From assembly GCF_029814175.1 (NCBI RefSeq), contig NZ_CP122312.1, positions 1,240,001 to 1,304,000 on the forward strand: a DNA stretch of 64,000 nucleotides, in the 5' to 3' direction. The position numbers were made by a program, and so were the translations under genes. The DNA comes from Halospeciosus flavus. Lineage in GTDB: Archaea; Halobacteriota; Halobacteria; Halobacteriales; Halobacteriaceae. Positions within the stretch are counted from its first letter, which is position 1; the number at the start of each line of letters is the position of its first letter. The notes below the pieces were generated by a model. That model ran no database searches. It had not been told where the DNA came from and was given only the letters and a program-made list of their open reading frames with translations. Below are positions 1 to 64,000 of the stretch, one piece after another.

Positions 1-647
1 AACTCCGGGCGTTCGACTGCCTGCACGTCTCCGGTGAGGACCTCCTCGACGCACCGCTCGTGGAACGCCACAACCGACTTGCCGACCTTCTCCCCGCAGA
101 GGCCGTCTCCGAACTTACGGTCACGGACGACGCCGAGGAGATCGCCCGCATCGAGGACGCAGCACTCGAAGCAGGCCACGAAGGTATCATGCTGAAGAAC
201 CCCGAGTCGACGTACTCGCCGGGCAAACGCGGGAAGAACTGGCTGAAGCGCAAGCCCGACGTCGAGACGCTGGACCTCGTCGTCACGGGCGCGGAGTGGG
301 GTGAGGGGCGCCGCGCCAACTTCCTCGGGACGTTCCTCCTCTCGGCGTGGGACGACGATGCCGAAGCGTACGTCACGCTCGGGAAGGTCGCGACGGGCAT
401 CACCGACGAGCAACTCGCAGATCTGACCGAACTCCTCGAGCCCCACATCCGCTCGCAGGACGGCCAAGAGGTCGACCTCGAATCCGCCGTCGTCTTCGAG
501 GTCGGCTACGAAGAAATCCAGGAGTCGCCGACCTACTCCTCGGGCTACGCGCTGCGCTTCCCTCGCTTCCTGGGGGTTCGCGACGACAAGGACCCCGACG
601 ACGCGGACACGCTGGAACGGGTCGAACGACTCGCCGAGTCGCAGTGA
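1..647 (+). CDS. lig: ATP-dependent DNA ligase, C-terminal part (5' end outside window)
   Basis: The gene enters from the left edge, reading in frame from base 3, so only about 214 C-terminal residues are seen. DNA ligase I seals nicks in replication and repair through an enzyme-AMP intermediate. Visible are nucleotidyltransferase motif IV (GIMLKNP) and motif V (NWLKRKP), followed by the OB-fold with a conserved RPRFLG-like end (LRFPRFLGVRDDKDP). The catalytic lysine lies outside the window. The acidic C-terminus is haloarchaeal. The methionine at base 60 is internal and is not the start. Family assignment is firm; the N-terminal domain cannot be judged. Confidence 0.93.
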   Translation, partial: LRAFDCLHVSGEDLLDAPLVERHNRLADLLPAEAVSELTVTDDAEEIARIEDAALEAGHEGIMLKNPESTYSPGKRGKNWLKRKPDVETLDLVVTGAEWGEGRRANFLGTFLLSAWDDDAEAYVTLGKVATGITDEQLADLTELLEPHIRSQDGQEVDLESAVVFEVGYEEIQESPTYSSGYALRFPRFLGVRDDKDPDDADTLERVERLAESQ

Positions 648-824
648 ATCCCGGGAGGGGCGAACAGCCGGCGAGCGAACTGGTCGCACCGTAGCGCGGC
701 CCACCGGACTGGCCGAATCCACACGCCACGGCGATCGTCAGCGCATCGCTCCGTCTTGGTCGCCTCTTCCAAGATAAACGCTCGCCCCAAAACGCCAAAG
801 AGCCGTGGCCACGCGTACCTGGAC

Positions 825-1634
825 ATGGATATTCGCGCGGCCGTCGTCGACCTCGACGGGACGGTTCTCTCCGGCGACGAACTCATCCCCGGTGCAGCCG
901 AGGCACTCGAACGCATCCGCGAGTCGGTCGAGCACGTCCTCTTCCTGACGAACAACCCGACGCGCCCGCCCGAAGCGTACGCCGAGAAACTGCAGGACCT
1001 GGGCGTCCTCGCCCGTCCGGAGGAGGTGATCACGTCCTGTGTGGCGACCATCGACTACCTCGACGCCGAACACGCCGGCGAGACGGTGTTTCCCGTCGCC
1101 GAGGAGAGCATCGTCTCCCAGTTACGCGACGCTGGCGTTCCGCTGACCGACGACGCCACCGAGGCCGACGTCGTCGTCGCTGGCTACGACCGCGAGTTCC
1201 ACTACCACGACATGATCGCGGCGCTGCGGGCGTTCGAACACGACGGCGGCGAGGACGTCGCCTTCGTGGGCACCGACCCCGACCGCACCGTCCCCGCGCC
1301 GAACGGCCCCGTTCCGGGGTCGGGTGCCATCATCCGTGCCGTCGCCGGCGTCGCCGACCGCGAACCCGACGCCATTCTCGGGAAACCATCACAGGAGACG
1401 GTCGACCTCGCCGCCGAGCGACTGGGCGTCCCCGCCGAAGAGTGCGTCCTCGTCGGCGACCGCCTCGACACCGACGTCGCGATGGGCGAGAAGGCGGGGA
1501 TGACGACGATCCTCGTCCGGACGGGCGTCACCGACGAGCGGGAGTTGGCCGAGAGCGAGTTCACACCGAACCACGTCGTCGACGACCTGGCGGCCGTCCC
1601 GGACCTCCTCGACGAATTCGCCCGGAACGAATAG
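825..1634 (+). CDS. HAD-IIA family hydrolase (NagD-like phosphatase)
   Basis: A 269-residue HAD-superfamily phosphatase of the NagD/4-nitrophenylphosphatase type. Motif I is VVDLDGTVLSG near the N-terminus. Motif II includes LTNNPTRPP, which is typical of HAD-IIA. Motif III/IV is LVGDRLDTDVAMGEKAG near residue 220. The substrate is unknown; relatives hydrolyse sugar phosphates, glycerol phosphate or nucleotides. I chose the ATG at 825 because an upstream in-frame extension (from 756) is basic and unlike the family, and the protein begins with motif I directly after 825. A T-rich stretch (TAGTTTTTCTTCC) follows the stop and may terminate transcription before the next gene 30 bases on. Confidence 0.9.
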   Translation: MDIRAAVVDLDGTVLSGDELIPGAAEALERIRESVEHVLFLTNNPTRPPEAYAEKLQDLGVLARPEEVITSCVATIDYLDAEHAGETVFPVAEESIVSQLRDAGVPLTDDATEADVVVAGYDREFHYHDMIAALRAFEHDGGEDVAFVGTDPDRTVPAPNGPVPGSGAIIRAVAGVADREPDAILGKPSQETVDLAAERLGVPAEECVLVGDRLDTDVAMGEKAGMTTILVRTGVTDERELAESEFTPNHVVDDLAAVPDLLDEFARNE

Positions 1635-1664
1635 TTTTTCTTCCCTATCGTCAAACGCTCGCAC

Positions 1665-2372
1665 ATGACGGTCCACTACGACGGACTCACGCTGGATTGG
1701 CTCGGCTACGCGACTGCTCGCATCGAGGGCCCCTACGGCACGGTCGTCTACACGGACCCCGGGCGGTACGGTGTGTTAGACGGGTACGAACCGAACGACG
1801 GCGACCTGGTCCTGATCACCCACGACCACCACTACGACTCCGACGGCGTCGAGAAGGTCGCCGCCCCCGACGCTACGGTCGTCGTCTACAACGGGGTCGA
1901 CGTCGCGAACATCGATCGCGACGTGGTCGCCCCCGAGGACCTCGACTACGACGTCGAGCGCGTCGCCTACGGGGACTCCCTCTCTGCGTGGGGTGTCGAG
2001 GTGGACGTCGTCCCGGCCTACAACCGCGAAGACGGCCCGCGCGGCGACGGCAACGGCGACGTCCCGCACCCGAAGGGCTTCGGCTGTGGCTTCCGCTTCA
2101 CCGTCGGCGGCCGCAACGTCTTCTGGCCCGGCGACTCGGACGTAATCTCCGAACACGAGGGGCTGAACGTGGACGTCCTCCTCCCCTCGATCGCCCAGAG
2201 CTTCACGATGGACCGCCACGACGCCGCCGACCTCGCCGAGGACCTCGACCCCGAACTCGTCCTCCCCATCCACTACGACACCTTCCCGGACCTCGAAGCC
2301 GACGAGGAGGCGTTCGCGGGCGACGTCGCAACTCGCGGTGTGCCGGTCGTCGTCGAAAATCCCGAGCAGTGA
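1665..2372 (+). CDS. MBL-fold metal-dependent hydrolase (UlaG-like)
   Basis: A 235-residue metallo-beta-lactamase-fold protein. It opens with LDWLGYATARIEG, like the UlaG/L-ascorbate-6-phosphate lactonase group. The metal motif is LITHDHHYDSDGVEK (HxHxxD type) near residues 48-62, with further ligands likely in FWPGDSD (about 147) and LPIHYDTFPD (about 204). Such cytoplasmic hydrolases are common in haloarchaea and mostly of unknown substrate. It follows the HAD gene by 30 bases and may be co-transcribed with it. The specific activity is not assigned. Confidence 0.88.
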   Translation: MTVHYDGLTLDWLGYATARIEGPYGTVVYTDPGRYGVLDGYEPNDGDLVLITHDHHYDSDGVEKVAAPDATVVVYNGVDVANIDRDVVAPEDLDYDVERVAYGDSLSAWGVEVDVVPAYNREDGPRGDGNGDVPHPKGFGCGFRFTVGGRNVFWPGDSDVISEHEGLNVDVLLPSIAQSFTMDRHDAADLAEDLDPELVLPIHYDTFPDLEADEEAFAGDVATRGVPVVVENPEQ

Positions 2373-2645
2373 GCGAACGGACCACCACCTGACTAGAAAG
2401 GTATACCGCTTACGGCGGTACACCCCTATTCTCCGGTGGGGACTGAGTCCCCGTGGCCCACTCCGACGTCTCCCGCCGATTCCATCGGTGTCCCACACAC
2501 CACTCCACCCAGCAGCTGGCCACTATCGGCGTCTCCCGCGCCGAGCTACCGGTACCGTTTGGGGGAGAGGGACCGGTTGGCGCGGGAGATACCCCACTCT
2601 GTGGAGTTTTCACATCGCAAAAAGACGAGTGAGCGTCCGGGCGCG
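2373..2645. other. hairpin-rich convergent spacer (terminator region or ncRNA)
   Basis: This 273-base gap lies between the convergent ends of the MBL gene and top6A, and I see no plausible gene in it. It is unusually structured. TACCGC/GCGGTA pairs at 2404-2420, GGGGAC/GTCCCC around 2438-2452, and CCGAT/ATCGG follows. A perfect 11-base stem TCTCCCGCGCC (2532-2542) pairs with GGCGCGGGAGA (2579-2589) and encloses two ACCGGT palindromes. A short CCAC/GTGG hairpin followed by AGTTTT comes next. It may be a bidirectional terminator or a structured RNA; the sequence does not decide. Confidence 0.45.
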
Positions 2646-3743
2646 CTACAGTACGCCCATCTCGGTGAGGCGTTCGGGCAGGTAGGTCTCGGTCACGAAG
2701 TCGAGACCGTGGCTCGCGAGCGCCTGCTGTTCGGACTTCTTGCCGATATCGAGTTGCAGTTCGATCTGCTCCTTCCAGAACTCCGACTGGAAGCGCGGGT
2801 CGTCGAGTTCGCTCTCGAGGGCGTTCTGGTCGGAGTCGGAGAGCGCGTCGGTCGGCAGGTCGTACTCGACGATGTCCTCGGGCCGGATGCCGATGAACTG
2901 CGCCTCAGGGGTCGCGAGGTACTCCGAGAGGTGTGCGGACTTGATGGACCCGTAGGCGACGGATCCGAAGATACGGTAAGACCACGGGTCACCGTCAGTG
3001 AACACGGTTACGGGGAGCCCGAGTTCGTCGTGGAGACGCTTGGTGATACGCCGGGTCGCACGGGCGGGTTGGCCCTTCAGGTGGACGACGAGTGCATTGT
3101 GCTCGTCGTCGAAGCCGTTCTCGACCAGGCGGTCACGCATCCCACCGGTCTCGACGGCGAGGATGAAGTCCGCGTCCGTATCGAGGAACTCGATGGTGTC
3201 GGGGTTGTTCGGAATCTGGTAGCCGCCCTCGCCGACGTCCTCCTGGCAGTGGATGACGCGCTCGCCGCGCCGCGTCTGCTCGCGGAGCTTGAGCGGGCCC
3301 ATGAGGGTCGCACCCGACTCCTCGGGGCGCATGTGGAAGTCCTCGCGCTTGACGCCGGAGACAATTTCGAGGTCCTCGACGAGTTTGTCGGACTCGGACT
3401 GATCGGAGAACTGCGCGGCCTCCTCATCCCAGGACTCGGAGAGGTAGTAGAGTTCACGCAGCGTCGAGGAACGGTCCTCGTCGAGTTGCTGGGCGAGGAA
3501 GTCGATAGTGTAGACGCCCTTCAGCAGTTTGCGGGCGCCACGAACGGAGTTGGCGGTACGCGAGGAGGTACGGTCGCCGTACACCCACACGCCGGAGTCC
3601 TCGTCGAAGACGATGTTGCTCTTCGAACGGGTGGGGACCTCCATACGCGGGATCTCCCCGTCCTCGAACTGGTCGTAGAACTGTGCAGCCAGGTCGATGA
3701 GGCGCTCGCGCGCCTCCTCGTCGGAGGGTTGTTGCTGGCTCAT
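2646..3743 (-). CDS. top6A: DNA topoisomerase VI subunit A (Spo11-like)
   Basis: A 365-residue A subunit of the type IIB topoisomerase, which cuts and religates DNA. The catalytic tyrosine lies in [10 protein letters not shown], near residue 120. The Toprim domain follows, with AVETGG at about residue 197 and [10 protein letters not shown] near 250. It acts as an A2B2 heterotetramer with Top6B to relax supercoils and decatenate chromosomes. Its ATG overlaps the top6B stop by one base (TAATG), so the two are translationally coupled. Length fits the archaeal family (about 360-390). Haloarchaea commonly carry this pair next to gyrBA, as here. Confidence 0.97.
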
Positions 3744-6139
3744 TATCGGTTGACCGTGAGGCGTTCGTCGGCGACGCCTTTCACGCTGAGGTCGAAGTCG
3801 GTTTCCTCGAAGTCGGTCACGTCGTAGGAGAGGACGGCTTCGTCACCGCCACTCACCGAGGGCGACCACTTGACGAACCACTCGCCGTCCATCTCGACGA
3901 CGGTACCGGCCGAGAGGCTCTCGGGTTCGACCGAGACGATGTCGGTCACATCGAGGTCCGCGGCCTTCGACCCGTGGTTCTCGACGACCACCTGGACGGT
4001 GTCGCCGTCGCGGCGGCGCTCGACGAGGACGTTGTTCATGATGCGGGCCAGCGAGTCGTCGACGTTCAACTGCTCGCGGCCGGTCATCTCGCTCACCTTC
4101 GTCGCCATCTTCGGGAGGATGTCCGCGATGACGTTCTGCTTCTGGCGGCGCTTGCGTCGCGACTCGCGCTCGTTGAGGAAGCTCTTGAGTTCGCGAGCAG
4201 CCTCGCGGACGGCGAGTTCGATCTCGTCTTCGATCTCGGGGACAGAAGCGAGCGCGTCCTTCGACTCGCTGGTGAACGGGACGTTCGTCGAAGCGACGTG
4301 GACCATGATGACGCAGGGGCCCGAGGGCATGCCGCTGCCGCCGGACTGGTCGAGGCCGTAGTTGCGCCACCCGATGTCCTTGATGACCTGCGTCGTCGCA
4401 CAGGCACCGCGCTGGTAGACGAGGGGCACGCGGTTGGCGAAGCGCAGCAGGTCGACCTGTCCGTCCTGAAGTTCCCCGCCGTAGGCGATTCCCGCCTCGA
4501 CGATGAACGGGTCGCCCCCGTGGACGTCGGCGTCGCGGGTCGACGCCGCGTAGAAGTCGGCGTCGACTTCCTTCTTCAGGCCGGCTTCGAGCAGGTCGGA
4601 CTTGATGGGCGAGAGGCAGCCGGTCGGCGGCGAGATGACGTCGACCGAACTCATCGCGTTGAGGAGTTCGCTGGCAGTGTCTCGGTCATCTGCAACCTCG
4701 CGGACGCGCGGGACGTCCTCGTCGACGGGGCGGGCCGCCCGCTCCCAGAGTTCCTCGGTGACGTTCTCGCGGGCCGTCTCGCCGACGGTTACGTCGTCGA
4801 CCTCCTCGGTGGTCTCGGCGGCGCGGACGACGAAGCGCTTCAACTCGTCGTAGGTGAGACGATCACGCGGGGTGTCCTCGCCGAATTTCTCGGCGATGCG
4901 CTCGGCGAGGCCGCGGACCGTCGCGTCGTCCTTTTGGGTCGTAGTCGCGGCGTCCACGTGCGAGAAGAGGTCGTCGGCACGCGACTCGGTGAGCAGATCC
5001 CAGAGCGCGTCGACGACGTTCTCCTGGACGGTGTCGCCGAACGTCGTGCCGGTGTCCTCACCGACCGATTCGGCAACGTCGGCGACGAGCGCTTCGAGTT
5101 CAGTGTAGGTGACGTCTCCCGCATCGCGGAGGGCGGAGGCGACTTCCTCCACGAAGGCTTCGGTGTCGGCGACCGACTTGTTCGAGACGGCGTCGGTCAC
5201 GACAGCCTCTAGGCTCCGTTCCTGGTCGTGTTCCACTGGCGGCGACCACGCGAGTTCGCGGCCGTAGTGGCGGTCACGGAAGGCGTCGAGGATGTCGTCG
5301 GCGGTCTTGCGGCCGACGCGAGTGAACTCCTCTTGGAGGAACCCCGAGACGGAGTGGGACTCCGTCGCCGTGAGCATCTTCATCAGCGTCCCGAGCTCGA
5401 CCCCGTGGGGGTGGGGACGGATTTCCTCGGTCTCCTCGGGGAGTTCGGCGCCATCGGCGCGTTCGAACTTGAAGTGCTCTTTCGGCTCCTTCAGTTCGAC
5501 CCGCGCGTGTGGGTTGACGATCGCGGTGTGCTCGATATAGTCGTGAAGTTGCGAGCGGGCGCGCATGTTCGCCTCCATCTCCAACTTGATGCGCGTCCCG
5601 TGCGAGCGGTCCCACGAAACGGTCCGCTCGGACTCGATCACCGGTTCGTTCGTGTCGGTGTCGATGGTCAACTCGAACTGCTGGGCCTCGGCATCGCCCT
5701 TCGTCCGAGAGGTGATCTTCGCGGGCTTGCCGGAGGTCAACTGGGAGTAGAGGACCGCGGCAGAGATACCGATACCCTGTTGCCCGCGCGATTGCTCGCG
5801 GGCGTGGAAGCGAGACCCGTAGAGGAGCTTCCCGAACACTTTCGGGACCTGTTCTTTGGTGATACCGGGGCCGTTGTCTTCGACGATCAGCTGGTAGTAG
5901 TCGCCGACCTCTCGGATCTCTACGTAGATATCCGGGAGGATGCCGGACTCTTCGGCGGCGTCGAGGGCGTTGTCCACGGCCTCTTTGACGGCCGTGACCA
6001 TGCCCCGGGCACCGCTGTCGAAGCCCAGCATGTGCTTGTTCTTCTCGAAGAACTCGGCGATGGAGATCTCCCGCTGGCTCGCGGCGAGTTCCTCCGCGAT
6101 GCCCTCCTCATCGTCGAGTGTCGCCTGGAAGGACGTCAT
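3743..6139 (-). CDS. top6B: DNA topoisomerase VI subunit B (GHKL ATPase)
   Basis: A 798-residue ATPase subunit of topoisomerase VI. The Bergerat (GHKL) fold shows the N-box [12 protein letters not shown] near residue 52, VEDNGPGI near 84 and the G-rich [12 protein letters not shown] lid near 120. A transducer domain with [11 protein letters not shown] follows. It is longer than the roughly 530 residues of crenarchaeal Top6B. The extra length is an acidic central insert (about residues 300-500) that repeats [16 protein letters not shown] / [16 protein letters not shown]-like segments, a haloarchaeal/euryarchaeal feature. It lies first in the top6B-top6A operon and diverges from gyrB, with a small membrane-protein gene between. 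Confidence 0.97.
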
Positions 6140-6244
6140 TCAGACAATCTCCCATTACCCATCTCACGCTTAAAACCGTCCCGGTGCCGAGGTGAAAGTG
6201 AAAAGCGCCGATACGAACCTGTAGCGTGCTTCTCCCCCGACCCG

Positions 6245-6448
6245 TCAGCTCCCGGACCAGTGTCGGAGTCGGCGGCCGAGTGCATGGCGACCGGAGATGA
6301 CCCCGACGGCGACCAGCGTCGTGAGGACGGTCGTTCGTACCTCTGCGATGGAGAGTCCGGTCGTGCTCGGCAGGAACGCTGCCGCGCCGTAGAGTATCCC
6401 ACCCGTGAGCGCGACGACTGTCAACGCCGCCGCGACGTTCCACTTCAC
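6245..6448 (-). CDS. small two-TM membrane protein, unknown function
   Basis: A 67-residue protein starting at GTG (6448). It has two hydrophobic segments, roughly residues 5-28 (VAAALTVVALTGGILYGAAAFL) and 38-52, and a basic tail (GRHALGRRLRHWSGS). It lies between the divergent top6B and gyrB genes on the top6B strand. I do not recognise a family. The in-frame hydrophobicity pattern and positive-inside tail support a real membrane protein, but the start codon is uncertain. Confidence 0.5.
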   Translation of the reverse strand: MKWNVAAALTVVALTGGILYGAAAFLPSTTGLSIAEVRTTVLTTLVAVGVISGRHALGRRLRHWSGS

Positions 6449-6557
6449 GAGGAGTCCTTCGTCACCGAGTTACGTCAACGTTTCTCTCGGTGCAATCGTC
6501 GCCCTCGGCCAGTCACGGCCGGTGAGAGCGGCCGAGAGCCGTCCTGTGAGCGGTTAG

Positions 6558-9878
<3,321 letters not shown>

Positions 9879-9915
9879 ACATCGAATCGCTTTCGACTAT
9901 CTACACCACTAATAC

Positions 9916-12414
9916 ATGAGTTCAGAACCAGACTCCCCCGAAATCGCGGAGCGAATCAACACTGTCCGCGTCGAGGACGAGATGGAGCAGTCCTACATCG
10001 ACTACGCGATGTCCGTCATCGCGGGTCGTGCGCTCCCCGACGTCCGCGACGGCCTGAAGCCCGTCCACCGCCGCATCCTCTACGCGATGCACGAGGCGGG
10101 CGTGAGCAGCGGCAGTAGCCACCGGAAGAGTTCGTCCATCGTCGGCGAGACGATGGGTGACTACCACCCACACGGCGACAGCGCCATCTACGACACCCTC
10201 GTCCGGATGGCCCAGGACTTCTCGATGCGCTATCCCCTCGTCGACGGACAGGGGAACTTCGGGAGCGTCGACGGCGACCCCGCGGCGGCCATGCGCTACA
10301 CCGAGTCGCGCATGTCGCCCATCGCCGAGGAACTGCTCGCCGACATCGAGATGGACACGGTCGACTTCGAGCCGAACTACGACGACCGCCTCCAGGAGCC
10401 ATCCGTGCTCCCCGCCGCGTTCCCGAACCTGCTCGTCAACGGTTCGTCGGGTATCGCCGTCGGGATGTCGACGAACGTCCCGCCGCACAACCTCCGTGAG
10501 GTCGTCGACGCGACTATCCACCTCATCGACAACCCCGACTGCTCCATCCCCGACCTGATGGAGTACGTGAAGGGGCCGGACTTCCCGACCGCCGGCAACA
10601 TCGTCGGCCGCTCGGACATCCGCGAGGCGTACACGACGGGCCGCGGTCGGCTCACCGTCCGCGCCGAGTACGAGATCGAGGAGTACGAGCGCGGGCAGCG
10701 CATCGTCATCACGGAACTGCCCTTCCAGCAGAACAAGTCGAAGCTCGTCGAGAACATCGCCGACGACGTCAACGAGGACAAACTCGAAGGGATCCGCAAC
10801 CTCCGCGACGAGTCCGACCGCGACGGCATCCGCGTCGTCGTCGAGTTGAAGCGTGGCGCGAACGCCGACGTCGTCGAGAACAAACTCCTCGACAGCCACC
10901 TCGAGCGGACCTTCGGTGTCATCAACCTCGCGCTGGTCGACGGCCAGCCCAAGGTCCTGACACTGAAGGAACTGCTCAAACACTACGTCGACCACCGGAA
11001 GGAGGTCGTCCGCCGCCGCTCGCAGTACGAACTCGAAGAGAAGCGCGAGCGCGCACACATCCTCGAAGGCCGACTGAAGGCCCTCGACAACGCCGAGGAC
11101 GTCGTCGAGACCATTCGCAACGCCGAGGACCGCGACGCCGCGCGGGCCGCCCTCCGCGAGACCTTCGAGTTCTCCGAGGAACAGGCCGCCCACATCGTCC
11201 GGATGCAACTCGGGAGCCTCACCTCCATGGAGGCCACCGAGATAAAAGAGGAGTACGAGGACGTCACCGCGCGCATCGAGCGCCTCGAGACCATCCTCGA
11301 AGAGGAGTCGGAACTCCTCGACGTCATCAAAGACGAACTCCGCGACATCAAAGAAGAGTATGGCGACGAGCGCCGCACCTCCATCGTGGAGGACATGGGG
11401 ACAGTCAGCCACGAGGACCTCATCCCCGAGGAAGACGTCGCCGTCGTCCTCTCCGAGCAGGACTACATCAAGCGTGTCCCCATCGACACCTTCTCGCCGC
11501 AACACCGCGGCGGCAAGGGCGTCATCGGGACCAACCTGAAGGAGGGCGACCGCGTCTCGACGGTGTTCACCGCGAGCACCCACGACTACCTCCTCTGTTT
11601 CACCAACCAGGGACAGGTCTACCGCCTGAAGGTGTACGAGGTGCCCGAGATGTCCCGCACTGCTCGCGGGACCTCCGCCGTGAACATCCTTGACCTCGAC
11701 GAGGGCGAGGACATCACGGCCGTCGTCACGGCCGACGACCTCGACTTCGAGGCGAATGACGAGTATCTCACGATGGCCACACAGGACGGCTACGTGAAGC
11801 GCACCGAGGTCGGCGAGTTCGAGAACATCCGCTCGACCGGCATCCGTGCGACCCGCCTCGAACACGGCGACGCACTCGTCGACGTCGAGGTCACCGACGG
11901 CGACCAGGACGTCGTCCTCAGCACCGTGCAGGGGATGGCCATCCGCTTCGACGAAGACGACGTCCGGCCGATGGGCCGCAGCGCCCGCGGTGTCCGCGGC
12001 GTCAAACTCGAAGGCGGCGACCAGGTGGCCGGTATCGCGGCCGCCGCCGAGACCGACGACCGTGACCTCTTCACGGTCACCGAGTTCGGCTACGGCAAGC
12101 GGACGCCCCTGAGCGAGTACCGCCCGCAGTCCCGCAACGGGAAGGGACTGAAGGACATCAAGACCGGCCAGCGTAACGGCCGCGTCAGCACCGTCCACAC
12201 TGTCGAGTCCGACGACCACTTCGTCGCGATGAGTGAGGGCGGCCAGATCATGCGCGCCCCCGTCGACGAAGTGTCCGAAGTCGGCCGCAACACGAAGGGC
12301 GTGAAAGTGATGGAACTCGACGAGAACGACCGACTCGCCGCCGTCGACACCTTCAGCGAGATCGAGACGGCTGACGAAGACGAGAGCGAAGGCGAAAGCG
12401 AGACCGCCGAGTAA
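9916..12414 (+). CDS. gyrA: DNA gyrase subunit A
   Basis: An 832-residue breakage-reunion subunit of gyrase. It opens with [30 protein letters not shown]. The quinolone-pocket region [17 protein letters not shown] precedes the catalytic Tyr128 in RYTESRMS. The C-terminal beta-pinwheel carries the GyrA box as QHRGGKGV near residue 530, needed for DNA wrapping and negative supercoiling, so this is a gyrase and not topoisomerase IV. Further blades show [11 protein letters not shown] and [10 protein letters not shown]. The tail is very acidic. It is the second gene of the gyrBA operon. No frameshift or intein is seen. Confidence 0.97.
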
Positions 12415-12439
12415 GCAGATTCCGCGCAGTCTCTTCTTT

Positions 12440-15139
12440 TCAGCGGCGTAGCAGGTACCACGCACAGAACGCCACGAGCGCGATACCGACGAGTGCGACC
12501 ACGAGACGGATGACCTTCATCGTCAGTCCGCCGAGGGCGCGGACCTCTATCGTGCCCGCGTTCGTCCCTTCGACCGCGACACGATAGGTTCCGCTTTCCT
12601 CGACGCGATGGGTGAACGTGATCGTCCGCGACTCGCCTGCGGGGACGGTCACGTTCTTCGTCGCGACCGAGTCATTCGCGACCGAGAGCGTCGCGTGGAA
12701 CGTCCCACTGGCGCTTCCGCTATTGTGGACCGTCGCGGTGACGTTGAACGGCGTCCCTGTCCGAACCTGCTGGTCGGGATCCTCGATCGTCGCGCTCGTC
12801 ACGGTGAAGTTCGGCTGTGGCGCCCCGACCGCGTAGTAGGAGAGGCCGGCCGCACTCGCACCGAGGACGTAGCGGTCCTCCGTCTCGTTGACGAGTCGAG
12901 TGTCGAGTTTCTGCCACGCGCCGTCGTGGTGGCGGTAGAGGGCCACCTCGGAGATGTCGGCGACGACCTGCGATTTCGAGACGCTCACACGGAAAGTCGC
13001 CGCGGAGACGTTCTCCTCGGCGATGGTGTGAGAGAGGTCGTAGTAGACGAGTGCCTGCGTCGAGTGGTTCGCGGCGAGCGGCGCGACCCCGTCGGGGACG
13101 GACGCGGAGGTCTGTGCCGTCAGCGTGAACGAACCGCTCCGGGTCGGCGTGAGTCCGATCTCGCTGATGTAGGCGCCGGTGGCGTCGGTCGTCTCGGTGG
13201 CGGGGAGGTCGATAGCGACGACGCGACCCGCGGCGACGTCGGTGACGTCGGCGACGACGACACCGGGGTCTGGCCGCGTGAGTGTGACGTTGGCGTCGCT
13301 CGCCGGGACACCGTGGCCGTCGTCGGACTGGACCACAGTGATACGCCGGGTCGCCGCGTCGACGTTGCCCGCGGCGTCGGTCACGCGAAGCGAGACGGTG
13401 TAGTTCCCCGGTGTGGAGTAGGTGTGCGTCGCCGTCGCGCCCGTCGTGACCGCGCCGTCACCGAAGGACCAGTGGTAGCGGACGAGTCGGGTGTTGTCGG
13501 TCGACGCCTCGGCGTCGAAGCCGACGACCGACCCGACGGTGACGGTACGGTTCGGACCGACGGCGGCCGATGGCTTCTGACGGTCGAGCGTCAGCCGGTC
13601 GGAGGCGTCCGTGTCGGTGTTCCCGTAGCGGTTGCTCGCTCGTACCTCGACGCGGTACGTACCGGAGTTTCCAGCGTCCCGACCGACCGTCGCGGTGGCG
13701 GCGTAGACGTTGTCTCCGGTCGGTTCGAGAGTCACGCGCCCCGCACCGAAGCGCGAGAGGTCGGCCGTCACGGAGACGTTCTGCGACCCGGTGACGACGG
13801 CGGTGACGCGGATTTCGTCGCCGACGCCGACGACGTCGTCCCCGTCGGCGGCCGCGAGCGTCGCGTCGGAGACGGTCGGAGCGGGCGTCTCGACGGTCGT
13901 GGAGGCAGTCTGCCCGTCTGCGCCGTCGTTTCCGCCCGCGTCGGCTGCCGTGCGGAGCGTCGCGGTGTAGGACCCGTCCGCGTCGACCGTCAGCGAAGCC
14001 GTGTAGGTGTACGGGCCGGTCCCTTCGACGGAGAAGTCACTCTCGGTGAGCGTGCGGGAAGCGGGACCGTCGACCGTCACCTCGACGTTCGCGAGCTGTT
14101 CGCTACTCTCGAAGGAGACACTGAGCTGTCGACCTTCGGGGTTCTGCAGCGAGAAGTTCGAGATGGCCGGTGCCGGGGGCTCCGCGCCGGCTGCAGCGCC
14201 GACCGCACCGCTCGCGGCGATGGAACTGCCGTCCGCGGAGAGGACGCCGGTCGATCCGCCGAGCGTCGCGTACGCGAGGTTGCCGTCTTTGTTCACGTGG
14301 ACGGCTTCGAGGCGGGCGTCGCCGACCACGTCACCCGCGCCGACCGGTCCCTTCGCCGCGGCCCCGTAGTTCGGGGTGAGAACCGTCTTCTCCCCGCTCG
14401 CACCGACGAGCGCGAGGTTGTTACTGCCGTCGACGACCGGGACGCGGGGCGTGCCGTCACCGTCGAAATCGGCCGGGGCACCGACGCCGAGACCGTTGTT
14501 CGACCCGATGGAGGAGTAGCCGGTCGTGTGGACCGCGCCGTCGTAGAACTTGATGCCCGAGGAACTCCCGACGAAGACGAGGTCGCGGTCACCGTCGGCG
14601 TCGAAGTCGGTCACACCGAGTGCGGCCTTCGCACCGGTGTCGACGACCGTGTGCGCGGAACCGCCGACTTCGACGCGGTTGACGGTGCTCCCGTCGCCCC
14701 CGACGTAGAGGACGGCAGGCGTGCCGTCGCCGTCCCAGTCACCGACGCCGAGTTTCGTCTTCGACGCCTTCGCCGTTCCCTGAACGAGCGTCCGGGTCGA
14801 CCCGTCGAGGCCGACGATAGCGACGTCGCCACCGCTCGTCACGTAGGGGACGTCGAGTCGACCGTCGCCGTCGAGGTCGGCCATCGGACCGACGACGGTC
14901 GCCGAGACGCCGAACGAGGTCGTCGAACCGTCCTCGCCGAGGACGTGGACGGTCCCGTCGGGCGAGGCGTAGACCGCGGCGGGGTCGAGACGGCCGTCCG
15001 CGGCGGTGGTGGCAGTGGCGGCGCCAGCACCGACGGAAATCCCACCCGCCAGGGACGCGGTGAGGAGCGTCACGAGGAGGAACAACGTGCGAGCAGTACG
15101 AGCTGGAGCGTCGATGGCAGTTCTCTCTGACGGAGCCAT
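12440..15139 (-). CDS. large secreted/surface protein with FG-GAP, PKD and CARDB-like domains
   Basis: About 899 residues, with the start at the ATG at 15139; an upstream TTG is less likely. A signal segment (ARTLFLLVTLLTASLAGG) leads into four calcium-binding-like FG-GAP/VCBS repeats: DLDGDGRLD, DWDGDGTP, DFDADGDRD and DFDGDGTPR, roughly residues 85-250. Immunoglobulin-like segments follow, then a PKD domain (YHWSFGDGAVTTGATATHTY, about 545-625), a PGF-pre-PGF-like region and a CARDB-like domain (about 790-865). It ends with a transmembrane anchor (VVALVGIALVAFCAWYLL) and RR. It is probably exported and membrane-anchored, with adhesive or structural roles. The DNA is GC-typical, and there is no partner operon. 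Confidence 0.8.
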   Translation of the reverse strand: MAPSERTAIDAPARTARTLFLLVTLLTASLAGGISVGAGAATATTAADGRLDPAAVYASPDGTVHVLGEDGSTTSFGVSATVVGPMADLDGDGRLDVPYVTSGGDVAIVGLDGSTRTLVQGTAKASKTKLGVGDWDGDGTPAVLYVGGDGSTVNRVEVGGSAHTVVDTGAKAALGVTDFDADGDRDLVFVGSSSGIKFYDGAVHTTGYSSIGSNNGLGVGAPADFDGDGTPRVPVVDGSNNLALVGASGEKTVLTPNYGAAAKGPVGAGDVVGDARLEAVHVNKDGNLAYATLGGSTGVLSADGSSIAASGAVGAAAGAEPPAPAISNFSLQNPEGRQLSVSFESSEQLANVEVTVDGPASRTLTESDFSVEGTGPYTYTASLTVDADGSYTATLRTAADAGGNDGADGQTASTTVETPAPTVSDATLAAADGDDVVGVGDEIRVTAVVTGSQNVSVTADLSRFGAGRVTLEPTGDNVYAATATVGRDAGNSGTYRVEVRASNRYGNTDTDASDRLTLDRQKPSAAVGPNRTVTVGSVVGFDAEASTDNTRLVRYHWSFGDGAVTTGATATHTYSTPGNYTVSLRVTDAAGNVDAATRRITVVQSDDGHGVPASDANVTLTRPDPGVVVADVTDVAAGRVVAIDLPATETTDATGAYISEIGLTPTRSGSFTLTAQTSASVPDGVAPLAANHSTQALVYYDLSHTIAEENVSAATFRVSVSKSQVVADISEVALYRHHDGAWQKLDTRLVNETEDRYVLGASAAGLSYYAVGAPQPNFTVTSATIEDPDQQVRTGTPFNVTATVHNSGSASGTFHATLSVANDSVATKNVTVPAGESRTITFTHRVEESGTYRVAVEGTNAGTIEVRALGGLTMKVIRLVVALVGIALVAFCAWYLLRR

Positions 15140-15336
15140 GGCTTCTACCAAGTTATTTCACGATACACTTGTTGTGAACTTAACCTCGGCGGCCACGAAA
15201 GTTTGCTGTCAGGCGGTCGAGCGGACACGGGACGGTCGACCGCACAACCGTGGCACGTCCCGTGGCGGGCGTCAGGTCACGGGACGGAGTGGTCCCGTCT
15301 TCGGAGAAGAAGGTTCGCTTCTACTGCGTGGCCCGG

Positions 15337-15368
15337 ACAGTTGAACAGTTGTACAATCGTTCAACTGT
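15337..15368. promoter_or_regulatory. perfect 10-bp inverted repeat (operator-like)
   Basis: ACAGTTGAAC (15337-15346) and GTTCAACTGT (15359-15368) form perfect arms around a 12-base spacer that itself contains the palindrome TTGTACAA. It lies just after the arginase stop and about 200 bases before the surface-protein start. A near-identical motif sits at 51150-51178. It is probably a binding site for a dimeric regulator; a terminator hairpin is the alternative. Confidence 0.5.
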
Positions 15369-15379
15369 TCGCGGGTCGG

Positions 15380-16300
15380 CTACAGCACGCGCTTGCCCAG
15401 CGCACTCGCGGCGAGTTCGACGGCGAGTTCGGCGGTCTTGTTGCGCTCGTCGAGGACCGGGTTCACCTCGACGAACTCCAGCGAGCGGAGGACGTCCTCG
15501 GCGTCGTCGCGTTCGGCGACCGCTTCGAGGGCGGTGTGGGCCTCGCGGTAGGTCGCGCCGCCGCGGACCGGCGTCCCGACGCCCGGTGCCTCGTTCGGTT
15601 CGAGCCAGTCCATGTCGAAGCTCACGTGAATCTGGTCGACGCCGGCGGTGGCGATGTCGAGGGCCTCCTCGACGACTTCGCTGGTGCCGCGCTCGTCGAT
15701 GTCGGACATGGTGAACGCGGTCATGTCGCTGTCGCGGATGTCCTCTTTCTCACGTTCGTCGAGCGAGCGCAGGCCCACGAGGACGACGTTCGACTCGCTG
15801 ACGCGGTTGCCCGAGGCCCACGGTTCGTCGCCGAACGCGCCGTAGCCGAGAGCCGCCGCGAGCGGCATCCCGTGGACGTTGCCACTCGGCGACGTCTCGG
15901 GTGTGTTGAAGTCGCCGTGGGCGTCGAACCAGATGGCGCCGACATCCTCGTCGCGGCCCGATCCGTTGAGCGACCCAATGGCGATGGAGTGGTCCCCGCC
16001 GAGGACGAGCGGGAACGAGCCCGACGTGATGGTTTCGGCGATTTCGTCGGCGAGCGCCGTACAGACTTCGCGGGTCTCCTTGAGGAACTTCGCGGACCCC
16101 GCAGTCGGCTGGACCTCCTCCGGGTCGCGCTCCTCGGCACGAGGGACGGTGAGGTCGCCGGCGTCCGTACAGGTGAGGCCCGTCCGTTCGAGTTCGTCGG
16201 CGAGTCCGGCGTAGCGAATCGCCGACGGACCCATGTCGACGCCACGGCGGTTCGCGCCGTAGTCGGACGGTGCACCGATGATGCGGACCTCTCGATTCAT
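15380..16300 (-). CDS. rocF: arginase / ureohydrolase family enzyme
   Basis: A 306-residue binuclear-manganese ureohydrolase, probably arginase (arginine to ornithine plus urea). The start is MNREVRIIGAPSDYGANRRGVDMGPSAIRYAG, the classic arginase N-terminus that positions the substrate loop. Metal ligands are seen in LGGDHSIAIGS (His), IWFDAHGDFNTPETS (DAHxD) and VSFDMDWLEPNEAPG (SxDxDxxEP instead of the commoner DP). It lies 51 bases after the carbamate kinase gene on the same strand, so the two may be co-transcribed for arginine or ornithine turnover. Arginase fits better than agmatinase or formimidoylglutamase because of the N-terminal loop, but specificity is inferred. Confidence 0.88.
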   Translation of the reverse strand: MNREVRIIGAPSDYGANRRGVDMGPSAIRYAGLADELERTGLTCTDAGDLTVPRAEERDPEEVQPTAGSAKFLKETREVCTALADEIAETITSGSFPLVLGGDHSIAIGSLNGSGRDEDVGAIWFDAHGDFNTPETSPSGNVHGMPLAAALGYGAFGDEPWASGNRVSESNVVLVGLRSLDEREKEDIRDSDMTAFTMSDIDERGTSEVVEEALDIATAGVDQIHVSFDMDWLEPNEAPGVGTPVRGGATYREAHTALEAVAERDDAEDVLRSLEFVEVNPVLDERNKTAELAVELAASALGKRVL

Positions 16301-16351
16301 ATCTCGGCGTTCGCTCGCCCAACTGAAAGCGGTTCTGACTCCCGCGGCGAC

Positions 16352-17269
16352 TCACCCACGGTGGACGTGCGTGCCGGTCTCGCCGTCGAGTGCCCTCTCG
16401 ACGTTCTCGGGTGTCGTGATAATTGCGTGCGCTCCAGTCCCTTCGACGAACTCGATACAGGTCTCGATCTTCGGGCGCATGCTCCCCTCGCCGAACTCGC
16501 CAGCGTCGAGGAGGTCGCGGAGTTCGTCGGGGGTCGCTTCCTCGATTGGCTCCTCGTCGGGTTCGCCGAAGTTCCGGTAGGCGTAGTCGACGTCGGTGAG
16601 AAAGAGGAGGTCGTCGGCGTCGGTCCGCTCGGCGACGAGTCGGGAGGTGTAGTCCTTGTCGACGACGGCCTCGACGCCCCGTAGCTCCCCGTTCTCCTCG
16701 ACGACCGGGACGCCGCCGCCACCGCCACAGACGACGGTCGTGTCCTCGTGGACGAGTGCCGCGATGTGGTCGGCTTCGAGGATCTCGATCGGTTTCGGCG
16801 AGGGGACGACGCGGCGGTACGCGGTCTCCCCACTCTCGGTCTCGACTTCGGTCGTCGCGAACGGTTTCGTGGCGGCCTCCTCGGCCGTGTAGCGGGGACC
16901 GACCGGCTTCGACGGTTCGTCCATTCGCGGGTCGTCGGGGTCGACGCGTGTCTGGGTGACCACGGTGACTGCGTTGGCCGTCACGTCGGTCGCGTCGTCG
17001 AGTGCCTGCTGGAGTTGGTAGCCAATCTGTGCCTGGGTCTCAGCACCGAGCACGTCGAGCGAAAAGTCGGGGGTATCGGTGTGCTCCTGTTCGAGCAGGC
17101 GATTGCCGACCTGCGGTCCGTTGCCATGGGTGCAGACGAGCGAGCGACCGCGCTCGCGGAGGGCCGCGAGTCTGTCCGCAGTCTCGCGGACGCGTCGCCA
17201 CTGGTCGTCGGCAGTCTCGCCGTCCGGTGGGAGCAAGGCGTTTCCGCCGAGCGCGACGACGGTGCGCAT
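16352..17269 (-). CDS. arcC: carbamate kinase
   Basis: A 305-residue amino-acid-kinase-family enzyme that makes ATP from carbamoyl phosphate and ADP. Signature segments are the start RTVVALGGNALLP, VCTHGNGPQVGNRL near residue 45, VVCGGGGGVPVVEENG near 180 and VVDKDYTSRLVAERTDADDLLFLTDVD near 205. Length matches the family (about 310). In the arginine deiminase pathway it would work with ArcA and ArcB, neither of which is visible here; its neighbour is arginase. It lies 39 bases after the epimerase gene on the same strand. Confidence 0.93.
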   Translation of the reverse strand: MRTVVALGGNALLPPDGETADDQWRRVRETADRLAALRERGRSLVCTHGNGPQVGNRLLEQEHTDTPDFSLDVLGAETQAQIGYQLQQALDDATDVTANAVTVVTQTRVDPDDPRMDEPSKPVGPRYTAEEAATKPFATTEVETESGETAYRRVVPSPKPIEILEADHIAALVHEDTTVVCGGGGGVPVVEENGELRGVEAVVDKDYTSRLVAERTDADDLLFLTDVDYAYRNFGEPDEEPIEEATPDELRDLLDAGEFGEGSMRPKIETCIEFVEGTGAHAIITTPENVERALDGETGTHVHRG

Positions 17270-17308
17270 ACTTCCTGGTGCGCCCGGCCGGGAGAAAGGG
17301 ATTGTGGG

Positions 17309-18223
17309 CTACTCGTAGGCCTGGCAGACGCGGTGGATGCCTTCGGTCGCGAAGTCGACCTCGGGTTCCCACCCGGTCGCCTCCTTGAACTTCGAGGGGT
17401 CGGCGAGGGTGTGGTAGACGTAGTTCTCGAGGGGGACCGGCTCGTACTCGGGTTCGACGTCGGTGCCGAGTTCCTCGTTGATGAGTTCGACCATCTCGTT
17501 GAAGGAGTAGCTCTCTCCAGTGCCGAGGTTGTAGACGCCGTCGAGTTCGTGGTCGGCGGCGAGTTCGAGACCACGGACGATGTCGTCGACGTGGGTGAAG
17601 TCGCGGGTCTGGGTGCCGTCGCCCCAGAGGACTGGCGACTCGCCCTCGGCGATCTGTTCAGCGAACTGCGAGACGGTGTTGGCGTACTGGCCTTTGTGCT
17701 CCTCGGCGCCGGCGTACCCCTGGTAGACCGAGAAGAAACGCATGCCGGCCAGTGTCAGATCGTGGAAGTCGCTGAAGTACTCTGCGTAGCGCTCGCGGCC
17801 GAGCATCGAGGCGTCGTAGCCGGTCGAGGCTTCGATCGCCATGTCCTCGGACGCCGGTTCTTTGGTGCTCCCGTAGATGGAAGAGGTCGAGGCGTAGACG
17901 AAGTTCTCACAGCCGTCGTCGCGGGCCTGCTCGACGACGTTGACGAACCCCTCGATGTTGACGCGGGCACCCTCGCGGGGGTTCTCCTCGAGCATCTGCC
18001 GGGAGGAGAGCGCGGCGAGGTGGAAGACGACGTCGACGTCGGTGGGCAGGTCGTCTTCGAGGACGCTCGCTTCCACGTACTCGACGTCTTCGTCGAGGTT
18101 TTCGGGCGTGCCGAGGTACTCGTTGTCGAGCGCGACGACGTCGTTGTCTTCGGCGAGGGCGTTCGAGAGGTTCGAACCGATGAACCCCGCGCCGCCGGTG
18201 ACGAGAACTCGCTTTCCGTTCAT
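17309..18223 (-). CDS. NAD-dependent epimerase/dehydratase family protein (atypical active site)
   Basis: A 304-residue extended short-chain dehydrogenase related to UDP-glucose 4-epimerases. The NAD motif is VLVTGGAGFIGSNLSNALAE at the N-terminus. The serine of the triad is likely in FVYASTSSIYGS near residue 118. The YxxxK motif reads YDASM (Met codon at 17804-17806), so the usual catalytic lysine is missing. Later segments RDFTHVDDIVRGLELA and VYNLGTGESYSFNEMVE fit the sugar-nucleotide epimerase fold. The start at 18223 is chosen because the dinucleotide fold begins there. Function in sugar-nucleotide or surface-glycan metabolism is inferred; the changed residue leaves the activity open. 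Confidence 0.85.
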   Translation of the reverse strand: MNGKRVLVTGGAGFIGSNLSNALAEDNDVVALDNEYLGTPENLDEDVEYVEASVLEDDLPTDVDVVFHLAALSSRQMLEENPREGARVNIEGFVNVVEQARDDGCENFVYASTSSIYGSTKEPASEDMAIEASTGYDASMLGRERYAEYFSDFHDLTLAGMRFFSVYQGYAGAEEHKGQYANTVSQFAEQIAEGESPVLWGDGTQTRDFTHVDDIVRGLELAADHELDGVYNLGTGESYSFNEMVELINEELGTDVEPEYEPVPLENYVYHTLADPSKFKEATGWEPEVDFATEGIHRVCQAYE

Positions 18224-18305
18224 ACTCACGGTCCGGTGTTGGAAGGCATTAAACGCCCGCTTCTTCCGGCCGTCGGTGCCGGGACTCTTCCACCCCATTC
18301 GGGGG

Positions 18306-18312
18306 TTTTAAG
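18306..18312 (+). promoter_or_regulatory. TATA-like box
   Basis: TTTTAAG lies 25-31 bases before the ATG of the HTH regulator at 18337, the spacing of a leaderless haloarchaeal promoter. Confidence 0.5.
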
Positions 18313-18336
18313 CGGCGCGCGCCCGAACCTTTCAGC

Positions 18337-18876
18337 ATGTCATCTATCGAGCTCACACCGAGCCAGAAGACCATTCTCACGGCGCTGGTAAATCTCTACA
18401 CCCAGCGCGAAGAGGCTGTCAAGGGGGAGGACATCGCCGACGAAGTCAACCGTAACCCCGGCACCATCCGCAACCAGATGCAGAGTCTGAAAGCCCTCCA
18501 GCTCGTCGAGGGTGTCCCCGGCCCGAAGGGCGGGTACAAGCCGACCTCGAACGCGTACAAGGCCCTCGACGTCCAGCAACTCGAGAGTGCCGCAGAGGTC
18601 CCGATCGAACACGAGGGCGAACCCGACGAGGAGGCAAACGTTCAGGAGATCGACCTCTCGAGCGTCCACCACCCGGACCTCTGTCGCGCCGAGATTCACC
18701 TCCGTGGCTCCGTCCGTGACTACCACGAGGGCGACTCGGTGAAAGTCGGCCCGACGCCGCTCTCGAAACTCGTCATCGAGGGAACCGTCGACGGCAAGGA
18801 CGACACCGCCAACATCCTCATCCTGAAAATCGACTCGATGCGCGCGCCCGCCGAAGGCGAAGAGCCCGCACACTGA
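18337..18876 (+). CDS. winged-helix transcriptional regulator (Rrf2/TrmB-like)
   Basis: A 179-residue protein with an N-terminal winged helix-turn-helix: LTPSQKTILTALVNLY, then a recognition helix in VNRNPGTIRNQMQSLKAL and the wing GPKGGYKPT (residues about 5-75). The C-terminal half (HHPDLCRAEIHLRGSVRDYHEGDSVKVGP...LVIEGTVDGKDDTANILILKID) looks like a small beta-barrel sensing domain. Haloarchaeal homologues tend to be annotated as Rrf2-family, but no Fe-S cysteine cluster is seen; only one cysteine is present. It stands alone, upstream of the NDH-2-like gene on the same strand (78-base gap). The target and ligand are unknown. Confidence 0.75.
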   Translation: MSSIELTPSQKTILTALVNLYTQREEAVKGEDIADEVNRNPGTIRNQMQSLKALQLVEGVPGPKGGYKPTSNAYKALDVQQLESAAEVPIEHEGEPDEEANVQEIDLSSVHHPDLCRAEIHLRGSVRDYHEGDSVKVGPTPLSKLVIEGTVDGKDDTANILILKIDSMRAPAEGEEPAH

Positions 18877-18954
18877 GCACACACTCTAGGTAGCGTCCTC
18901 TCTTTCGCGACGGATTCCAAAGCCTTTGTATCGCATGCCGTCCCAGTCAGCGGT

Positions 18955-20124
18955 ATGTCAACCAAAGTCGTCGTCCTCGGGGCCGGCTACGCCGGCGCCG
19001 GCGCGATTCCGCGTCTTGAAGAGGAACTCGGCTCCGACGCGGAGCTGACGTGGGTCTCGGACACCGACTACCACTTCGTTCTCCACGAGTCTCACCGCAT
19101 CATCCGCGACGAGTCGGTGAAGAACAAGATCTCCATCCCCGTCCACGACATCAAGTCCCCGAGCACCGAGTTCGTCCAGGGCGAGGTCGTCGACGTCGAT
19201 ACCGACGAACGTGAAGTCGTCCTCGACGGCGACCGCACCGTCGACTACGACTACGTCCTCGTCGCACTCGGCTCCGACACCGCCTTCTACGGCATCGACG
19301 GGATGGCCGAGAACGCACTCACGCTCAAGAACCGCGACGACGCCGTCCAGATCCACAACGAGGTCCAGCAGGCCGCACAGGAGGCCACTCGCGAGGACCC
19401 CGCACAGGTCGTCATCGGCGGCGCCGGCCTCTCGGGCATCCAGTCCGCGGGCGAGGTCGCCGAGTTCCGCGACAAGCACAACGCCCCCATCGAGGTCTAC
19501 CTCGTCGAGGCCCTCGAAACCATCTTCCCGCCGGGCGACGCCGAGATTCAGGGCACGCTTCGCCACCACCTCGAGAAGGCCGACGTGAACATCCTCACGA
19601 ACGACCCCATCGTCGAGGCCACCGAAGAGGAGATTAAGTTCGACGAGCGCGATCCGCTCGGTTACGACGTCTTCCTCTGGGCCGGCGGCGTCACCGGCCC
19701 CGACGCCCTCGAAGACGTCGAGGTCGAGAACCAGCACAACCGCCTCGAAGTCGGTCAGGACTTCCAGACCGAGGACGAGCGTGTCTTCTGTATCGGTGAC
19801 TCCGCCGTCATCGACCAGCCCGGCGAGCATCCCGCGCCGCCCACCGCGCAGGCCGCCTGGCAGGCCGCCGACGTCGTCGGCGAAAACATCGCCAACGCCA
19901 TCCAGGGCCGCCCGCTCAAGCGCTGGACCTACGAGGACCACGGTACCCTCATCTCCGTCGGCGAGACGGCCATCGCCCACGAAGTCGAGATCGCGGGCAT
20001 GGACCTCCCGGTCCGCACCTTCAACTCCGCGCCCGCGAAGGTGCTGAAGAAGGGTGCCGCCGCCCGCTGGATCGCCAAGATCACCGACTGGCAGCGCGCC
20101 TTCGACGCCTGGGACGTGCTCTAG
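18955..20124 (+). CDS. ndh: FAD/NAD(P)-dependent oxidoreductase, type II NADH dehydrogenase-like
   Basis: A 389-residue two-dinucleotide-binding flavoprotein. The FAD motif is VVVLGAGYAGAGAIPRLEEEL at the N-terminus. The NAD motif VIGGAGLSGIQSAGEVAE is near residue 148. FCIGDSAVIDQPGEHPAPPTAQAAWQAADVV near 280 is the conserved FAD-tail segment. NDH-2 enzymes oxidise NADH and reduce quinone without pumping ions, at the inner face of the membrane. A sulfide:quinone reductase is the main alternative, but its paired redox cysteines are not seen. The family is firm and the exact substrate is inferred. Confidence 0.83.
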   Translation: MSTKVVVLGAGYAGAGAIPRLEEELGSDAELTWVSDTDYHFVLHESHRIIRDESVKNKISIPVHDIKSPSTEFVQGEVVDVDTDEREVVLDGDRTVDYDYVLVALGSDTAFYGIDGMAENALTLKNRDDAVQIHNEVQQAAQEATREDPAQVVIGGAGLSGIQSAGEVAEFRDKHNAPIEVYLVEALETIFPPGDAEIQGTLRHHLEKADVNILTNDPIVEATEEEIKFDERDPLGYDVFLWAGGVTGPDALEDVEVENQHNRLEVGQDFQTEDERVFCIGDSAVIDQPGEHPAPPTAQAAWQAADVVGENIANAIQGRPLKRWTYEDHGTLISVGETAIAHEVEIAGMDLPVRTFNSAPAKVLKKGAAARWIAKITDWQRAFDAWDVL

Positions 20125-20347
20125 TACCTTTTGCTGCGCTCACTCGGGGGCTGATACGCCCTCGCTCGCTGGCAAAAGCCTACGACAAAACCGACGGACT
20201 CCTTTCGTTCGCTTCGCTCACTCCAGTCCGTGCGTCGTCGCGAACGCTTCGCGTTCGCGTGAACCGCTTCACTCGGGTTCTCCGAACCGCTCGCTCGTGG
20301 ATGCTCGTCCCGTGGTTCGCTAAGGCGATACAGCGAACGGAAGAGGG
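20125..20347. other. intergenic region with short inverted repeats
   Basis: No gene is visible in these 223 bases between the convergent ndh and lipoprotein genes. CTTTTGC just after the ndh stop pairs with GCAAAAG near 20178, and CGCGAACGC-TTC-GCGTTCGCG (about 20239-20259) forms a tight hairpin. The repeated TTCGCTTCGCTCACTC-type words are typical low-information haloarchaeal intergenic sequence. Confidence 0.4.
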
Positions 20348-20686
20348 CTACCGGACGTGCACCTCGACGTGGTACCACGCTCCCTCGTAGCGAACGTACT
20401 GCACGTCGCTCCCGCTGTCCCACGCCTCCGCGGTGACCGTCTCCTCTCGCTCCAGTGCCCGACGGAACTCCCGCTGTTTCGCCGTCGAGAGGTTCTCGAA
20501 GCGCGCTTTCGACGCGACGGAGGCGTTCGAGACGACCGATTCGTCGTGGACCGGATTCACCGTGAGGACCGGCGGTCCGCTCGTCGGCGACGTTGTGGTC
20601 GTCTCGGTTGGTCCAAGAGACCCAGCGCACCCGGCGAGCGCGACGACAGCGACAACCGCGACGGCCCGGAGTGTAGTCGACGACAC
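20348..20686 (-). CDS. small predicted lipoprotein, unknown function
   Basis: About 112 residues if translation starts at the GTG at 20686. A hydrophobic leader (AVAVVAVVALAGCAGSLG) ends in the lipobox LAGC, after which the mature protein is Thr/Ser-rich (PTETTTTSPTSG) and then soluble. It ends with a compact beta-like segment (VQYVRYEGAWYHVEVHV). Such lipid-anchored exoproteins are common in haloarchaea. No known domain is recognised. An earlier in-frame start at 20713 is possible. Confidence 0.72.
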   Translation of the reverse strand: MSSTTLRAVAVVAVVALAGCAGSLGPTETTTTSPTSGPPVLTVNPVHDESVVSNASVASKARFENLSTAKQREFRRALEREETVTAEAWDSGSDVQYVRYEGAWYHVEVHVR

Positions 20687-20863
20687 GTCGTGAACCACTC
20701 CACGACCCGACAAGTGTCTTGTGTAGGCTCAAGTACGAAGACGGCACCACTCCTCCGCGTGACCTGAGAACGGTCGCGAGGTGCCCGTTTCGGTGTGTGC
20801 GTCGCCCCACCTCACGACGCGGTCGGCGACGCCGAACGCCCCTCTATCCCTATCATCCGTCCC

Positions 20864-21685
20864 TCACTCGATGGAGAGGCCGGCGTGCCACTGGTCGACG
20901 CCCGCCTCGGCCTTCGCCTCGTCCATCTTCGCGAGGAGTTTCACCGCGAGCGACGCCGTCTCGCTGGCGCGGTGCTCGCCCTCGGTGCGGAACTCCCCGG
21001 TGACGCGGTTCGCGTACACCGAGCAGACGGCACCCGCGCGCAGGCCGTAGATGCTCGCGATGGTGAGGATGGCGCTGGCCTCCATCTCGATGTTCTTCAC
21101 GTTCGTGTTCTGGAGTTCCTCGACGAGTTCCTCGCTTCCGGCGGCGCGGAAGCCCTCGAAGCCGGGTCGACCCTGCCCGGTGTAGAAGGAGTCCGAACTC
21201 ATCGTGACGCCCGTGTGGTAGTCGTAGCCGAGGCGCTCGGCGGCGGCCACGAGCGCGCTCACGACTTCGTGATTCGCGCTCGCGGGGTAGTCCTCGCGAA
21301 CGTACTCGTCGGTCGTCCCCTCCTGGCGGACAGCGCCCGTCGTGATGACGAGGTCGCCGACATCCATCTCGGGTTGGATGGCGCCACAGGAGCCGACGCG
21401 GATGAACGTGTCCACGTCCAGGCGTGCGAGTTCCTCGACGGCGATGGCCGCGGAGGGACTGCCGATGCCCGTCGACGTGACCGAGATAGGCGCGCCGTCG
21501 TACGTGCCCGTGAACGTCCGGTACTCACGGTGGCCGCCACGGTCCTCGTAGTCGTCCCAGAACTGGGTAATCTTCTCGACGCGGTCAGGGTCCCCCGGCA
21601 GGAGGACGGTGTCGGCGACGTCGGACGGCCCGACGCCGACGTGGTACTGTTCCTCCTCGTTCGGGTCCTCGGAATCGCCCGGCAT
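20864..21685 (-). CDS. udp: uridine phosphorylase / nucleoside phosphorylase
   Basis: A 273-residue PNP/UDP-family phosphorylase that splits a nucleoside with phosphate into base and ribose-1-phosphate. VLLPGDPDRVEKI near residue 28 binds phosphate. The family signature STGIGSPSAAIAVEEL near residue 70 and FIRVGSCGAIQPEMDVGDLVI near 95 are clear, and KNIEMEASAILTIASIYGLRAG near 200 is the ribose-binding segment. The start at ATG 21685 gives the normal family length; the upstream extension is not homologous. Its neighbours are a DMT exporter gene in divergent orientation and cytidine deaminase, which together fit pyrimidine nucleoside salvage or ribose release. Confidence 0.92.
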   Translation of the reverse strand: MPGDSEDPNEEEQYHVGVGPSDVADTVLLPGDPDRVEKITQFWDDYEDRGGHREYRTFTGTYDGAPISVTSTGIGSPSAAIAVEELARLDVDTFIRVGSCGAIQPEMDVGDLVITTGAVRQEGTTDEYVREDYPASANHEVVSALVAAAERLGYDYHTGVTMSSDSFYTGQGRPGFEGFRAAGSEELVEELQNTNVKNIEMEASAILTIASIYGLRAGAVCSVYANRVTGEFRTEGEHRASETASLAVKLLAKMDEAKAEAGVDQWHAGLSIE

Positions 21686-21772
21686 GACCCGAGACTCCGG
21701 GGTGGGGCTACCTAAGTCTCCCCCTCTCTGGCGGTCGAAGGTCACAAGAGTGGACCACCCGACAGCATCGAC

Positions 21773-22660
21773 GTGTTCCGTCGTCGGGACCTCGTCCCTT
21801 TCGCGTACATCGCCCTCGTCTGGGGCGGCTCGTACCCAGCCATCGAGTTCGGTCTCACCGTACTCGACCCGCTGTACTTCGCGGCGACGCGACTCTTCGT
21901 TGCAGCCGTCGCCACCCTACCGGTCGCCGCGTGGCTCGTCGACGGACGGGCCTGGCTCCCCCAATCGCGCGCCGACTGGGCACACGTCGCCGTCGGAGGC
22001 GTCTTCCTCACGGGACTCGCCAACGGCTTCCTCTTCGTGGGCCAGCAGTTCGCGACCGGCGGTGTCGGAGCGGTCGTTATCAGCCTCAACCCCGTGCTAG
22101 CGGCTGGACTGGCGAGCGTCTGGCTCCCCGAGGAACGACTCTCGGCCGTCGAGGCGGCCGGCGTCCTCCTCGGGCTTGTGGGCGTCGTCGTGGTCGCTGA
22201 CCCCTCCCTCGCGGCGTTTCGCGGCGGTGGCCAGTACTTCCTCCTCCTCGCAGCGGCCAGTTTCGCCGTCGGGAGCGTCCTCACGGAGCGACTCGACGCC
22301 GACCTCCCCTCGATCGCGGGCACCGGATGGGCGCTCTTGCTCGGGGCCACCGTCCTCGTCGTGGCAACCGTCGCGCTCGGCCGACCCGCCCCCGTCGCGC
22401 GGACACTCACGGATCCGACACTCCTCGGCATCGTCCTCTACCTCGGAATCGTCGCGACGGCAGGGGCCTACGTCGCATACTTCGCACTCCTCGCGGCGGT
22501 CGGCCCCGTTCGGACGAATCTCGTCTCCTACGTCGTGCCGGTCGTCGCGGCGCTCCTCGGAGCCCACCTCCTCGGCGAACCGGTAACACCCGCGATGGTC
22601 GGCGGGTTCGCCCTCGTTGCGGGCGGCTTCGCCCTTCTCAACCGGCAGACACTGTGGTGA
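21773..22660 (+). CDS. EamA/DMT-family permease
   Basis: A 295-residue integral membrane protein starting at GTG (21773) and made of two EamA repeats, about ten hydrophobic helices. The first repeat has FAYIALVWGGSYPAIEFGLTVLDP and the motif GGVGAVVISLNPVLAAGLASVWLPEERLSAVEAAG. The second repeats it as VGPVRTNLVSYVVPVVAALLGAHLLGEPVTPAMVGG. DMT permeases move small metabolites, often amino acids or nucleosides, across the cytoplasmic membrane. Its placement between udp and cdd suggests a nucleoside or base substrate, but that is inference. Its stop abuts the cdd stop with no spacer. Confidence 0.9.
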   Translation: MFRRRDLVPFAYIALVWGGSYPAIEFGLTVLDPLYFAATRLFVAAVATLPVAAWLVDGRAWLPQSRADWAHVAVGGVFLTGLANGFLFVGQQFATGGVGAVVISLNPVLAAGLASVWLPEERLSAVEAAGVLLGLVGVVVVADPSLAAFRGGGQYFLLLAAASFAVGSVLTERLDADLPSIAGTGWALLLGATVLVVATVALGRPAPVARTLTDPTLLGIVLYLGIVATAGAYVAYFALLAAVGPVRTNLVSYVVPVVAALLGAHLLGEPVTPAMVGGFALVAGGFALLNRQTLW

Positions 22661-23053
22661 CTACTCCAGCATCTCGGGCGTGATGGTGTTCGGGATCAGG
22701 TCGCCGAGTCGATACTCCGCGAGGCCCTCCTGCTCGTCACAGAGGACGCGGAAGTCGTCGTCGCAGAACTCCGCGAGCGTCTGGCGACACATCCCACACG
22801 GGGTGACGCCGTCGCGGCGCTCGGAGGTGACTGCGATCTTCACGAAGTCGCGGTGGCCGTCCCGGAGCGCCGAGCCGATGGCGACCTCCTCGGCGTGGAG
22901 GCTGTTGCTAAAGTTCGCGTTCTCCAAGTTGCAACCGGTGTACACCTCGCCGTCGACCGTCTCGATAGCCGCACCGACTGGGTACTCAGAGTAGGGGACG
23001 TAGGCCTCTTCGAGTGCCTCACGAGCGGCGGCGACGAGTTCCTCGTCGTTCAT
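22661..23053 (-). CDS. cdd: cytidine deaminase
   Basis: A 130-residue tetrameric-type zinc enzyme converting cytidine to uridine. The start region VPYSEYPVGAAIET binds substrate. The catalytic motif is SLHAEEVAIGSAL (HAE, near residue 53), and the remaining zinc ligands are in TPCGMCRQTLAEFC (PCxxC, near residue 86). Length matches the short bacterial/archaeal CDA family. With the nearby uridine phosphorylase it would feed uridine to uracil and ribose-1-phosphate. Confidence 0.96.
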   Translation of the reverse strand: MNDEELVAAAREALEEAYVPYSEYPVGAAIETVDGEVYTGCNLENANFSNSLHAEEVAIGSALRDGHRDFVKIAVTSERRDGVTPCGMCRQTLAEFCDDDFRVLCDEQEGLAEYRLGDLIPNTITPEMLE

Positions 23054-23089
23054 ACTTCCAAGTTCGACGGCGACAGCAAATAGCTGGTG

Positions 23090-24143
23090 TCACCCGAATC
23101 CCTCGCCCTCGACACGGTCGTCGGGGACGCCCATCGCGGTGGCGTAGTCGACGAGCGAGGAGACCATCGCGCTCACGCCGCACGCGTAGACGTCGAGTCG
23201 ACCGGGGTCGAGGCGCGCGTCGACGTCCTGTGTGGGTCCTGCCTCGACGTAGGGGAGTAGATCCTCGGGAAGCGTGTCGAGCGCGACGGCGTCTCGGTCG
23301 AGGTACTTCGCCAGGGTGTACTGGACGTAGTCGGTCTCCCCCTTCCAGTCGGTGAGGTACGGTTCGCGGCTGAGCGTCGGGACGAAGTGGAAGTTCTCGT
23401 GGGTGGCGTCGAGATCGCGAAAGTGCTCGCGGAAGGCGAGGTCGTCCTCCCAAGCACAGCCGAGGAAGACCCAGATGTCGCGTTCGTACCCCTCGACCGT
23501 GTCGAGACCGCGCTCGAAGACGTGGTCGACCATACTCTTGAACGGAGCGACGCCCGTTCCCGTCGCGAGGAAGGCGAGGTCCCGCGGGACCGGTTCGTGG
23601 AGGACCATGTCGCCGTACGGGCCACGGACGGTCACCTCGTCACCCTCGGAGAGCGTCGTGAACAACTCGGAGGTGAGTGTCCCGCCCGGAATCCGACGGA
23701 TACAGAGAGTGATGCTGTCGTGACCCGGTGGCCCGGCCAGCGAGTACGCCCGCGGCGTCCCCTCGTAGCTGATGGCGACGTACTGGCCGGGCAGGAAGTC
23801 GAGTGGGTCGTCGAGTTCGAGGTCGATCCGGACGAGCGCCGGGTACGGTCGGTCGATCCGCTCTTTCAACGAACGGAGGGCGCCGGCCGCCTCGCCGGCG
23901 ATTGCTCCCTCGTTGGCTGCGGCGAGTACGCGGTCCCACTCGATCTCGAGGTCGCCGTCGGGTCGCTGGTCGAAACACTCCTCGTGTCCACTCCGAGTCA
24001 AGTAGCGAGCGGCTGCGGCACGGACCTCGTCGTTCCAGTTGTGGTCGAGCGCCTCGACGTTCGAGACGACAGCAGATTCCGTGACGAGTGGATGGTCCTC
24101 CGGGGACTCGACCGGTTCACCGTCGAGGCGACGGCGTGTCGAC
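23090..24143 (-). CDS. FAD/NAD(P)-binding ferredoxin-reductase-type oxidoreductase, start codon disrupted by IS605
   Basis: A ferredoxin-NADP+ reductase fold enzyme. The FAD motif is LPGQYVAISYEGTPRAYSLAGPPG (RxYS type). The NAD(P) domain has FLATGTGVAPFKSMVDHVFE. The C-terminus is VYACGVSAMVSSL, with the conserved CG. The in-frame coding pattern continues upstream to 24143, where the IS605 element begins. Joining the far flank restores ATG TCG ACA CGC, giving a 351-residue native protein. As it stands, the frame meets a TAG inside the element, so the gene is inactive or begins at a weak internal start such as TTG 24001 (native codon 49), which would still keep both domains. The redox partner is unknown. 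Confidence 0.8.
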
Positions 24144-24255
24144 GTGACATCCTCCGCGCCGTGAACGGCGCGCCTTCCCTACATGGGAATACCGGCTACC
24201 TACCGGCAGAGGGTTCCGACCCGACCTCGCCGAGCGTCATCTGCCGTGGTTGGCT
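24144..24255 (-). ncRNA. putative omega-RNA (TnpB guide RNA) at the element's right end
   Basis: The 112 bases between the tnpB stop and the element end contain GGTAGGTAGCCGG-type pairing and the terminal hairpin CGCGCCGTTCACGGCGCG. In IS605 elements this 3' region gives the omega-RNA scaffold, whose guide is taken from the flanking DNA. Here the guide would be bases just below 24144, inside the interrupted reductase gene. The scaffold probably also extends into the tnpB 3' end. Assignment is by position and analogy. Confidence 0.55.
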
Positions 24256-25452
24256 CTACTCGGTGGGGGTCGCGGCGCTGTCACAGGCGCTCCCATCCCG
24301 TAGGATGTCATCGCCCGCCGGTTTCAGCGGCAGGCTCTCACCCCACGGGTCGTGGCGGTCAGCGATGTTGACCGCCGCGTTGATGTCTGCGTGATACTCC
24401 GACACCCAACACTCCTCGTTCTGACACCGAAACTCATCGCCGTTTCGATACCCGATGTGGCCGCACTCGTGGCACGTCTGCGATGTGTAGGACGGTTCGA
24501 CGTATTCGACCGGGATGCCAAACTCTCGCGCTTTGTCCTCGATTCGCTCCTGCAAGCGAGCGAACGCCCATGCGTGGAGGCGTCGGTTCATCCACTCCCC
24601 GTAATCGAGGTCTTCGCGGATGTACGAGAGTTCTTCCAGCACGACCACTGGCTTCTCGAACTCGCGGGCGTACTCGACGGCCCGCCGAGACGCCTTCTCG
24701 ATGATGTCTGTGAGTGCGTTCTGGTAGTGATCGAACCGTTCGTCAATCCGCCACTGGGCGGCGTCACGCTCTTGGAGTCGCTTGAGTGTCGTGTACATCT
24801 CTTTGCGGAGGTGGCGAGCGCGGCCACCGTTGATGAGCAGTGGGTCGGTCGGAGTGCCCTGCTCGCAGGCACAGCCCGCGAGCAGGTGTGCTTCACCAAT
24901 GTCGAAGCCGACTGGTGTTACATCGTCGTCTGTCGGTTCGTAGTCCGGTTCTTCGACCGGGAACTCGACGGTGACATGAATCGTCCACGACGTGCGGTGG
25001 CGTTGCAGGCGGAGTTGACCTGCCGACGCCTCACCGTCCACGAGGTCGTGCCACAGCTCTTCTTGAGCGGGGTTGATACGGAGTGGTATCCAGGAGTTCG
25101 TCCCGCGACCGGACTGTGGCACCCACCACGTGAACTCGTAGTCCCGTTCCGGTGAGTGGTCAAACTCGGCGGCTTGGTTGGTGACCCGAACCGGGTGGTC
25201 GTCGTCCAACTCCTGTGCATCGTAGGTGCCGTGCAGTTGTGGAACGTAGTTACACAGGGCCGCCTTCGCCTGATACGGCAGGTCGTAGGGCGTCACCACG
25301 TCGCTGGTGGCGGTCATCGTCTCGCACCCGGCCTCGAACGCCTCATGGAGTCCTGCCCGGTAGGTGTCGAGCAGGTCACACAGTTTGCGCTCTTTGTGAG
25401 CTGTCGGCGGGGCGAGCGTAGCCTCCAACGTTTTCGTGGTTGTCGCGGTCAT
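24256..25452 (-). CDS. tnpB: RNA-guided endonuclease TnpB (IS605 OrfB)
   Basis: A 398-residue TnpB, ancestor-type relative of Cas12, which cuts DNA guided by omega-RNA and helps the element persist after excision. The RuvC residues look intact: Asp in VGFDIGEAH (about residue 184), Glu in VVVLEELSY (about 272), and Asp in SEYHADINAAVNIA near the C-terminus. The zinc ribbon has CHECG and CQNEEC. It begins one base after the tnpA stop, so the two are co-transcribed. No frameshift is seen, so nuclease activity is plausible even though the host element's left end is broken. Confidence 0.93.
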   Translation of the reverse strand: MTATTTKTLEATLAPPTAHKERKLCDLLDTYRAGLHEAFEAGCETMTATSDVVTPYDLPYQAKAALCNYVPQLHGTYDAQELDDDHPVRVTNQAAEFDHSPERDYEFTWWVPQSGRGTNSWIPLRINPAQEELWHDLVDGEASAGQLRLQRHRTSWTIHVTVEFPVEEPDYEPTDDDVTPVGFDIGEAHLLAGCACEQGTPTDPLLINGGRARHLRKEMYTTLKRLQERDAAQWRIDERFDHYQNALTDIIEKASRRAVEYAREFEKPVVVLEELSYIREDLDYGEWMNRRLHAWAFARLQERIEDKAREFGIPVEYVEPSYTSQTCHECGHIGYRNGDEFRCQNEECWVSEYHADINAAVNIADRHDPWGESLPLKPAGDDILRDGSACDSAATPTE

Positions 25453-25453
25453 G

Positions 25454-25846
25454 CTACTGCTTTTCCACGTAGTCCATCAGCACGTTGATGCTCACTTGAC
25501 CGGTCGTGGCGAGGAAGTATCCCGGTTGCCAGAACGCATCTTCGAGCGTCTGTTTCACCTCCGGGTACTCCTGCCGAATCCGACGGGATGTGACGCCCTT
25601 GAGCGAGTTGATGAACTTCGTGAGGTCGGTGGTGGGTTTGGTCGTGAACAGGATGTGAACGTGGTCGGTGCCGCCGTCTACGTTCTTGATGTCGGCCTCG
25701 AAGTCGTCTGCAATCTCGTGAGCGACTTCAGCCACGCGCTCCAGCCGCTCATCGGTGAGGATGTCGGCGCGGTACTTTGTGACGGTCACAAAGTGGTATT
25801 GGAGCGCGTAGACCGTGTGCGACCCGGATTGCAGGTGACACTCCAT
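25454..25846 (-). CDS. tnpA: IS200/IS605 transposase TnpA (Y1 HUH)
   Basis: A 130-residue Y1 single-strand transposase. The HUH metal motif is HVHILFTTKP near residue 63. The catalytic tyrosine is probably in QPGYFLATTGQ near residue 108, and the C-terminal helix VLMDYVEKQ follows. It opens with the family's HTVYALQYHFVTVTKYR strand. Length is typical. It acts as a dimer on hairpins at the element's ends. It appears intact, but the left-end hairpin it would need is interrupted by the ISH3-like element. Confidence 0.92.
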   Translation of the reverse strand: MECHLQSGSHTVYALQYHFVTVTKYRADILTDERLERVAEVAHEIADDFEADIKNVDGGTDHVHILFTTKPTTDLTKFINSLKGVTSRRIRQEYPEVKQTLEDAFWQPGYFLATTGQVSINVLMDYVEKQ

Positions 25847-25959
25847 TTGGCCTCACAAAATACAAGACACCCAATCTCAATAACTGTTGTGCCGTTGGGT
25901 ATTCGGTCGGAGAGAACCGCGTGGACTGTCGCAGCGGGCTTACGCGATTCACGCCCGCC

Positions 25960-25981
25960 GTGAACAGTAGTTGCCGAATCA
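25960..25981. repeat. target duplication and left terminal inverted repeat of the ISH3-like element
   Basis: GTGAAC (25960-25965) is followed by AGTAGTTGCCGAATC. The same hexamer follows the right end. Confidence 0.75.
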
Positions 25982-27319
25982 GATTCTCATCGAAGCAATC
26001 ACGCCAGTGTTTACTTCAGAATCGCAGCGAGTGGGACTTTTCTCCACGCAGTAAGGCTCGGAGCAAGCGAGGGAACGCCGCTTCGACGGCGTTCCCGAGC
26101 GATACCTCTCCAGAGAACCCTCACTAACCGGTTTCCCGGTCAAACTGAACAGCTCGCTTAGCCGTGGTCTGTCAAGATGAGTCGTTGAAAGATCGGCGTC
26201 GAGATTGGTGGTTTCTCTGGTTGGTGCTTACCACTGACAAGGATGTTTGCGAGGATCCACAAATTGTACAGCGAAACGGCGAACAGAAAGTAGAACAACC
26301 GCACCGAGAACGTCGGCGACGACGTTCTCGGAAGGAAGTCACCGATCTGCCGATATGATGTTTCTATCCCCCAGCGGCGGCGGAACGCCGCCGCGTACGC
26401 TTTGGCTGTTGTAGCATCGACGTCCAAACTCGTCACGAACCAGACGTGCTCGTCGTCGTTCGAACGGTGCGGAACCGCGAAAACCGTGACATCTACCGAC
26501 GCTGTGGGTTTGCGGTTTCGCTGCATCGTGTATGCATCGACGACCGTCTCAGCACCGGCGCTGAGACGGTCTTTCATTCCACTACTCGGGCGTGCACGGA
26601 CGATGTAATCAATACCAGCTCCTCTAACTCTGCGACGACGTGGACTTGGTAGAAGCCACGATCAAGGTAGACGTGTCGAATCGAGACGTACTCTCGTGCA
26701 GTTTCGATCAAGGAGCGAACGGCTTCGCGCTTGGCGCGAAAGCCGTTCGCGTCCATCGGCAGTACAGCGAGAGTGAACCGAGTGCGTGGCGCAACGATAC
26801 AGAGCGTTGCAAAGCAAAACGCTCTGTTCGTTCCCAAGTCAGGATACGTCGTTATCACGTGGTCGGTGTCAGCTGAACCGTAGAACCGCCATTCGTGGAG
26901 GTCGATGGCAACGTCGACATGAGCGGGAAGTCGCCGTTGTGATCGAAGGACTTCGAATAGGCGGTCTCGGACGCCATCGAACTGTGCGTTGATGGCGTCC
27001 ATCGAGAGATTTCGCAAGTGGTAGAGCACCGATTTAGCGAGTGAGTTCCGAGCAGTGGACGTGATGTCTACCTGCTCGTTACGATCCAACTGAAGTGTCT
27101 TCCCGCCCGTATTGGCGAATTCCTGGTCGAAGGCGATACGAGAGAGGATTTCGAGAAAATCCTCTCTCGTGTACTTGCCGCATGGTTTCACATCAAACTC
27201 CAGTTCCGGGAACAAGAGTGTCGAAGCAGCACGAGAGACTTGTTTTGCCTCAGTTGTCTCGACCATACCGAAGAATGGAACTGAATCAAGATGAGTCTCA
27301 GCTAGGTTCGGCAACTACT
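25966..27319 (-). mobile_element. ISH3-like insertion sequence nested in the IS605 left end
   Basis: A 1354-base element with near-perfect terminal inverted repeats: AGTAGTTGCCGAATC at the left and, on the minus strand, AGTAGTTGCCGAACC at the right. It is flanked by direct repeats GTGAAC (25960-25965 and 27320-27325), read as a target duplication, though one base may belong to the ends. It holds one DDE transposase gene, broken by a frameshift. It lies in the loop of the IS605 left-end hairpin, so it arrived after IS605. AT content is higher than that of the surrounding chromosome. Confidence 0.85.
26158..27266 (-). pseudogene. ISH3-family DDE transposase, frameshifted
   Basis: The transposase reads from ATG 27266 to the stop at 26158 in two frames. 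The first half holds VAIDLHEWRFYGSADTD (first Asp) and IRHVYLDRGFYQ (second Asp). The second half holds RRWGIETSYRQIGDF (the Glu). The triad is therefore present, but a single base appears to be missing near 26616-26619. The ELEEL frame runs to an early TGA, while the neighbouring frame reads GIDYIVRARPSSGMKDR without a break. Restoring one base gives about 369 residues, close to the family's roughly 390. Programmed frameshifting is possible but not typical here, so I call it a degenerate copy. Confidence 0.8.
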
Positions 27320-27325
27320 GTGAAC
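27304..27325. repeat. right terminal inverted repeat and target duplication of the ISH3-like element
   Basis: GGTTCGGCAACTACT (ending at 27319) mirrors the left terminus. GTGAAC (27320-27325) repeats the left flank. Confidence 0.75.
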
Positions 27326-27401
27326 GGCGGGGTTCTCTCGCTGAATCAAGATAGCTCGGCGTTCAGCGCGGAGCCTCCTTACATTTCGGGCTCGCGACGG
27401 C

Positions 27402-27839
27402 TTACTCCTCGGGGTCGAAGTCGAGCGCGACGGAGTTGATGCAGTAGCGCTTCCCGGTGGGGTCGGGGCCGTCCTCGAAGACGTGGCCGAGGTGGCCGCC
27501 ACACTCCGCACAGACGACCTCGACGCGGTTCATCCCGTGACTGTCGTCGCGGCGGAGTTCGACGGCGTCCTCTTCGGTGACGTCGAAGAAGGACGGCCAT
27601 CCCGAGGTGGCGTCGTCGAACTTCGTCTCCGAGTCGAACAACACGTTCCCACAGCCCGCACACCGGTAGACGCCGTCGTCGTGCTTGTCGACGAACTCGC
27701 CGGTGAACTTCGGTTCGGTCCCCTGCTCCCGGAGGACGCGGTACTCCTCGTCGGTGAGGACTTCGTGCCACTCCGACTCGTCTTCGGGGAGGTCCTCGCG
27801 GTCGCGGTCGCGCTCGCTGTTGTGGTCGGCGTCGCTCAT
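27402..27839 (-). CDS. msrB: peptide-methionine (R)-S-oxide reductase
   Basis: A 145-residue MsrB that repairs oxidised methionine. Structural zinc is bound by two CxxC pairs, YRCAGCGNVLF and VVCAECGGHLGH. The catalytic cysteine is in GKRYCINSVALDF near the C-terminus. SGWPSFF and GMNRVEV are further signatures. The acidic N-terminus up to about residue 20 is haloarchaeal. The start at ATG 27839 gives normal family length; the longer upstream reading frame is spurious. Its 3' end lies 57 bases from the IS605 insertion. Before that insertion it was followed on the same strand by the flavin reductase gene, so the two may once have formed a redox operon. Confidence 0.95.
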   Translation of the reverse strand: MSDADHNSERDRDREDLPEDESEWHEVLTDEEYRVLREQGTEPKFTGEFVDKHDDGVYRCAGCGNVLFDSETKFDDATSGWPSFFDVTEEDAVELRRDDSHGMNRVEVVCAECGGHLGHVFEDGPDPTGKRYCINSVALDFDPEE

Positions 27840-27936
27840 GCACACTGATTGGCGTCGCGGGGAGAAGGGCGTTGTGCCGTCTCCCGCATCGGCCGAGTCC
27901 GGTGGGGCTTTCCCGGTCGGTCTCTCACTCGCGGGT

Positions 27937-28347
27937 ATGGCACTCGACTCGCTCCCCGCACGGCCCCTGACGACGGCCGAGGGGTTCGCGCTCCACCAGA
28001 GCGACCGCTTTCGGATGGTCACGCCCGCCAGCGTCTCCACCGAGAACGGGTCGGACGACAAACTCGTCTCCGCGCTCGTCCTCGTCCGAGATGGCCGCGT
28101 CTTCGGCGTGGGCTACTCCGTCGAGGACGGTGGGTGGGAGCGCGTCTACCACGAGACATTCGAGGACCCCGAGGTTGCGATGGATCTCGCCGAAGAGGCC
28201 AACGAGGCACTCCAAGAGTGGATTGGCCACCGTGAGACCGAGTGGCAGGACGTCCCCGAAGCCGAGGGCGTCCGCGCTGAGGCCGGCGAAAGCGAGTACG
28301 CTGCACGCCTCTTCGAGCAGTACCGCAAGGCGGCCGACGACGAGTAA
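27937..28347 (+). CDS. conserved haloarchaeal protein, unknown function
   Basis: A 136-residue acidic soluble protein starting at ATG 27937. It has no cysteine and no membrane segment. The centre (LVSALVLVRDGRVFGVGYSVEDGGWERVYHETFEDPEVAMDLAEEANEALQEW) suggests a small alpha/beta domain. It ends six bases before the FAD monooxygenase gene on the same strand, so the two are likely co-transcribed. It diverges from msrB with about 97 bases between starts. I do not recognise a functional family. Confidence 0.72.
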   Translation: MALDSLPARPLTTAEGFALHQSDRFRMVTPASVSTENGSDDKLVSALVLVRDGRVFGVGYSVEDGGWERVYHETFEDPEVAMDLAEEANEALQEWIGHRETEWQDVPEAEGVRAEAGESEYAARLFEQYRKAADDE

Positions 28348-28353
28348 CGACGG

Positions 28354-29487
28354 ATGACGGCCGACGACACCGCCACCGACACGCTCGACGTGGTCGTATC
28401 GGGCGGATCGATGGCCGGACTCTTCACCGGCGTCGCACTCCGCGCCCGCGGCCACGACGTCGACGTCTACGAACGCTCGACCGGCGAACGGCGCGAGCGC
28501 GGTGCGGGCATCGTCGCCCAGCAACCGGTCCTCGACTTCCTCGACCGCCACGACCTCGCCAACCCCGCCGACGTGACGACCCAGACGGAACGCCGGGAGT
28601 TCCTCGCGCCCGATGGCTCGGTCGCTCGCGGGGGCCACGGCCCGATGCGGTTCACGTCGTGGGACGCCGTCTACCGACGGCTTCGGGCCGGATTCCCCGA
28701 CAATCACTACCACCCCGGCCACGAGACGGTCGATATCACGCCTGAGGATCCAGCGGTCTCCTTCGCGGACGGCCGTCGGGTCGAGGGGGACCTCATCGTC
28801 GCGGCGGAGGGGCTCCGCTCGACGGTTCGCGAGCGACTCCTCCCGGACGCCGAGCCCGAGTACGCGGGCTACGTCGCGTGGCGCGGGACAGTCCCCGAAA
28901 CAGCCGTCCCCGAACAGGTCCGCGAGCAGTTCACCTCGGTATTCACCTTCCACGAGGCGGAGAACCATCTGATTCTGGGCTACCCGATTCCCGGCCCCGA
29001 CGGGAGCGTCGAACCCGGTGAACGACGTCTCAACTGGGTCTGGTACGACAACCTCTCCGGCTCTCTCGACCGGGAGACGGTGCTCACCGACGCGGCCGGC
29101 CGGCGTCGCGAGGGAGCAGTCCCGCCGGGTGAGCTCTGGGAGGCGGTGTGGAACGAGAAGTGCGAGCGTCTCGCGGGCTTTCCCGACGTGTTCGAGACGC
29201 TCGTCCGCGAAACCGACGACCCCTTCGTCCAGTCCATCTTCGATTTGACCGTCTCGTCGATGGTCGAGGATCGAGTCTGTCTCGTCGGCGACGCCGCGTT
29301 CGTCGCCCGCCCACACACCGCCGCCGGTACGTCGAAGGCCGCGGGCGACGGCGTCACTCTTGCCGAAGCCATCGAGTCGCACGCGGACCTCGATGCTGCA
29401 CTCGCTGACTGGGAGAGCGAGCGTCTCGCCTACGGACAGCGCATCGTCGAGCGCGGCGTGCAGATGGGTGACAGCTACATGAAGTAG
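28354..29487 (+). CDS. FAD-dependent aromatic monooxygenase
   Basis: A 377-residue class A flavoprotein monooxygenase. The dinucleotide motif is VVVSGGSMAGLFTGVALRARGHDVDVYER, and the second FAD motif is VCLVGDAAFVARPHTAAGTSKAAGDGVTLAEAI (GD motif). DLIVAAEGLRSTVRERL matches the DG-like motif but reads AAEG in place of the commoner GADG. The GGSMAGL and HTAAGTSKA forms resemble the 2,6-dihydroxypyridine 3-monooxygenase branch. It would hydroxylate an aromatic or heteroaromatic ring with NAD(P)H and O2; the substrate is unknown. Six bases downstream of the preceding hypothetical gene. Confidence 0.85.
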   Translation: MTADDTATDTLDVVVSGGSMAGLFTGVALRARGHDVDVYERSTGERRERGAGIVAQQPVLDFLDRHDLANPADVTTQTERREFLAPDGSVARGGHGPMRFTSWDAVYRRLRAGFPDNHYHPGHETVDITPEDPAVSFADGRRVEGDLIVAAEGLRSTVRERLLPDAEPEYAGYVAWRGTVPETAVPEQVREQFTSVFTFHEAENHLILGYPIPGPDGSVEPGERRLNWVWYDNLSGSLDRETVLTDAAGRRREGAVPPGELWEAVWNEKCERLAGFPDVFETLVRETDDPFVQSIFDLTVSSMVEDRVCLVGDAAFVARPHTAAGTSKAAGDGVTLAEAIESHADLDAALADWESERLAYGQRIVERGVQMGDSYMK

Positions 29488-30411
29488 TCAAAAGGCGGCG
29501 AGGCGGTCGGCCAGCCCCCGTATCTCTTCTGCCTCGTCGATTTCGCTCACCCACCGCTCGGGCAGCGCGGACGCGCCGAACCGCGCACCGGCGACGGCAC
29601 CCGTAACGGCGCCGATCGTGTCCGCGTCGCCACCCATGTTCACCGCCTCGACGATTGCATCCTCGGCCGTATCCGCACCGAGTCCGTAGTGGAGTCCCGC
29701 CTGGAGGGTGTGGACGACGTAGCCGCTGTTCACGAGGTCGGTGGCGTCGTAGGCGTCTGCGACGGGTTCGAGAGCGTTCAGGAGCTCCGTCGGCGCCGCG
29801 CCGTCGACGCGTCCGAGCGCACCTTCAAGCGGATCCGACTCGTCACGCAGGAGTGCCGCGAGGACGAGGTTCAACACCGCACAGCCCCACGTACAGCGCG
29901 GGTCGGCGTGCGTGATTGCCGACGACTCTCGACTGACGGTCACCAGCCGCTCGGGGTCCTCTCGATAGCGAATTGCGTGGGGCGAACACCGCATGATGCT
30001 GCCGTTGCCCGCGTTCTGCCCCTCGGGCTTTCGCTCCCAGACCGCCCGGCCCGCCTCGTCCCACGGCGTGCCGTCGCGGATCGACGCGATCGCCTCCCGG
30101 GTCATCAATCCGATGTCGAAGGGCCCCGACTCGTACCACTCGACGAACCGTCGTGCGACGTCCGCGCCGTCGAACTCGCCGAGTTGGGCGAGACTCCGCG
30201 CGACGCAGAGCGCCATCTCCGTGTCGTCGGTGATGGTCCCTGCGGGCTTGCCGTGGGTCCCGTCGCCGAGCATCTCGGTCACCCGTCCGTGGGTCCGTTC
30301 GATCCGCTCGGGTGTCGCGAACTCCACCGGTCGGCCGAGCGCGTCACCGCACGCGAGGCCCAGGAGACACCCCCGTGCACGGTCTGTCAGCTGGTCGTCG
30401 GGACGTCCCAT
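29488..30411 (-). CDS. ADP-ribosylglycohydrolase (DraG-like)
   Basis: A 307-residue ADP-ribosyl-acceptor hydrolase fold. It starts with DRARGCLLGLACGDALGRPVEF. Binuclear Mg ligands are seen in TITDDTEMALCVARSL (DDT motif, near residue 60) and VNMGGDADTIGAVTGAVAGARFGA (GGDADT, near 265). It would remove ADP-ribose from a protein, DNA or small molecule; no nitrogenase genes are here, so the classic DraG role is unlikely. The ATG at 30411 is preferred to an upstream TTG. It is convergent with the monooxygenase, the stops abutting. Confidence 0.9.
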   Translation of the reverse strand: MGRPDDQLTDRARGCLLGLACGDALGRPVEFATPERIERTHGRVTEMLGDGTHGKPAGTITDDTEMALCVARSLAQLGEFDGADVARRFVEWYESGPFDIGLMTREAIASIRDGTPWDEAGRAVWERKPEGQNAGNGSIMRCSPHAIRYREDPERLVTVSRESSAITHADPRCTWGCAVLNLVLAALLRDESDPLEGALGRVDGAAPTELLNALEPVADAYDATDLVNSGYVVHTLQAGLHYGLGADTAEDAIVEAVNMGGDADTIGAVTGAVAGARFGASALPERWVSEIDEAEEIRGLADRLAAF

Positions 30412-30520
30412 GGTACATCGTATCACGAATGTCGACAAAAGACTAGTTGTGGCGTGTTGACAAGAGTATTGATCGTTCGGAGCAAATTTCGCTACTCGCG
30501 TGTCGCTCGCTCCGAATCGC

Positions 30521-32365
30521 CTAGTCGTCGGAGTCGGCCCGGAACGCCGCCGCCTGCGCCGGACCGTCGCGGACCCGCACGCCCTTCCCGGCGAGATGGC
30601 GAAGCCGACGCTGGGCGTGGTCTTCTTCCTCCGTGCCCTGGGTCGCGAGGACGTACATGAGCGCCCGTCCCTCGGGACGCATCGTTCGACCGGCGCGCTG
30701 GGCGCCCTGCCGTCGCGACCCGCCGAGACCGGAGGCGACGACCGCGAGTTCGGTGTCGGGCAGGTCGATCCCCTCGTCGGCGATGCGCGAGACGATGAGA
30801 GTGTCGCGCTCGTCCGCGCGAAACTGGGCGAACAGGCGCTCGCGACGCGGGTGGGGCGTCTGCCCGCTGACGAACGGGACGTTCAGTTCGTCGGCGAGAC
30901 GTTCGCCCTGGTCGAGGTAGTCGACGAAGACGAGCGTCTTCGCGCGGGAGTGTGCGCGGAGGAGTTGGCGGACCTCCTCGACTTTCGCGGGGTTCGTCGC
31001 CGCGAGTTGGCGGCGCTCGTGGCCGTCGGCACTCGCCCACTCGTAGCGGTGGTCGTCGTCCTGCCACGGGACGTAGCGAATCTCGACTTCGGGTTCCTGT
31101 ACGTAGCCGGCGTCGAAGAGCGCGTCCCAGTCCGTGCCGATGGGCGGGCCGATGAGCGTGTAGATGTCCTCCTCGCGGTCGTCTTCCCTGACCGGCGTCG
31201 CGGAGAGCGCAAGGCGGTGTACGGCCTGCAGGTCGGCCGTCCGACGCGAGATGTCCGCGGGCAGGTGGTGAACTTCGTCGTACACGACGAGTCCCCACTT
31301 GCGGTCGTCGAAGAGGTGGCGGTGGCGATCCATCCCCGCGGTTCGGTAGGTGGCGATGGTGACGGGGCGGATACGCTTCTCGCCGCCGTGATACTCGCCG
31401 ACGTGCTCGGGATCGAGGTTCGTGTGCGCGAGGAGTTCGTCGCGCCACTGGGCGGCGAGGTCGCGTGAGGGGACGAGAATCAGCGTCTCGCCGCCGACGC
31501 GCTCCATCGCCCCCATCGCGGCGACGGTCTTCCCGCTCCCGGGCGGGCCGACGAGGACACCGGCCTCGCGCTCCACGAACCAGTCGACCCACTCCTGCTG
31601 GTAGGGCCGGAGGTCGAGGTCCAACTCGACGTCGAGGGGGTCGCCGGTGTCGAGGCTCCGTTCGTCGCTGACGGGGTAGCCCGCCTCGTAGAGGATTCGT
31701 TTGACCTCGGCGACCTTCTCCTCGTTCACCCACGAGACGTCGTCCTCGATGGGCGCGCGGAGGTGCGTATCGTCGAGTTTCTGCCGGGCGACGTTGCCCA
31801 TCACGTCGTCGCTCGCGGCTTCGAGGACCGTGTAGCCGTCCTCGTGCGTCCGGAGAGTGAACTGGTGGGCGCGTTGCCACTGGCTCTCGACGAACTCCTC
31901 GATGGTGGCCGCGCGCTCGTTCGTCACCTCACGGAGTGCGGTCAGGAGGTCGTCGAGGTGGTCGTAGGGGGCGTTCCAGACGTCTTCCTTCCGGATACGG
32001 TAGCGGTAGGCCTCGTCGCCGGTGGTGTCGGTCAGGTGGGCGAACTGCGAGAGGCGCGCCCGTGTGTACTGCGTGGGCTTGTCGACGACGATCTCGCGGT
32101 TCTCGTCGAACACGACGACGCGTTCTCGCTCCTGGGTATCCGACCAGTCGGTCGGGTACCAGACGACCGGGTCGTTCGAGACGTCGAGGCGTTCGACACC
32201 CTCTCCAGCGAGTGCGTCGAGTGCGTCCTCGGCCTCGGCCTGCGTACAGTCGAGGACGCGAGCGACGTGACTCGCCGTGACGACCGGCCGCTCGACGCGG
32301 TCGAGCACGTCGTAGAACTCGCCGATCTCGATACCGTCCGGAACCGCGTCTGCGTCCTCGGTCAC
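30521..32365 (-). CDS. XPB/Rad25-type DNA repair helicase (SF2)
   Basis: A 614-residue SF2 helicase with GTG start at 32365. The N-terminal 130 residues hold a winged-helix-like segment. Then come the Q/Walker A motif VLVGPPGSGKTVAAMGAM, VVYDEVHHLPAD (DEVH box), LALSATPVREDD (motif III), SRIADEGIDLPD (motif V) and QGAQRAGRTMRPEG (motif VI). Archaeal XPB opens DNA, often with the nuclease Bax1; no bax1 gene is beside it here. Longer upstream codons run into the divergent hydrolase region and are rejected. The tail is short and polar. Confidence 0.93.
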   Translation of the reverse strand: MTEDADAVPDGIEIGEFYDVLDRVERPVVTASHVARVLDCTQAEAEDALDALAGEGVERLDVSNDPVVWYPTDWSDTQERERVVVFDENREIVVDKPTQYTRARLSQFAHLTDTTGDEAYRYRIRKEDVWNAPYDHLDDLLTALREVTNERAATIEEFVESQWQRAHQFTLRTHEDGYTVLEAASDDVMGNVARQKLDDTHLRAPIEDDVSWVNEEKVAEVKRILYEAGYPVSDERSLDTGDPLDVELDLDLRPYQQEWVDWFVEREAGVLVGPPGSGKTVAAMGAMERVGGETLILVPSRDLAAQWRDELLAHTNLDPEHVGEYHGGEKRIRPVTIATYRTAGMDRHRHLFDDRKWGLVVYDEVHHLPADISRRTADLQAVHRLALSATPVREDDREEDIYTLIGPPIGTDWDALFDAGYVQEPEVEIRYVPWQDDDHRYEWASADGHERRQLAATNPAKVEEVRQLLRAHSRAKTLVFVDYLDQGERLADELNVPFVSGQTPHPRRERLFAQFRADERDTLIVSRIADEGIDLPDTELAVVASGLGGSRRQGAQRAGRTMRPEGRALMYVLATQGTEEEDHAQRRLRHLAGKGVRVRDGPAQAAAFRADSDD

Positions 32366-32488
32366 TGTACGTGGATACGGTGCGGGACCACTAACGGCTT
32401 TCGTGCCGGCACGGCGAGACCACCGGCCTGGCCCAGACCGGTGTCGACCGGCACAACGCCTATGCGACTGGCGAGTGCGGATTCGCAC

Positions 32489-33424
32489 ATGCGATTCCGA
32501 AGGCTTCTCGCGGGTGCGGCCGCCGGACTGGGGGCGACGTCCCTCGGCAACCGCCTCCTGACGGCCCGCGCCGGCACGCTCGAACCGGCCCTCCCTGGCG
32601 ACCAGCGAACCTACCGGTGGCGGGGGTTCGACGTCTCCTACAGCGACCTCGGCGACCCCGACGATCCCGACGTCCTCCTCCTCCACGGAATCCACGCCGC
32701 TGCGTCGACCGAGGAGTTCACGCGAATCGCCGAGGACCTCGCCGAGTCCTATCACGTCGTCGCCCCCGACCTCCCCGGCTTCGGGTGTTCGGACCGCCCG
32801 GCCGTCGCCTACACCGCGTCGATGTACGAGTCGTTCGTCGAGGACTTCGCGACCGAAGTGACCGATGAACCCATCTGCGTCGCCACGTCGCTCACTGGCT
32901 CGTACGCCGCCATCGCCGCCGACCAGGCCGAGTTCTCACGGCTCGTCCTCGTCTGCCCGACGGCCGACACGACCGTCCGCCGACCGTGGCTCCGCACGCT
33001 CTTCCGGACACCGGCCGTCGGAACGTCGCTGTTCAACCTCCTCACCTGCAAGCCTGTCCTCGAGTGGTTCGACCAGCGCGAAGCGTACTACCACCCACAG
33101 AACATCCCTGACGAGGTCGTCGACTACCAGTGGCGGACTGCCCACCAGGAGAACGCCCGCTTCGCGCCGGCCTCCTTCCTCGGCGGGTACCTCGACCCCG
33201 TCGTGGATCTCGGCGAAGAACTCGCCGAGCGCGAACAGCCCGTGACGCTCGTGTGGGGTCGCGAGGCACTCATCACGCCGCTCGCCGCCGGACGGGCGCT
33301 CGCGGAGCGCGCCGACGCCCGACTCGTCGTTATCGACGAGGCGCGCCTCCAGCCCCACGCCGAACACCCCGACGCCTTCCTCCAGGCCGTCACCGAGGAA
33401 CTACCGCGCCTCGAGGACGAGTAG
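32489..33424 (+). CDS. alpha/beta hydrolase, possibly exported or membrane-attached
   Basis: A 311-residue alpha/beta-hydrolase-fold protein. The N-terminal stretch RRLLAGAAAGLGATSLGNRLL resembles a signal or anchor. Core motifs are VLLLHGIHAAAST (oxyanion HG) and VVAPDLPGFGCSDRP. The nucleophile elbow reads ICVATSLTGSYAA (A-T-S-L-T in place of GxSxG), VTLVWGREALITPL is the acid region and LQPHAEHPDAF holds the histidine. The elbow's missing glycine may alter activity. An in-frame ATG also exists at 32462; both are compatible with a leaderless start. Its 3' end overlaps the DUF35 gene on the opposite strand by 24 bases. Confidence 0.83.
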   Translation: MRFRRLLAGAAAGLGATSLGNRLLTARAGTLEPALPGDQRTYRWRGFDVSYSDLGDPDDPDVLLLHGIHAAASTEEFTRIAEDLAESYHVVAPDLPGFGCSDRPAVAYTASMYESFVEDFATEVTDEPICVATSLTGSYAAIAADQAEFSRLVLVCPTADTTVRRPWLRTLFRTPAVGTSLFNLLTCKPVLEWFDQREAYYHPQNIPDEVVDYQWRTAHQENARFAPASFLGGYLDPVVDLGEELAEREQPVTLVWGREALITPLAAGRALAERADARLVVIDEARLQPHAEHPDAFLQAVTEELPRLEDE

Positions 33425-33784
33425 CCGACCCTCGCCGTCCTCGCGGTCGACGACCGTCGGGACGACGGCGAGTCCGTCCTCGACGTCCGCGGGTGCGAGC
33501 CCCCGGACGACGCCCGTCAGCCGAACGTCGCCGAAGTCCGCGACCGCAGTCACGTACGGCGCTTCGCCGTCGAAGCGCGGCGTCGGGACGTGGACGATGG
33601 TGTGTGCTTCGACGCTCCCCGCGTCGGGGAGTGTCTCTTCTTCGAGTTCTGCGGACCCGCAGTGGGGACAGACGGCTCGCGGCGGGAGCGACCCGTGGCC
33701 ATTCGGGCACGCGAGGTAGTACCCCTCTCCCGTGTCGATGGAGTCGAGCCACTCATCGTAGCCAGCGGTACGGATGTCAGTCAT
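33401..33784 (-). CDS. Zn-ribbon/OB-fold protein (DUF35), thiolase partner
   Basis: A 127-residue DUF35-type protein. The rubredoxin-like zinc ribbon has YLACPNGHGSLPPRAVCPHCGSAEL (C, C..CxxC; the first pair is CPNGH, so histidine may replace a cysteine). An OB-fold follows (VPTPRFDGEAPYVTAVADF...TGVVRGL). Archaeal DUF35 proteins bridge thiolase and HMG-CoA synthase and pass acyl-CoA intermediates, or serve as acyl-CoA binders. It overlaps the thiolase stop by four bases (ATGA), a sign of tight coupling. Confidence 0.88.
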   Translation of the reverse strand: MTDIRTAGYDEWLDSIDTGEGYYLACPNGHGSLPPRAVCPHCGSAELEEETLPDAGSVEAHTIVHVPTPRFDGEAPYVTAVADFGDVRLTGVVRGLAPADVEDGLAVVPTVVDREDGEGRLLVLEAR

Positions 33785-34950
33785 GCCTCCACCTCCTCGA
33801 GGACGTGGACGGTCACACTCGCGACCGTCCCACCCGCGTTGTGCGCGAGGCCGACTCCTGCGTCGGGCACGGCGTCACTGTTGTGGTGGTCGCCGCGCAG
33901 CAGTTTCGTCAGTTCGACGAGTTGGCTCCCACCGGTCGCCCCGACGGGGTGGCCCTTCGCCTTCAGCCCACCCGAGAGGTTCACCGGGAGGTGGCCGTCA
34001 CGGGTCGTCTCACCGTTCCGAGCGGCAGCGATTGCCTCGCCAGATTCGTAGAACCCCATCCCTTCGAGCGCGAGCACCTCCGCGATGGTGAAACAGTCGT
34101 GGACCTCCGCGACGTCGATGTCGCCGGTGTCGAGACCCGCCTCGCCGAGTGCCTCGTCGGCGGCGTCGCCGGCGGCCGGCGTCCGGCAGAGCGATTCGCG
34201 GTCCTGGAGCGCCATCTTGTCGCCGCCCTGTCCGGTTCCGGTGACGGCGACCGAGGCGTCGAGTCCGTGTTCCTCGGCGTAGTCCTCGCTGACGAGGACG
34301 AGCGCGCTGGCCCCGTCGGTGATGGGGCAGGCGTCGAAGAGGTGGAGCGGTTCCGCGACGGTCGGCGAGTCGAGGGCGTCCTCGACGGAGATCTCCTTCT
34401 GGTACTGTGCGTGTTCGTTGCCGACGGCGTTCGCGTGATTCTTCACCGCGACGTGTGCGAGATCCTCGCGACTGCCGCCGAACTCTTGGAAGTAGGCGTC
34501 GGCCATCAGCGCGTACGCGCCGGGGAAGGTGAGTCCGGCGCGCACTTCGTAGAGGTCGTCGGCCGCGATGGCGAGTCCCTCCGTTGTCTCGCTCGTCGGG
34601 AGGTTGGTCATTCGTTCGGCCCCGCCGACGAGGAGTACGTCGGCCTCACCGTTTCGGACGTTCTTCACTGCCTCGCGGACGGCGACGCCGCTGGACGCAC
34701 AGGCACTCTCGAAGCGCGTCGCGGGGACGTCGAGACCGAGTGCCTCGGCCGCGAGCGGTCCCTGGTGGCCCTGGTGTTCGGCGACTTCGCCCATGAAGTT
34801 GCCGTAGTAGACCCCCTCGACGGCGTCGCGGTCGATGCCCGCGTCGTCGAGTGCCGTCGTGCCTGCCTCCGCGAAGAGGTCCCGCGTCGTCCGCTCGGGG
34901 TGTTCGCCGAAGTGCGTCAACCCCACTCCGGCTACACGAACGTTCGTCAT
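33781..34950 (-). CDS. thiolase-family protein (acetyl-CoA acyltransferase/SCP-x type)
   Basis: A 389-residue archaeal-type thiolase. The active-site cysteine lies in FESACASSGVAVREAVKNV near residue 84. The histidine motifs are VAEVHDCFTIAEVLALEGMG near 290 and LKAKGHPVGATGGSQLVEL near 340. It would condense or cleave acyl-CoAs, for example acetoacetyl-CoA in isoprenoid synthesis or 3-ketoacyl-CoA in beta-oxidation. AAGGAG sits five bases before ATG 34950, an unusual clear Shine-Dalgarno sequence that decides the start. It forms a two-gene operon with the DUF35 partner. Confidence 0.93.
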   Translation of the reverse strand: MTNVRVAGVGLTHFGEHPERTTRDLFAEAGTTALDDAGIDRDAVEGVYYGNFMGEVAEHQGHQGPLAAEALGLDVPATRFESACASSGVAVREAVKNVRNGEADVLLVGGAERMTNLPTSETTEGLAIAADDLYEVRAGLTFPGAYALMADAYFQEFGGSREDLAHVAVKNHANAVGNEHAQYQKEISVEDALDSPTVAEPLHLFDACPITDGASALVLVSEDYAEEHGLDASVAVTGTGQGGDKMALQDRESLCRTPAAGDAADEALGEAGLDTGDIDVAEVHDCFTIAEVLALEGMGFYESGEAIAAARNGETTRDGHLPVNLSGGLKAKGHPVGATGGSQLVELTKLLRGDHHNSDAVPDAGVGLAHNAGGTVASVTVHVLEEVEA

Positions 34951-35074
34951 AGTTACTCCTTGACGTACGGGGGTCAAAAACACGCCGGAAGGGGCGATAC
35001 GGACGTCGCCCAGACGTCAGACGCGCGTGCGGCCAAGACTTTTCCGGCCGAAGTTCATATTCCCGTGCGAGTCG

Positions 35075-35287
35075 ATGTCACGGAGTTCTCACTCGACCAC
35101 GGACGCCAACGAGTCGGTCTCGAACGACGACGAGTGGGCGACGTCGTCCCTGGCCGAAGCGATCGATTCGCTCCGGTCGGAACTCGAGAGCGCCGAGACC
35201 GACGCGTCGGGGGCACAGTCCATCGCACTCAGTCGCGCGCAGGACCTCCTCGACAAAGTCGAGAGTACCCTGAAGAAGACGCACTGA
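35075..35287 (+). CDS. small acidic helical protein, unknown function
   Basis: A 70-residue protein from ATG 35075. The N-terminal third is Ser/Asp-rich and the rest predicts one or two helices (SSLAEAIDSLRSELESAETD...LSRAQDLLDKVESTLKKTH) with a heptad-like pattern. No family is recognised. It is followed 68 bases later by another small charged helical gene on the same strand. It diverges from the thiolase gene. Confidence 0.6.
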   Translation: MSRSSHSTTDANESVSNDDEWATSSLAEAIDSLRSELESAETDASGAQSIALSRAQDLLDKVESTLKKTH

Positions 35288-35355
35288 GGCGCCCGTGGCG
35301 GCACGGCGGGCAGTCGGCCACCCCTTTCTTACTTTTCGCGCCACTAGGGACGGGT

Positions 35356-35544
35356 ATGTCCACCGACGACAGTTCCTCCGAGTCCGAGTGGAAACACGAG
35401 GCAGTCTCCGAGTTGGCAGACCACGTCCGCGACCGTGTGGACAAGGCGAAGGAGAAGACCTCCAATAGCGCCAAGTCGAAGGCACTCGAGACGGCTCACT
35501 CGGTCATCGACAAGGCAGAGGAGAAACTGAAGCAGAAGGCCTAG
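35356..35544 (+). CDS. small charged helical protein, unknown function
   Basis: A 62-residue protein from ATG 35356, with an acidic start (STDDSSSESEW) and a long lysine-rich amphipathic helix (VRDRVDKAKEKTSNSAK...VIDKAEEKLKQKA). The motif resembles late-embryogenesis/CsbD-like stress helices but is too short to assign. A longer in-frame ORF upstream is antisense to the thiolase gene and is not real. It is convergent with ggt, with one base between stops. Confidence 0.6.
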   Translation: MSTDDSSSESEWKHEAVSELADHVRDRVDKAKEKTSNSAKSKALETAHSVIDKAEEKLKQKA

Positions 35545-35545
35545 G

Positions 35546-37165
35546 CTAGAACCCGACCGCCTGCCCGTCGCGGCGGGGATCGGAACCGGCGACGAGTGTC
35601 CCGTCCTCGTCCCGGTAGATGACCTGACCGCCGCCCCAGTGGCCACCCGACTCGAAGAACTCGTCCTCGTCGACGACGTCGTGCCCGCGCCCGCGGAGGT
35701 TCGTCACGACGCTGTCCGGGAGTTTGTTCGTCTCGACAGCGACGCGCTTGCCGTCGATCCACCGGAACCGCGGCGCGTCGAGGGCGGCCTGTGGGTTCAA
35801 CCCGGAGTCGACCATCGCCGACGTCACCTGGAGGTGGCCCTGCGGTTGCATCGACCCGCCCATAACGCCCCACGAGGCCCGGAACTCGCCGTCGACGCGG
35901 AGCATCGCCGGGATGATGGTATGGAAGGGGCGCTTGCCCGCTTCGAGGGCGTTGGCGTGCTGGGAGTCGAGGCTGAAGGAGTGTCCGCGGTTCTGGACGG
36001 CGAACCCGCCAGCCGTCAGCGCCGACCCGAACGGGTAGTAGACGCTGTTGATGAACGAGACGGCGTTTCCGTCGCCGTCGACGACGGTGAGGTAGACCGT
36101 GTTGGCCTGTTCTTTGGCCTTCGCGCCGTAGTCGGCGGCCCGGTGGCCGACTTCGGCGGCGCGTTCGGCCGCGTACTCCTTCGAGAGCATCGTCTCGAGC
36201 GGGACGTCCGTGTAGTCGGGGTCGGAGATGTACTCGTAGCCGTCCGCGAACGCGAGTTTGATGGCTTCGAGCAGGTGGTGGAGGCGGTCCGGGTTCGCCG
36301 GGTCCGCGGGGATGTCGAACTGCTCGGCGACGTTCAGCGCCTCGAGTGCGACCGTCCCCTGGCCGTTGGGCGGATGTTCGAGTACTTCGACGCCGCGGTA
36401 CTCCGTGCTGATGGGGTCAGTCCACTCCGGTTCGAACGCTTCGAGGTCCGAGAGCGTGAGCGCCCCGCCGTGTTCGCGAACCGTCTCGACGATGGCCTCG
36501 CCGACGTCGCCGCCGTAGAACGTCTCGATTCCCTCCTCGGCGATGCGGTCGAGCGTGTCAGCGAAGTCCGGGTTTCGGAACGTCTCGCCGGCCGCGGGCG
36601 CCTCACCGTCGTGGAGGAACGTCTCCGCGGAGGTGTCGAACGCGGCGAGTCGGTCCTCTTGGCCGGCCCACTGTCGGGCGACGTACTCGGAGACCGGGAA
36701 CCCCTCGCGGGCGTAACCGATGGCCGGTTCGAGGAGTGCGCCGAGGTCCTCGCGGCCGTAGCGCGAGACGAGCGCGTCCCAGCCAGCGAGCGCGCCGGGG
36801 ACCGTGACCGGGAGGCCGCCGTCCGTCGGCATCGTAGGCTCACCTTCGTCGTCGGTCTCGTCGGTGCGCTCGCGGTAGGTCTCGACGTCGGCTTCGTCGG
36901 GCGCTGGACCGGAGGCGTTGAGTGCCTCGTACTCGCCGTCGAAGTGGGTCAACGCGAACATGTCGCCGCCGATGCCGGTCATGTGCGGTTCGACAACGTT
37001 CAGGACGGCTGCCGTCGCGACGGCGGCGTCGGCCGCGTTGCCGCCCTCCTGCAGGACCGAGAGGCCGGCCTGTGCGGCGAGCGGGTGGCTGGTCGCGACC
37101 ATCCCGTTGGTCGCCTGCACCGCGGACCGACGGGAAGAGAACTGCCAGGGATAGTCGAAATCCAT
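35546..37165 (-). CDS. ggt: gamma-glutamyltransferase / glutathione hydrolase family
   Basis: A 539-residue N-terminal-nucleophile hydrolase precursor. The N-terminal part has QEGGNAADAAVATAAVLNVVEPHMTGIGGDMFAL. The autoprocessing nucleophile Thr lies in KEQANTVYLTVVDGDGNAVSFINSVY near residue 355, where TVYLTVVD stands for the usual TTHxSVVD. GVMGGSMQPQGHLQV near the end is conserved. No signal peptide is seen, so it is likely cytoplasmic, unlike Gram-negative GGT. It could hydrolyse gamma-glutamylcysteine, the main thiol in haloarchaea, or act as an acylase. Length fits the family. Confidence 0.92.
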   Translation of the reverse strand: MDFDYPWQFSSRRSAVQATNGMVATSHPLAAQAGLSVLQEGGNAADAAVATAAVLNVVEPHMTGIGGDMFALTHFDGEYEALNASGPAPDEADVETYRERTDETDDEGEPTMPTDGGLPVTVPGALAGWDALVSRYGREDLGALLEPAIGYAREGFPVSEYVARQWAGQEDRLAAFDTSAETFLHDGEAPAAGETFRNPDFADTLDRIAEEGIETFYGGDVGEAIVETVREHGGALTLSDLEAFEPEWTDPISTEYRGVEVLEHPPNGQGTVALEALNVAEQFDIPADPANPDRLHHLLEAIKLAFADGYEYISDPDYTDVPLETMLSKEYAAERAAEVGHRAADYGAKAKEQANTVYLTVVDGDGNAVSFINSVYYPFGSALTAGGFAVQNRGHSFSLDSQHANALEAGKRPFHTIIPAMLRVDGEFRASWGVMGGSMQPQGHLQVTSAMVDSGLNPQAALDAPRFRWIDGKRVAVETNKLPDSVVTNLRGRGHDVVDEDEFFESGGHWGGGQVIYRDEDGTLVAGSDPRRDGQAVGF

Positions 37166-37279
37166 GGTGGGGATTTGTCAGAGGGGTGTATGAAGTCTGA
37201 CCCGAAATAATTCGGTCCACTCGTAGAGATGTCGCTCAGAGAACAGTCGAAAAAGCGCGAAGAAGGTGTGTAGTCGCGT

Positions 37280-38536
37280 CTACGGCCAGTTGCCGTTGCC
37301 GGTGTAGGCGTCGACGACGCGCTGGATGGCGACGACGTAGGCTGCGACGCGGAAGCTCGGCAGGCCGAGCGTCTCCTTAGCCTCGACAAGGTCGTCGAAG
37401 GCGTCGACGATGATCTCTTCGAGTTCCTCGTTGACGCGCTCCTCGGTCCAGTAGAAGCGCTGGCGGTTCTGGACCCACTCGAAGTAGGAGACGGTGACGC
37501 CGCCCGCGTTCGCGAGGATGTCCGGGATGACGGTCACGTCACGCTCCGCGAGGACGTCGTCGGCGTCGGGCGTGAGCGGCCCGTTGGCGGCTTCGGAGAT
37601 GACGTCGGCCTTGACGTCGTGGGCGAGTTCCTCGTCGATGGCGTTCTCCAGTGCTGCAGGGACGAGGAGATCGACATCGAGCGTGAGAAGTTCGTCGTTG
37701 GTGAGGGACTCGGCGTCCTCGTAGCCGGAGACCGAACCGGTCTCGCGCTTGAAGTCCTTGACCGCGACGGGGTCGAAGCCGCTCTCGTCGTAGATGCCAC
37801 CCGAGGAGTCGGAGACGGCGACGACCGTCGCGCCGAGTTCGTCGACAAGCTTCGCGGTGATCCAACCGGCGTTCCCGTAGCCCTGGACGGCGACGGTGGC
37901 CTCAGAGATGTCCTCGCCGAGGTAGTCGAACGCCTCGCGGGCGGCGATGACCGTCGAGCGGCCGGTCGCATCGACGCGGCCCTCGCTGCCGCCGTTTTCG
38001 AGGTCCTTGCCGGTGATGACACCCGGCTCGGTCTTGTTCTCGAGGGTCTCGTACGTGTTCTTGATCCAGTTCATCTCCCGCTGGCCCGTGTTCACGTCGG
38101 GAGCGGGGACGTCGCGGTCCTCACCGATGAGCGGGCGCAGCTCCTTCGCGAAGGAACGAGTGATGCGCTCGATCTCGTCGGCGCTGTACTCGTCGGGGTC
38201 GATGATGATACCGCCCTTCCCACCGCCGAACGGGATGTCGACGACGGCGCACTTGTACACCATCCACCCGGAGAGCGCCTTCACTTCGTCGCGAGTGACG
38301 CCGGGGTGGTAGCGGATGCCGCCCTTGTAGGGACCGCGGTCACCGTTGAACTGCGAGCGGAATGCCTTGAACGTCTCGAGGCTCCCGTCGTCCATGTCGA
38401 CGGTGAGGTTCGTCTCGAGGACGCGCTCGGGGTGCTTGAGTCGCGTCAGTACGTCGTCGCCTACATCCGAGGGGAGGTAGGACGCAGCGTCGTCGATCTG
38501 TTCTTGCAGGCTCTCGAACGGATTTTCCTCAGCCAT
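37280..38536 (-). CDS. gdhB: glutamate dehydrogenase (Glu/Leu/Phe/Val family)
   Basis: A 418-residue hexameric-type GDH that interconverts glutamate with 2-oxoglutarate and ammonia. The substrate-binding segment [26 protein letters not shown] precedes the catalytic lysine in [17 protein letters not shown] (near residue 107). The catalytic Asp is in [15 protein letters not shown]. The NAD(P) motif is [16 protein letters not shown] near 215, followed by [21 protein letters not shown] chose ATG 38536 over an upstream TTG. A paralogue lies divergently 281 bases away. The symbol follows common haloarchaeal usage and is not proof of cofactor. Confidence 0.95.
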
Positions 38537-38817
38537 TAGTTCCACCAATTCACCCTCGACTGAATAAGTGTATTGTCTGTACCAAAATTGAACGACAATA
38601 TAAGGTGTTTAATTACCGATTGGATGCTTTGTCCAGTCATTAATTAAAGCGCCGAAAACACGGCGTACAGGCCCTAACAGCCAGTGTATAAGGAATATAG
38701 ACAACCAGAACCATTATATACGGCTGCGGACAACCATCTCGACAAGAGTGGTCCCGGACCGGGGCAATCGCGGTGTCGGCGTTCCGCACTCGGTTCGCTC
38801 GCGGCCACCTGATACCC
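38537..38817. promoter_or_regulatory. AT-rich divergent promoter region between two gdh genes
   Basis: This region is the most AT-rich part of the surrounding 20 kb. ATTATATA (38713-38720) is a TATA candidate for the rightward gdh, about 100 bases before its ATG. CTTATATTG on the minus strand (about 38595-38603) is one for the leftward gene, about 60 bases before its ATG. TTAATTAAA at 38640-38648 lies between. Both transcripts would have short leaders. Confidence 0.55.
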
Positions 38818-40113
38818 ATGTCCAGCAAGGAACACGCGGCCCCCGACGAGACCCAGTCGATACCGGAAGAGGAACCCGAGACACCGCTGGAGACGGCCCG
38901 CCGTCAGCTCGACTCGGCCGCCTCGGAGCTCGACCTCGACCCGAACATCGTCGAACGGCTCCGCCATCCCTCGAAAGTGACGCAGGTCACCATCCCCATC
39001 GAGCGAGAGAACGGGGAGCTGGAGACGTTCACCGGCTTCCGCGCCCAGCACGACAGCGTCCGTGGCCCGTTCAAGGGCGGTATCCGCTACCACCCCGACG
39101 TCGACGCCGAGGAATGCATCGGTCTGGCCATGTGGATGACGTGGAAGTGTGCGGTCGTCAACCTCCCGTTCGGCGGCGCGAAGGGTGGCGTCGTCGTCAA
39201 CCCCAAGGATCTCACCGAGGACGAGCGCGAACAGCTCACCCGTCGCTTCGCACAGGAACTCCGCGACGTCGTCGGCGAGAACCGCGACATCCCCGCACCA
39301 GACATGGGCACCGACGCCCAGACGATGGCGTGGTTCATGGACGCCTACAGCATGCAGCGAGGCGAGACCTCGCCGGGTGTCGTCACCGGGAAACCACCGG
39401 TCGTCGGCGGGAGCTACGGCCGCGAGGAGTCGCCGGGCCGCAGCGCTGCCATCATCGCCCGTGAGGCCATCGACTACTGCGGGAAGGACATCGAGGAGAC
39501 GACCGTCGCCGTCCAGGGCTACGGGAGCGTCGGCGCGAACGCCGCCCGCCTCCTCGACGAGTGGGGCGCACGCGTCGTCGCCGTCAGCGACGTGAACGGC
39601 GCCGCCTACAACCCCGCGGGACTCGTCACCCACGAGATTCCGACTCACGTCGAGGAACCCGAGGCCGTCACCCGGCAGGGCGAGGAGACCATCTCGAACG
39701 AAGAACTCCTTGAACTCGACGTCGACGTGCTCATCCCGGCCGCCGTCGGGAACGTCATCACCGAGGCGAACGCCCACGACGTGCAGGCGGACATCGTCGT
39801 CGAAGGAGCGAACGGCCCGACGACGACCCGAGCCGACGAGATTCTCGCCGAACGCGGCGTGACCGTCATCCCGGACATCCTCGCGAACGCGGGCGGCGTC
39901 ACCGTCTCCTACTTCGAGTGGCTCCAGGACATCAACCGACAGGAGTGGTCGCTCGAACGCGTCCGAGAGGAACTCGAAGAGAAGATGTTGACCGCGTGGG
40001 ACGAGGTTCGCGAAGAGGTCGAAGCGCGCGACATCACGTGGCGTCGGGCAGCCTACGTCGTCGCGCTCCAGCGTGTCGCGGAGTCCCACGAGCACCGCGG
40101 TCTCTGGCCGTAG
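38818..40113 (+). CDS. gdhA: glutamate dehydrogenase, second paralogue
   Basis: A 431-residue GDH divergent from the first. It shares [25 protein letters not shown], the lysine motif [35 protein letters not shown] and [16 protein letters not shown]. It differs in a Pro/Glu-rich N-terminal extension (about 40 residues) and an insert near 300. ATG 38818 is preferred because upstream in-frame codons are basic and poorly coding. Having two GDHs side by side suggests separate catabolic and assimilatory roles, or different cofactors. Its stop is nine bases from the convergent CitE-like gene. Confidence 0.95.
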
Positions 40114-40122
40114 CCGGCCCAC

Positions 40123-40980
40123 TCACTCTTCTGCGGCTTCCGCGCGTTCGAGGATCCGTTCGGCCTGCGCGACCAGCGGCGCGTCGACCATCTCGCCGTC
40201 GACCCGGAAGACGCCGCGGTCCGCGCGGTCCGCTTCCTCCTTCGCGTCGAGGACTCGCTTGGCCCACGCCACGTCCTCGGCCTCGGGCGTGAACGACTCG
40301 TTGATCGGGTCGACCTGCGTCGGGTGGATAGCCATCTTGCCGTCGTAGCCGAGTCCCGCCGCGAAGCGTGTCTCCTCGGCCAGCCCTTCGGTGTTCTCGA
40401 TGTCGGTGTAGACAGTGTCGATGGCGTCGACCTCGGCCGCGCTCGCCGCGAGGACGACGTGCTCGCGTGCGTGGAGGACCTCGGTTCCCTCTTCAGTGCG
40501 GGTCGCGCCGATGTCCGCCGAGAGGTCTTCTGCACCGAAGAGCAACGCATCGGTGGCGTCCGCGGTGGCGATGCTCTGCGCGTTCAACACCCCAGCAGCG
40601 GACTCGACCAGCGCGAGCACAGGCACGTCGACGTCGTACTCGTGGAGGACGCGTTCGAGTGTGTCTACGTCGCCGCCGTCGCTCGTCTTCGGGAGCATCA
40701 CGGCGTCGAGGCGGACGGCCTCGGGGTCGTCGCCGACGATTCCCTGGACGTCGTCGTCGGCGAGACCACCCACCGGATTGACCCGGACGCACACCTCACA
40801 GTCGGGGTCGAAGTCGGGGTCTACGAGGACGTCGTGGACCGCCTCGCGCGCCTCGGCCTTGCGGTCGGGCGCGACGGCGTCTTCGAGGTCGAAGCAGACG
40901 ACGTCCGCGCCACTGGCCGGTGCCTTGCGCATCATCTCCGGGCGGTCGCCCGGCGTGAAGAGAAGACTCCTGCGAACCAT
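40123..40980 (-). CDS. HpcH/HpaI-family CoA-ester lyase (CitE/malyl-CoA lyase-like)
   Basis: A 285-residue TIM-barrel lyase. It begins RRSLLFTPGDRPEMMRKA. VVCFDLEDAVAPDRKAEAR holds the metal-binding Glu/Asp, VRVNPVGG the arginine, MLPKTS follows, VLALVESAAGVLNAQSI has the second metal Glu, and LLFGAEDLSADIG and AAGLGYDGKMAIHPTQVD close the barrel. Members cleave (S)-citramalyl-CoA, malyl-CoA or beta-methylmalyl-CoA. In haloarchaea the latter is part of the methylaspartate cycle, and nearby glutamate dehydrogenase, MaoC and carboxyltransferase genes fit acyl-CoA metabolism. The exact substrate is unknown. Confidence 0.88.
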   Translation of the reverse strand: MVRRSLLFTPGDRPEMMRKAPASGADVVCFDLEDAVAPDRKAEAREAVHDVLVDPDFDPDCEVCVRVNPVGGLADDDVQGIVGDDPEAVRLDAVMLPKTSDGGDVDTLERVLHEYDVDVPVLALVESAAGVLNAQSIATADATDALLFGAEDLSADIGATRTEEGTEVLHAREHVVLAASAAEVDAIDTVYTDIENTEGLAEETRFAAGLGYDGKMAIHPTQVDPINESFTPEAEDVAWAKRVLDAKEEADRADRGVFRVDGEMVDAPLVAQAERILERAEAAEE

Positions 40981-41027
40981 GTGCGGGGTGACGCCCCCGC
41001 GTGCCTATAAGCTACTGCCCACAGACT

Positions 41028-41699
41028 TCAACGCCGGCGTGCGAGGAACGCCGCACCCACGAGGGCGAAGGCGGCGACGAGCACTCCGAAGCCGGGACTC
41101 TGGGCGGTCGTCGAACCACCGGAGTCGGCGTCGGAATCGGAACCACTGTCGGCGCTGGAACCGCCGTCGCTACTGCCTGAACCGATGGAGAGGACGGCCG
41201 TCGCGTTGCCACCACTGGACTGCGGATTGACGTTCATCGGGATATCGTAGGTCCCCGCCTTCGGGTTCTTCACGCCCTCGTAGACGATGACGACCTCGTC
41301 ACCCTCCTGGAGGGTGTAGCTCCCACCGAATCCGGCGGTGAGCGTCCGACCGCCATTGCTGATGTCGACGGTCTCGAGGTCGTTGCGGACCGTCACGTCG
41401 ACTGTACTCCCGGACTCGTTATCGCCGCGGTCGATACCGACTGTCACGACGTCGGCCTTGTCGACGTCACTCACGTCGGCGCCGGTGCCCTGGTAGTCGA
41501 CCGAGAGTCCGTTCAGAGAACTCGACCCGGTGGCCTGTCCAACCGTGATGGTCGCGGTGTGCGTCGACGTCACTCGGGGGTCGTCGGGGGCGGCGTTCAG
41601 CGACGCGCCGCTCGCCGCGGCGGTAACGCCCGCGCTGGCGGCGAGCGCGACGAGCGCCAGCAGCAGTACACTACTCCGTCGGGAGAGACTCACGTTCAT
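41028..41699 (-). CDS. secreted PGF-CTERM surface protein (archaeosortase substrate)
   Basis: A 223-residue exported protein. The signal peptide is RRSSVLLLALVALAASAGVTAAAS (start ATG 41699). The mature part is a beta-rich domain (about residues 30-165). An Asp/Ser-rich linker (SSDGGSSADSGSDSDADSGG) leads to a C-terminal sorting signal: SPGFGVLVAAFALVGAAFLARRR, i.e. PGF, a hydrophobic helix and a basic tail. This tripartite end is recognised by archaeosortase A, which replaces it with a lipid anchor. The central domain is not recognised. It lies between CitE and MaoC genes with no evident link to them. Confidence 0.82.
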   Translation of the reverse strand: MNVSLSRRSSVLLLALVALAASAGVTAAASGASLNAAPDDPRVTSTHTATITVGQATGSSSLNGLSVDYQGTGADVSDVDKADVVTVGIDRGDNESGSTVDVTVRNDLETVDISNGGRTLTAGFGGSYTLQEGDEVVIVYEGVKNPKAGTYDIPMNVNPQSSGGNATAVLSIGSGSSDGGSSADSGSDSDADSGGSTTAQSPGFGVLVAAFALVGAAFLARRR

Positions 41700-41820
41700 G
41701 GGGGAATCTGCCGGAGTAATCCGGCGAAGTACCTGCGAGTTGGGCACTCCGCCGAAAGAGGCTGACGGCCACCGCTCCGGACCCTCACGGTTTTTACTCC
41801 GTGGGTGCGCCAGCGACGGT

Positions 41821-42288
41821 ATGGTCGGGAAGTACTACGAGGCGTTCGAGGTCGGCGAGACCATCGAACACGAGAAGCGCCGCACCGTCTCCGAGAGCGA
41901 CAACCAGCGTTTCTGCGACATGACGATGAACCAACAGCCGCTCCACCTCGACGCCGACTTCGCCGCGGACACACAGTTCGGCGAACGGCTGGTCAACGGT
42001 CTCTACACGATGTCGCTGGCGGTCGGACTCTCCATCCCCGAGACGACCGACGGCACCATCGTCGCGAACCTCTCCTACGACGGCGTCGAACACCCCGCGC
42101 CAGTGTTCCACGGCGACACCATCCGCGCGCAGTCGACGGTGACCGACAAACGAGAGACGAGCGACGGCGAGCGGGGAATCGTCACGATGCGTGTCGAGGC
42201 GTTTCGCGTCGAACCCGACGGCGAGGACACGCTCGTCTGCAAGTTCGAGCGGACGGTGTTGAGCCTAAAGCGCGAACACGCCGAGTGA
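41821..42288 (+). CDS. MaoC-family hydratase (single hot-dog domain)
   Basis: A 155-residue MaoC/(R)-hydratase-fold protein. The start KYYEAFEVGETIEHEKRRTVSESDNQRFCDMTMNQQPLHLDADFA holds the hydratase motif: Asp in FCDMTMNQQPLHLD with the His five residues on. FGERLVNGLYTMSLAVGLSI follows. It would hydrate an enoyl-CoA, for example mesaconyl-CoA or crotonyl-CoA. Haloarchaeal mesaconyl-CoA hydratase is larger and two-domained, so this single-domain protein is more likely an (R)-specific enoyl-CoA hydratase. The ATG at 41821 is right after a short acidic-free leader and gives family length. Confidence 0.87.
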   Translation: MVGKYYEAFEVGETIEHEKRRTVSESDNQRFCDMTMNQQPLHLDADFAADTQFGERLVNGLYTMSLAVGLSIPETTDGTIVANLSYDGVEHPAPVFHGDTIRAQSTVTDKRETSDGERGIVTMRVEAFRVEPDGEDTLVCKFERTVLSLKREHAE

Positions 42289-42479
42289 CGGCGTTCTACA
42301 CCCGCGGCGTCGTGGGCGGAAGAGGCCGTGACGCAGTGAGCGAGGACTGAGTGGCGAGCAGGCGGGACTGAGGATTTTTCCGTGGGCGGTGTCTCGCACT
42401 CCCGTCTGGGCCGGCCCACGGCGTCGGGTCAGGACACAACCCCGAGTCGTGCCGGCATCCCCCTTGAACGCTCGCCTGC

Positions 42480-44216
42480 TCAGAGGATGGTGCCGTGTTT
42501 CTTGTCCGGGAGGTCCTTCTCGACCGTCTCGTAGAACGCGAATCGGTTCTCTAGTTCCTCGCGGAGCGTACTCGGCGGGACGATCTCGTCGATGACGACG
42601 TCACTGGCCATCCGGTGGACGTCGATGTCCTCACGGTACTCCTCGCGGAGTTCCTGCTCTTTCTTCCGGCGCTCTTCCTCGTCTTCGATGTCCGCGAGCT
42701 TGTTCGCGTAGACGGCCTCGATGGCGGCCTCGGGTCCCATGATGGCGATTTCGCCCGAGGGAAGCGCGAGGGTCGACTCGGGGTCGTAGGCCGGCCCGGA
42801 CATGGCGTAGATGCCGGCGCCGTACGCCTTCCGAACGACGACGCACTGCTTCGGGACGGTGGCCGAGGAGGTGGCGTAGATCATCTTCTTGCCTTTCTCC
42901 AGGATGGCGTCCTTCTCGACCTGTGAACCGGCCATGAAGCCGGGCGTGTCCGCGAGGTAGAGGAGCGGAATGTTGTAGGCGTCGGACTTCCAGACGAACT
43001 CGGCGGCCTTCTCGGCGGCGTCGGGAAAGATGGCACCCGCGCGGTGGGCCGGCTGATTGGCGATTATCCCCACCGGCCGGCCGTCGATGCGGCCGTAGCC
43101 CGTGATGATCTCCTTTCCGTACTCAGGTTTGAGTTCGAAGAAGGAGTCGGCGTCGACGACACGCTCGATGATTTCGTGCATGTCGTAGCCCTTGTTCGGT
43201 TTCTGAGGGACGATGCCGTCGATCTCTTCGGGGGACTTCGCGGGGGGCTTTCCCTCGCGTTTCGGCGGGTCCTCGTCGGAGTTGTTCGGGAGGTACCCGA
43301 CCAGTTGGGCGACGAGTTCGCGGGCCTCCTCCTCGTCGGCGGCGACGAGGTCAGCGCTCCCGGACTCGCGAGCGTGGACCTGCGGGCCACCGAGGTCCTG
43401 CATGTCGATCTCCTCGCCGGTGACCATCTTCACCATCCGCGGGGAGGCGATGGCCATCGCGGACATCCCCTCGACCATGACGGTGAAGTCGGCGAACACC
43501 GGCGTGTAGGCCGCACCCGCGATACACGGCCCATAGAGCACACAGATCTGCGGGACGCGCCCGGAGAGCATCGAGTGGTTGTAGTAGTACTTCCCGATGC
43601 CCTCGCGGTTGGCGAAGAAGCCGGACTGCTGGTCGATGCGTCCACCGGAGGAGTCCATCAGGTAGAGCACCGGCTTACCGGTCTCGAGCGCGCGCTGTTG
43701 CATCCGGAGGAACTTCTCGACGCCCTTCTCGGCCATCGACCCGGCTTTGACGGTGAAGTCGTTGGCCATGAAGTGGACGTCCCGGCCCTCGAAGTCGGCG
43801 GCGCCCGTGATGAGACCGTCCGCGGGGAGTTGCTCGTCGGCGTCGAACTCCGCGAACTTCCCGTCTTCGAAGACGAGACCGTCTTCGCCGAACCAGAGGT
43901 CCATCCGGTCGCGGACGAACAGTTTGCCCTGCTCTTCGAGGCGCTCTTTGTACTTCTCGGGGCCGCCCGACTCGATCTCAGCAATCTCCTCCCAGAGGCG
44001 CTCCTCGCGCTCGGTCGGACCGAGTTCGGTCTCCTCGCCACCGGTGTCGGCGGCGCTCGGCCCGGTTTCGTCTGTATCGGTCTCCTCGTGGACGACCGCG
44101 GGCTCTTCAGCGTCTCCAACGAACACGCGAACCTCGTCGGCGACGTGTTCGGCCAGCGCGGCGGCGACGGCGGCCGCCTCCTCGTCGGAGGCGTCCGAAC
44201 CGATACGGACCTTCAT
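42480..44216 (-). CDS. acyl-CoA (propionyl/methylmalonyl) carboxylase carboxyltransferase with fused epsilon-like N-terminus
   Basis: A 578-residue protein. Residues about 80-578 are a complete beta-type carboxyltransferase: LMDSSGGRIDQQSGFFANREGIGKYYYNHS, ICVLYGPCIAGAAYTPVFADF, IITGYGRIDGRPVGIIANQPAHRAGAIFPDAAEKAAEFV and MSGPAYDPESTLALPSGEIAIMGPEAAIEAVY. It transfers CO2 from biotin to propionyl- or acetyl-CoA. Residues 1-40 (KVRIGSDASDEEAAAVAAALAEHV) look like the small epsilon/PccX-type accessory subunit, here joined by an acidic linker of about 35 residues. No biotin carboxylase gene is in the window. The fusion is inferred from resemblance only. Confidence 0.92.
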   Translation of the reverse strand: MKVRIGSDASDEEAAAVAAALAEHVADEVRVFVGDAEEPAVVHEETDTDETGPSAADTGGEETELGPTEREERLWEEIAEIESGGPEKYKERLEEQGKLFVRDRMDLWFGEDGLVFEDGKFAEFDADEQLPADGLITGAADFEGRDVHFMANDFTVKAGSMAEKGVEKFLRMQQRALETGKPVLYLMDSSGGRIDQQSGFFANREGIGKYYYNHSMLSGRVPQICVLYGPCIAGAAYTPVFADFTVMVEGMSAMAIASPRMVKMVTGEEIDMQDLGGPQVHARESGSADLVAADEEEARELVAQLVGYLPNNSDEDPPKREGKPPAKSPEEIDGIVPQKPNKGYDMHEIIERVVDADSFFELKPEYGKEIITGYGRIDGRPVGIIANQPAHRAGAIFPDAAEKAAEFVWKSDAYNIPLLYLADTPGFMAGSQVEKDAILEKGKKMIYATSSATVPKQCVVVRKAYGAGIYAMSGPAYDPESTLALPSGEIAIMGPEAAIEAVYANKLADIEDEEERRKKEQELREEYREDIDVHRMASDVVIDEIVPPSTLREELENRFAFYETVEKDLPDKKHGTIL

Positions 44217-44322
44217 ACCTTGACGTCCGCTGGGCGGTTCAAAATGGTTTTCCATGCACGACCCAGCAGGCGGTAGTCGGCGGGTATCGAGAAATCGACG
44301 GAGAAGGGTTGTCGAGGCCGCG

Positions 44323-45117
44323 TTAACTCGCTCGGCCGTAGCGTTCGACGTGGACCATCGCCTGCTCGGCGAGCCACTGCAACGCCGAGTGGTCCTCCTC
44401 GTCGAACTCGCGGGTCTCTTCGTCCATGACACAGAGCATTCCGACGTGCTGGCCGCTCGCGGCCTTCAGCGGGATGCCCGCGTAGAAGTCGGGTTCGAAC
44501 TCCTCGCTGTGGATCGGCTCGTAGGAGACACGCGAATCCTCGGGGAGATCGGAGATGACGAGCGGTTCGCCATCGAGGAGTCCGTGCGAGCAGATGGAGT
44601 CACTGCGGTCGAGCGTCTCCCAGTCGACGCCCTGCGAGGTCACGAACTGCTCTTCGTCCTCGTCGACGACGCCGACGAAGCCGACGTCAGCGTCGAAGCA
44701 CTCGCGTGCAGTCGTCGTCAGTCCTTCGAGGTGTGCGAGGAGCGTCGGCTGTTCGAAGTCGTACTCGTCGAGGCAGTCGAGTCGAGCGTGTTCGTCCGCC
44801 GGAATCGGGTAGCCACTCCACCCTTCGCGGACCGCCGTCTGGATCGTCTTCTGGAGTGCGTCCGGGTCCGTGTCGTCTCCCACCAACACACACGGACGGT
44901 CCGGTACTCGCTCTAAGAGTTCACCGAGGAACTCGCTCCCGCCGAACACGTCGTCGACGAGTATCGCATCGAACAACGTGCCCGCGTCGAGTGCGTCGAA
45001 CACCTCGGACTTCGCACGAGTCGCCACGTCAAACTCTGCAGGCTCTGGTAGTGGTCGATCGTCTCTATCCCCACCATCCACCGTATAGAGTATCGATATT
45101 GACCCCGTCTCCAGCAT
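44323..45117 (-). CDS. GAF-domain sensor protein with degenerate receiver-like N-terminus
   Basis: A 264-residue cytoplasmic protein from ATG 45117. Residues 1-100 look like a response-regulator fold (ISILYTVDGG...FDAILVDDVFGGSEFLGELLERVPDRPCVLVGDDTDPDALQKTIQTAVREG), with VLVGDD but no conserved Lys near the end. A GAF domain follows (LTTTARECFDADVGFVGVVDEDEEQFV...SICSHGLLDGEPLVISDLPEDSRV...YAGIPLKAASGQHVGMLCVMDEE). No kinase or output domain is present, so it is probably a small-molecule or redox sensor feeding a partner. It lies 58 bases after fbp on the same strand, perhaps co-transcribed. Confidence 0.85.
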   Translation of the reverse strand: MLETGSISILYTVDGGDRDDRPLPEPAEFDVATRAKSEVFDALDAGTLFDAILVDDVFGGSEFLGELLERVPDRPCVLVGDDTDPDALQKTIQTAVREGWSGYPIPADEHARLDCLDEYDFEQPTLLAHLEGLTTTARECFDADVGFVGVVDEDEEQFVTSQGVDWETLDRSDSICSHGLLDGEPLVISDLPEDSRVSYEPIHSEEFEPDFYAGIPLKAASGQHVGMLCVMDEETREFDEEDHSALQWLAEQAMVHVERYGRAS

Positions 45118-45175
45118 CGAGTACCTGTACAAAATGTATACGGCGGGAAGAAAGTATTGGCCACTCAGCGACCAC

Positions 45176-46051
45176 TCAGCGGAGGGCCGTCTCGACGTCG
45201 TCGACGAGCTCCTCGCTCCCGAGGAAGACCGGCGTCCGCTGGTGGAGCGACTCGGCTTCGACGTCAAGGAGTGACTGCTCGCCGTCCGAAGACGCCCCGC
45301 CCGCGGCCTCGATGATGTAGGCCATCGGCGCGCCCTCGAAGAGGAGGCGGAGTTTACCCTCGGGTCGCTCCCGGAGACCGGGGTAGCCGAAGATGCCGCC
45401 GTAGGTGAGAACCTGACTCACGTCAGCGATCATCGCCCCGCCGTAGCGGAGTTTGAGGTCCGTCTCCTGTTCGATTCCGCGGACGTGTGTCTGGAAGTCA
45501 TCGGTCCAGTCGGAGACCCGCCCGCCGAAGCCGTAGACGGTGGGGTCCGCGGGGAGTTCGACAGTGCCGACTTCCCGTCGGTCGCCGTCCTCCACCACGT
45601 ACTCGGTCGCACGCACCTCGCCGCCCGAGATTTCGCGTGCGGTGACGAGCGTGGTGATGGGCCCGTAGAGGACGAACGCGGCGCCGACGAGACTCCGCCC
45701 GGAGGCGGGAAGGTCGTCCTCGTAGACACCCAGGACGGTGCCCATCGGGTTGTTCGACTTGAGGTTCGAAGAACCGTCGAGCGGGTCGACCGCGACGGCG
45801 AGGTCGTCGGCCTCGGTTTCCGACGCCGATTCGATTGTCTCGCGCTCCTCGCTGGCGTAGGCGCCGACGCCGTCGACGGCGAGGAAGCGTTCCTGTAGGA
45901 GGTCGTCGGCCCACAGGTCGGCGGCTAACTGTCGCTCGCCGCTCTCGTTGGTCTCCGCCGTCTTCGTCCGGCGGCCGGGGAGGCCCGCACGGATCTCCGG
46001 CGCACTCGCCGCGAGGACATCGAAGACGCGGTCGACGACGTCTCCGGTCAT
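45176..46051 (-). CDS. fbp: class I fructose-1,6-bisphosphatase
   Basis: A 291-residue Mg-dependent phosphatase that hydrolyses fructose-1,6-bisphosphate in gluconeogenesis. The metal motif is VAVDPLDGSSNLKSNNPMGTVLGVYE near residue 90. LKLRYGGAMIADVSQVLTYGGIFGYP near residue 205 is the sugar-phosphate site. APMAYIIEAAGGASSDG follows near the end. Its ATG overlaps the upstream fba stop by one base (TGATG), so the pair is translationally coupled. A GTG codon lies directly before the ATG. Length fits class I FBPase. Confidence 0.95.
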   Translation of the reverse strand: MTGDVVDRVFDVLAASAPEIRAGLPGRRTKTAETNESGERQLAADLWADDLLQERFLAVDGVGAYASEERETIESASETEADDLAVAVDPLDGSSNLKSNNPMGTVLGVYEDDLPASGRSLVGAAFVLYGPITTLVTAREISGGEVRATEYVVEDGDRREVGTVELPADPTVYGFGGRVSDWTDDFQTHVRGIEQETDLKLRYGGAMIADVSQVLTYGGIFGYPGLRERPEGKLRLLFEGAPMAYIIEAAGGASSDGEQSLLDVEAESLHQRTPVFLGSEELVDDVETALR

Positions 46052-46839
46052 CACAGGAGTTCGAGCGCGTCGTCGACGGGTGCCTCCTCGTAGATGACCG
46101 CTTCAAGCGCGTCAAGGAACTGGTGGGGGTTCTCGCGCTGCCAGACGTTACGCCCCACGGCGAGTCCGGTCGCGCCGGCGTCGATAGCGCCCTTCACGGT
46201 CGAGAGGAAGTCGCGGTCGGAGGTCTTCGACCCGCCGGACATGACGACCTTCGTGGGGCCGGCCATCGCGACGGCCTGTTCCATCGCCTCGCGGGAGCCA
46301 GGGTACTTCACCTTCGCGACGTCGGCGCCGAGTTCGAGCGCCTGGCGGGCGGCGTAGGCGATGGTGTCGGGGGCGGTATCGTTCTTGAGGCCCTGGCCGC
46401 GCGGGTACGACCACATGACCATCGGGAGGTCGTAGTGGCGGGCGGCCTCCTGGGCATCGCGGAACTCCTCAGCCATCTCGATCTCGTTGTTGGACCCGCC
46501 ATAGAGGGTGAACCCGACGGCGTCGGCGCCGAGTTCGGCGGCGTAGTCGACCGTGCAGTTGACCGCGGAGTCGGGTTCGCCCATCCAGAGGTTCGACGTG
46601 CCGTTCAGTTTCAGGAGGAGAGGGACGTCTTCGTAGGAGGGGGCGTAGGCCTCGGCGACGCCCTTCTGCACCGCCAGCGAGGTGACGGCGTCGTGGGTCG
46701 CGATGTCCCAGACCACTTCGGGGTCCCGCGTCTCGGGAACCGGTTCGAAGTCGACCGGACCGTGTTCGAGGCCGTGGTCGTAGGCGAGGATGAGTGACTT
46801 TCCGTCGCGCGAGAGTGGGGTGTCGTCGAAGGGACGCAT
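46051..46839 (-). CDS. fba: class I fructose-bisphosphate aldolase (archaeal type)
   Basis: A 262-residue DhnA-type aldolase. It opens SLILAYDHGLEHGPVDF, typical of the archaeal class I family. The Schiff-base lysine is in GADVAKVKYPGSREAMEQAV near residue 178. VVMSGGSKTSDRDFLSTVKGAI near 207 binds phosphate. It condenses triose phosphates in gluconeogenesis and is paired with fbp, which overlaps its stop. GATGLAVGRNVWQREN ends the barrel. I chose ATG 46839 over the preceding GTG. A 2-amino-3,7-dideoxy-heptulosonate synthase (AroA') is the close alternative, but the fbp coupling favours aldolase. Confidence 0.92.
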   Translation of the reverse strand: MRPFDDTPLSRDGKSLILAYDHGLEHGPVDFEPVPETRDPEVVWDIATHDAVTSLAVQKGVAEAYAPSYEDVPLLLKLNGTSNLWMGEPDSAVNCTVDYAAELGADAVGFTLYGGSNNEIEMAEEFRDAQEAARHYDLPMVMWSYPRGQGLKNDTAPDTIAYAARQALELGADVAKVKYPGSREAMEQAVAMAGPTKVVMSGGSKTSDRDFLSTVKGAIDAGATGLAVGRNVWQRENPHQFLDALEAVIYEEAPVDDALELL

Positions 46840-46852
46840 CACTCGGGTATGG

Positions 46853-46879
46853 GGGACACCACCTATAAGATAGTGTCCC
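46853..46879. promoter_or_regulatory. inverted repeat overlapping the fba TATA box
   Basis: GGGACAC (46853-46859) and GTGTCCC (46873-46879) are perfect 7-base arms around a 13-base spacer. On the minus strand the spacer contains CTTATAGG, the probable TATA box, about 24-31 bases before the fba ATG. A bound dimer would block TBP. It is therefore a good candidate for the gluconeogenic operator of fba-fbp. Confidence 0.6.
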
Positions 46880-46998
46880 TCTATTCCCGAGACATGGCGC
46901 CCGTACCACCCGAATTCGACGATTTGTTACTATCGATGTAGTAAACGCCGGGCGCGGAGACCGGCAATTTTACGACCGGTTCCGCCCCACGACGTGCT

Positions 46999-47859
46999 AT
47001 GCGAACGCTGGACGAGATCGAGACGGTCGGCGTCGTCGGCGCGGGGACGATGGGCGCCGGAATCGCACAGGTGAGCGCGACCGCCGGTTACGACGTCGTC
47101 ATGCGCGACATCGAGGAGGAGTTCGTCGAGGGTGGCTTCGAGTCCATCGAGGACAGCCTCGACCGCTTCGTCGACAAGGAGAAACTCTCGCGGGAGGAGG
47201 CCGACGCCGCACTCGACCGGATCACCGGCACGACCGACCTCAACGACCTCGCGGACTGCGACCTCGTCGTCGAGGCAGCCGTCGAGAAGATGGACGTCAA
47301 ACGGGACGTCTTCGCGGACCTCGACGACGTCGTGCCGGACGACGTCGTGCTCGCGACGAACACGAGTACCCTCTCCATCACGACCATCGCGAACGCCACG
47401 GAGCGAGAAGACCTCGTCGTCGGTCTCCACTTCATGAACCCCGTCCCCGTAATGACGGGCGTCGAGGTGGTCGTCGGCGAGCGGACCGACCCCGCCGCCG
47501 TCGACCTCGCCCACGGCTTCTCCGAGGACCTCGGGAAGGAGACGTGGGAATCCGACGACAAGCCGGGGTTCGTCACTAACCGCATCCTCATGCCGTGGCT
47601 CAACGAAGGCATCCGCGCCTTCGACGAGGGCGTCGCCACGAAGGAGGACATTGACGCCGGGATGAAACTCGGCACGAACGTCCCGATGGGACCGCTCGAA
47701 CTCGCCGATCACATCGGTCTCGACGTCTGTCTCGACGCCTCCGAGACGCTCCACGAGGAACTCGGCGACCGCTACAAGCCGGCCTACCTCCTCAAGCGGA
47801 AGGTCGAGGCGGGCAAACTCGGGAAGAAGTCGGGCGAGGGCTTCTACGAGTACGACTGA
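46999..47859 (+). CDS. hbd: 3-hydroxyacyl-CoA dehydrogenase
   Basis: A 286-residue short-form 3-hydroxybutyryl-CoA dehydrogenase that oxidises L-3-hydroxyacyl-CoA with NAD. The NAD motif VGVVGAGTMGAGIAQVSATAGYDVV begins at residue 10. NTSTLSITTIANATEREDLVVGLHFMNPVPVMTGVEVVVG holds the catalytic His with the Glu 12 residues on. PGFVTNRILMPWLNEGIRAFDEGVATKEDIDAGMKLGTNVPMGPLELADHIGLDVCLD is the C-terminal dimer domain. TATA-like CAATTTTACG is 23-32 bases before the ATG, between two GACCGG words. It belongs to beta-oxidation with the dehydrogenases that follow. Confidence 0.96.
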   Translation: MRTLDEIETVGVVGAGTMGAGIAQVSATAGYDVVMRDIEEEFVEGGFESIEDSLDRFVDKEKLSREEADAALDRITGTTDLNDLADCDLVVEAAVEKMDVKRDVFADLDDVVPDDVVLATNTSTLSITTIANATEREDLVVGLHFMNPVPVMTGVEVVVGERTDPAAVDLAHGFSEDLGKETWESDDKPGFVTNRILMPWLNEGIRAFDEGVATKEDIDAGMKLGTNVPMGPLELADHIGLDVCLDASETLHEELGDRYKPAYLLKRKVEAGKLGKKSGEGFYEYD

Positions 47860-47869
47860 GGAGTCCGCG

Positions 47870-47884
47870 AGAAGCTTTTTACTT
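47870..47884 (+). promoter_or_regulatory. T-rich element between hbd and the lipoprotein gene
   Basis: AGCTTTTTACTTTC lies 25-38 bases before the lipoprotein ATG. It can be read as a TATA-like box or as a T-rich terminator after hbd; spacing favours a promoter. Confidence 0.35.
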
Positions 47885-47908
47885 TCAGACCGTGTCGTCC
47901 GAAACAGT

Positions 47909-49093
47909 ATGCCGAAACACCGCCGTTCGTTCCTCGCTGCCGCTGGTGTGACGCTCGGGAGCCTCGCCGGGTGTCTCCGTCTCGGCGGCGACGAGACGAC
48001 GACAACGACGACACAGCCACCGGGCGGAACGACCACGACACAGCCACCGGGCGAGACGACCACGTCGACGACCACGACACAGCCCAAGCACCCTGGCAAG
48101 TGGCCCCAGTTCCAGAACGACGCCGGGCGAACCGGGTACTCACCGTCAACCGTCGGCGAGAGTGCGAACCGGGCCTGGCGGACGTCGATCGACGGGACGG
48201 TCGAGCGCTCGCCCGTCGTCGGCGAGGACGCCGTCTACGTCACGGCGAGCGGCACCGTCTACAGCCTCGACCGCGCCACGGGAAAGCAGCGCTGGCAGGC
48301 GGGCGGTGCGACCGGCCCACCGGTCGTCCACGGCTCGCAGGTCCTCTTCTCCTCGGGTGCGGCTATTGAGGTCGTCGACGCGGCGAGCGGGAAGCGCCAG
48401 CGGCGCATCTCCCTGCCCGCACGGGCGGTGACCGGGCCGGTCGTCGCCGGGAGCGACCTGTATGTCGGGTGTACCGACGAACGCGTCCACGCCTACACCC
48501 TCGATGGGAAACACCAGTGGCAGACGGTCCCGCTCAACACCTCGCAGTTCGAGCCACTGGCCGTCGGCGACAAGCGGGTCTTCGTCGCGTCGAACCTCGG
48601 CCTGTACGCCCACGACCGCGCCGGCGGCTTCCGCGACTGGTCGGCGACCCGGAACTCCGTCACCGACGCGCCGACCGTCGCCGACGGCTCCGTCTTCTTC
48701 CCCACGTCCGGCGAGTTCGTCGCCCGTTACTCCGTCGACGGGAAAGAGCAGTGGCGGACGCCGGTGAGCGGCCTCCCGCGCGGGTCGGTCGCGGTCGGCG
48801 GCGGAAGTGTCTACGCCGTCGCCGGGAACGCCTCTCTCTACCGCCTGAACGCCAGCGGTGGCGGCGTCGTCTGGCGCTCGCGCGTCCCGACCGCGACGGA
48901 CTCCTCGCCCGCGCTCGCGGACAACGCGGTCGCCGTCAACGACAGCGGGTCGGTCCACACCTTCGTCACCGAACAGGGCGGGACGCTCTGGAGTGCGGAC
49001 GTGACGGGCGTCGACGACACGAGTTGTGCCATCGTCGACGGGACGGTGTTCGCCGGCGGGACGGGCGTCGTGGCCGCGTTCGCACCGGAGTGA
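47909..49093 (+). CDS. PQQ-type beta-propeller lipoprotein
   Basis: A 394-residue exported protein. The Tat-like signal KHRRSFLAAAGVTLGSLAGC ends in a lipobox (LAGC). A Thr/Pro linker of about 35 residues (tandem TTTTQPPG units) follows. Then a WPQFQNDAGRTGYSPS motif introduces propeller blades with the PQQ/YVTN-like repeats VYVTASGTVYSLDRATGKQRWQ, LYVGCTDERVHAYTLDGKHQWQ and VFVASNLGLYAHDRAGGFRDW. It is probably a periplasm-side assembly or protein-binding scaffold like BamB, with no catalytic residues seen. The gene sits between hbd and an acyl-CoA dehydrogenase without obvious link. Confidence 0.88.
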   Translation: MPKHRRSFLAAAGVTLGSLAGCLRLGGDETTTTTTQPPGGTTTTQPPGETTTSTTTTQPKHPGKWPQFQNDAGRTGYSPSTVGESANRAWRTSIDGTVERSPVVGEDAVYVTASGTVYSLDRATGKQRWQAGGATGPPVVHGSQVLFSSGAAIEVVDAASGKRQRRISLPARAVTGPVVAGSDLYVGCTDERVHAYTLDGKHQWQTVPLNTSQFEPLAVGDKRVFVASNLGLYAHDRAGGFRDWSATRNSVTDAPTVADGSVFFPTSGEFVARYSVDGKEQWRTPVSGLPRGSVAVGGGSVYAVAGNASLYRLNASGGGVVWRSRVPTATDSSPALADNAVAVNDSGSVHTFVTEQGGTLWSADVTGVDDTSCAIVDGTVFAGGTGVVAAFAPE

Positions 49094-49131
49094 TAGGAAA
49101 GGTAAAGGAACGACGGTGAGGAACCTCCCGC

Positions 49132-50274
49132 ATGGACTTCAGCCTCTCCGCGGAGCAAAAACAGATCGAGGAGATGGTCACCGAGTTCGTCGACGAGGAG
49201 GTCGCCCCCCGCGCGGCCGAAATCGACGAGACCGACGAGTTCCCCCGCGACCTCGTCTCCGAGATGGGCGACCTCGGTCTGATGGGGATGCCCTTCCCCG
49301 AGGAGTACGACGGCGCGGGCCTCGACTACCATTCCTACGCGCTCGCGCTCGAAGAGATCGCCCGCGGGTCGGGCGGTCTCGGCACCGTCGTCGCCGCTCA
49401 TACGAGCCTCGCGGGCAACATGCTCTACCAGTACGGCGACGAGGACCAGAAACACGAGTTCCTCGCGCCTATGAACCGCGGCGACGACGTCGGTGCGTTC
49501 GCGCTCTCCGAACCCGGTGCTGGCTCGGACGTCCCCGCGATGGACACCACGGCCGAGAAAGACGGTAGCGAGTACGTCCTGAACGGCGGGAAACTCTGGA
49601 TCTCGAACGGGTCCGTCGCCGAGACGGTGACAGTGTTCGCGAAGACCGACACTGACGCCGGTGCGAAGGGCATCTCCTCGTTCGTCGTCCGCCCCGAGGA
49701 AGACGACGGGTTCCACGTCGAGGGCACCGAGGACAAACTCGGCGACAAGGGGTGTCCGACGGCCGAACTCCGCTTCGACGACCTCCGCATCCCCGAGTCA
49801 CGGCGCCTCGGCGAGGAAGGTGACGGTTTCCGTCACGCCCTGGAGACGCTGAACGGTGGACGCATCACCATCGCCGCCCGCTCCATCGGTCTCGCACGCG
49901 CGGCCCGCGACGACGCGCTGGAGTACGCCCAGCAGCGCGAGCAGTTCGACCAGCCCATCTCCGACTTTCAGGCCATCCAGCACAAACTCGCGGACATGGA
50001 CACGAAGATCCAGGCCGCGAAACTACTCATGCACAAGGCCGCCGACCTGAAGATTCGCGGCGAGGACTTCATCAAGGAGGCCGCCCAGGCGAAGCTCTAC
50101 GCCTCCGAAATCTCGCGGGAGGTCACAAACGAGGGCATCCAGATCCACGGCGGGTACGGCTACACGAAAGACTTCGACGTCGAGCGCTACTACCGCGACG
50201 CCAAACTCAACGAGATCTACGAGGGGACCAGCGAGGTGCTGCGCAACACCATCGCTCAGCGTATGCTACAGTAG
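49132..50274 (+). CDS. acyl-CoA dehydrogenase
   Basis: A 380-residue FAD-dependent dehydrogenase that makes the trans-2 double bond in beta-oxidation. FALSEPGAGSDVPAMDTTAEKDG is the flavin signature, LWISNGSVAETV follows, and QRAFGQ-like QREQFDQPISDFQAIQHKLADM is the C-terminal helix. The catalytic glutamate is in YRDAKLNEIYEGTSEVLRNTIAQRML near residue 362. It passes electrons to ETF. A second paralogue lies at 51530-52672 on the other strand. Chain-length specificity is unknown. Confidence 0.95.
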   Translation: MDFSLSAEQKQIEEMVTEFVDEEVAPRAAEIDETDEFPRDLVSEMGDLGLMGMPFPEEYDGAGLDYHSYALALEEIARGSGGLGTVVAAHTSLAGNMLYQYGDEDQKHEFLAPMNRGDDVGAFALSEPGAGSDVPAMDTTAEKDGSEYVLNGGKLWISNGSVAETVTVFAKTDTDAGAKGISSFVVRPEEDDGFHVEGTEDKLGDKGCPTAELRFDDLRIPESRRLGEEGDGFRHALETLNGGRITIAARSIGLARAARDDALEYAQQREQFDQPISDFQAIQHKLADMDTKIQAAKLLMHKAADLKIRGEDFIKEAAQAKLYASEISREVTNEGIQIHGGYGYTKDFDVERYYRDAKLNEIYEGTSEVLRNTIAQRMLQ

Positions 50275-50283
50275 GGTCTCCGC

Positions 50284-50778
50284 TCACGACGCCGCGTCGG
50301 CCACCGCGACGGCCGCCAGCGCCACGGCGACCGCGAACAGTACCGGCGTCAGCACCTCGGCGAAGACACCGACGAGGGGCGGCGAGGGGTGCACGAGCGA
50401 AGCGGCCGGGACGAGTCCGTCGACGGTCGCGACGAACCAGGACGGGTCGGGCCAGACGACCCACCCGGAGAAGACACCGACGAGGTGGCCGGCGAGCACG
50501 CCCACGGCGACCGTCACGAGGAACCGTCTCGCCCCGGCGGGACGCTCGCCACGCGCGACGACGAGGACGGCCACGAACAACAGCGCGACGACCGTGAGGT
50601 AGCCACCGCCGAAGACGACCCACTCCATGGTCGACACCCGAAACTGCTGTTCGAACTGCTCAGCGAGGACGACCCGGCGGTATCGGAGGAACAGGGCCGC
50701 GAGAGCCGTCGGAAGTGCGGCGGCGAGCGACGCCCGGACGGTCGACGATCTCGGCCGGCGTCGGTGGAGGGTGGACAC
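50284..50778 (-). CDS. membrane protein, unknown function (about four TM segments)
   Basis: About 164 residues from GTG 50778; another GTG at 50814 is also possible. It has hydrophobic stretches near ASLAAALPTALAALFLRY, VVFGGGYLTVVALLFVAVLVVA, FLVTVAVGVLAGHLVGVFSGWVVW and the C-terminal VLFAVAVALAAVAVADAAS. The N-terminus is basic. No family is recognised. It is convergent with the acyl-CoA dehydrogenase gene, with nine bases between stops, and divergent from the next gene. Confidence 0.6.
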   Translation of the reverse strand: MSTLHRRRPRSSTVRASLAAALPTALAALFLRYRRVVLAEQFEQQFRVSTMEWVVFGGGYLTVVALLFVAVLVVARGERPAGARRFLVTVAVGVLAGHLVGVFSGWVVWPDPSWFVATVDGLVPAASLVHPSPPLVGVFAEVLTPVLFAVAVALAAVAVADAAS

Positions 50779-50869
50779 GTCGGTACGTACGCAGTCCGAC
50801 ACGAAAACTCTCACAGTCGCGGGCGACCGAACCGCCGGCGCTTTTGCCCTCGACGGTCACCTCCCGATA

Positions 50870-51145
50870 ATGACCGAGTCAACCGCCGAAGCCGACGGCA
50901 TCACCGCCCGCTACTACGAGACCGACGAGGAGCGCGTCCTGGAGTTCGAACGCGACGGGAAGACTGCCGCCGTCGCGCAGAACGTCGAGGGGTACGCCAT
51001 GCTGAAGGTCCGACCCACCGCCGACGGCGACGAACTCGAACGCTACTACGGCTTCGACATGGCGCTCGACCACGCCGCCGAACTCCTCGGCGTCGACCCG
51101 GCCGACCTGCCGGTTCCCGCCCCCGCCGAAGACATGGGTATGTAG
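50870..51145 (+). CDS. conserved haloarchaeal small protein (DUF7111-like)
   Basis: A 91-residue acidic soluble protein from ATG 50870. It has a compact mixed fold (ITARYYETDEERVLEFERDGKTAAVAQNVEGYAMLKVRPTADGDELERYYGFDMALDHAAELLG), no cysteine, and ends in a Pro-rich acidic tail (DLPVPAPAEDMGM). The family appears conserved in haloarchaea but its function is unknown. It stands alone and is followed immediately by a palindrome shared with another locus. The DUF number is from memory. Confidence 0.75.
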   Translation: MTESTAEADGITARYYETDEERVLEFERDGKTAAVAQNVEGYAMLKVRPTADGDELERYYGFDMALDHAAELLGVDPADLPVPAPAEDMGM

Positions 51146-51149
51146 TCAG

Positions 51150-51178
51150 GTCAACGATTGAACAACTGTTCAACTGAC
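51150..51178. promoter_or_regulatory. palindrome matching the site at 15337
   Basis: TTGAAC-AACT-GTTCAA (51158-51173) is a perfect 6-base inverted repeat, with outer GTCA/TGAC at 51150-51153 and 51175-51178. On the minus strand it reads CAGTTGAACAGTTGTTCAATCGTT. The 15337 site on the plus strand reads CAGTTGAACAGTTGTACAATCGTT, one mismatch in 24. It lies about 90 bases before the small zinc protein gene. Confidence 0.5.
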
Positions 51179-51265
51179 GTGAGAGCGGTCGTTTCCCGTC
51201 GGCCGCGACCGCGCGGGAAAGTTTGATACTTATTGGCGTGCTATACGATAACTGGGGGCGCGACC

Positions 51266-51445
51266 ATGAGCGTCATCGAGAAAGTCAAAGACCTGTTCGT
51301 CGACGAGGAAAAGATCGTCTGGCAGTGTGACGAGTGCGACGAAGAGTTCGAGACGTTCGTCAAAGAGACGGAACCGACTCCCGACTCGGCGACCTGTGAG
51401 CACTGCGGGAGCACTTCGACGAGTGTGCGGCGGCGTGCGGGCTAA
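51266..51445 (+). CDS. small zinc-ribbon protein, unknown function
   Basis: A 59-residue acidic protein from ATG 51266. Two CxxC pairs, WQCDECDEEFETF and ATCEHCGSTSTSV, form a zinc ribbon around an amphipathic segment. Small zinc fingers of this type are frequent in haloarchaea and several affect motility, biofilm or gene expression; no specific role can be read here. The shared palindrome upstream is a candidate regulatory site. Confidence 0.72.
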   Translation: MSVIEKVKDLFVDEEKIVWQCDECDEEFETFVKETEPTPDSATCEHCGSTSTSVRRRAG

Positions 51446-51529
51446 TCGGTGTCGAAGCCCCTTGATTGCGCCGCTCGCTCCCTCCCCCTTTAAGTCCCAC
51501 CACGTTGGGTCGTCGGCCGACTGCACCCA

Positions 51530-52672
51530 CTACAGCCCTAGCTCTCGTCCGACGACCAAGTGTTGGATTTCGCTCGTCCCTTCGCCGATCTCCATGAGTT
51601 TGGCGTCGCGGAAGTAGCGCTGTGGATCGAAGTCCGTCGTGTAGCCGTAGCCCCCGTGGACCTGGATGGACTCTTCGGCGACCTCGCGGGCGGCCTCCGA
51701 GGCGTCGAGTTTCGCGAGCGCGGAGATGCGGGTCACGTCCTCGCCGACGTCGTACTGGCTGGCGGCCTTGTGGGTGAGGAGGCGTGCGCGCTCGACCTTG
51801 CGGTCCATCTCGACGACCTTGTCGCGGACGGCGTCGAACTTCGAGATGGCCTGCCCGAACTGCTCGCGTTCGGTGGAGTACTCGCGTGCGCACTCGTAGG
51901 CGCCCTGTGCGAGGCCAGTCGACAGCGCGGCGATGGAGATGCGGCCGCCGTCGAGGGTCTGTTTCGTCTGCTCCCAGCCGTCGCCCTCCTCGCCGAGCAG
52001 GCGGTCTTCGGGAATGCGGCAGTCGTCGAACTGGATCTCGCAGGTGGGCGAGGCGTTCAGCCCCATCTTGTCCCACTCCGTCGTCACCTCGAAGCCGTCG
52101 TCGTTCCGGGGGTCGACGACGAAGGTGGAGATGCCGTCGTAGCCGGCGCCGGGTTCGGTGACGGCCTTCACGAGGACGGAGCCAGCGACGGAGGCGTTCG
52201 TGATGAACTGCTTCGTGCCGTTCAGGACGTACTCGTCGCCTTCCTTCGTGGCAGTGGTGTCCATGTCCGAGGCGTCGGAGCCACTGCCCGGTTCGGTCAA
52301 CGCCCACGAGCCGAGGTACTCCCCCTCGGCGAGCGGACGGAGCCACTCTTCTTTCTGTTCGTCGGTACCGAACTTCTCGATGGGCTTCGAGGCCAGCGAG
52401 GAGTGTGCGACGTAGGAGAGTCCGATAGACCCGGAGATGCGCCCGAGTTCCTCGGCGACGAGCGAGTACATGAGGGTGTCCCCACCGAGGCCGCCGTACT
52501 CCTCGGCGATGGGGACACCCATCACGTCGAGGTCGGCGAGTTCGTCGAAGATTTCTTCGGGGAAGCGGTGTTCGTCCTCGATCTCCTGGGCGATGGGGCG
52601 GATCTCCTCCTCGCAGAACTCCCGGACGGTGTCCCGGATCATCCGGTGTTCGTCGGGCAGGGTGAAGTCCAT
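51530..52672 (-). CDS. acyl-CoA dehydrogenase, second paralogue
   Basis: A 380-residue acyl-CoA dehydrogenase. ALTEPGSGSDASDMDTTATKEG is the flavin signature, FITNASVAGSVLVKAVTEPG follows, and REQFGQAISKFDAVRDKVVEMD is the helical C-domain signature. The catalytic Glu is in YFRDAKLMEIGEGTSEIQHLVVGREL near residue 362. It opens MDFTLPDEHRMIRDTVREFCEEEI. TATA-like ACTTTAACC (minus strand, about 52698-52706) is about 27-34 bases before the ATG, so the mRNA is nearly leaderless. It is divergent from the RIO-like kinase gene. Confidence 0.95.
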   Translation of the reverse strand: MDFTLPDEHRMIRDTVREFCEEEIRPIAQEIEDEHRFPEEIFDELADLDVMGVPIAEEYGGLGGDTLMYSLVAEELGRISGSIGLSYVAHSSLASKPIEKFGTDEQKEEWLRPLAEGEYLGSWALTEPGSGSDASDMDTTATKEGDEYVLNGTKQFITNASVAGSVLVKAVTEPGAGYDGISTFVVDPRNDDGFEVTTEWDKMGLNASPTCEIQFDDCRIPEDRLLGEEGDGWEQTKQTLDGGRISIAALSTGLAQGAYECAREYSTEREQFGQAISKFDAVRDKVVEMDRKVERARLLTHKAASQYDVGEDVTRISALAKLDASEAAREVAEESIQVHGGYGYTTDFDPQRYFRDAKLMEIGEGTSEIQHLVVGRELGL

Positions 52673-52739
52673 ACGCGACTTCTCGCCGGAGTCGAGGTTA
52701 AAGTCACCGGACGTTCGTGAGGGTCGACAAGCCGGCGGG

Positions 52740-52747
52740 CATAAATG
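52740..52747 (+). promoter_or_regulatory. TATA-like box of the RIO-like kinase gene
   Basis: CATAAATG lies 24-31 bases before ATG 52771, the leaderless spacing, and backs onto the divergent acyl-CoA dehydrogenase promoter. Confidence 0.45.
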
Positions 52748-52770
52748 CCGCCCGCCCCTCTATTCAGACG

Positions 52771-53649
52771 ATGAGTGTCCGGCGGTTCGTCCGCGGCACG
52801 GTCCCCTGGGACCAACTGGAGGCCGTCTTCGTCGACCTCGAAGAGCGCTACGACGAGGACGGACTCCGCGTCGAGTTCCTCGCGGCCGATAACTGGTTCT
52901 CGACGCCGTGTGTCGTCACCAGCATCGACGCCGACAGCAGTACCGACGCCGAGAGCGACGCCGACAGCAGCGACACCACCGGACGCGAGACCGGCGACCA
53001 GCAGTGGTTCGTGAAGGTCGTCTCCGCGCAGAACGCCTTCGTCCACTCGCTGTTCACCGGGATTCGGAACCTCGGAGTCTTCTCCTCCGGAACGGAGGGC
53101 TTCTTCGAACCGTTCGAGGGTCCGGGCGAGATGGCTCGCCACGAACTCGAAGCGGCCGAGCAGATGCGTGAGGTCGGCCTGAACGTCCCCAAGCCCGTCG
53201 AGTCGTTCGATGTTGACGGGCTGGGCGTCCTCGTGATGGAGTACCTCCCCGAGTTCGAAACCCTAGACGAACTCGACGAGGCGTGTATCGAGGCGTACGC
53301 GCCCGAACTCTTCGCCGCGCTCGCGACGATGCACGAGAACGACCTCGCCCACGGCGACCTCCGGGCCGAGAACGTCCTCATCTACGAAGAAGAGATCTAC
53401 CTCATCGACGCGACGAAGGTCAGCGACGAGGGGATCGCCGCCGCCCGCGCGTACGACCTCGCCTGTGCGCTCGCTGTCCTGGAACCGCTCGTGGGCGCGA
53501 GCACCGCCGTTGAGGCCGCCCACGAACACTACTCGGCTGACCGATTGCTCGCCGCCCGCGAGTTTCTCGACTTCGTCGGCATCCGCCCGGATCACGACTT
53601 CGACGCGGCCGCGCTCAAGACCGAACTCGAAGCAGCGGCCGAGGAGTAG
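52771..53649 (+). CDS. RIO-like serine/threonine protein kinase
   Basis: A 292-residue atypical kinase. The Lys motif is probably WFVKVVSAQNAFVHSLFTGIRN near residue 80. HELEAAEQMREVGLNVPKP is helix C. The hinge is VLVMEYLPEFETLDEL. The catalytic loop is ENDLAHGDLRAENVLIYEEEIYLIDATKVS (HGDLxxxN, with IDATK for DFG). These are RIO/Bud32-like features. Between the first strands a 25-residue acidic insert (DADSSTDAESDADSSDTTGRETGD) interrupts the ATP lobe. The C-terminus is acidic. RIO kinases act in ribosome maturation, but this divergent member's substrate is unknown. Confidence 0.82.
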   Translation: MSVRRFVRGTVPWDQLEAVFVDLEERYDEDGLRVEFLAADNWFSTPCVVTSIDADSSTDAESDADSSDTTGRETGDQQWFVKVVSAQNAFVHSLFTGIRNLGVFSSGTEGFFEPFEGPGEMARHELEAAEQMREVGLNVPKPVESFDVDGLGVLVMEYLPEFETLDELDEACIEAYAPELFAALATMHENDLAHGDLRAENVLIYEEEIYLIDATKVSDEGIAAARAYDLACALAVLEPLVGASTAVEAAHEHYSADRLLAAREFLDFVGIRPDHDFDAAALKTELEAAAEE

Positions 53650-53747
53650 GAGCAAACGAGAATCTCGGAGGATGCGAGTATCGCGACTCCCCCACCCGCC
53701 AGTGGAAGGGTGTACCTTTTTGAAGTCACGAAGCGCAGGTTTTGCCG

Positions 53748-55268
53748 ATGACACACCAACACTACATCGACGGCGAGTGGGTCGAGGGCAGCGGGTCCGA
53801 GACCTTCGAGAGCCGGAATCCGGCCACAGGGAAGACCCTGGCCGAGTTCCACCGCGGGACAGAGTCCGATATCGACGAGGCCATCTCGGCGGCCGAAGAG
53901 GCGGAAGAGGAGTGGCAGGAACTCTCCTACATCGACCGCGCGGAATACCTCTGGGACATCTACCACGAGCTGCGCGAGCGCCACGAGGAACTGGGCGAAG
54001 TCGTCACCAAGGAGTGTGGCAAGGAGATCTCTGAAGGGAAGGCCGACGTGACCGAGGCCTGGCACATGGTCGAGTGGGCCGCCGGCAACGCCCGCCACCC
54101 CCACGGCGACGTCGTCCCCTCGGAGGTTTCCTCCAAGGACGCCTACATGCGCCGCAGTCCCCGCGGCGTCGTCGGCTGTATCACGCCGTGGAACTTCCCG
54201 GTCGCCATCCCCTTCTGGCACATGGCCATCTCGCTGGTCGAGGGCAACACCGTCGTCTGGAAGCCGGCCGAGCAGACGCCGTGGTGTGCCCAGATCATCG
54301 CCGAGATGTTCGAGGACACGGGCATCCCCGACGGCGTGTTCAACATGGTACAGGGCTTCGGCGACGCCGGTGCCGCCATCACTGACGACGACCGCGTCGA
54401 CACGGTCCTCTTCACGGGGAGCGCGGAGGTCGGCCACGAGATCGCCTCCGAGGTCGGCGGCCGCCCCGGCCGTCTCGCGGCCTGTGAGATGGGCGGGAAG
54501 AACGGCATCGTCGTCACCGAGGAGGCGGACCTCGACGTCGCCGTCCACTCCGCGGTCATGAGTTCGTTCAAGACGACCGGCCAGCGCTGTGTCTCCTCCG
54601 AGCGCCTCATCGTCCACGAGGACGTCTACGACGAGTTCAAAGAGCGCTTCGTCAAGAAGGCGAAGAAGGTCTCCGTCGGCGACCCCCTCGAGGAGGACAC
54701 CTTCATGGGTCCGGCCATCGAGCCGGAGCACGTCGAGAAGATTCAGAAGTACAACGACCTCGCACGCGAGGAGGGCGCGAATGTCCTCGTCGACCGCGCC
54801 GAACTCGAACCCGAGGAGATTCCCGAGGGCCACGAGGACGGCAACTGGGTCGGTCCGTTCGTCTACGAAATCGACTACGCCGACGACGTCCGCTGTATCC
54901 GCGAGGAGGTCTTCGGCCCGCACGTCGCGCTCATCGAGTACTCCGGCGACATCGAGGACGCCGTCGACATCCACAACGACACGCCCTACGGTCTCGCCGG
55001 CGCCATCATCTCCGAGGACTACCGCCAGATCAACTATTACCGCGACAACGCGGAGGTCGGCCTCGCCTACGGTAACCTCCCGTGTATCGGCGCCGAAGTC
55101 CAGCTCCCCTTCGGCGGCGTGAAGAAGTCCGGCAACGGTTACCCGAGCGCCCGCGAGGCTATCGAGGCCGTCACCGAGCGCACAGCCTGGACGCTCAACA
55201 ACTCCAAGGAGATCGAGATGGCTCAGGGCCTCTCCGCGGAGATCAAGACCGAAGAAGACGAAGAGTAA
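53748..55268 (+). CDS. aldehyde dehydrogenase (NAD(P)-dependent)
   Basis: A 506-residue ALDH-superfamily enzyme. VGCITPWNFPVAIPFWHM near residue 145, NTVVWKPAEQTPW near 172 and VLFTGSAEVGHEIASEVGG near 222 form the NAD fold. The general base Glu is in ACEMGGKNGIVVTEEADLD near 250. The nucleophilic Cys is in TTGQRCVSSERLIVHEDVYDEF near 284. EEVFGPHVALIEY near 390 is also conserved. The last in-frame ATG (53748) is preferred to a TTG just before it. It oxidises an aldehyde to the acid, or acyl-CoA if semialdehyde type; the substrate is unknown. Confidence 0.94.
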   Translation: MTHQHYIDGEWVEGSGSETFESRNPATGKTLAEFHRGTESDIDEAISAAEEAEEEWQELSYIDRAEYLWDIYHELRERHEELGEVVTKECGKEISEGKADVTEAWHMVEWAAGNARHPHGDVVPSEVSSKDAYMRRSPRGVVGCITPWNFPVAIPFWHMAISLVEGNTVVWKPAEQTPWCAQIIAEMFEDTGIPDGVFNMVQGFGDAGAAITDDDRVDTVLFTGSAEVGHEIASEVGGRPGRLAACEMGGKNGIVVTEEADLDVAVHSAVMSSFKTTGQRCVSSERLIVHEDVYDEFKERFVKKAKKVSVGDPLEEDTFMGPAIEPEHVEKIQKYNDLAREEGANVLVDRAELEPEEIPEGHEDGNWVGPFVYEIDYADDVRCIREEVFGPHVALIEYSGDIEDAVDIHNDTPYGLAGAIISEDYRQINYYRDNAEVGLAYGNLPCIGAEVQLPFGGVKKSGNGYPSAREAIEAVTERTAWTLNNSKEIEMAQGLSAEIKTEEDEE

Positions 55269-55350
55269 GTCGGCCCGCTCTCTGCGGTCATTTCTTCCGT
55301 TTTCCTCCCTTTCTCGACTCACCGCCGAGCGACGGCGTCAAGAGGTACTG

Positions 55351-55629
55351 TCAGTCGATGTAGCCGAAGACGTCCTCGCCGAACTCGCGTTTCACGTAGT
55401 CGCGGCCGTGTTCGGTGATGCGGTAGTACCCCTCGTGCCCGTCGAGTTCGCGGGCCATGTTCTGTGCTTCGAGGTCGTCGAGTGCCTCTCGAATCGCGTC
55501 TTCGTCGGGCGAGAGGTCCTCGTAGACGTCGAGGTTCGCGGCGATGGCACCGGGGGAGAGCCCCATCCCGGCCTGGTAGAGTACGCGGATCGTCGGGTCG
55601 GTCACCTCGTGCTGCCAGTCGTCGGTCAT
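55351..55629 (-). CDS. small winged-helix DNA-binding protein
   Basis: A 92-residue protein from ATG 55629. A winged helix spans about residues 10-80 (DPTIRVLYQAGMGLSPGAIAANLDVYEDLSPDEDAIREALDDLEAQNMARELDGHEGYYRITEHGRDYVKREFG). The end of the wing is YYRITEHGRDYV, typical of archaeal PadR/MarR-like repressors. No ligand domain is present. It is convergent with the ALDH gene. Confidence 0.82.
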   Translation of the reverse strand: MTDDWQHEVTDPTIRVLYQAGMGLSPGAIAANLDVYEDLSPDEDAIREALDDLEAQNMARELDGHEGYYRITEHGRDYVKREFGEDVFGYID

Positions 55630-55990
55630 GGGTGAGTCGTCTCGTGGGCGCCTGAAAATTCGTCCGGCCGAAGACAGACGGCGCGGTGACTCGGCGGTCG
55701 AGTGTCGAGTTCGGAAGCGTGCGCTCGAAAGCGGGAGTGAGAGAGGTGCGGCGAGGCGGAGAGGCGGGAAGGTGGCGAGGAGTCGCCCGACGCGTGGGCC
55801 GAACCCCGTGGCCTGCGGGGTCCGTCCCGGTGTGCCGGACGAGCGGGCGCCGGTGGACGAGGTGCGGACGTTGATTGGCTTGCCGACACGACGAGAAAAG
55901 CGTCGTCGTCGGCGACTGAACGTATTGCCCGCTCGCGTATAAACCTACTCACCGAGACCGGGACCGATTCGCGTTCCATGTTACCACTGT
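55630..55990. other. intergenic region, GC-rich and structured, no gene seen
   Basis: These 361 bases carry no ORF that looks coding. A TATA-like TTTATACG on the minus strand (about 55936-55943) points left, into the structured part. Hairpins include ACGACG/CGTCGT around 55888-55908 (loop AGAAAAG) and ACCCCG/CGGGGT around 55803-55822. A small RNA is possible. I looked for RNase P and SRP RNA signatures and did not find them. Confidence 0.3.
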
Positions 55991-56812
55991 TCAGTAGCGT
56001 CGGTCGCGGAGCGCGGGGAAGTCGTCGCGAACCGCCTCGACGCGGTCGGGGTCGACACGGGTGTAGACGATGTCGGGGTCGTCGTCGGTCGTCGCGACCG
56101 GCGTCCCCCACGGGTCGTACACGGTCGAGCGGCCGACGAGCGTGGCGTCCTCGAAGTCGGCCGACCCGTTGACGGCCGCGACGTAGCAGAGGTTCTCGAC
56201 GGCGCGGGCCTTCGGGAGCGTCTTCCAATGTTCGACTCGCGGGTAGGGCCACGCGCTCGGGACGAGGACGAGCGTCGCGCCTGCGTCGGTCAACTCGCGG
56301 TAGAGTTCGGGAAAACGCAGGTCGTAACAGGTGGTGATGCCCACGTCGAACCCCTCGAAGGAGGCGATATCGAACGTCTCACCGGGGACGAGCAACTCCG
56401 CCTCTGCGGACTGGTAGCCGAAGAGGTGGTGTTTGCGGTAGACCGACAGGCGCTCGCCGTCGCGGTCGAAGAGGACCGCCGTGTTCGCGAGTCCGGTGTC
56501 GTCGGGGACGTCGAACCCCGCGTCGGCAGAGGCTTCGAGGTCCTCGACGATGGTGCCGGCAAGGACACCGACCTCGTGCTCGGCGGCGGCGGCCGAGATG
56601 CGGGTGAGCGTCTCGCCGTCGAGTGCTTCGGCCTCGCGCTGGTAGGAGTCGAACGCGAAGTAACCGACGTTGAAGATCTCGGGGAGCACGACGAGGTCGG
56701 CGCCGTTCTCAGCGGCCTCGGCGAGGGCATCGACCGCCCGCTCGACGTTCGCGTCGACCGCGGCCGCCTCGATTTCGAGCTGTGCGAGTGCGAGTGTAAG
56801 TGGTTCGGACAT
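55991..56812 (-). CDS. carbon-nitrogen hydrolase (nitrilase superfamily amidase)
   Basis: A 273-residue nitrilase-fold amidase. The Glu-Lys-Cys triad is visible: Glu in ADLVVLPEIFNVGYFAF near residue 43, Lys in LSVYRKHHLFGYQS near 127 and Cys in DVGITTCYDLRFPELYRELTDAGA near 161. The DLRFPE pattern resembles omega-amidase/Nit2, which repairs dead-end amides. It follows the SRPBCC gene with the ATG directly after the stop (TGA-ATG), so the two form one operon. The true substrate is inferred. Confidence 0.93.
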   Translation of the reverse strand: MSEPLTLALAQLEIEAAAVDANVERAVDALAEAAENGADLVVLPEIFNVGYFAFDSYQREAEALDGETLTRISAAAAEHEVGVLAGTIVEDLEASADAGFDVPDDTGLANTAVLFDRDGERLSVYRKHHLFGYQSAEAELLVPGETFDIASFEGFDVGITTCYDLRFPELYRELTDAGATLVLVPSAWPYPRVEHWKTLPKARAVENLCYVAAVNGSADFEDATLVGRSTVYDPWGTPVATTDDDPDIVYTRVDPDRVEAVRDDFPALRDRRY

Positions 56813-57232
56813 TCAGGTACCCTCCTGTTCCCGTTCGCGGATGGCGCGTTCGATGTTCGTCAGTTCCTCGTCGAGGCGCTGTTCGAAGAAGGTTTCGACG
56901 CCGGGGAGTCGGCCGTCGACGACGAAGCGATTCGTCAGCCGACACCCCTCGTCAGTCGCTTCGAGTTCGTGTTCGCCCGTGACCTGGAACACCGACGACT
57001 CGCCGACGAACTTCACGTACCGTGGGGGGTCACGTTCGACGTCGCGGGTCTCGACGTCGATGGTCCGACCGAGGAGCGGGAGGCGGACGTGCCAGACGCC
57101 CCGCTCCCCGTCGGATTCGTAGTCGTCGACAACGCTGATGGCCGACGCTCTCTTGGCCGGGTCCGCGATGAACTCCCAGACGGTCTCCAGTGGTAGCGAC
57201 AACTCGAACGTGCGCTCGACCCGGACAGTCAT
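56813..57232 (-). CDS. SRPBCC-family (START-like) protein
   Basis: A 139-residue helix-grip fold protein from ATG 57232. VERTFELSLPLETVWEFIADPAKRASAISVVDDYESDG is the first strand and helix of the SRPBCC/polyketide-cyclase family. RRNFVVDG-like CRLTNRFVVDGRLPGVETFFEQRLDEELTNIERAI is the long C-terminal helix. It would bind a hydrophobic ligand in its cavity. It is translationally coupled to the nitrilase-family gene, which suggests a related small-molecule role. No catalytic residues are evident. Confidence 0.85.
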   Translation of the reverse strand: MTVRVERTFELSLPLETVWEFIADPAKRASAISVVDDYESDGERGVWHVRLPLLGRTIDVETRDVERDPPRYVKFVGESSVFQVTGEHELEATDEGCRLTNRFVVDGRLPGVETFFEQRLDEELTNIERAIREREQEGT

Positions 57233-57311
57233 AGCCGACCGTTTCGGTCGGGCGAGGAAAAAGCCGTGGGTCGCGTCCGCCGACACGCTCGGGTCCGGTC
57301 CGACCTCGAAC

Positions 57312-57536
57312 TCAGACGGGTTCGACGCGCCAGGTCGTCGAACGGGAGCGCCCCCACTTCTCGATGTCGACGTCGTCGGCCTTCTCCGCGAGTCGGGGGA
57401 GGCGGACGCCGACCTGTTTCGCCGAGAGGCCGAGCTGTTTGGCGATGGACTTCGCCCGGAAGTACCGCTCGCCCGCCTCCGCACTCTCCTGGAGGTAGTC
57501 GAGGATACGGCGTTCCTCTTCGGTGTAGTCGCTCAT
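57312..57536 (-). CDS. small winged-helix protein (DUF7123-like)
   Basis: A 74-residue protein from ATG 57536. DYTEEERRILDYLQESAEAGERYFRAKSIAKQLGLSAKQVGVRLPRLAEKADDVDIEKWGRSRSTTWRVEPV reads as a winged helix, with the recognition helix at LSAKQVGVRLPRLAEK and a wing containing the GRSRSTTW strand. It is a conserved haloarchaeal regulator-like family of unknown target. It lies 79 bases upstream of the SRPBCC gene on the same strand. The DUF number is from memory. Confidence 0.82.
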   Translation of the reverse strand: MSDYTEEERRILDYLQESAEAGERYFRAKSIAKQLGLSAKQVGVRLPRLAEKADDVDIEKWGRSRSTTWRVEPV

Positions 57537-57580
57537 TCACCTAGGGGTAGGGGCTACTGGACTTAATACTCACCGCCTCT

Positions 57581-57760
57581 TCACTCGTAGACGTGGAGCG
57601 CGGCGACTGCGAGTCCCGCGACGAGGACGGCGCCGACGAACCCGTACGCGGAGGTGAGTTGCCCGGTGACGAACATCGAGAGGGCGGCGGCCGCGGCGAC
57701 CACGCCGAAGACGAGGCCGAGTCCGAGGCTCTTGTCGGAGGAGGCGGAGTCTGCAGTCAT
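57581..57760 (-). CDS. small two-TM membrane protein
   Basis: A 59-residue protein from ATG 57760. After a polar N-terminus (TADSASSDKS) it has two hydrophobic helices, LGLGLVFGVVAAAAALSMFVTG and AYGFVGAVLVAGLAVAALHVYE. It resembles a haloarchaeal conserved small membrane family (DUF7525-like, from memory). No function is known. A longer upstream ORF is rejected because its leader is basic and cysteine-rich. Confidence 0.7.
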   Translation of the reverse strand: MTADSASSDKSLGLGLVFGVVAAAAALSMFVTGQLTSAYGFVGAVLVAGLAVAALHVYE

Positions 57761-57837
57761 GTGCGGGCGTTCCGACGGGAAACTCTTAGAGGTTCCGGGT
57801 CGGAACGCTTTCGTCGCCCGCGCCCGGCACACGAGGT

Positions 57838-59007
57838 ATGGACCTCCGCGCGCTCCTGTTCGGCAGCACACTGAAGACGGCCGTCACGGTCGTCCTCGCA
57901 CTCGGCGTCACCGTCGGCGGCGCCGTCGTCGTCGGGGTCGTCGGCGTCCCGAGCGTGGCGGCGATGGACAACGACTTCGGCCCGGTCAACGAGACGCAGA
58001 CGACCATCTACACCGACCTCGTCGTCCACAACCCGAACCCGGTGAGCGTCCGACTCGGTGGACTGACCATCGACTACACCGTCTCGATGAACGGTATCGA
58101 GATGGCTCACGGGACCAAAGAGGGAGTGAAGATCGGTACCGGTAACTCCACGGTGAACCTCACGACCTACCTCGCCAACGAGAAGATTCCGGAGTGGTGG
58201 GTCTCGCACGTGAAGAACGGCGAGAACACGACACTCACCATCGACACCGCCATCCACTCGGGACTCCTCGGCCGGACCGTCCACTACTCGCCGGCGCCCC
58301 AGCACATCTCGACGAACGTCATCGGCCAGTTCGAGTCGAACGAGACCCGCGAGGTCGACGCGAACACGGCCGTCGTCTCCGACCCCGTACTGTACGTCAA
58401 CCGCACCGACGCGCGGTGGGGCGACGTGACGCAGTCGAAGACCCCCATCGAGATGACGTTCGTGATGTACAACCCGAAGAGCTACCCCATCACCGTCTCG
58501 AAGTTCGGCTACAACATCACGATGAACGACGTCGCGATGGGCTCGGGGACGTCCGAGGAACTCGTCACCATCCCGCCGCACACCGCGAAGGCAGTCCAGA
58601 CGACCACCGTCATCCAGAACCAGCACCTCGACGAGTGGTGGGTCTCACACCTCGAACGGGACCAGCGGACGCACCTCACTATCGACTTCTACGCCGTCGT
58701 CGACGCGGGGCCGGCCGGGTCCATCCGCGTCCCGGTGCGTGGGCTGACCTACGAACACCTCGTCGAGACGCACATCTTCGAAGAGACGAACGCGACCGCG
58801 TCCGGTGGCAACGAGACGACCACAACCACCACGACGACCACGACGAGCGATACGACTACGACGACCACGTCGACGACGTCGGGGACGACCACCACGACGG
58901 CCGATACGACTACGACGACCACGTCGACGACAACCACGACGACCACGACCGATAGCGGGGGCGTTCTAGACGTCGCGGAGCGGACTGCCGTCGTGGTCGG
59001 CGAGTAG
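57838..59007 (+). CDS. LEA2/WHy-type protein with two repeats, membrane-anchored, Thr-rich tail
   Basis: A 389-residue exported protein. An N-terminal hydrophobic segment (KTAVTVVLALGVTVGGAVVVGVVG) anchors or exports it. Two similar LEA-2/water-stress-hypersensitive-response-like domains follow, residues about 45-160 and 185-305. Each has a VVHNPNPVSVRLGGLTIDYTVSMNGIEMAHGT / VMYNPKSYPITVSKFGYNITMNDVAMGSGT start and a W-W-V-S-H segment (EWWVSHVKNGENTTLTID, EWWVSHLERDQRTHLTIDF). The tail is a mucin-like Thr run (about 55 residues) with DNA-level repeats. LEA2 proteins are linked to desiccation tolerance. The 26-base TATA spacing is not obvious. Confidence 0.85.
   Translation: MDLRALLFGSTLKTAVTVVLALGVTVGGAVVVGVVGVPSVAAMDNDFGPVNETQTTIYTDLVVHNPNPVSVRLGGLTIDYTVSMNGIEMAHGTKEGVKIGTGNSTVNLTTYLANEKIPEWWVSHVKNGENTTLTIDTAIHSGLLGRTVHYSPAPQHISTNVIGQFESNETREVDANTAVVSDPVLYVNRTDARWGDVTQSKTPIEMTFVMYNPKSYPITVSKFGYNITMNDVAMGSGTSEELVTIPPHTAKAVQTTTVIQNQHLDEWWVSHLERDQRTHLTIDFYAVVDAGPAGSIRVPVRGLTYEHLVETHIFEETNATASGGNETTTTTTTTTTSDTTTTTTSTTSGTTTTTADTTTTTTSTTTTTTTTDSGGVLDVAERTAVVVGE
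58848..58931 (+). repeat. 30-bp direct repeat in the Thr-rich tail
   Basis: CGATACGACTACGACGACCA and the next ten bases, at 58848-58877, recur exactly at 58902-58931, a 54-base period. They encode SDTTTTTTSTT-like runs, so slippage can change tail length in multiples of three. Confidence 0.85.
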
Positions 59008-59103
59008 ACCGTACACGCTGTCGACTCAGAGTCCGCTGCGGGCGAGAAAGGACGGAAAGGGTTGGAGCGGAGTGGAGGAGAGATGTCGGTCGCGCGGGAT
59101 CTG

Positions 59104-60132
59104 CTACTCGATGGTCGCGTGCTCGGACTCCTCGTTGAGCGCGAGGTTGGCGGCAATCTCGGCGTTGCGCATGGCGTACTGTGCGGTCTGCTGGAGGCTG
59201 ACCAGCACCTCGCGGACCCGCAGGAGTTGTTCGTTCTCCATCTCGGGGAGGTCCGAGAGGATCTCGTTCTCGCGGTGGGCAATGTCGGCGAACAACTCTC
59301 GAACTTCGATCGTCCGCTCGTAGTCGCGTTCGACGACCGCCTGGACGGCGAGTTCGGTGATCTCGTCGACGCGGTCGGTGAACTCGCGGATGCGTCGCAT
59401 CGTCTGCTGGTCGATGTCGATCGGGTTGTCCTCGGTCTCGAGGACGATTTCGGCGATGTCTTCGGCGTTGTCCGCGGTGAGTTCGAGGTTCTTCGCGACC
59501 GACCGGTAGCCGATGAGCGGGAAGCCGTCGTCGAGTCCGACCGCGCGCGCGAGATTCGGGTTCTGGTAGGCGGTGAAGATGAGTCGCAGGAGGAGGACGA
59601 AGATTTTGTTCGCCTGTCGCTCACGGTTGAGCGCGCGCTGGGCGAGGTCCGGGTTGTTGTGGGCGAGTGCCTTCACGGCCTCGCTGCGCATCGTCGACCC
59701 GGTGTTCTCCAGGCGCGTCAGGAGGTTGTCGAGCGTGAAGTCTTCGGGGTCGACCGAACAGCGAATCGTGATGCGCTCGGGCGTCTCCTCGATGACGCCG
59801 AGGCCCATCAGCTGAGTCTCGGCCTTGTAGACGGCGTTGATGGCCGCGCTGTCGAGAGTGCCCTCACTCTCGACGTGGATGATGCGTCGACCGAGGACGT
59901 ACTGGCCGACGATGGCGCGTTCGACGGCGTCGGCGTCGAAGTTCTCGACGTGGATGGTCGCTTCCGTCTCCTCGCCCTGCGCGGACTCGGGTGTGATAGT
60001 GAGCGTCCCCTTCCCGCTCTGTCTGAGCGTCACCTCGTCGCCCTTCTCGACGTCCTGCTGGCGCGCCCACTCCGCGGGGAGCGTCATCGCCAGCGTCGAC
60101 GGACCGAGGCGCTGAACCTTACGGGTGTCCAT
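59104..60132 (-). CDS. phoU: archaeal PhoU-family regulator with N-terminal AbrB domain
   Basis: A 342-residue protein. Residues 1-50 form a SpoVT/AbrB swapped-hairpin domain (RKVQRLGPSTLAMTLPAEWARQQDVEKGDEVTLRQSGKGTLTITP). A PhoU four-helix bundle follows, with two PhoU repeats (about 125-225 and 230-330), including SVAKNLELTADNAEDIAEIVLE and ELFADIAHRENEILSDLPEMENEQLLRVREVL. The family negatively controls phosphate uptake or binds DNA as an AbrB regulator. No pst genes are adjacent. The AT-rich 60133-60242 spacer holds TATA-like sequence for both directions. Confidence 0.92.
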   Translation of the reverse strand: MDTRKVQRLGPSTLAMTLPAEWARQQDVEKGDEVTLRQSGKGTLTITPESAQGEETEATIHVENFDADAVERAIVGQYVLGRRIIHVESEGTLDSAAINAVYKAETQLMGLGVIEETPERITIRCSVDPEDFTLDNLLTRLENTGSTMRSEAVKALAHNNPDLAQRALNRERQANKIFVLLLRLIFTAYQNPNLARAVGLDDGFPLIGYRSVAKNLELTADNAEDIAEIVLETEDNPIDIDQQTMRRIREFTDRVDEITELAVQAVVERDYERTIEVRELFADIAHRENEILSDLPEMENEQLLRVREVLVSLQQTAQYAMRNAEIAANLALNEESEHATIE

Positions 60133-60242
60133 GTGCTGAGAGATAGCACTCAGGTACCTTAGTCTTGTCTCTCAGTCATTATACATCGATAAGGTCGGCC
60201 CCCCAACTGATTTGGACACGCCCGCCGTCGGTCGTGGTAGCC

Positions 60243-60629
60243 ATGGACACGGCGACGAAGCGACGCGTCGGGGCCACCGTCTATCTCCTCGTCTTCGCCG
60301 GTCTCGTCGGCGGGATGCTCCTGCGCGGGGGCAATTCTCCGATGTACTGGGTAGCGACCGGATTCCTCGCGGGCGTCGGTCTCACTCTCGTCGGCGCGGT
60401 CTCCACCGGCCGGTGGCGGACCGTCGCGATCCTGCAAGGCGTCCTCTTCCTCGGTGGCGGGGTACTCTACCTCGTCACGGTGACGCGAGGGGCGACCTCG
60501 CAGGTTCGACTCCTCCTCGGCGTCGCGTGGTGTGCCGTCGGGGTGTGGGGCGTCTTCCGCGGTGCGACCCGACCGTTCGACGACCTCCGTCCCGACTGGG
60601 TCGGCGAGCGTTCGGACGCCGAGGAGTAG
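60243..60629 (+). CDS. membrane protein, unknown function (four TM)
   Basis: A 128-residue protein from ATG 60243. Four hydrophobic segments alternate with short loops: RVGATVYLLVFAGLVGGMLL, YWVATGFLAGVGLTLVGAV, TVAILQGVLFLGGGVLYLVTV and QVRLLLGVAWCAVGVWGVFRG. It ends in an acidic tail. No family is recognised. It diverges from phoU, with which it shares the promoter spacer, and is convergent with the NAD-kinase-like gene. Confidence 0.72.
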   Translation: MDTATKRRVGATVYLLVFAGLVGGMLLRGGNSPMYWVATGFLAGVGLTLVGAVSTGRWRTVAILQGVLFLGGGVLYLVTVTRGATSQVRLLLGVAWCAVGVWGVFRGATRPFDDLRPDWVGERSDAEE

Positions 60630-60632
60630 CGC

Positions 60633-61772
60633 CTACACGATCTGCATCATCCGCGTCTCGTACTTCCCCGTGCGGACACGTACCCACCCGCGGAGTTCCT
60701 CGTCGAGTTCCTCGTCGCCAGTGTCGACACGGAGCGCACCCAGTTGGTCGAGTTTCGCTCGCGAGGCGACGATGGTGACCTCACAGCGACGGACGACGTC
60801 GGGAGAGAGTTGCTGGTTCCCTCGGCCGAAGACGAACCCCTGCCCGCCGATGGGCGAGACGACGATCTCGTTGCGCTCGCCGAGGTGGTCGAGGATCTGC
60901 GCTTCGCTCGCGTCCGCGACGAGGACCTCCCCGTCGCGCCAGACGTCGACGCCGAGCGGCGACCCCTCGAAACCGAGCTCTCGCTCGATAGCGCCGACTG
61001 TGCTCCCGGGACCGAAGACGTAGGTGACGCCGTCCTCGACCTCGGCGGCGACACCCTCGGCCAGCGACTCGACGGTCCCGCCGGCGAGTTGCTTACTCGA
61101 CTGGAGTTCTTCGGCGACCGGAACGCGCACGATACCCTTCAACTCCGTGCGGACCTCGCCCTCCTCGCGGTAGGCCGCCTCGTCGATGTCGTTGACCTCG
61201 CGCTCCTCGGTGCGCTCGAAGGTGGCAGCGATGCGTCCGGCCGCGGACGGGCGGACGGCGAACACCGAGGAGTACACCTTCACGCCCGCTGGGACGCCGA
61301 GGACCGGGACGTCCGCGTCGAGGTCGTCGAGCGTCTCCGTCACGTCGACGGCGGTCCCGTCGCCGCCGACGAACAGGATCAGGTCGACGGATTCGGCACC
61401 CGATTCGTCCGCTCGCTCGTCGGACTCCGCCTCCGGCGGTGTCCACGCGACGAACTGTGCGACCGCCTCCCGCGTGTCCTTGGCGCTCGTCTCGGCGCCC
61501 TCCCCACGCTCCTCGTGATCCGGGTAGCCGACCACCACGGGGTCGAAACCCGCCTCACGGGCTTCGTCTTCGCCCATCGCTCCGCCGTAGGTGAGGAGTC
61601 GGATGTCTTCGTCGGCACTCCGGAGCGCGGAGAGTGCCTCGACGGCGCGTTCGGGTGCCCGCTGTTCGGCCCCGCGGCGGCGCGCCTCCGCGACCATCTC
61701 GTCGGTACCCTTCAGTCCTACGCGGCCGCCCATCCCCGCGATGGGGTTGACGACGAAGCCGATGGTGCGCAT
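60633..61772 (-). CDS. ATP-NAD kinase-like protein (AcoX/DAGK-like)
   Basis: A 379-residue protein of the NAD-kinase/diacylglycerol-kinase fold. IGFVVNPIAGMGGRVGLKGTDE is the N-terminal segment. LILFVGGDGTAVDVTETL (GGDGT, near residue 138) is the nucleotide motif. VPVLGVPAGVKVYSSVFAVRP follows, then YVFGPGSTVGAIERELGFEGSPLGVDVW. The AcoX-type group has uncertain substrates; it may phosphorylate NAD or a related small molecule. Cytoplasmic, with no signal. The start MRTIGFVV is typical for the group. Confidence 0.87.
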   Translation of the reverse strand: MRTIGFVVNPIAGMGGRVGLKGTDEMVAEARRRGAEQRAPERAVEALSALRSADEDIRLLTYGGAMGEDEAREAGFDPVVVGYPDHEERGEGAETSAKDTREAVAQFVAWTPPEAESDERADESGAESVDLILFVGGDGTAVDVTETLDDLDADVPVLGVPAGVKVYSSVFAVRPSAAGRIAATFERTEEREVNDIDEAAYREEGEVRTELKGIVRVPVAEELQSSKQLAGGTVESLAEGVAAEVEDGVTYVFGPGSTVGAIERELGFEGSPLGVDVWRDGEVLVADASEAQILDHLGERNEIVVSPIGGQGFVFGRGNQQLSPDVVRRCEVTIVASRAKLDQLGALRVDTGDEELDEELRGWVRVRTGKYETRMMQIV

Positions 61773-61894
61773 GGACGAGGGTAGGTGCGGCCCGGGAAAA
61801 AGCGGTGTGGGTGGCCGGCCGACCGTGTCGACGGCGCGGGTCTCGCTCGCCGCGGTTCAATAGCTTCAAGAACGCGCGGTTCGACCACCCGCGT

Positions 61895-62008
61895 ATGTTC
61901 ACGCCACTCGCGTACACGCCGGAAATCCCCATCGCCGCGTCCGGTTGGGTCGTCCTGCTCGTCGGTCTCGCCTGCGCACTCGCTTGGACCGCGTATCTCT
62001 ATCGCTGA
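61895..62008 (+). CDS. single-TM micro-protein, unknown function
   Basis: A 37-residue protein from ATG 61895. A short polar start (FTPLAYTPEIPIAASG) is followed by one helix (WVVLLVGLACALAWTAYLYR) with an Arg end. It is small but has coherent hydrophobicity, and its stop overlaps the convergent CinA-like gene by 10 bases. It could be a small membrane regulator or a spurious ORF. Confidence 0.4.
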   Translation: MFTPLAYTPEIPIAASGWVVLLVGLACALAWTAYLYR

Positions 62009-62712
62009 GCGGGTTCCCGACACTCGTCCTGTAACTCGACGCGTTCGCGGAGCCACTCGGCCGCCTCTTCGGCCCGCGCGGCGTCCTCGTGTTGAATCTT
62101 CACACGCACGCCGTTGCCCGGATAGCTCCCGACGCCGACGTCGAAGCGCTCGCGGAGTTCCTCGAACCGTTCGAGGAGCGCACTCTCCGGTTCGTCGGTG
62201 TAGACGACCTCCGTGTACGTCCGGGTCCCGCCGAACTCGGCGGCGACGCGCTCGAACATCGCCTCCATCTCCGCGGGCACGCCGGGGAGGACGTACACGT
62301 TCTCCACGACCGCGCCGGGTGCGACGCCCTCGTCGTTCGGAATCATCCGCGCCCCGCGAGGGAGGTGGGTCGTCCCCTCGGTGAGCTTCTGGTGGTCGTA
62401 GGAGTCGTGCTCTTGGAACCACGTCACGGCGTCGGGGTGCTCAACCATCTCGCGGTCGAACGCAGCGGCGACCCCCTCCATCGTCACGTCGTCGTGAGTC
62501 GGTCCGAGCCCGCCCGTGACGACGACGGCGTCGTGGGCGTCCGACAGGTCACCGACCGTCTCGGCGATGACGTCGACCTCGTCGGGGACGACGACGCTCC
62601 GACGGACGGTCGCGCCGCGCTCGGTCAACTGACGGCCAAGCCACGCGGCGTTCGTGTTCGTCGTGTCTCCCGACAGCAACTCGTCTCCGACGGTCAACAC
62701 GGCCACGTCCAT
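61999..62712 (-). CDS. molybdopterin-binding-domain protein (CinA/MoaB-like)
   Basis: A 237-residue protein from ATG 62712. VAVLTVGDELLSGDTTNTNAAWLGRQLTERGATVRRSVVVPDEVDVIAE is the MoaB/MogA/CinA N-terminus. VVVTGGLGPTHDDVTMEGVAAAF is the molybdopterin/nucleotide-binding loop near residue 62. NVYVLPGVPAEMEAMFERVAAEFGG is the CinA-specific PGVPxEM segment near 145. The C-terminal amidase domain of CinA is missing. It probably repairs oxidised NAD-derived or pterin compounds. An IS605-derived remnant separates it from the upstream lipoprotein gene. Confidence 0.9.
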   Translation of the reverse strand: MDVAVLTVGDELLSGDTTNTNAAWLGRQLTERGATVRRSVVVPDEVDVIAETVGDLSDAHDAVVVTGGLGPTHDDVTMEGVAAAFDREMVEHPDAVTWFQEHDSYDHQKLTEGTTHLPRGARMIPNDEGVAPGAVVENVYVLPGVPAEMEAMFERVAAEFGGTRTYTEVVYTDEPESALLERFEELRERFDVGVGSYPGNGVRVKIQHEDAARAEEAAEWLRERVELQDECREPAQR

Positions 62713-62743
62713 AGACACGCCTAGGTGGGGCACTGTGAAAAAG

Positions 62744-63240
62744 TCAGCTACCCACGAGTGAAGTCGTGGGCTTCCACCCGCGATGGGGTTTCGGCCCGGG
62801 CGACCACCAGCGTCGTCGGCTGACAGCAACCTACCGATTCCCCGTGCGGAACCACTCCGTTCCACGGTCGGGTACTCCATCGTCGCTTCAAACGACGAGG
62901 GGTACAGGGCTATGGAAGGCCACTCTCACGCTCTTCCGAGTGTGAGGCGATAGGGCACGTCCATTTAATTCCCGGTGACCTCCACTCTAACCCACTGTGG
63001 GGTGCGGAGAAGCCGTGCCCAGAACGGGCAAAGCTAGCACGCTCGCTTCGACGATCCCGAGTTTGGGGCAGGCTGACTGGCCGCCCGTCCCAGCCGACAC
63101 TTGTGGCCTACTGGCACTATCAATTTATTCGGTCACGAGCCACTTGAACGTTCGCGTTCGAAACCCAACCGGGTTGTCGCAGCGTGGACTGACCCGCCGT
63201 TGTCGGCTTCCTCCCACGACTAACATCGTGGGTTTCCGCC
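62744..63240 (-). mobile_element. IS200/IS605-derived remnant (MITE-like), no transposase
   Basis: About 497 bases with paired hairpins near each end: CCCACGA-GTGAAG-TCGTGGG (62751-62770) and CCCACGA-CTAACA-TCGTGGG (63213-63232), the same stem. Reading on the minus strand from the right, CAGTCCACGC and GCTGCGACA also occur in the left end of the IS605 element at 24144-27344, in a different order. On the minus strand, GAATCGGTAGGTTGC upstream of the left hairpin resembles GCCGGTAGGTAGCC in that element's omega-RNA region. No tnpA or tnpB is present; an 85-codon ORF inside is not transposase-like. Exact ends are uncertain. Confidence 0.6.
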
Positions 63241-63273
63241 TTGATCTTCTATGAGTCGGCCGTCCGGCAGGTC

Positions 63274-63993
63274 CTACTCCTCTTCGAGGTCGAGACCCAT
63301 CTCGGTCCGCTCGCGCTCCAGTCGGCGAATCTTCAGGCGGTAGTAGACGACGCCGCCGATGCCGACGAGCACCAGCAGACCGACCAACCCCGCGAAGATG
63401 TAGAGGTCACGCTGGAGGTAGTAGTCGATACTGATGGTGTTGGCGTCGACCGTCTTCCAGCGGTAGTGGACGCGGTCGGTCGTCTCGTTCACCGTCCGCG
63501 AGTCCGCGGAAGGCTCGACGCTCCCGAACAGCGGGACCGAGGCCCGGACGCCCGGCGGAAGGATCACTTCGTGGGAGCCGGAGACGGCCACGGGAACGTG
63601 GACCGACCGACTTCCCGAGGACGCCGTGTAGGCGAACTTCCCCTGGTCGGCCGGGAGGCGGACCACGGTCTTCGAGCCCTCCTCGGTCACCTGGAGGTGG
63701 TCGGCGCCGACGACCGTCCCGTTCGGGTAGCGGAACTTGACGCCGGCCACAGAGACGGGTTGGTTCCCGGAGAGTTCGGTCTCTCGTGTGAAGTTCAGCA
63801 CCGTCCGGTTGCGAATCTCGTAGACGGCGTGGTACTCCGTCGCCGTGACGTTGACCGTGACGTTTGCGTCGGTCTGCCAGTCGTAGGTGACGTTGCGGTT
63901 CAACCGTTCCTCGCTCACACCGCCGCCCCCGAGACACCCCGAGAAGAGGAGCAACCCGGCGAGCGCGAAGAGGGCGACCGTGCGGCGCTTCAT
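63274..63993 (-). CDS. membrane-anchored lipoprotein (DUF5803-like)
   Basis: A 239-residue exported protein. The signal VALFALAGLLLFSGCLGGGG ends in the lipobox FSGC. A beta-rich extracellular domain with many NxT/NxS sites follows (NVTYDWQTDANVTVNVTATEYH...). A C-terminal transmembrane helix (LYIFAGLVGLLVLVGIGGVVYY) and a charged cytoplasmic tail (RLKIRRLERERTEMGLDLEEE) close it, giving both lipid and TM anchors. DUF5803 is a haloarchaeal family of unknown role. Located on the same strand as the CinA-like gene, it may once have been its operon partner before the remnant inserted. Confidence 0.82.
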   Translation of the reverse strand: MKRRTVALFALAGLLLFSGCLGGGGVSEERLNRNVTYDWQTDANVTVNVTATEYHAVYEIRNRTVLNFTRETELSGNQPVSVAGVKFRYPNGTVVGADHLQVTEEGSKTVVRLPADQGKFAYTASSGSRSVHVPVAVSGSHEVILPPGVRASVPLFGSVEPSADSRTVNETTDRVHYRWKTVDANTISIDYYLQRDLYIFAGLVGLLVLVGIGGVVYYRLKIRRLERERTEMGLDLEEE

Positions 63994-64000
63994 GGAACGA

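Follow-up and report, generated by a model that had tools for sequence, protein, structure and literature searches.

A palindromic element in about 25 intergenic places of the Halospeciosus flavus main chromosome, mostly near gene 3' ends

A palindrome that recurs almost letter for letter at two places on one archaeal contig raises the question of whether the two loci are controlled together or whether the sequence belongs to something more widespread. The window analysed here is the whole stretch of 64,000 nucleotides at C1:1240001-1304000, where C1 is the 3.18-Mb main contig of a 3.56-Mb genome in three contigs. The sequence CAGTTGAACAGTTGTACAATCGTT at 15338-15361 (+) and its partner at 51153-51176 (-) differ at one of 24 positions and lie on opposite strands, as the first-pass annotation had described, and at both the arginase and the DUF7111 sites the copy was found just behind a stop codon and upstream of a further gene. 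That annotation also took the match to be too long for chance, and chance was indeed rejected: the core TTGAACANYTGTWCAA, with up to two mismatches, gave six overlapping matches in the window, confined to the two sites, where 0.09 were expected in shuffled windows, and control patterns gave no matches in the genome as a whole. Its further proposal was a regulon or structural site joining a surface-protein locus to a small zinc-protein locus. The features concerned are as follows, with copies numbered among the 23 close copies in the genome and scored with a position matrix (PWM).

12440..15073, minus strand: gene for a PKD/CARDB/FG-GAP-type surface protein, next to copy 9 on the side away from the arginase gene (start uncertain, perhaps as far out as ~15139)
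15337..15368, plus strand: copy 9 of 23, A-CAGTTGAAC-AG-TTGTACAA-TC-GTTCAACTG-T, PWM score 62.1
15338..15346, plus strand: left arm of copy 9, CAGTTGAAC
15349..15356, no strand: palindromic centre of copy 9, TTGTACAA
15359..15367, plus strand: right arm of copy 9, GTTCAACTG
15380..16300, minus strand: arginase-family gene (PF00491), with 14 bp between its stop and the 26-base core of copy 9
50870..51145, plus strand: DUF7111 gene (PF23423), immediately followed by copy 10
51146..51177, minus strand: copy 10 of 23, degenerate, with one arm altered and the centre TTGTTCAA, PWM score 46.4
51266..51445, plus strand: gene for a small zinc-ribbon protein downstream of copy 10 (PF09723, E 2.9e-6, below the curated cut-off)

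Over the whole genome, the 17-base core with one mismatch allowed gave 50 overlapping matches on C1, against 0 for the reversed control, and a 26-base pattern collapsed the core matches to 23 places, all on C1 and none on the small contigs C2 and C3 (P 0.07). The palindrome is therefore not restricted to the two window sites, a restriction that the first-pass annotation had named as speaking against its proposal. Searching with the arms only, and allowing three mismatches, gave 26 places; two additional ones, at C1:574751 and C1:2569088, are intergenic by the gene calls, retain the A/T flanks, and have the variant centre TTCACGA in common with the copy at 637448. These were accepted as diverged copies, bringing the family to about 25 members, and a 30-mer match with three mismatches at C1:848759 was excluded because its centre does not fit. 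The consensus of the aligned copies is W-CAGTTGAACAGTTGTACAATCGTTCAACTG-W, that is, W-CAGTTGAAC-AG-TTGTACAA-TC-GTTCAACTG-W: a 30-base palindrome made imperfect by its inner AG/TC mismatch, and about 32 bp long with the A/T flanks. Both nine-base arms are exact in 15 of the 23 close copies, copy 10 being among the more degenerate by PWM. The close copies score between 44 and 63 and the two diverged ones between 16 and 23; shifted registers aside, the best other site scores only -4.5 in 464 kb of the host genome and -2.2 in 400 kb of a relative, and this sharp gap means that there is no tail of weaker sites. The motif holds 59 bits over 32 positions, whereas about 18 bits are needed to specify 23 sites. 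In the aligned copies, no conserved sequence was found beyond about 32 bp, and the edges fade through W into a weak Y or R bias. Copies are spread uniformly along C1 (KS P 0.94), with a nearest spacing of 19.9 kb and no pairs or clusters, and 17 face one way and six the other (P 0.035).

Several other observations on this genome were made in passing. A repeat scan found a tandem array of at least six 42-bp units (TACGTTTCGTCTGTCTCAACAGGGACGTCAGGAGTGAGAGAG) at C1 ~701787-702191 (L129 1787-2191), and three near-identical regions (L124, L130, and L139) resemble ribosomal RNA operons by eye. A perfect palindrome of 26 bp, GGGAATGGCGCGGCCGCGCCATTCCC, occurs at L132 7800 and L143 11797, on C1 and C2; as the two places share flanks, it probably belongs to a gene or transposon present in duplicate. 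A TIGR02928 search of the genome gave 21 matches, mostly Orc1/Cdc6 genes, over C1 and C2; about a dozen genes of this type is a high number and suggests several origins or integrated replicons. In the window itself, 24256-25846 (minus strand) holds a Y1_Tnp gene (IS200-type TnpA, PF01797) and, beside it, a 398-amino-acid ORF that looks like its putative TnpB partner; the element does not occur in this locus.

The copies are placed with a bias towards gene 3' ends and convergent gaps. Each of the 23 is intergenic; convergent genes flank 12 of them, and the other 11 occupy tandem gaps (eight and three in the two orders). The reference was the 93,466 positions that a 26-base element could take between genes in 464 kb of the host genome: of these, convergent gaps account for 10.9% (P 1.2e-6) and divergent gaps, which hold none of the copies, for 24.3% (P 0.0017). 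A stop codon is no more than 25 bp away from 17 copies, against 7.9% of placements (P 1e-14), and a start codon no more than 40 bp away from one, against 15.5%. These P values rest on gene calls from an ad hoc codon-usage model trained on the host genome and treat the copies as independent; an earlier, cruder caller, since replaced, had given 7 + 1 convergent copies, one divergent copy, and two copies in weakly supported ORFs. The stop-proximity count is conservative because the real neighbour of copy L048 (Pfam Polyketide_cyc) fell just under the caller's threshold. At four of the 23 copies, the TGA within the element's GTTGAAC is itself the called stop codon. One such gene is MptE, whose product of 232 residues falls within the 224-265 range of the 51 loci compared, out of 55 retrieved; no truncation is therefore evident.

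The genes beside the copies have no common theme. A Pfam scan of all 46 immediate neighbours, and of two second neighbours, identified arginase, peroxidase, CDC48, a GINS51-type protein, an Lhr-type helicase, MptE, ribosomal protein L15e, an EF-1 guanine-nucleotide-exchange domain protein, histidinol dehydrogenase, SurE, creatininase, transporters, and families of unknown function, five neighbours having no Pfam family; neither a common pathway nor a transposase was found by Pfam among the 46. One copy, at C1:3115939 (region C1:3115558-3115966, L069 4617-5028), ends 3 bp short of the ATG that starts an ArsR/HTH_20 regulator, and no other copy is as close as 40 bp to a start codon; a second copy is found 53 bp ahead of an HTH_10 gene.

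The element was sought in other genomes at several levels, and was found in none. The 26-base pattern with two mismatches matched only the host among 40 genomes, and a looser pattern matched only the host among 391 of its class (the 390 others being without it); the core pattern was likewise found in one of 59 genomes and a variant in one of 27, in each case the host's own. The exact 24-base core was absent from GTDB r220 (84,980 species by the description of the collection) and from IMG/VR, both searches in which the host's own or very near records may be omitted. The same-family comparison comprised 25 other genomes, and none of these, nor any other listed comparison genome, belongs to the host genus; the first-pass annotation had looked to conservation in related strains, and at the level covered there was none. 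The DUF2070 locus of 22 relatives contained no copy, and only this absence is concluded because frame-finding misplaced several of the stops. In 400 kb sampled from a same-family relative (G010), no arm was repeated three or more times, a weak search because a family of this density yields only about three copies per 400 kb. A plasmid or phage origin was also considered and dropped, as the 32-mer gave one plasmid match (E 9) and eight phage matches (best E 0.9), all with partial cover and taken as chance.

How the copies came to be so alike can be approached from their differences. Of the 21 copies whose inner dinucleotides could be scored (two with other letters were dropped), 17 carry AG on one side and GA on the other, an asymmetry for which free pairing of half-sites gives a mean of 10.3 (P 0.003). 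Because so many share this asymmetry, and because some variants are common to several copies, we infer that the copies descend by copying from one asymmetric master. The excess of information in the motif, for its part, speaks for copying or for several recognisers. Immediately outside the 30-mer, all 46 flanking bases are A or T (24 T and 22 A), where the local AT content is 32%, and in three of 25 copies the central G-C pair is swapped to C-G with the palindrome preserved; together these suggest either protein recognition or an insertion target preference. The two statistics thus diverge, the conserved asymmetry favouring copying and the strict A/T flanks favouring protein recognition. On these patterns, the element is probably recognised by a putative sequence-specific protein, and we infer that such a protein, whether a mobilising factor or a host DNA-binding protein, still recognises the copies.

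In form, the element resembles a bacterial REP. According to PMC3733652, REPs are palindromes of 20-40 bp that mostly follow genes and occupy gaps where the ORFs are convergent or unidirectional; they carry GTAG or CGTC tags, and their ends may supply stop codons. PMC2817692 adds that they are associated with RAYT transposases, which have inverted REP copies on their two sides, and that they usually number more than 100. The element shares with them a short imperfect palindrome in many intergenic copies downstream of genes, some supplying the stop. It is unlike them in its archaeal host, its number of only about 25, and its lack of pairs or clusters; it carries neither tag, being flanked by A/T and then a weak pyrimidine or purine bias, and no RAYT flanked by inverted copies was found at the four 3-kb Y1_Tnp loci of the host genome. 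Without tag and RAYT, it is not a formal REP. The literature searched yielded no account of REPs from halophilic archaea, and a search for the core letters returned only unrelated papers. The likeliest reading, and one about as likely as not to be correct, is that this is a REP-like dispersed palindromic element occupying about 25 non-promoter intergenic places in one haloarchaeal lineage. The fading motif edges count against it, since they suggest the logo of a protein-bound site more than an abrupt edge of insertion. A repeat of about 32 bp would then have spread over the main chromosome, mostly to gene 3' ends, amplified from the asymmetric master. There it could serve as a weak 3' hairpin, or a protein bound to it could form a roadblock where transcripts converge.

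Three other readings fare worse. The two-locus regulon was rejected on copy number, gene placement, and the lack of a gene theme: 12 of the 23 copies are convergent and so cannot be promoters, the 46 neighbours are unrelated, and 59 bits with no continuum of weaker sites leaves it unsupported; of the original proposal, a structural or protein-bound site may still hold. Extending the idea to operators of one transcription factor would account for the palindromic symmetry and for the copies before the ArsR/HTH_20 and HTH_10 genes, but the scarcity of copies near starts, the unrelated genes, and the lack of weaker sites make it very improbable. The HTH protein beside C1:3115939 is in any case no special candidate for an autoregulated binder, since relatives at up to 47% identity occur in 25 of the 26 family genomes (the host's own included), the other relatives being without the element; that single copy might nonetheless serve as an operator. 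Bidirectional terminators or mRNA 3'-end hairpins would fit the placement at 3' ends, and RNA folding of five sequence types among the 23 copies gave -11 to -18 kcal/mol and z of -3.1 to -5.4 for the four intact variants, although copy 10 in the window reached only z -0.65, with many shuffles as good. In Haloferax volcanii, according to PMC7237163, intergenic termination goes with T stretches and only some hairpins, one tested hairpin terminating 59%. Here, in contrast, none of the 23 copies has five consecutive T in the 40 bp to either side, which rejects a conventional T-run terminator; a purely terminating role was what the first-pass annotation had raised against its own reading. No Rfam family was matched in the window. 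Structure would suffice for a terminator hairpin, 30 identical bases not being required, and we regard this reading as improbable. Terminal remnants of IS200/IS605-type transposons are more doubtful still, and hardly to be expected. PMC3119063 describes the PATEs of Haloquadratum walsbyi as IS605 derivatives with near-terminal palindromes that can shrink to 52-bp remnants, and its SMRs as ~80-110 bp with terminal repeats; like these, the element is a dispersed haloarchaeal repeat free of a transposase, some of them with palindromes, and the host has four Y1_Tnp matches. However, the 32-bp element resembles neither, nothing is conserved past it, and no flanking gene is a transposase. Within the scope of the four 3-kb Y1_Tnp loci, the palindromes differ, no element is present (best score -18.8), and an IS end or PATE remnant was rejected.

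The main rival to the REP-like reading is a set of fixed sites for a lineage-specific chromosome-organising or insulator protein, of the parS, matS, Noc, or SegB kind, sparing promoters. Such a protein would suit the long two-fold symmetric motif with its stacked 16-bp sub-palindromes, the invariant A/T flanks, and the uniform distribution over the 3.18-Mb contig with none on the small ones. Against it, the information content far exceeds what recognition needs, the copies do not cluster, and no candidate protein was found; moreover, chromosome-organising systems of this kind are usually conserved, and no searched relative has the sites. Archaeal SegB sites and bacterial parS-type sites are also palindromic and scattered along the chromosome beside unrelated genes, but the SegB sites, according to PMC12284271, are 13 bp, mostly intragenic, and clustered near segAB and the origins, unlike the ~32-bp, intergenic, and uniformly spread element. 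We therefore consider fixed organiser sites possible but rather unlikely. The REP-like and organiser readings can also be combined: a lineage-specific element, together with a putative binding protein, would mark gene 3' ends and insulate converging units or organise the chromosome, having been spread by a non-RAYT enzyme. Taken as a whole, this fuller account is a tentative one and unlikely to hold in every part.

To our knowledge, REP-type palindromes have been described mainly from bacteria. A compact, near-invariant archaeal palindrome at gene ends, with no recognisable transposase, would offer a clean case for finding out what copies such elements, and it may also allow one to ask whether they serve the cell in keeping adjacent transcription units apart or in organising the chromosome.
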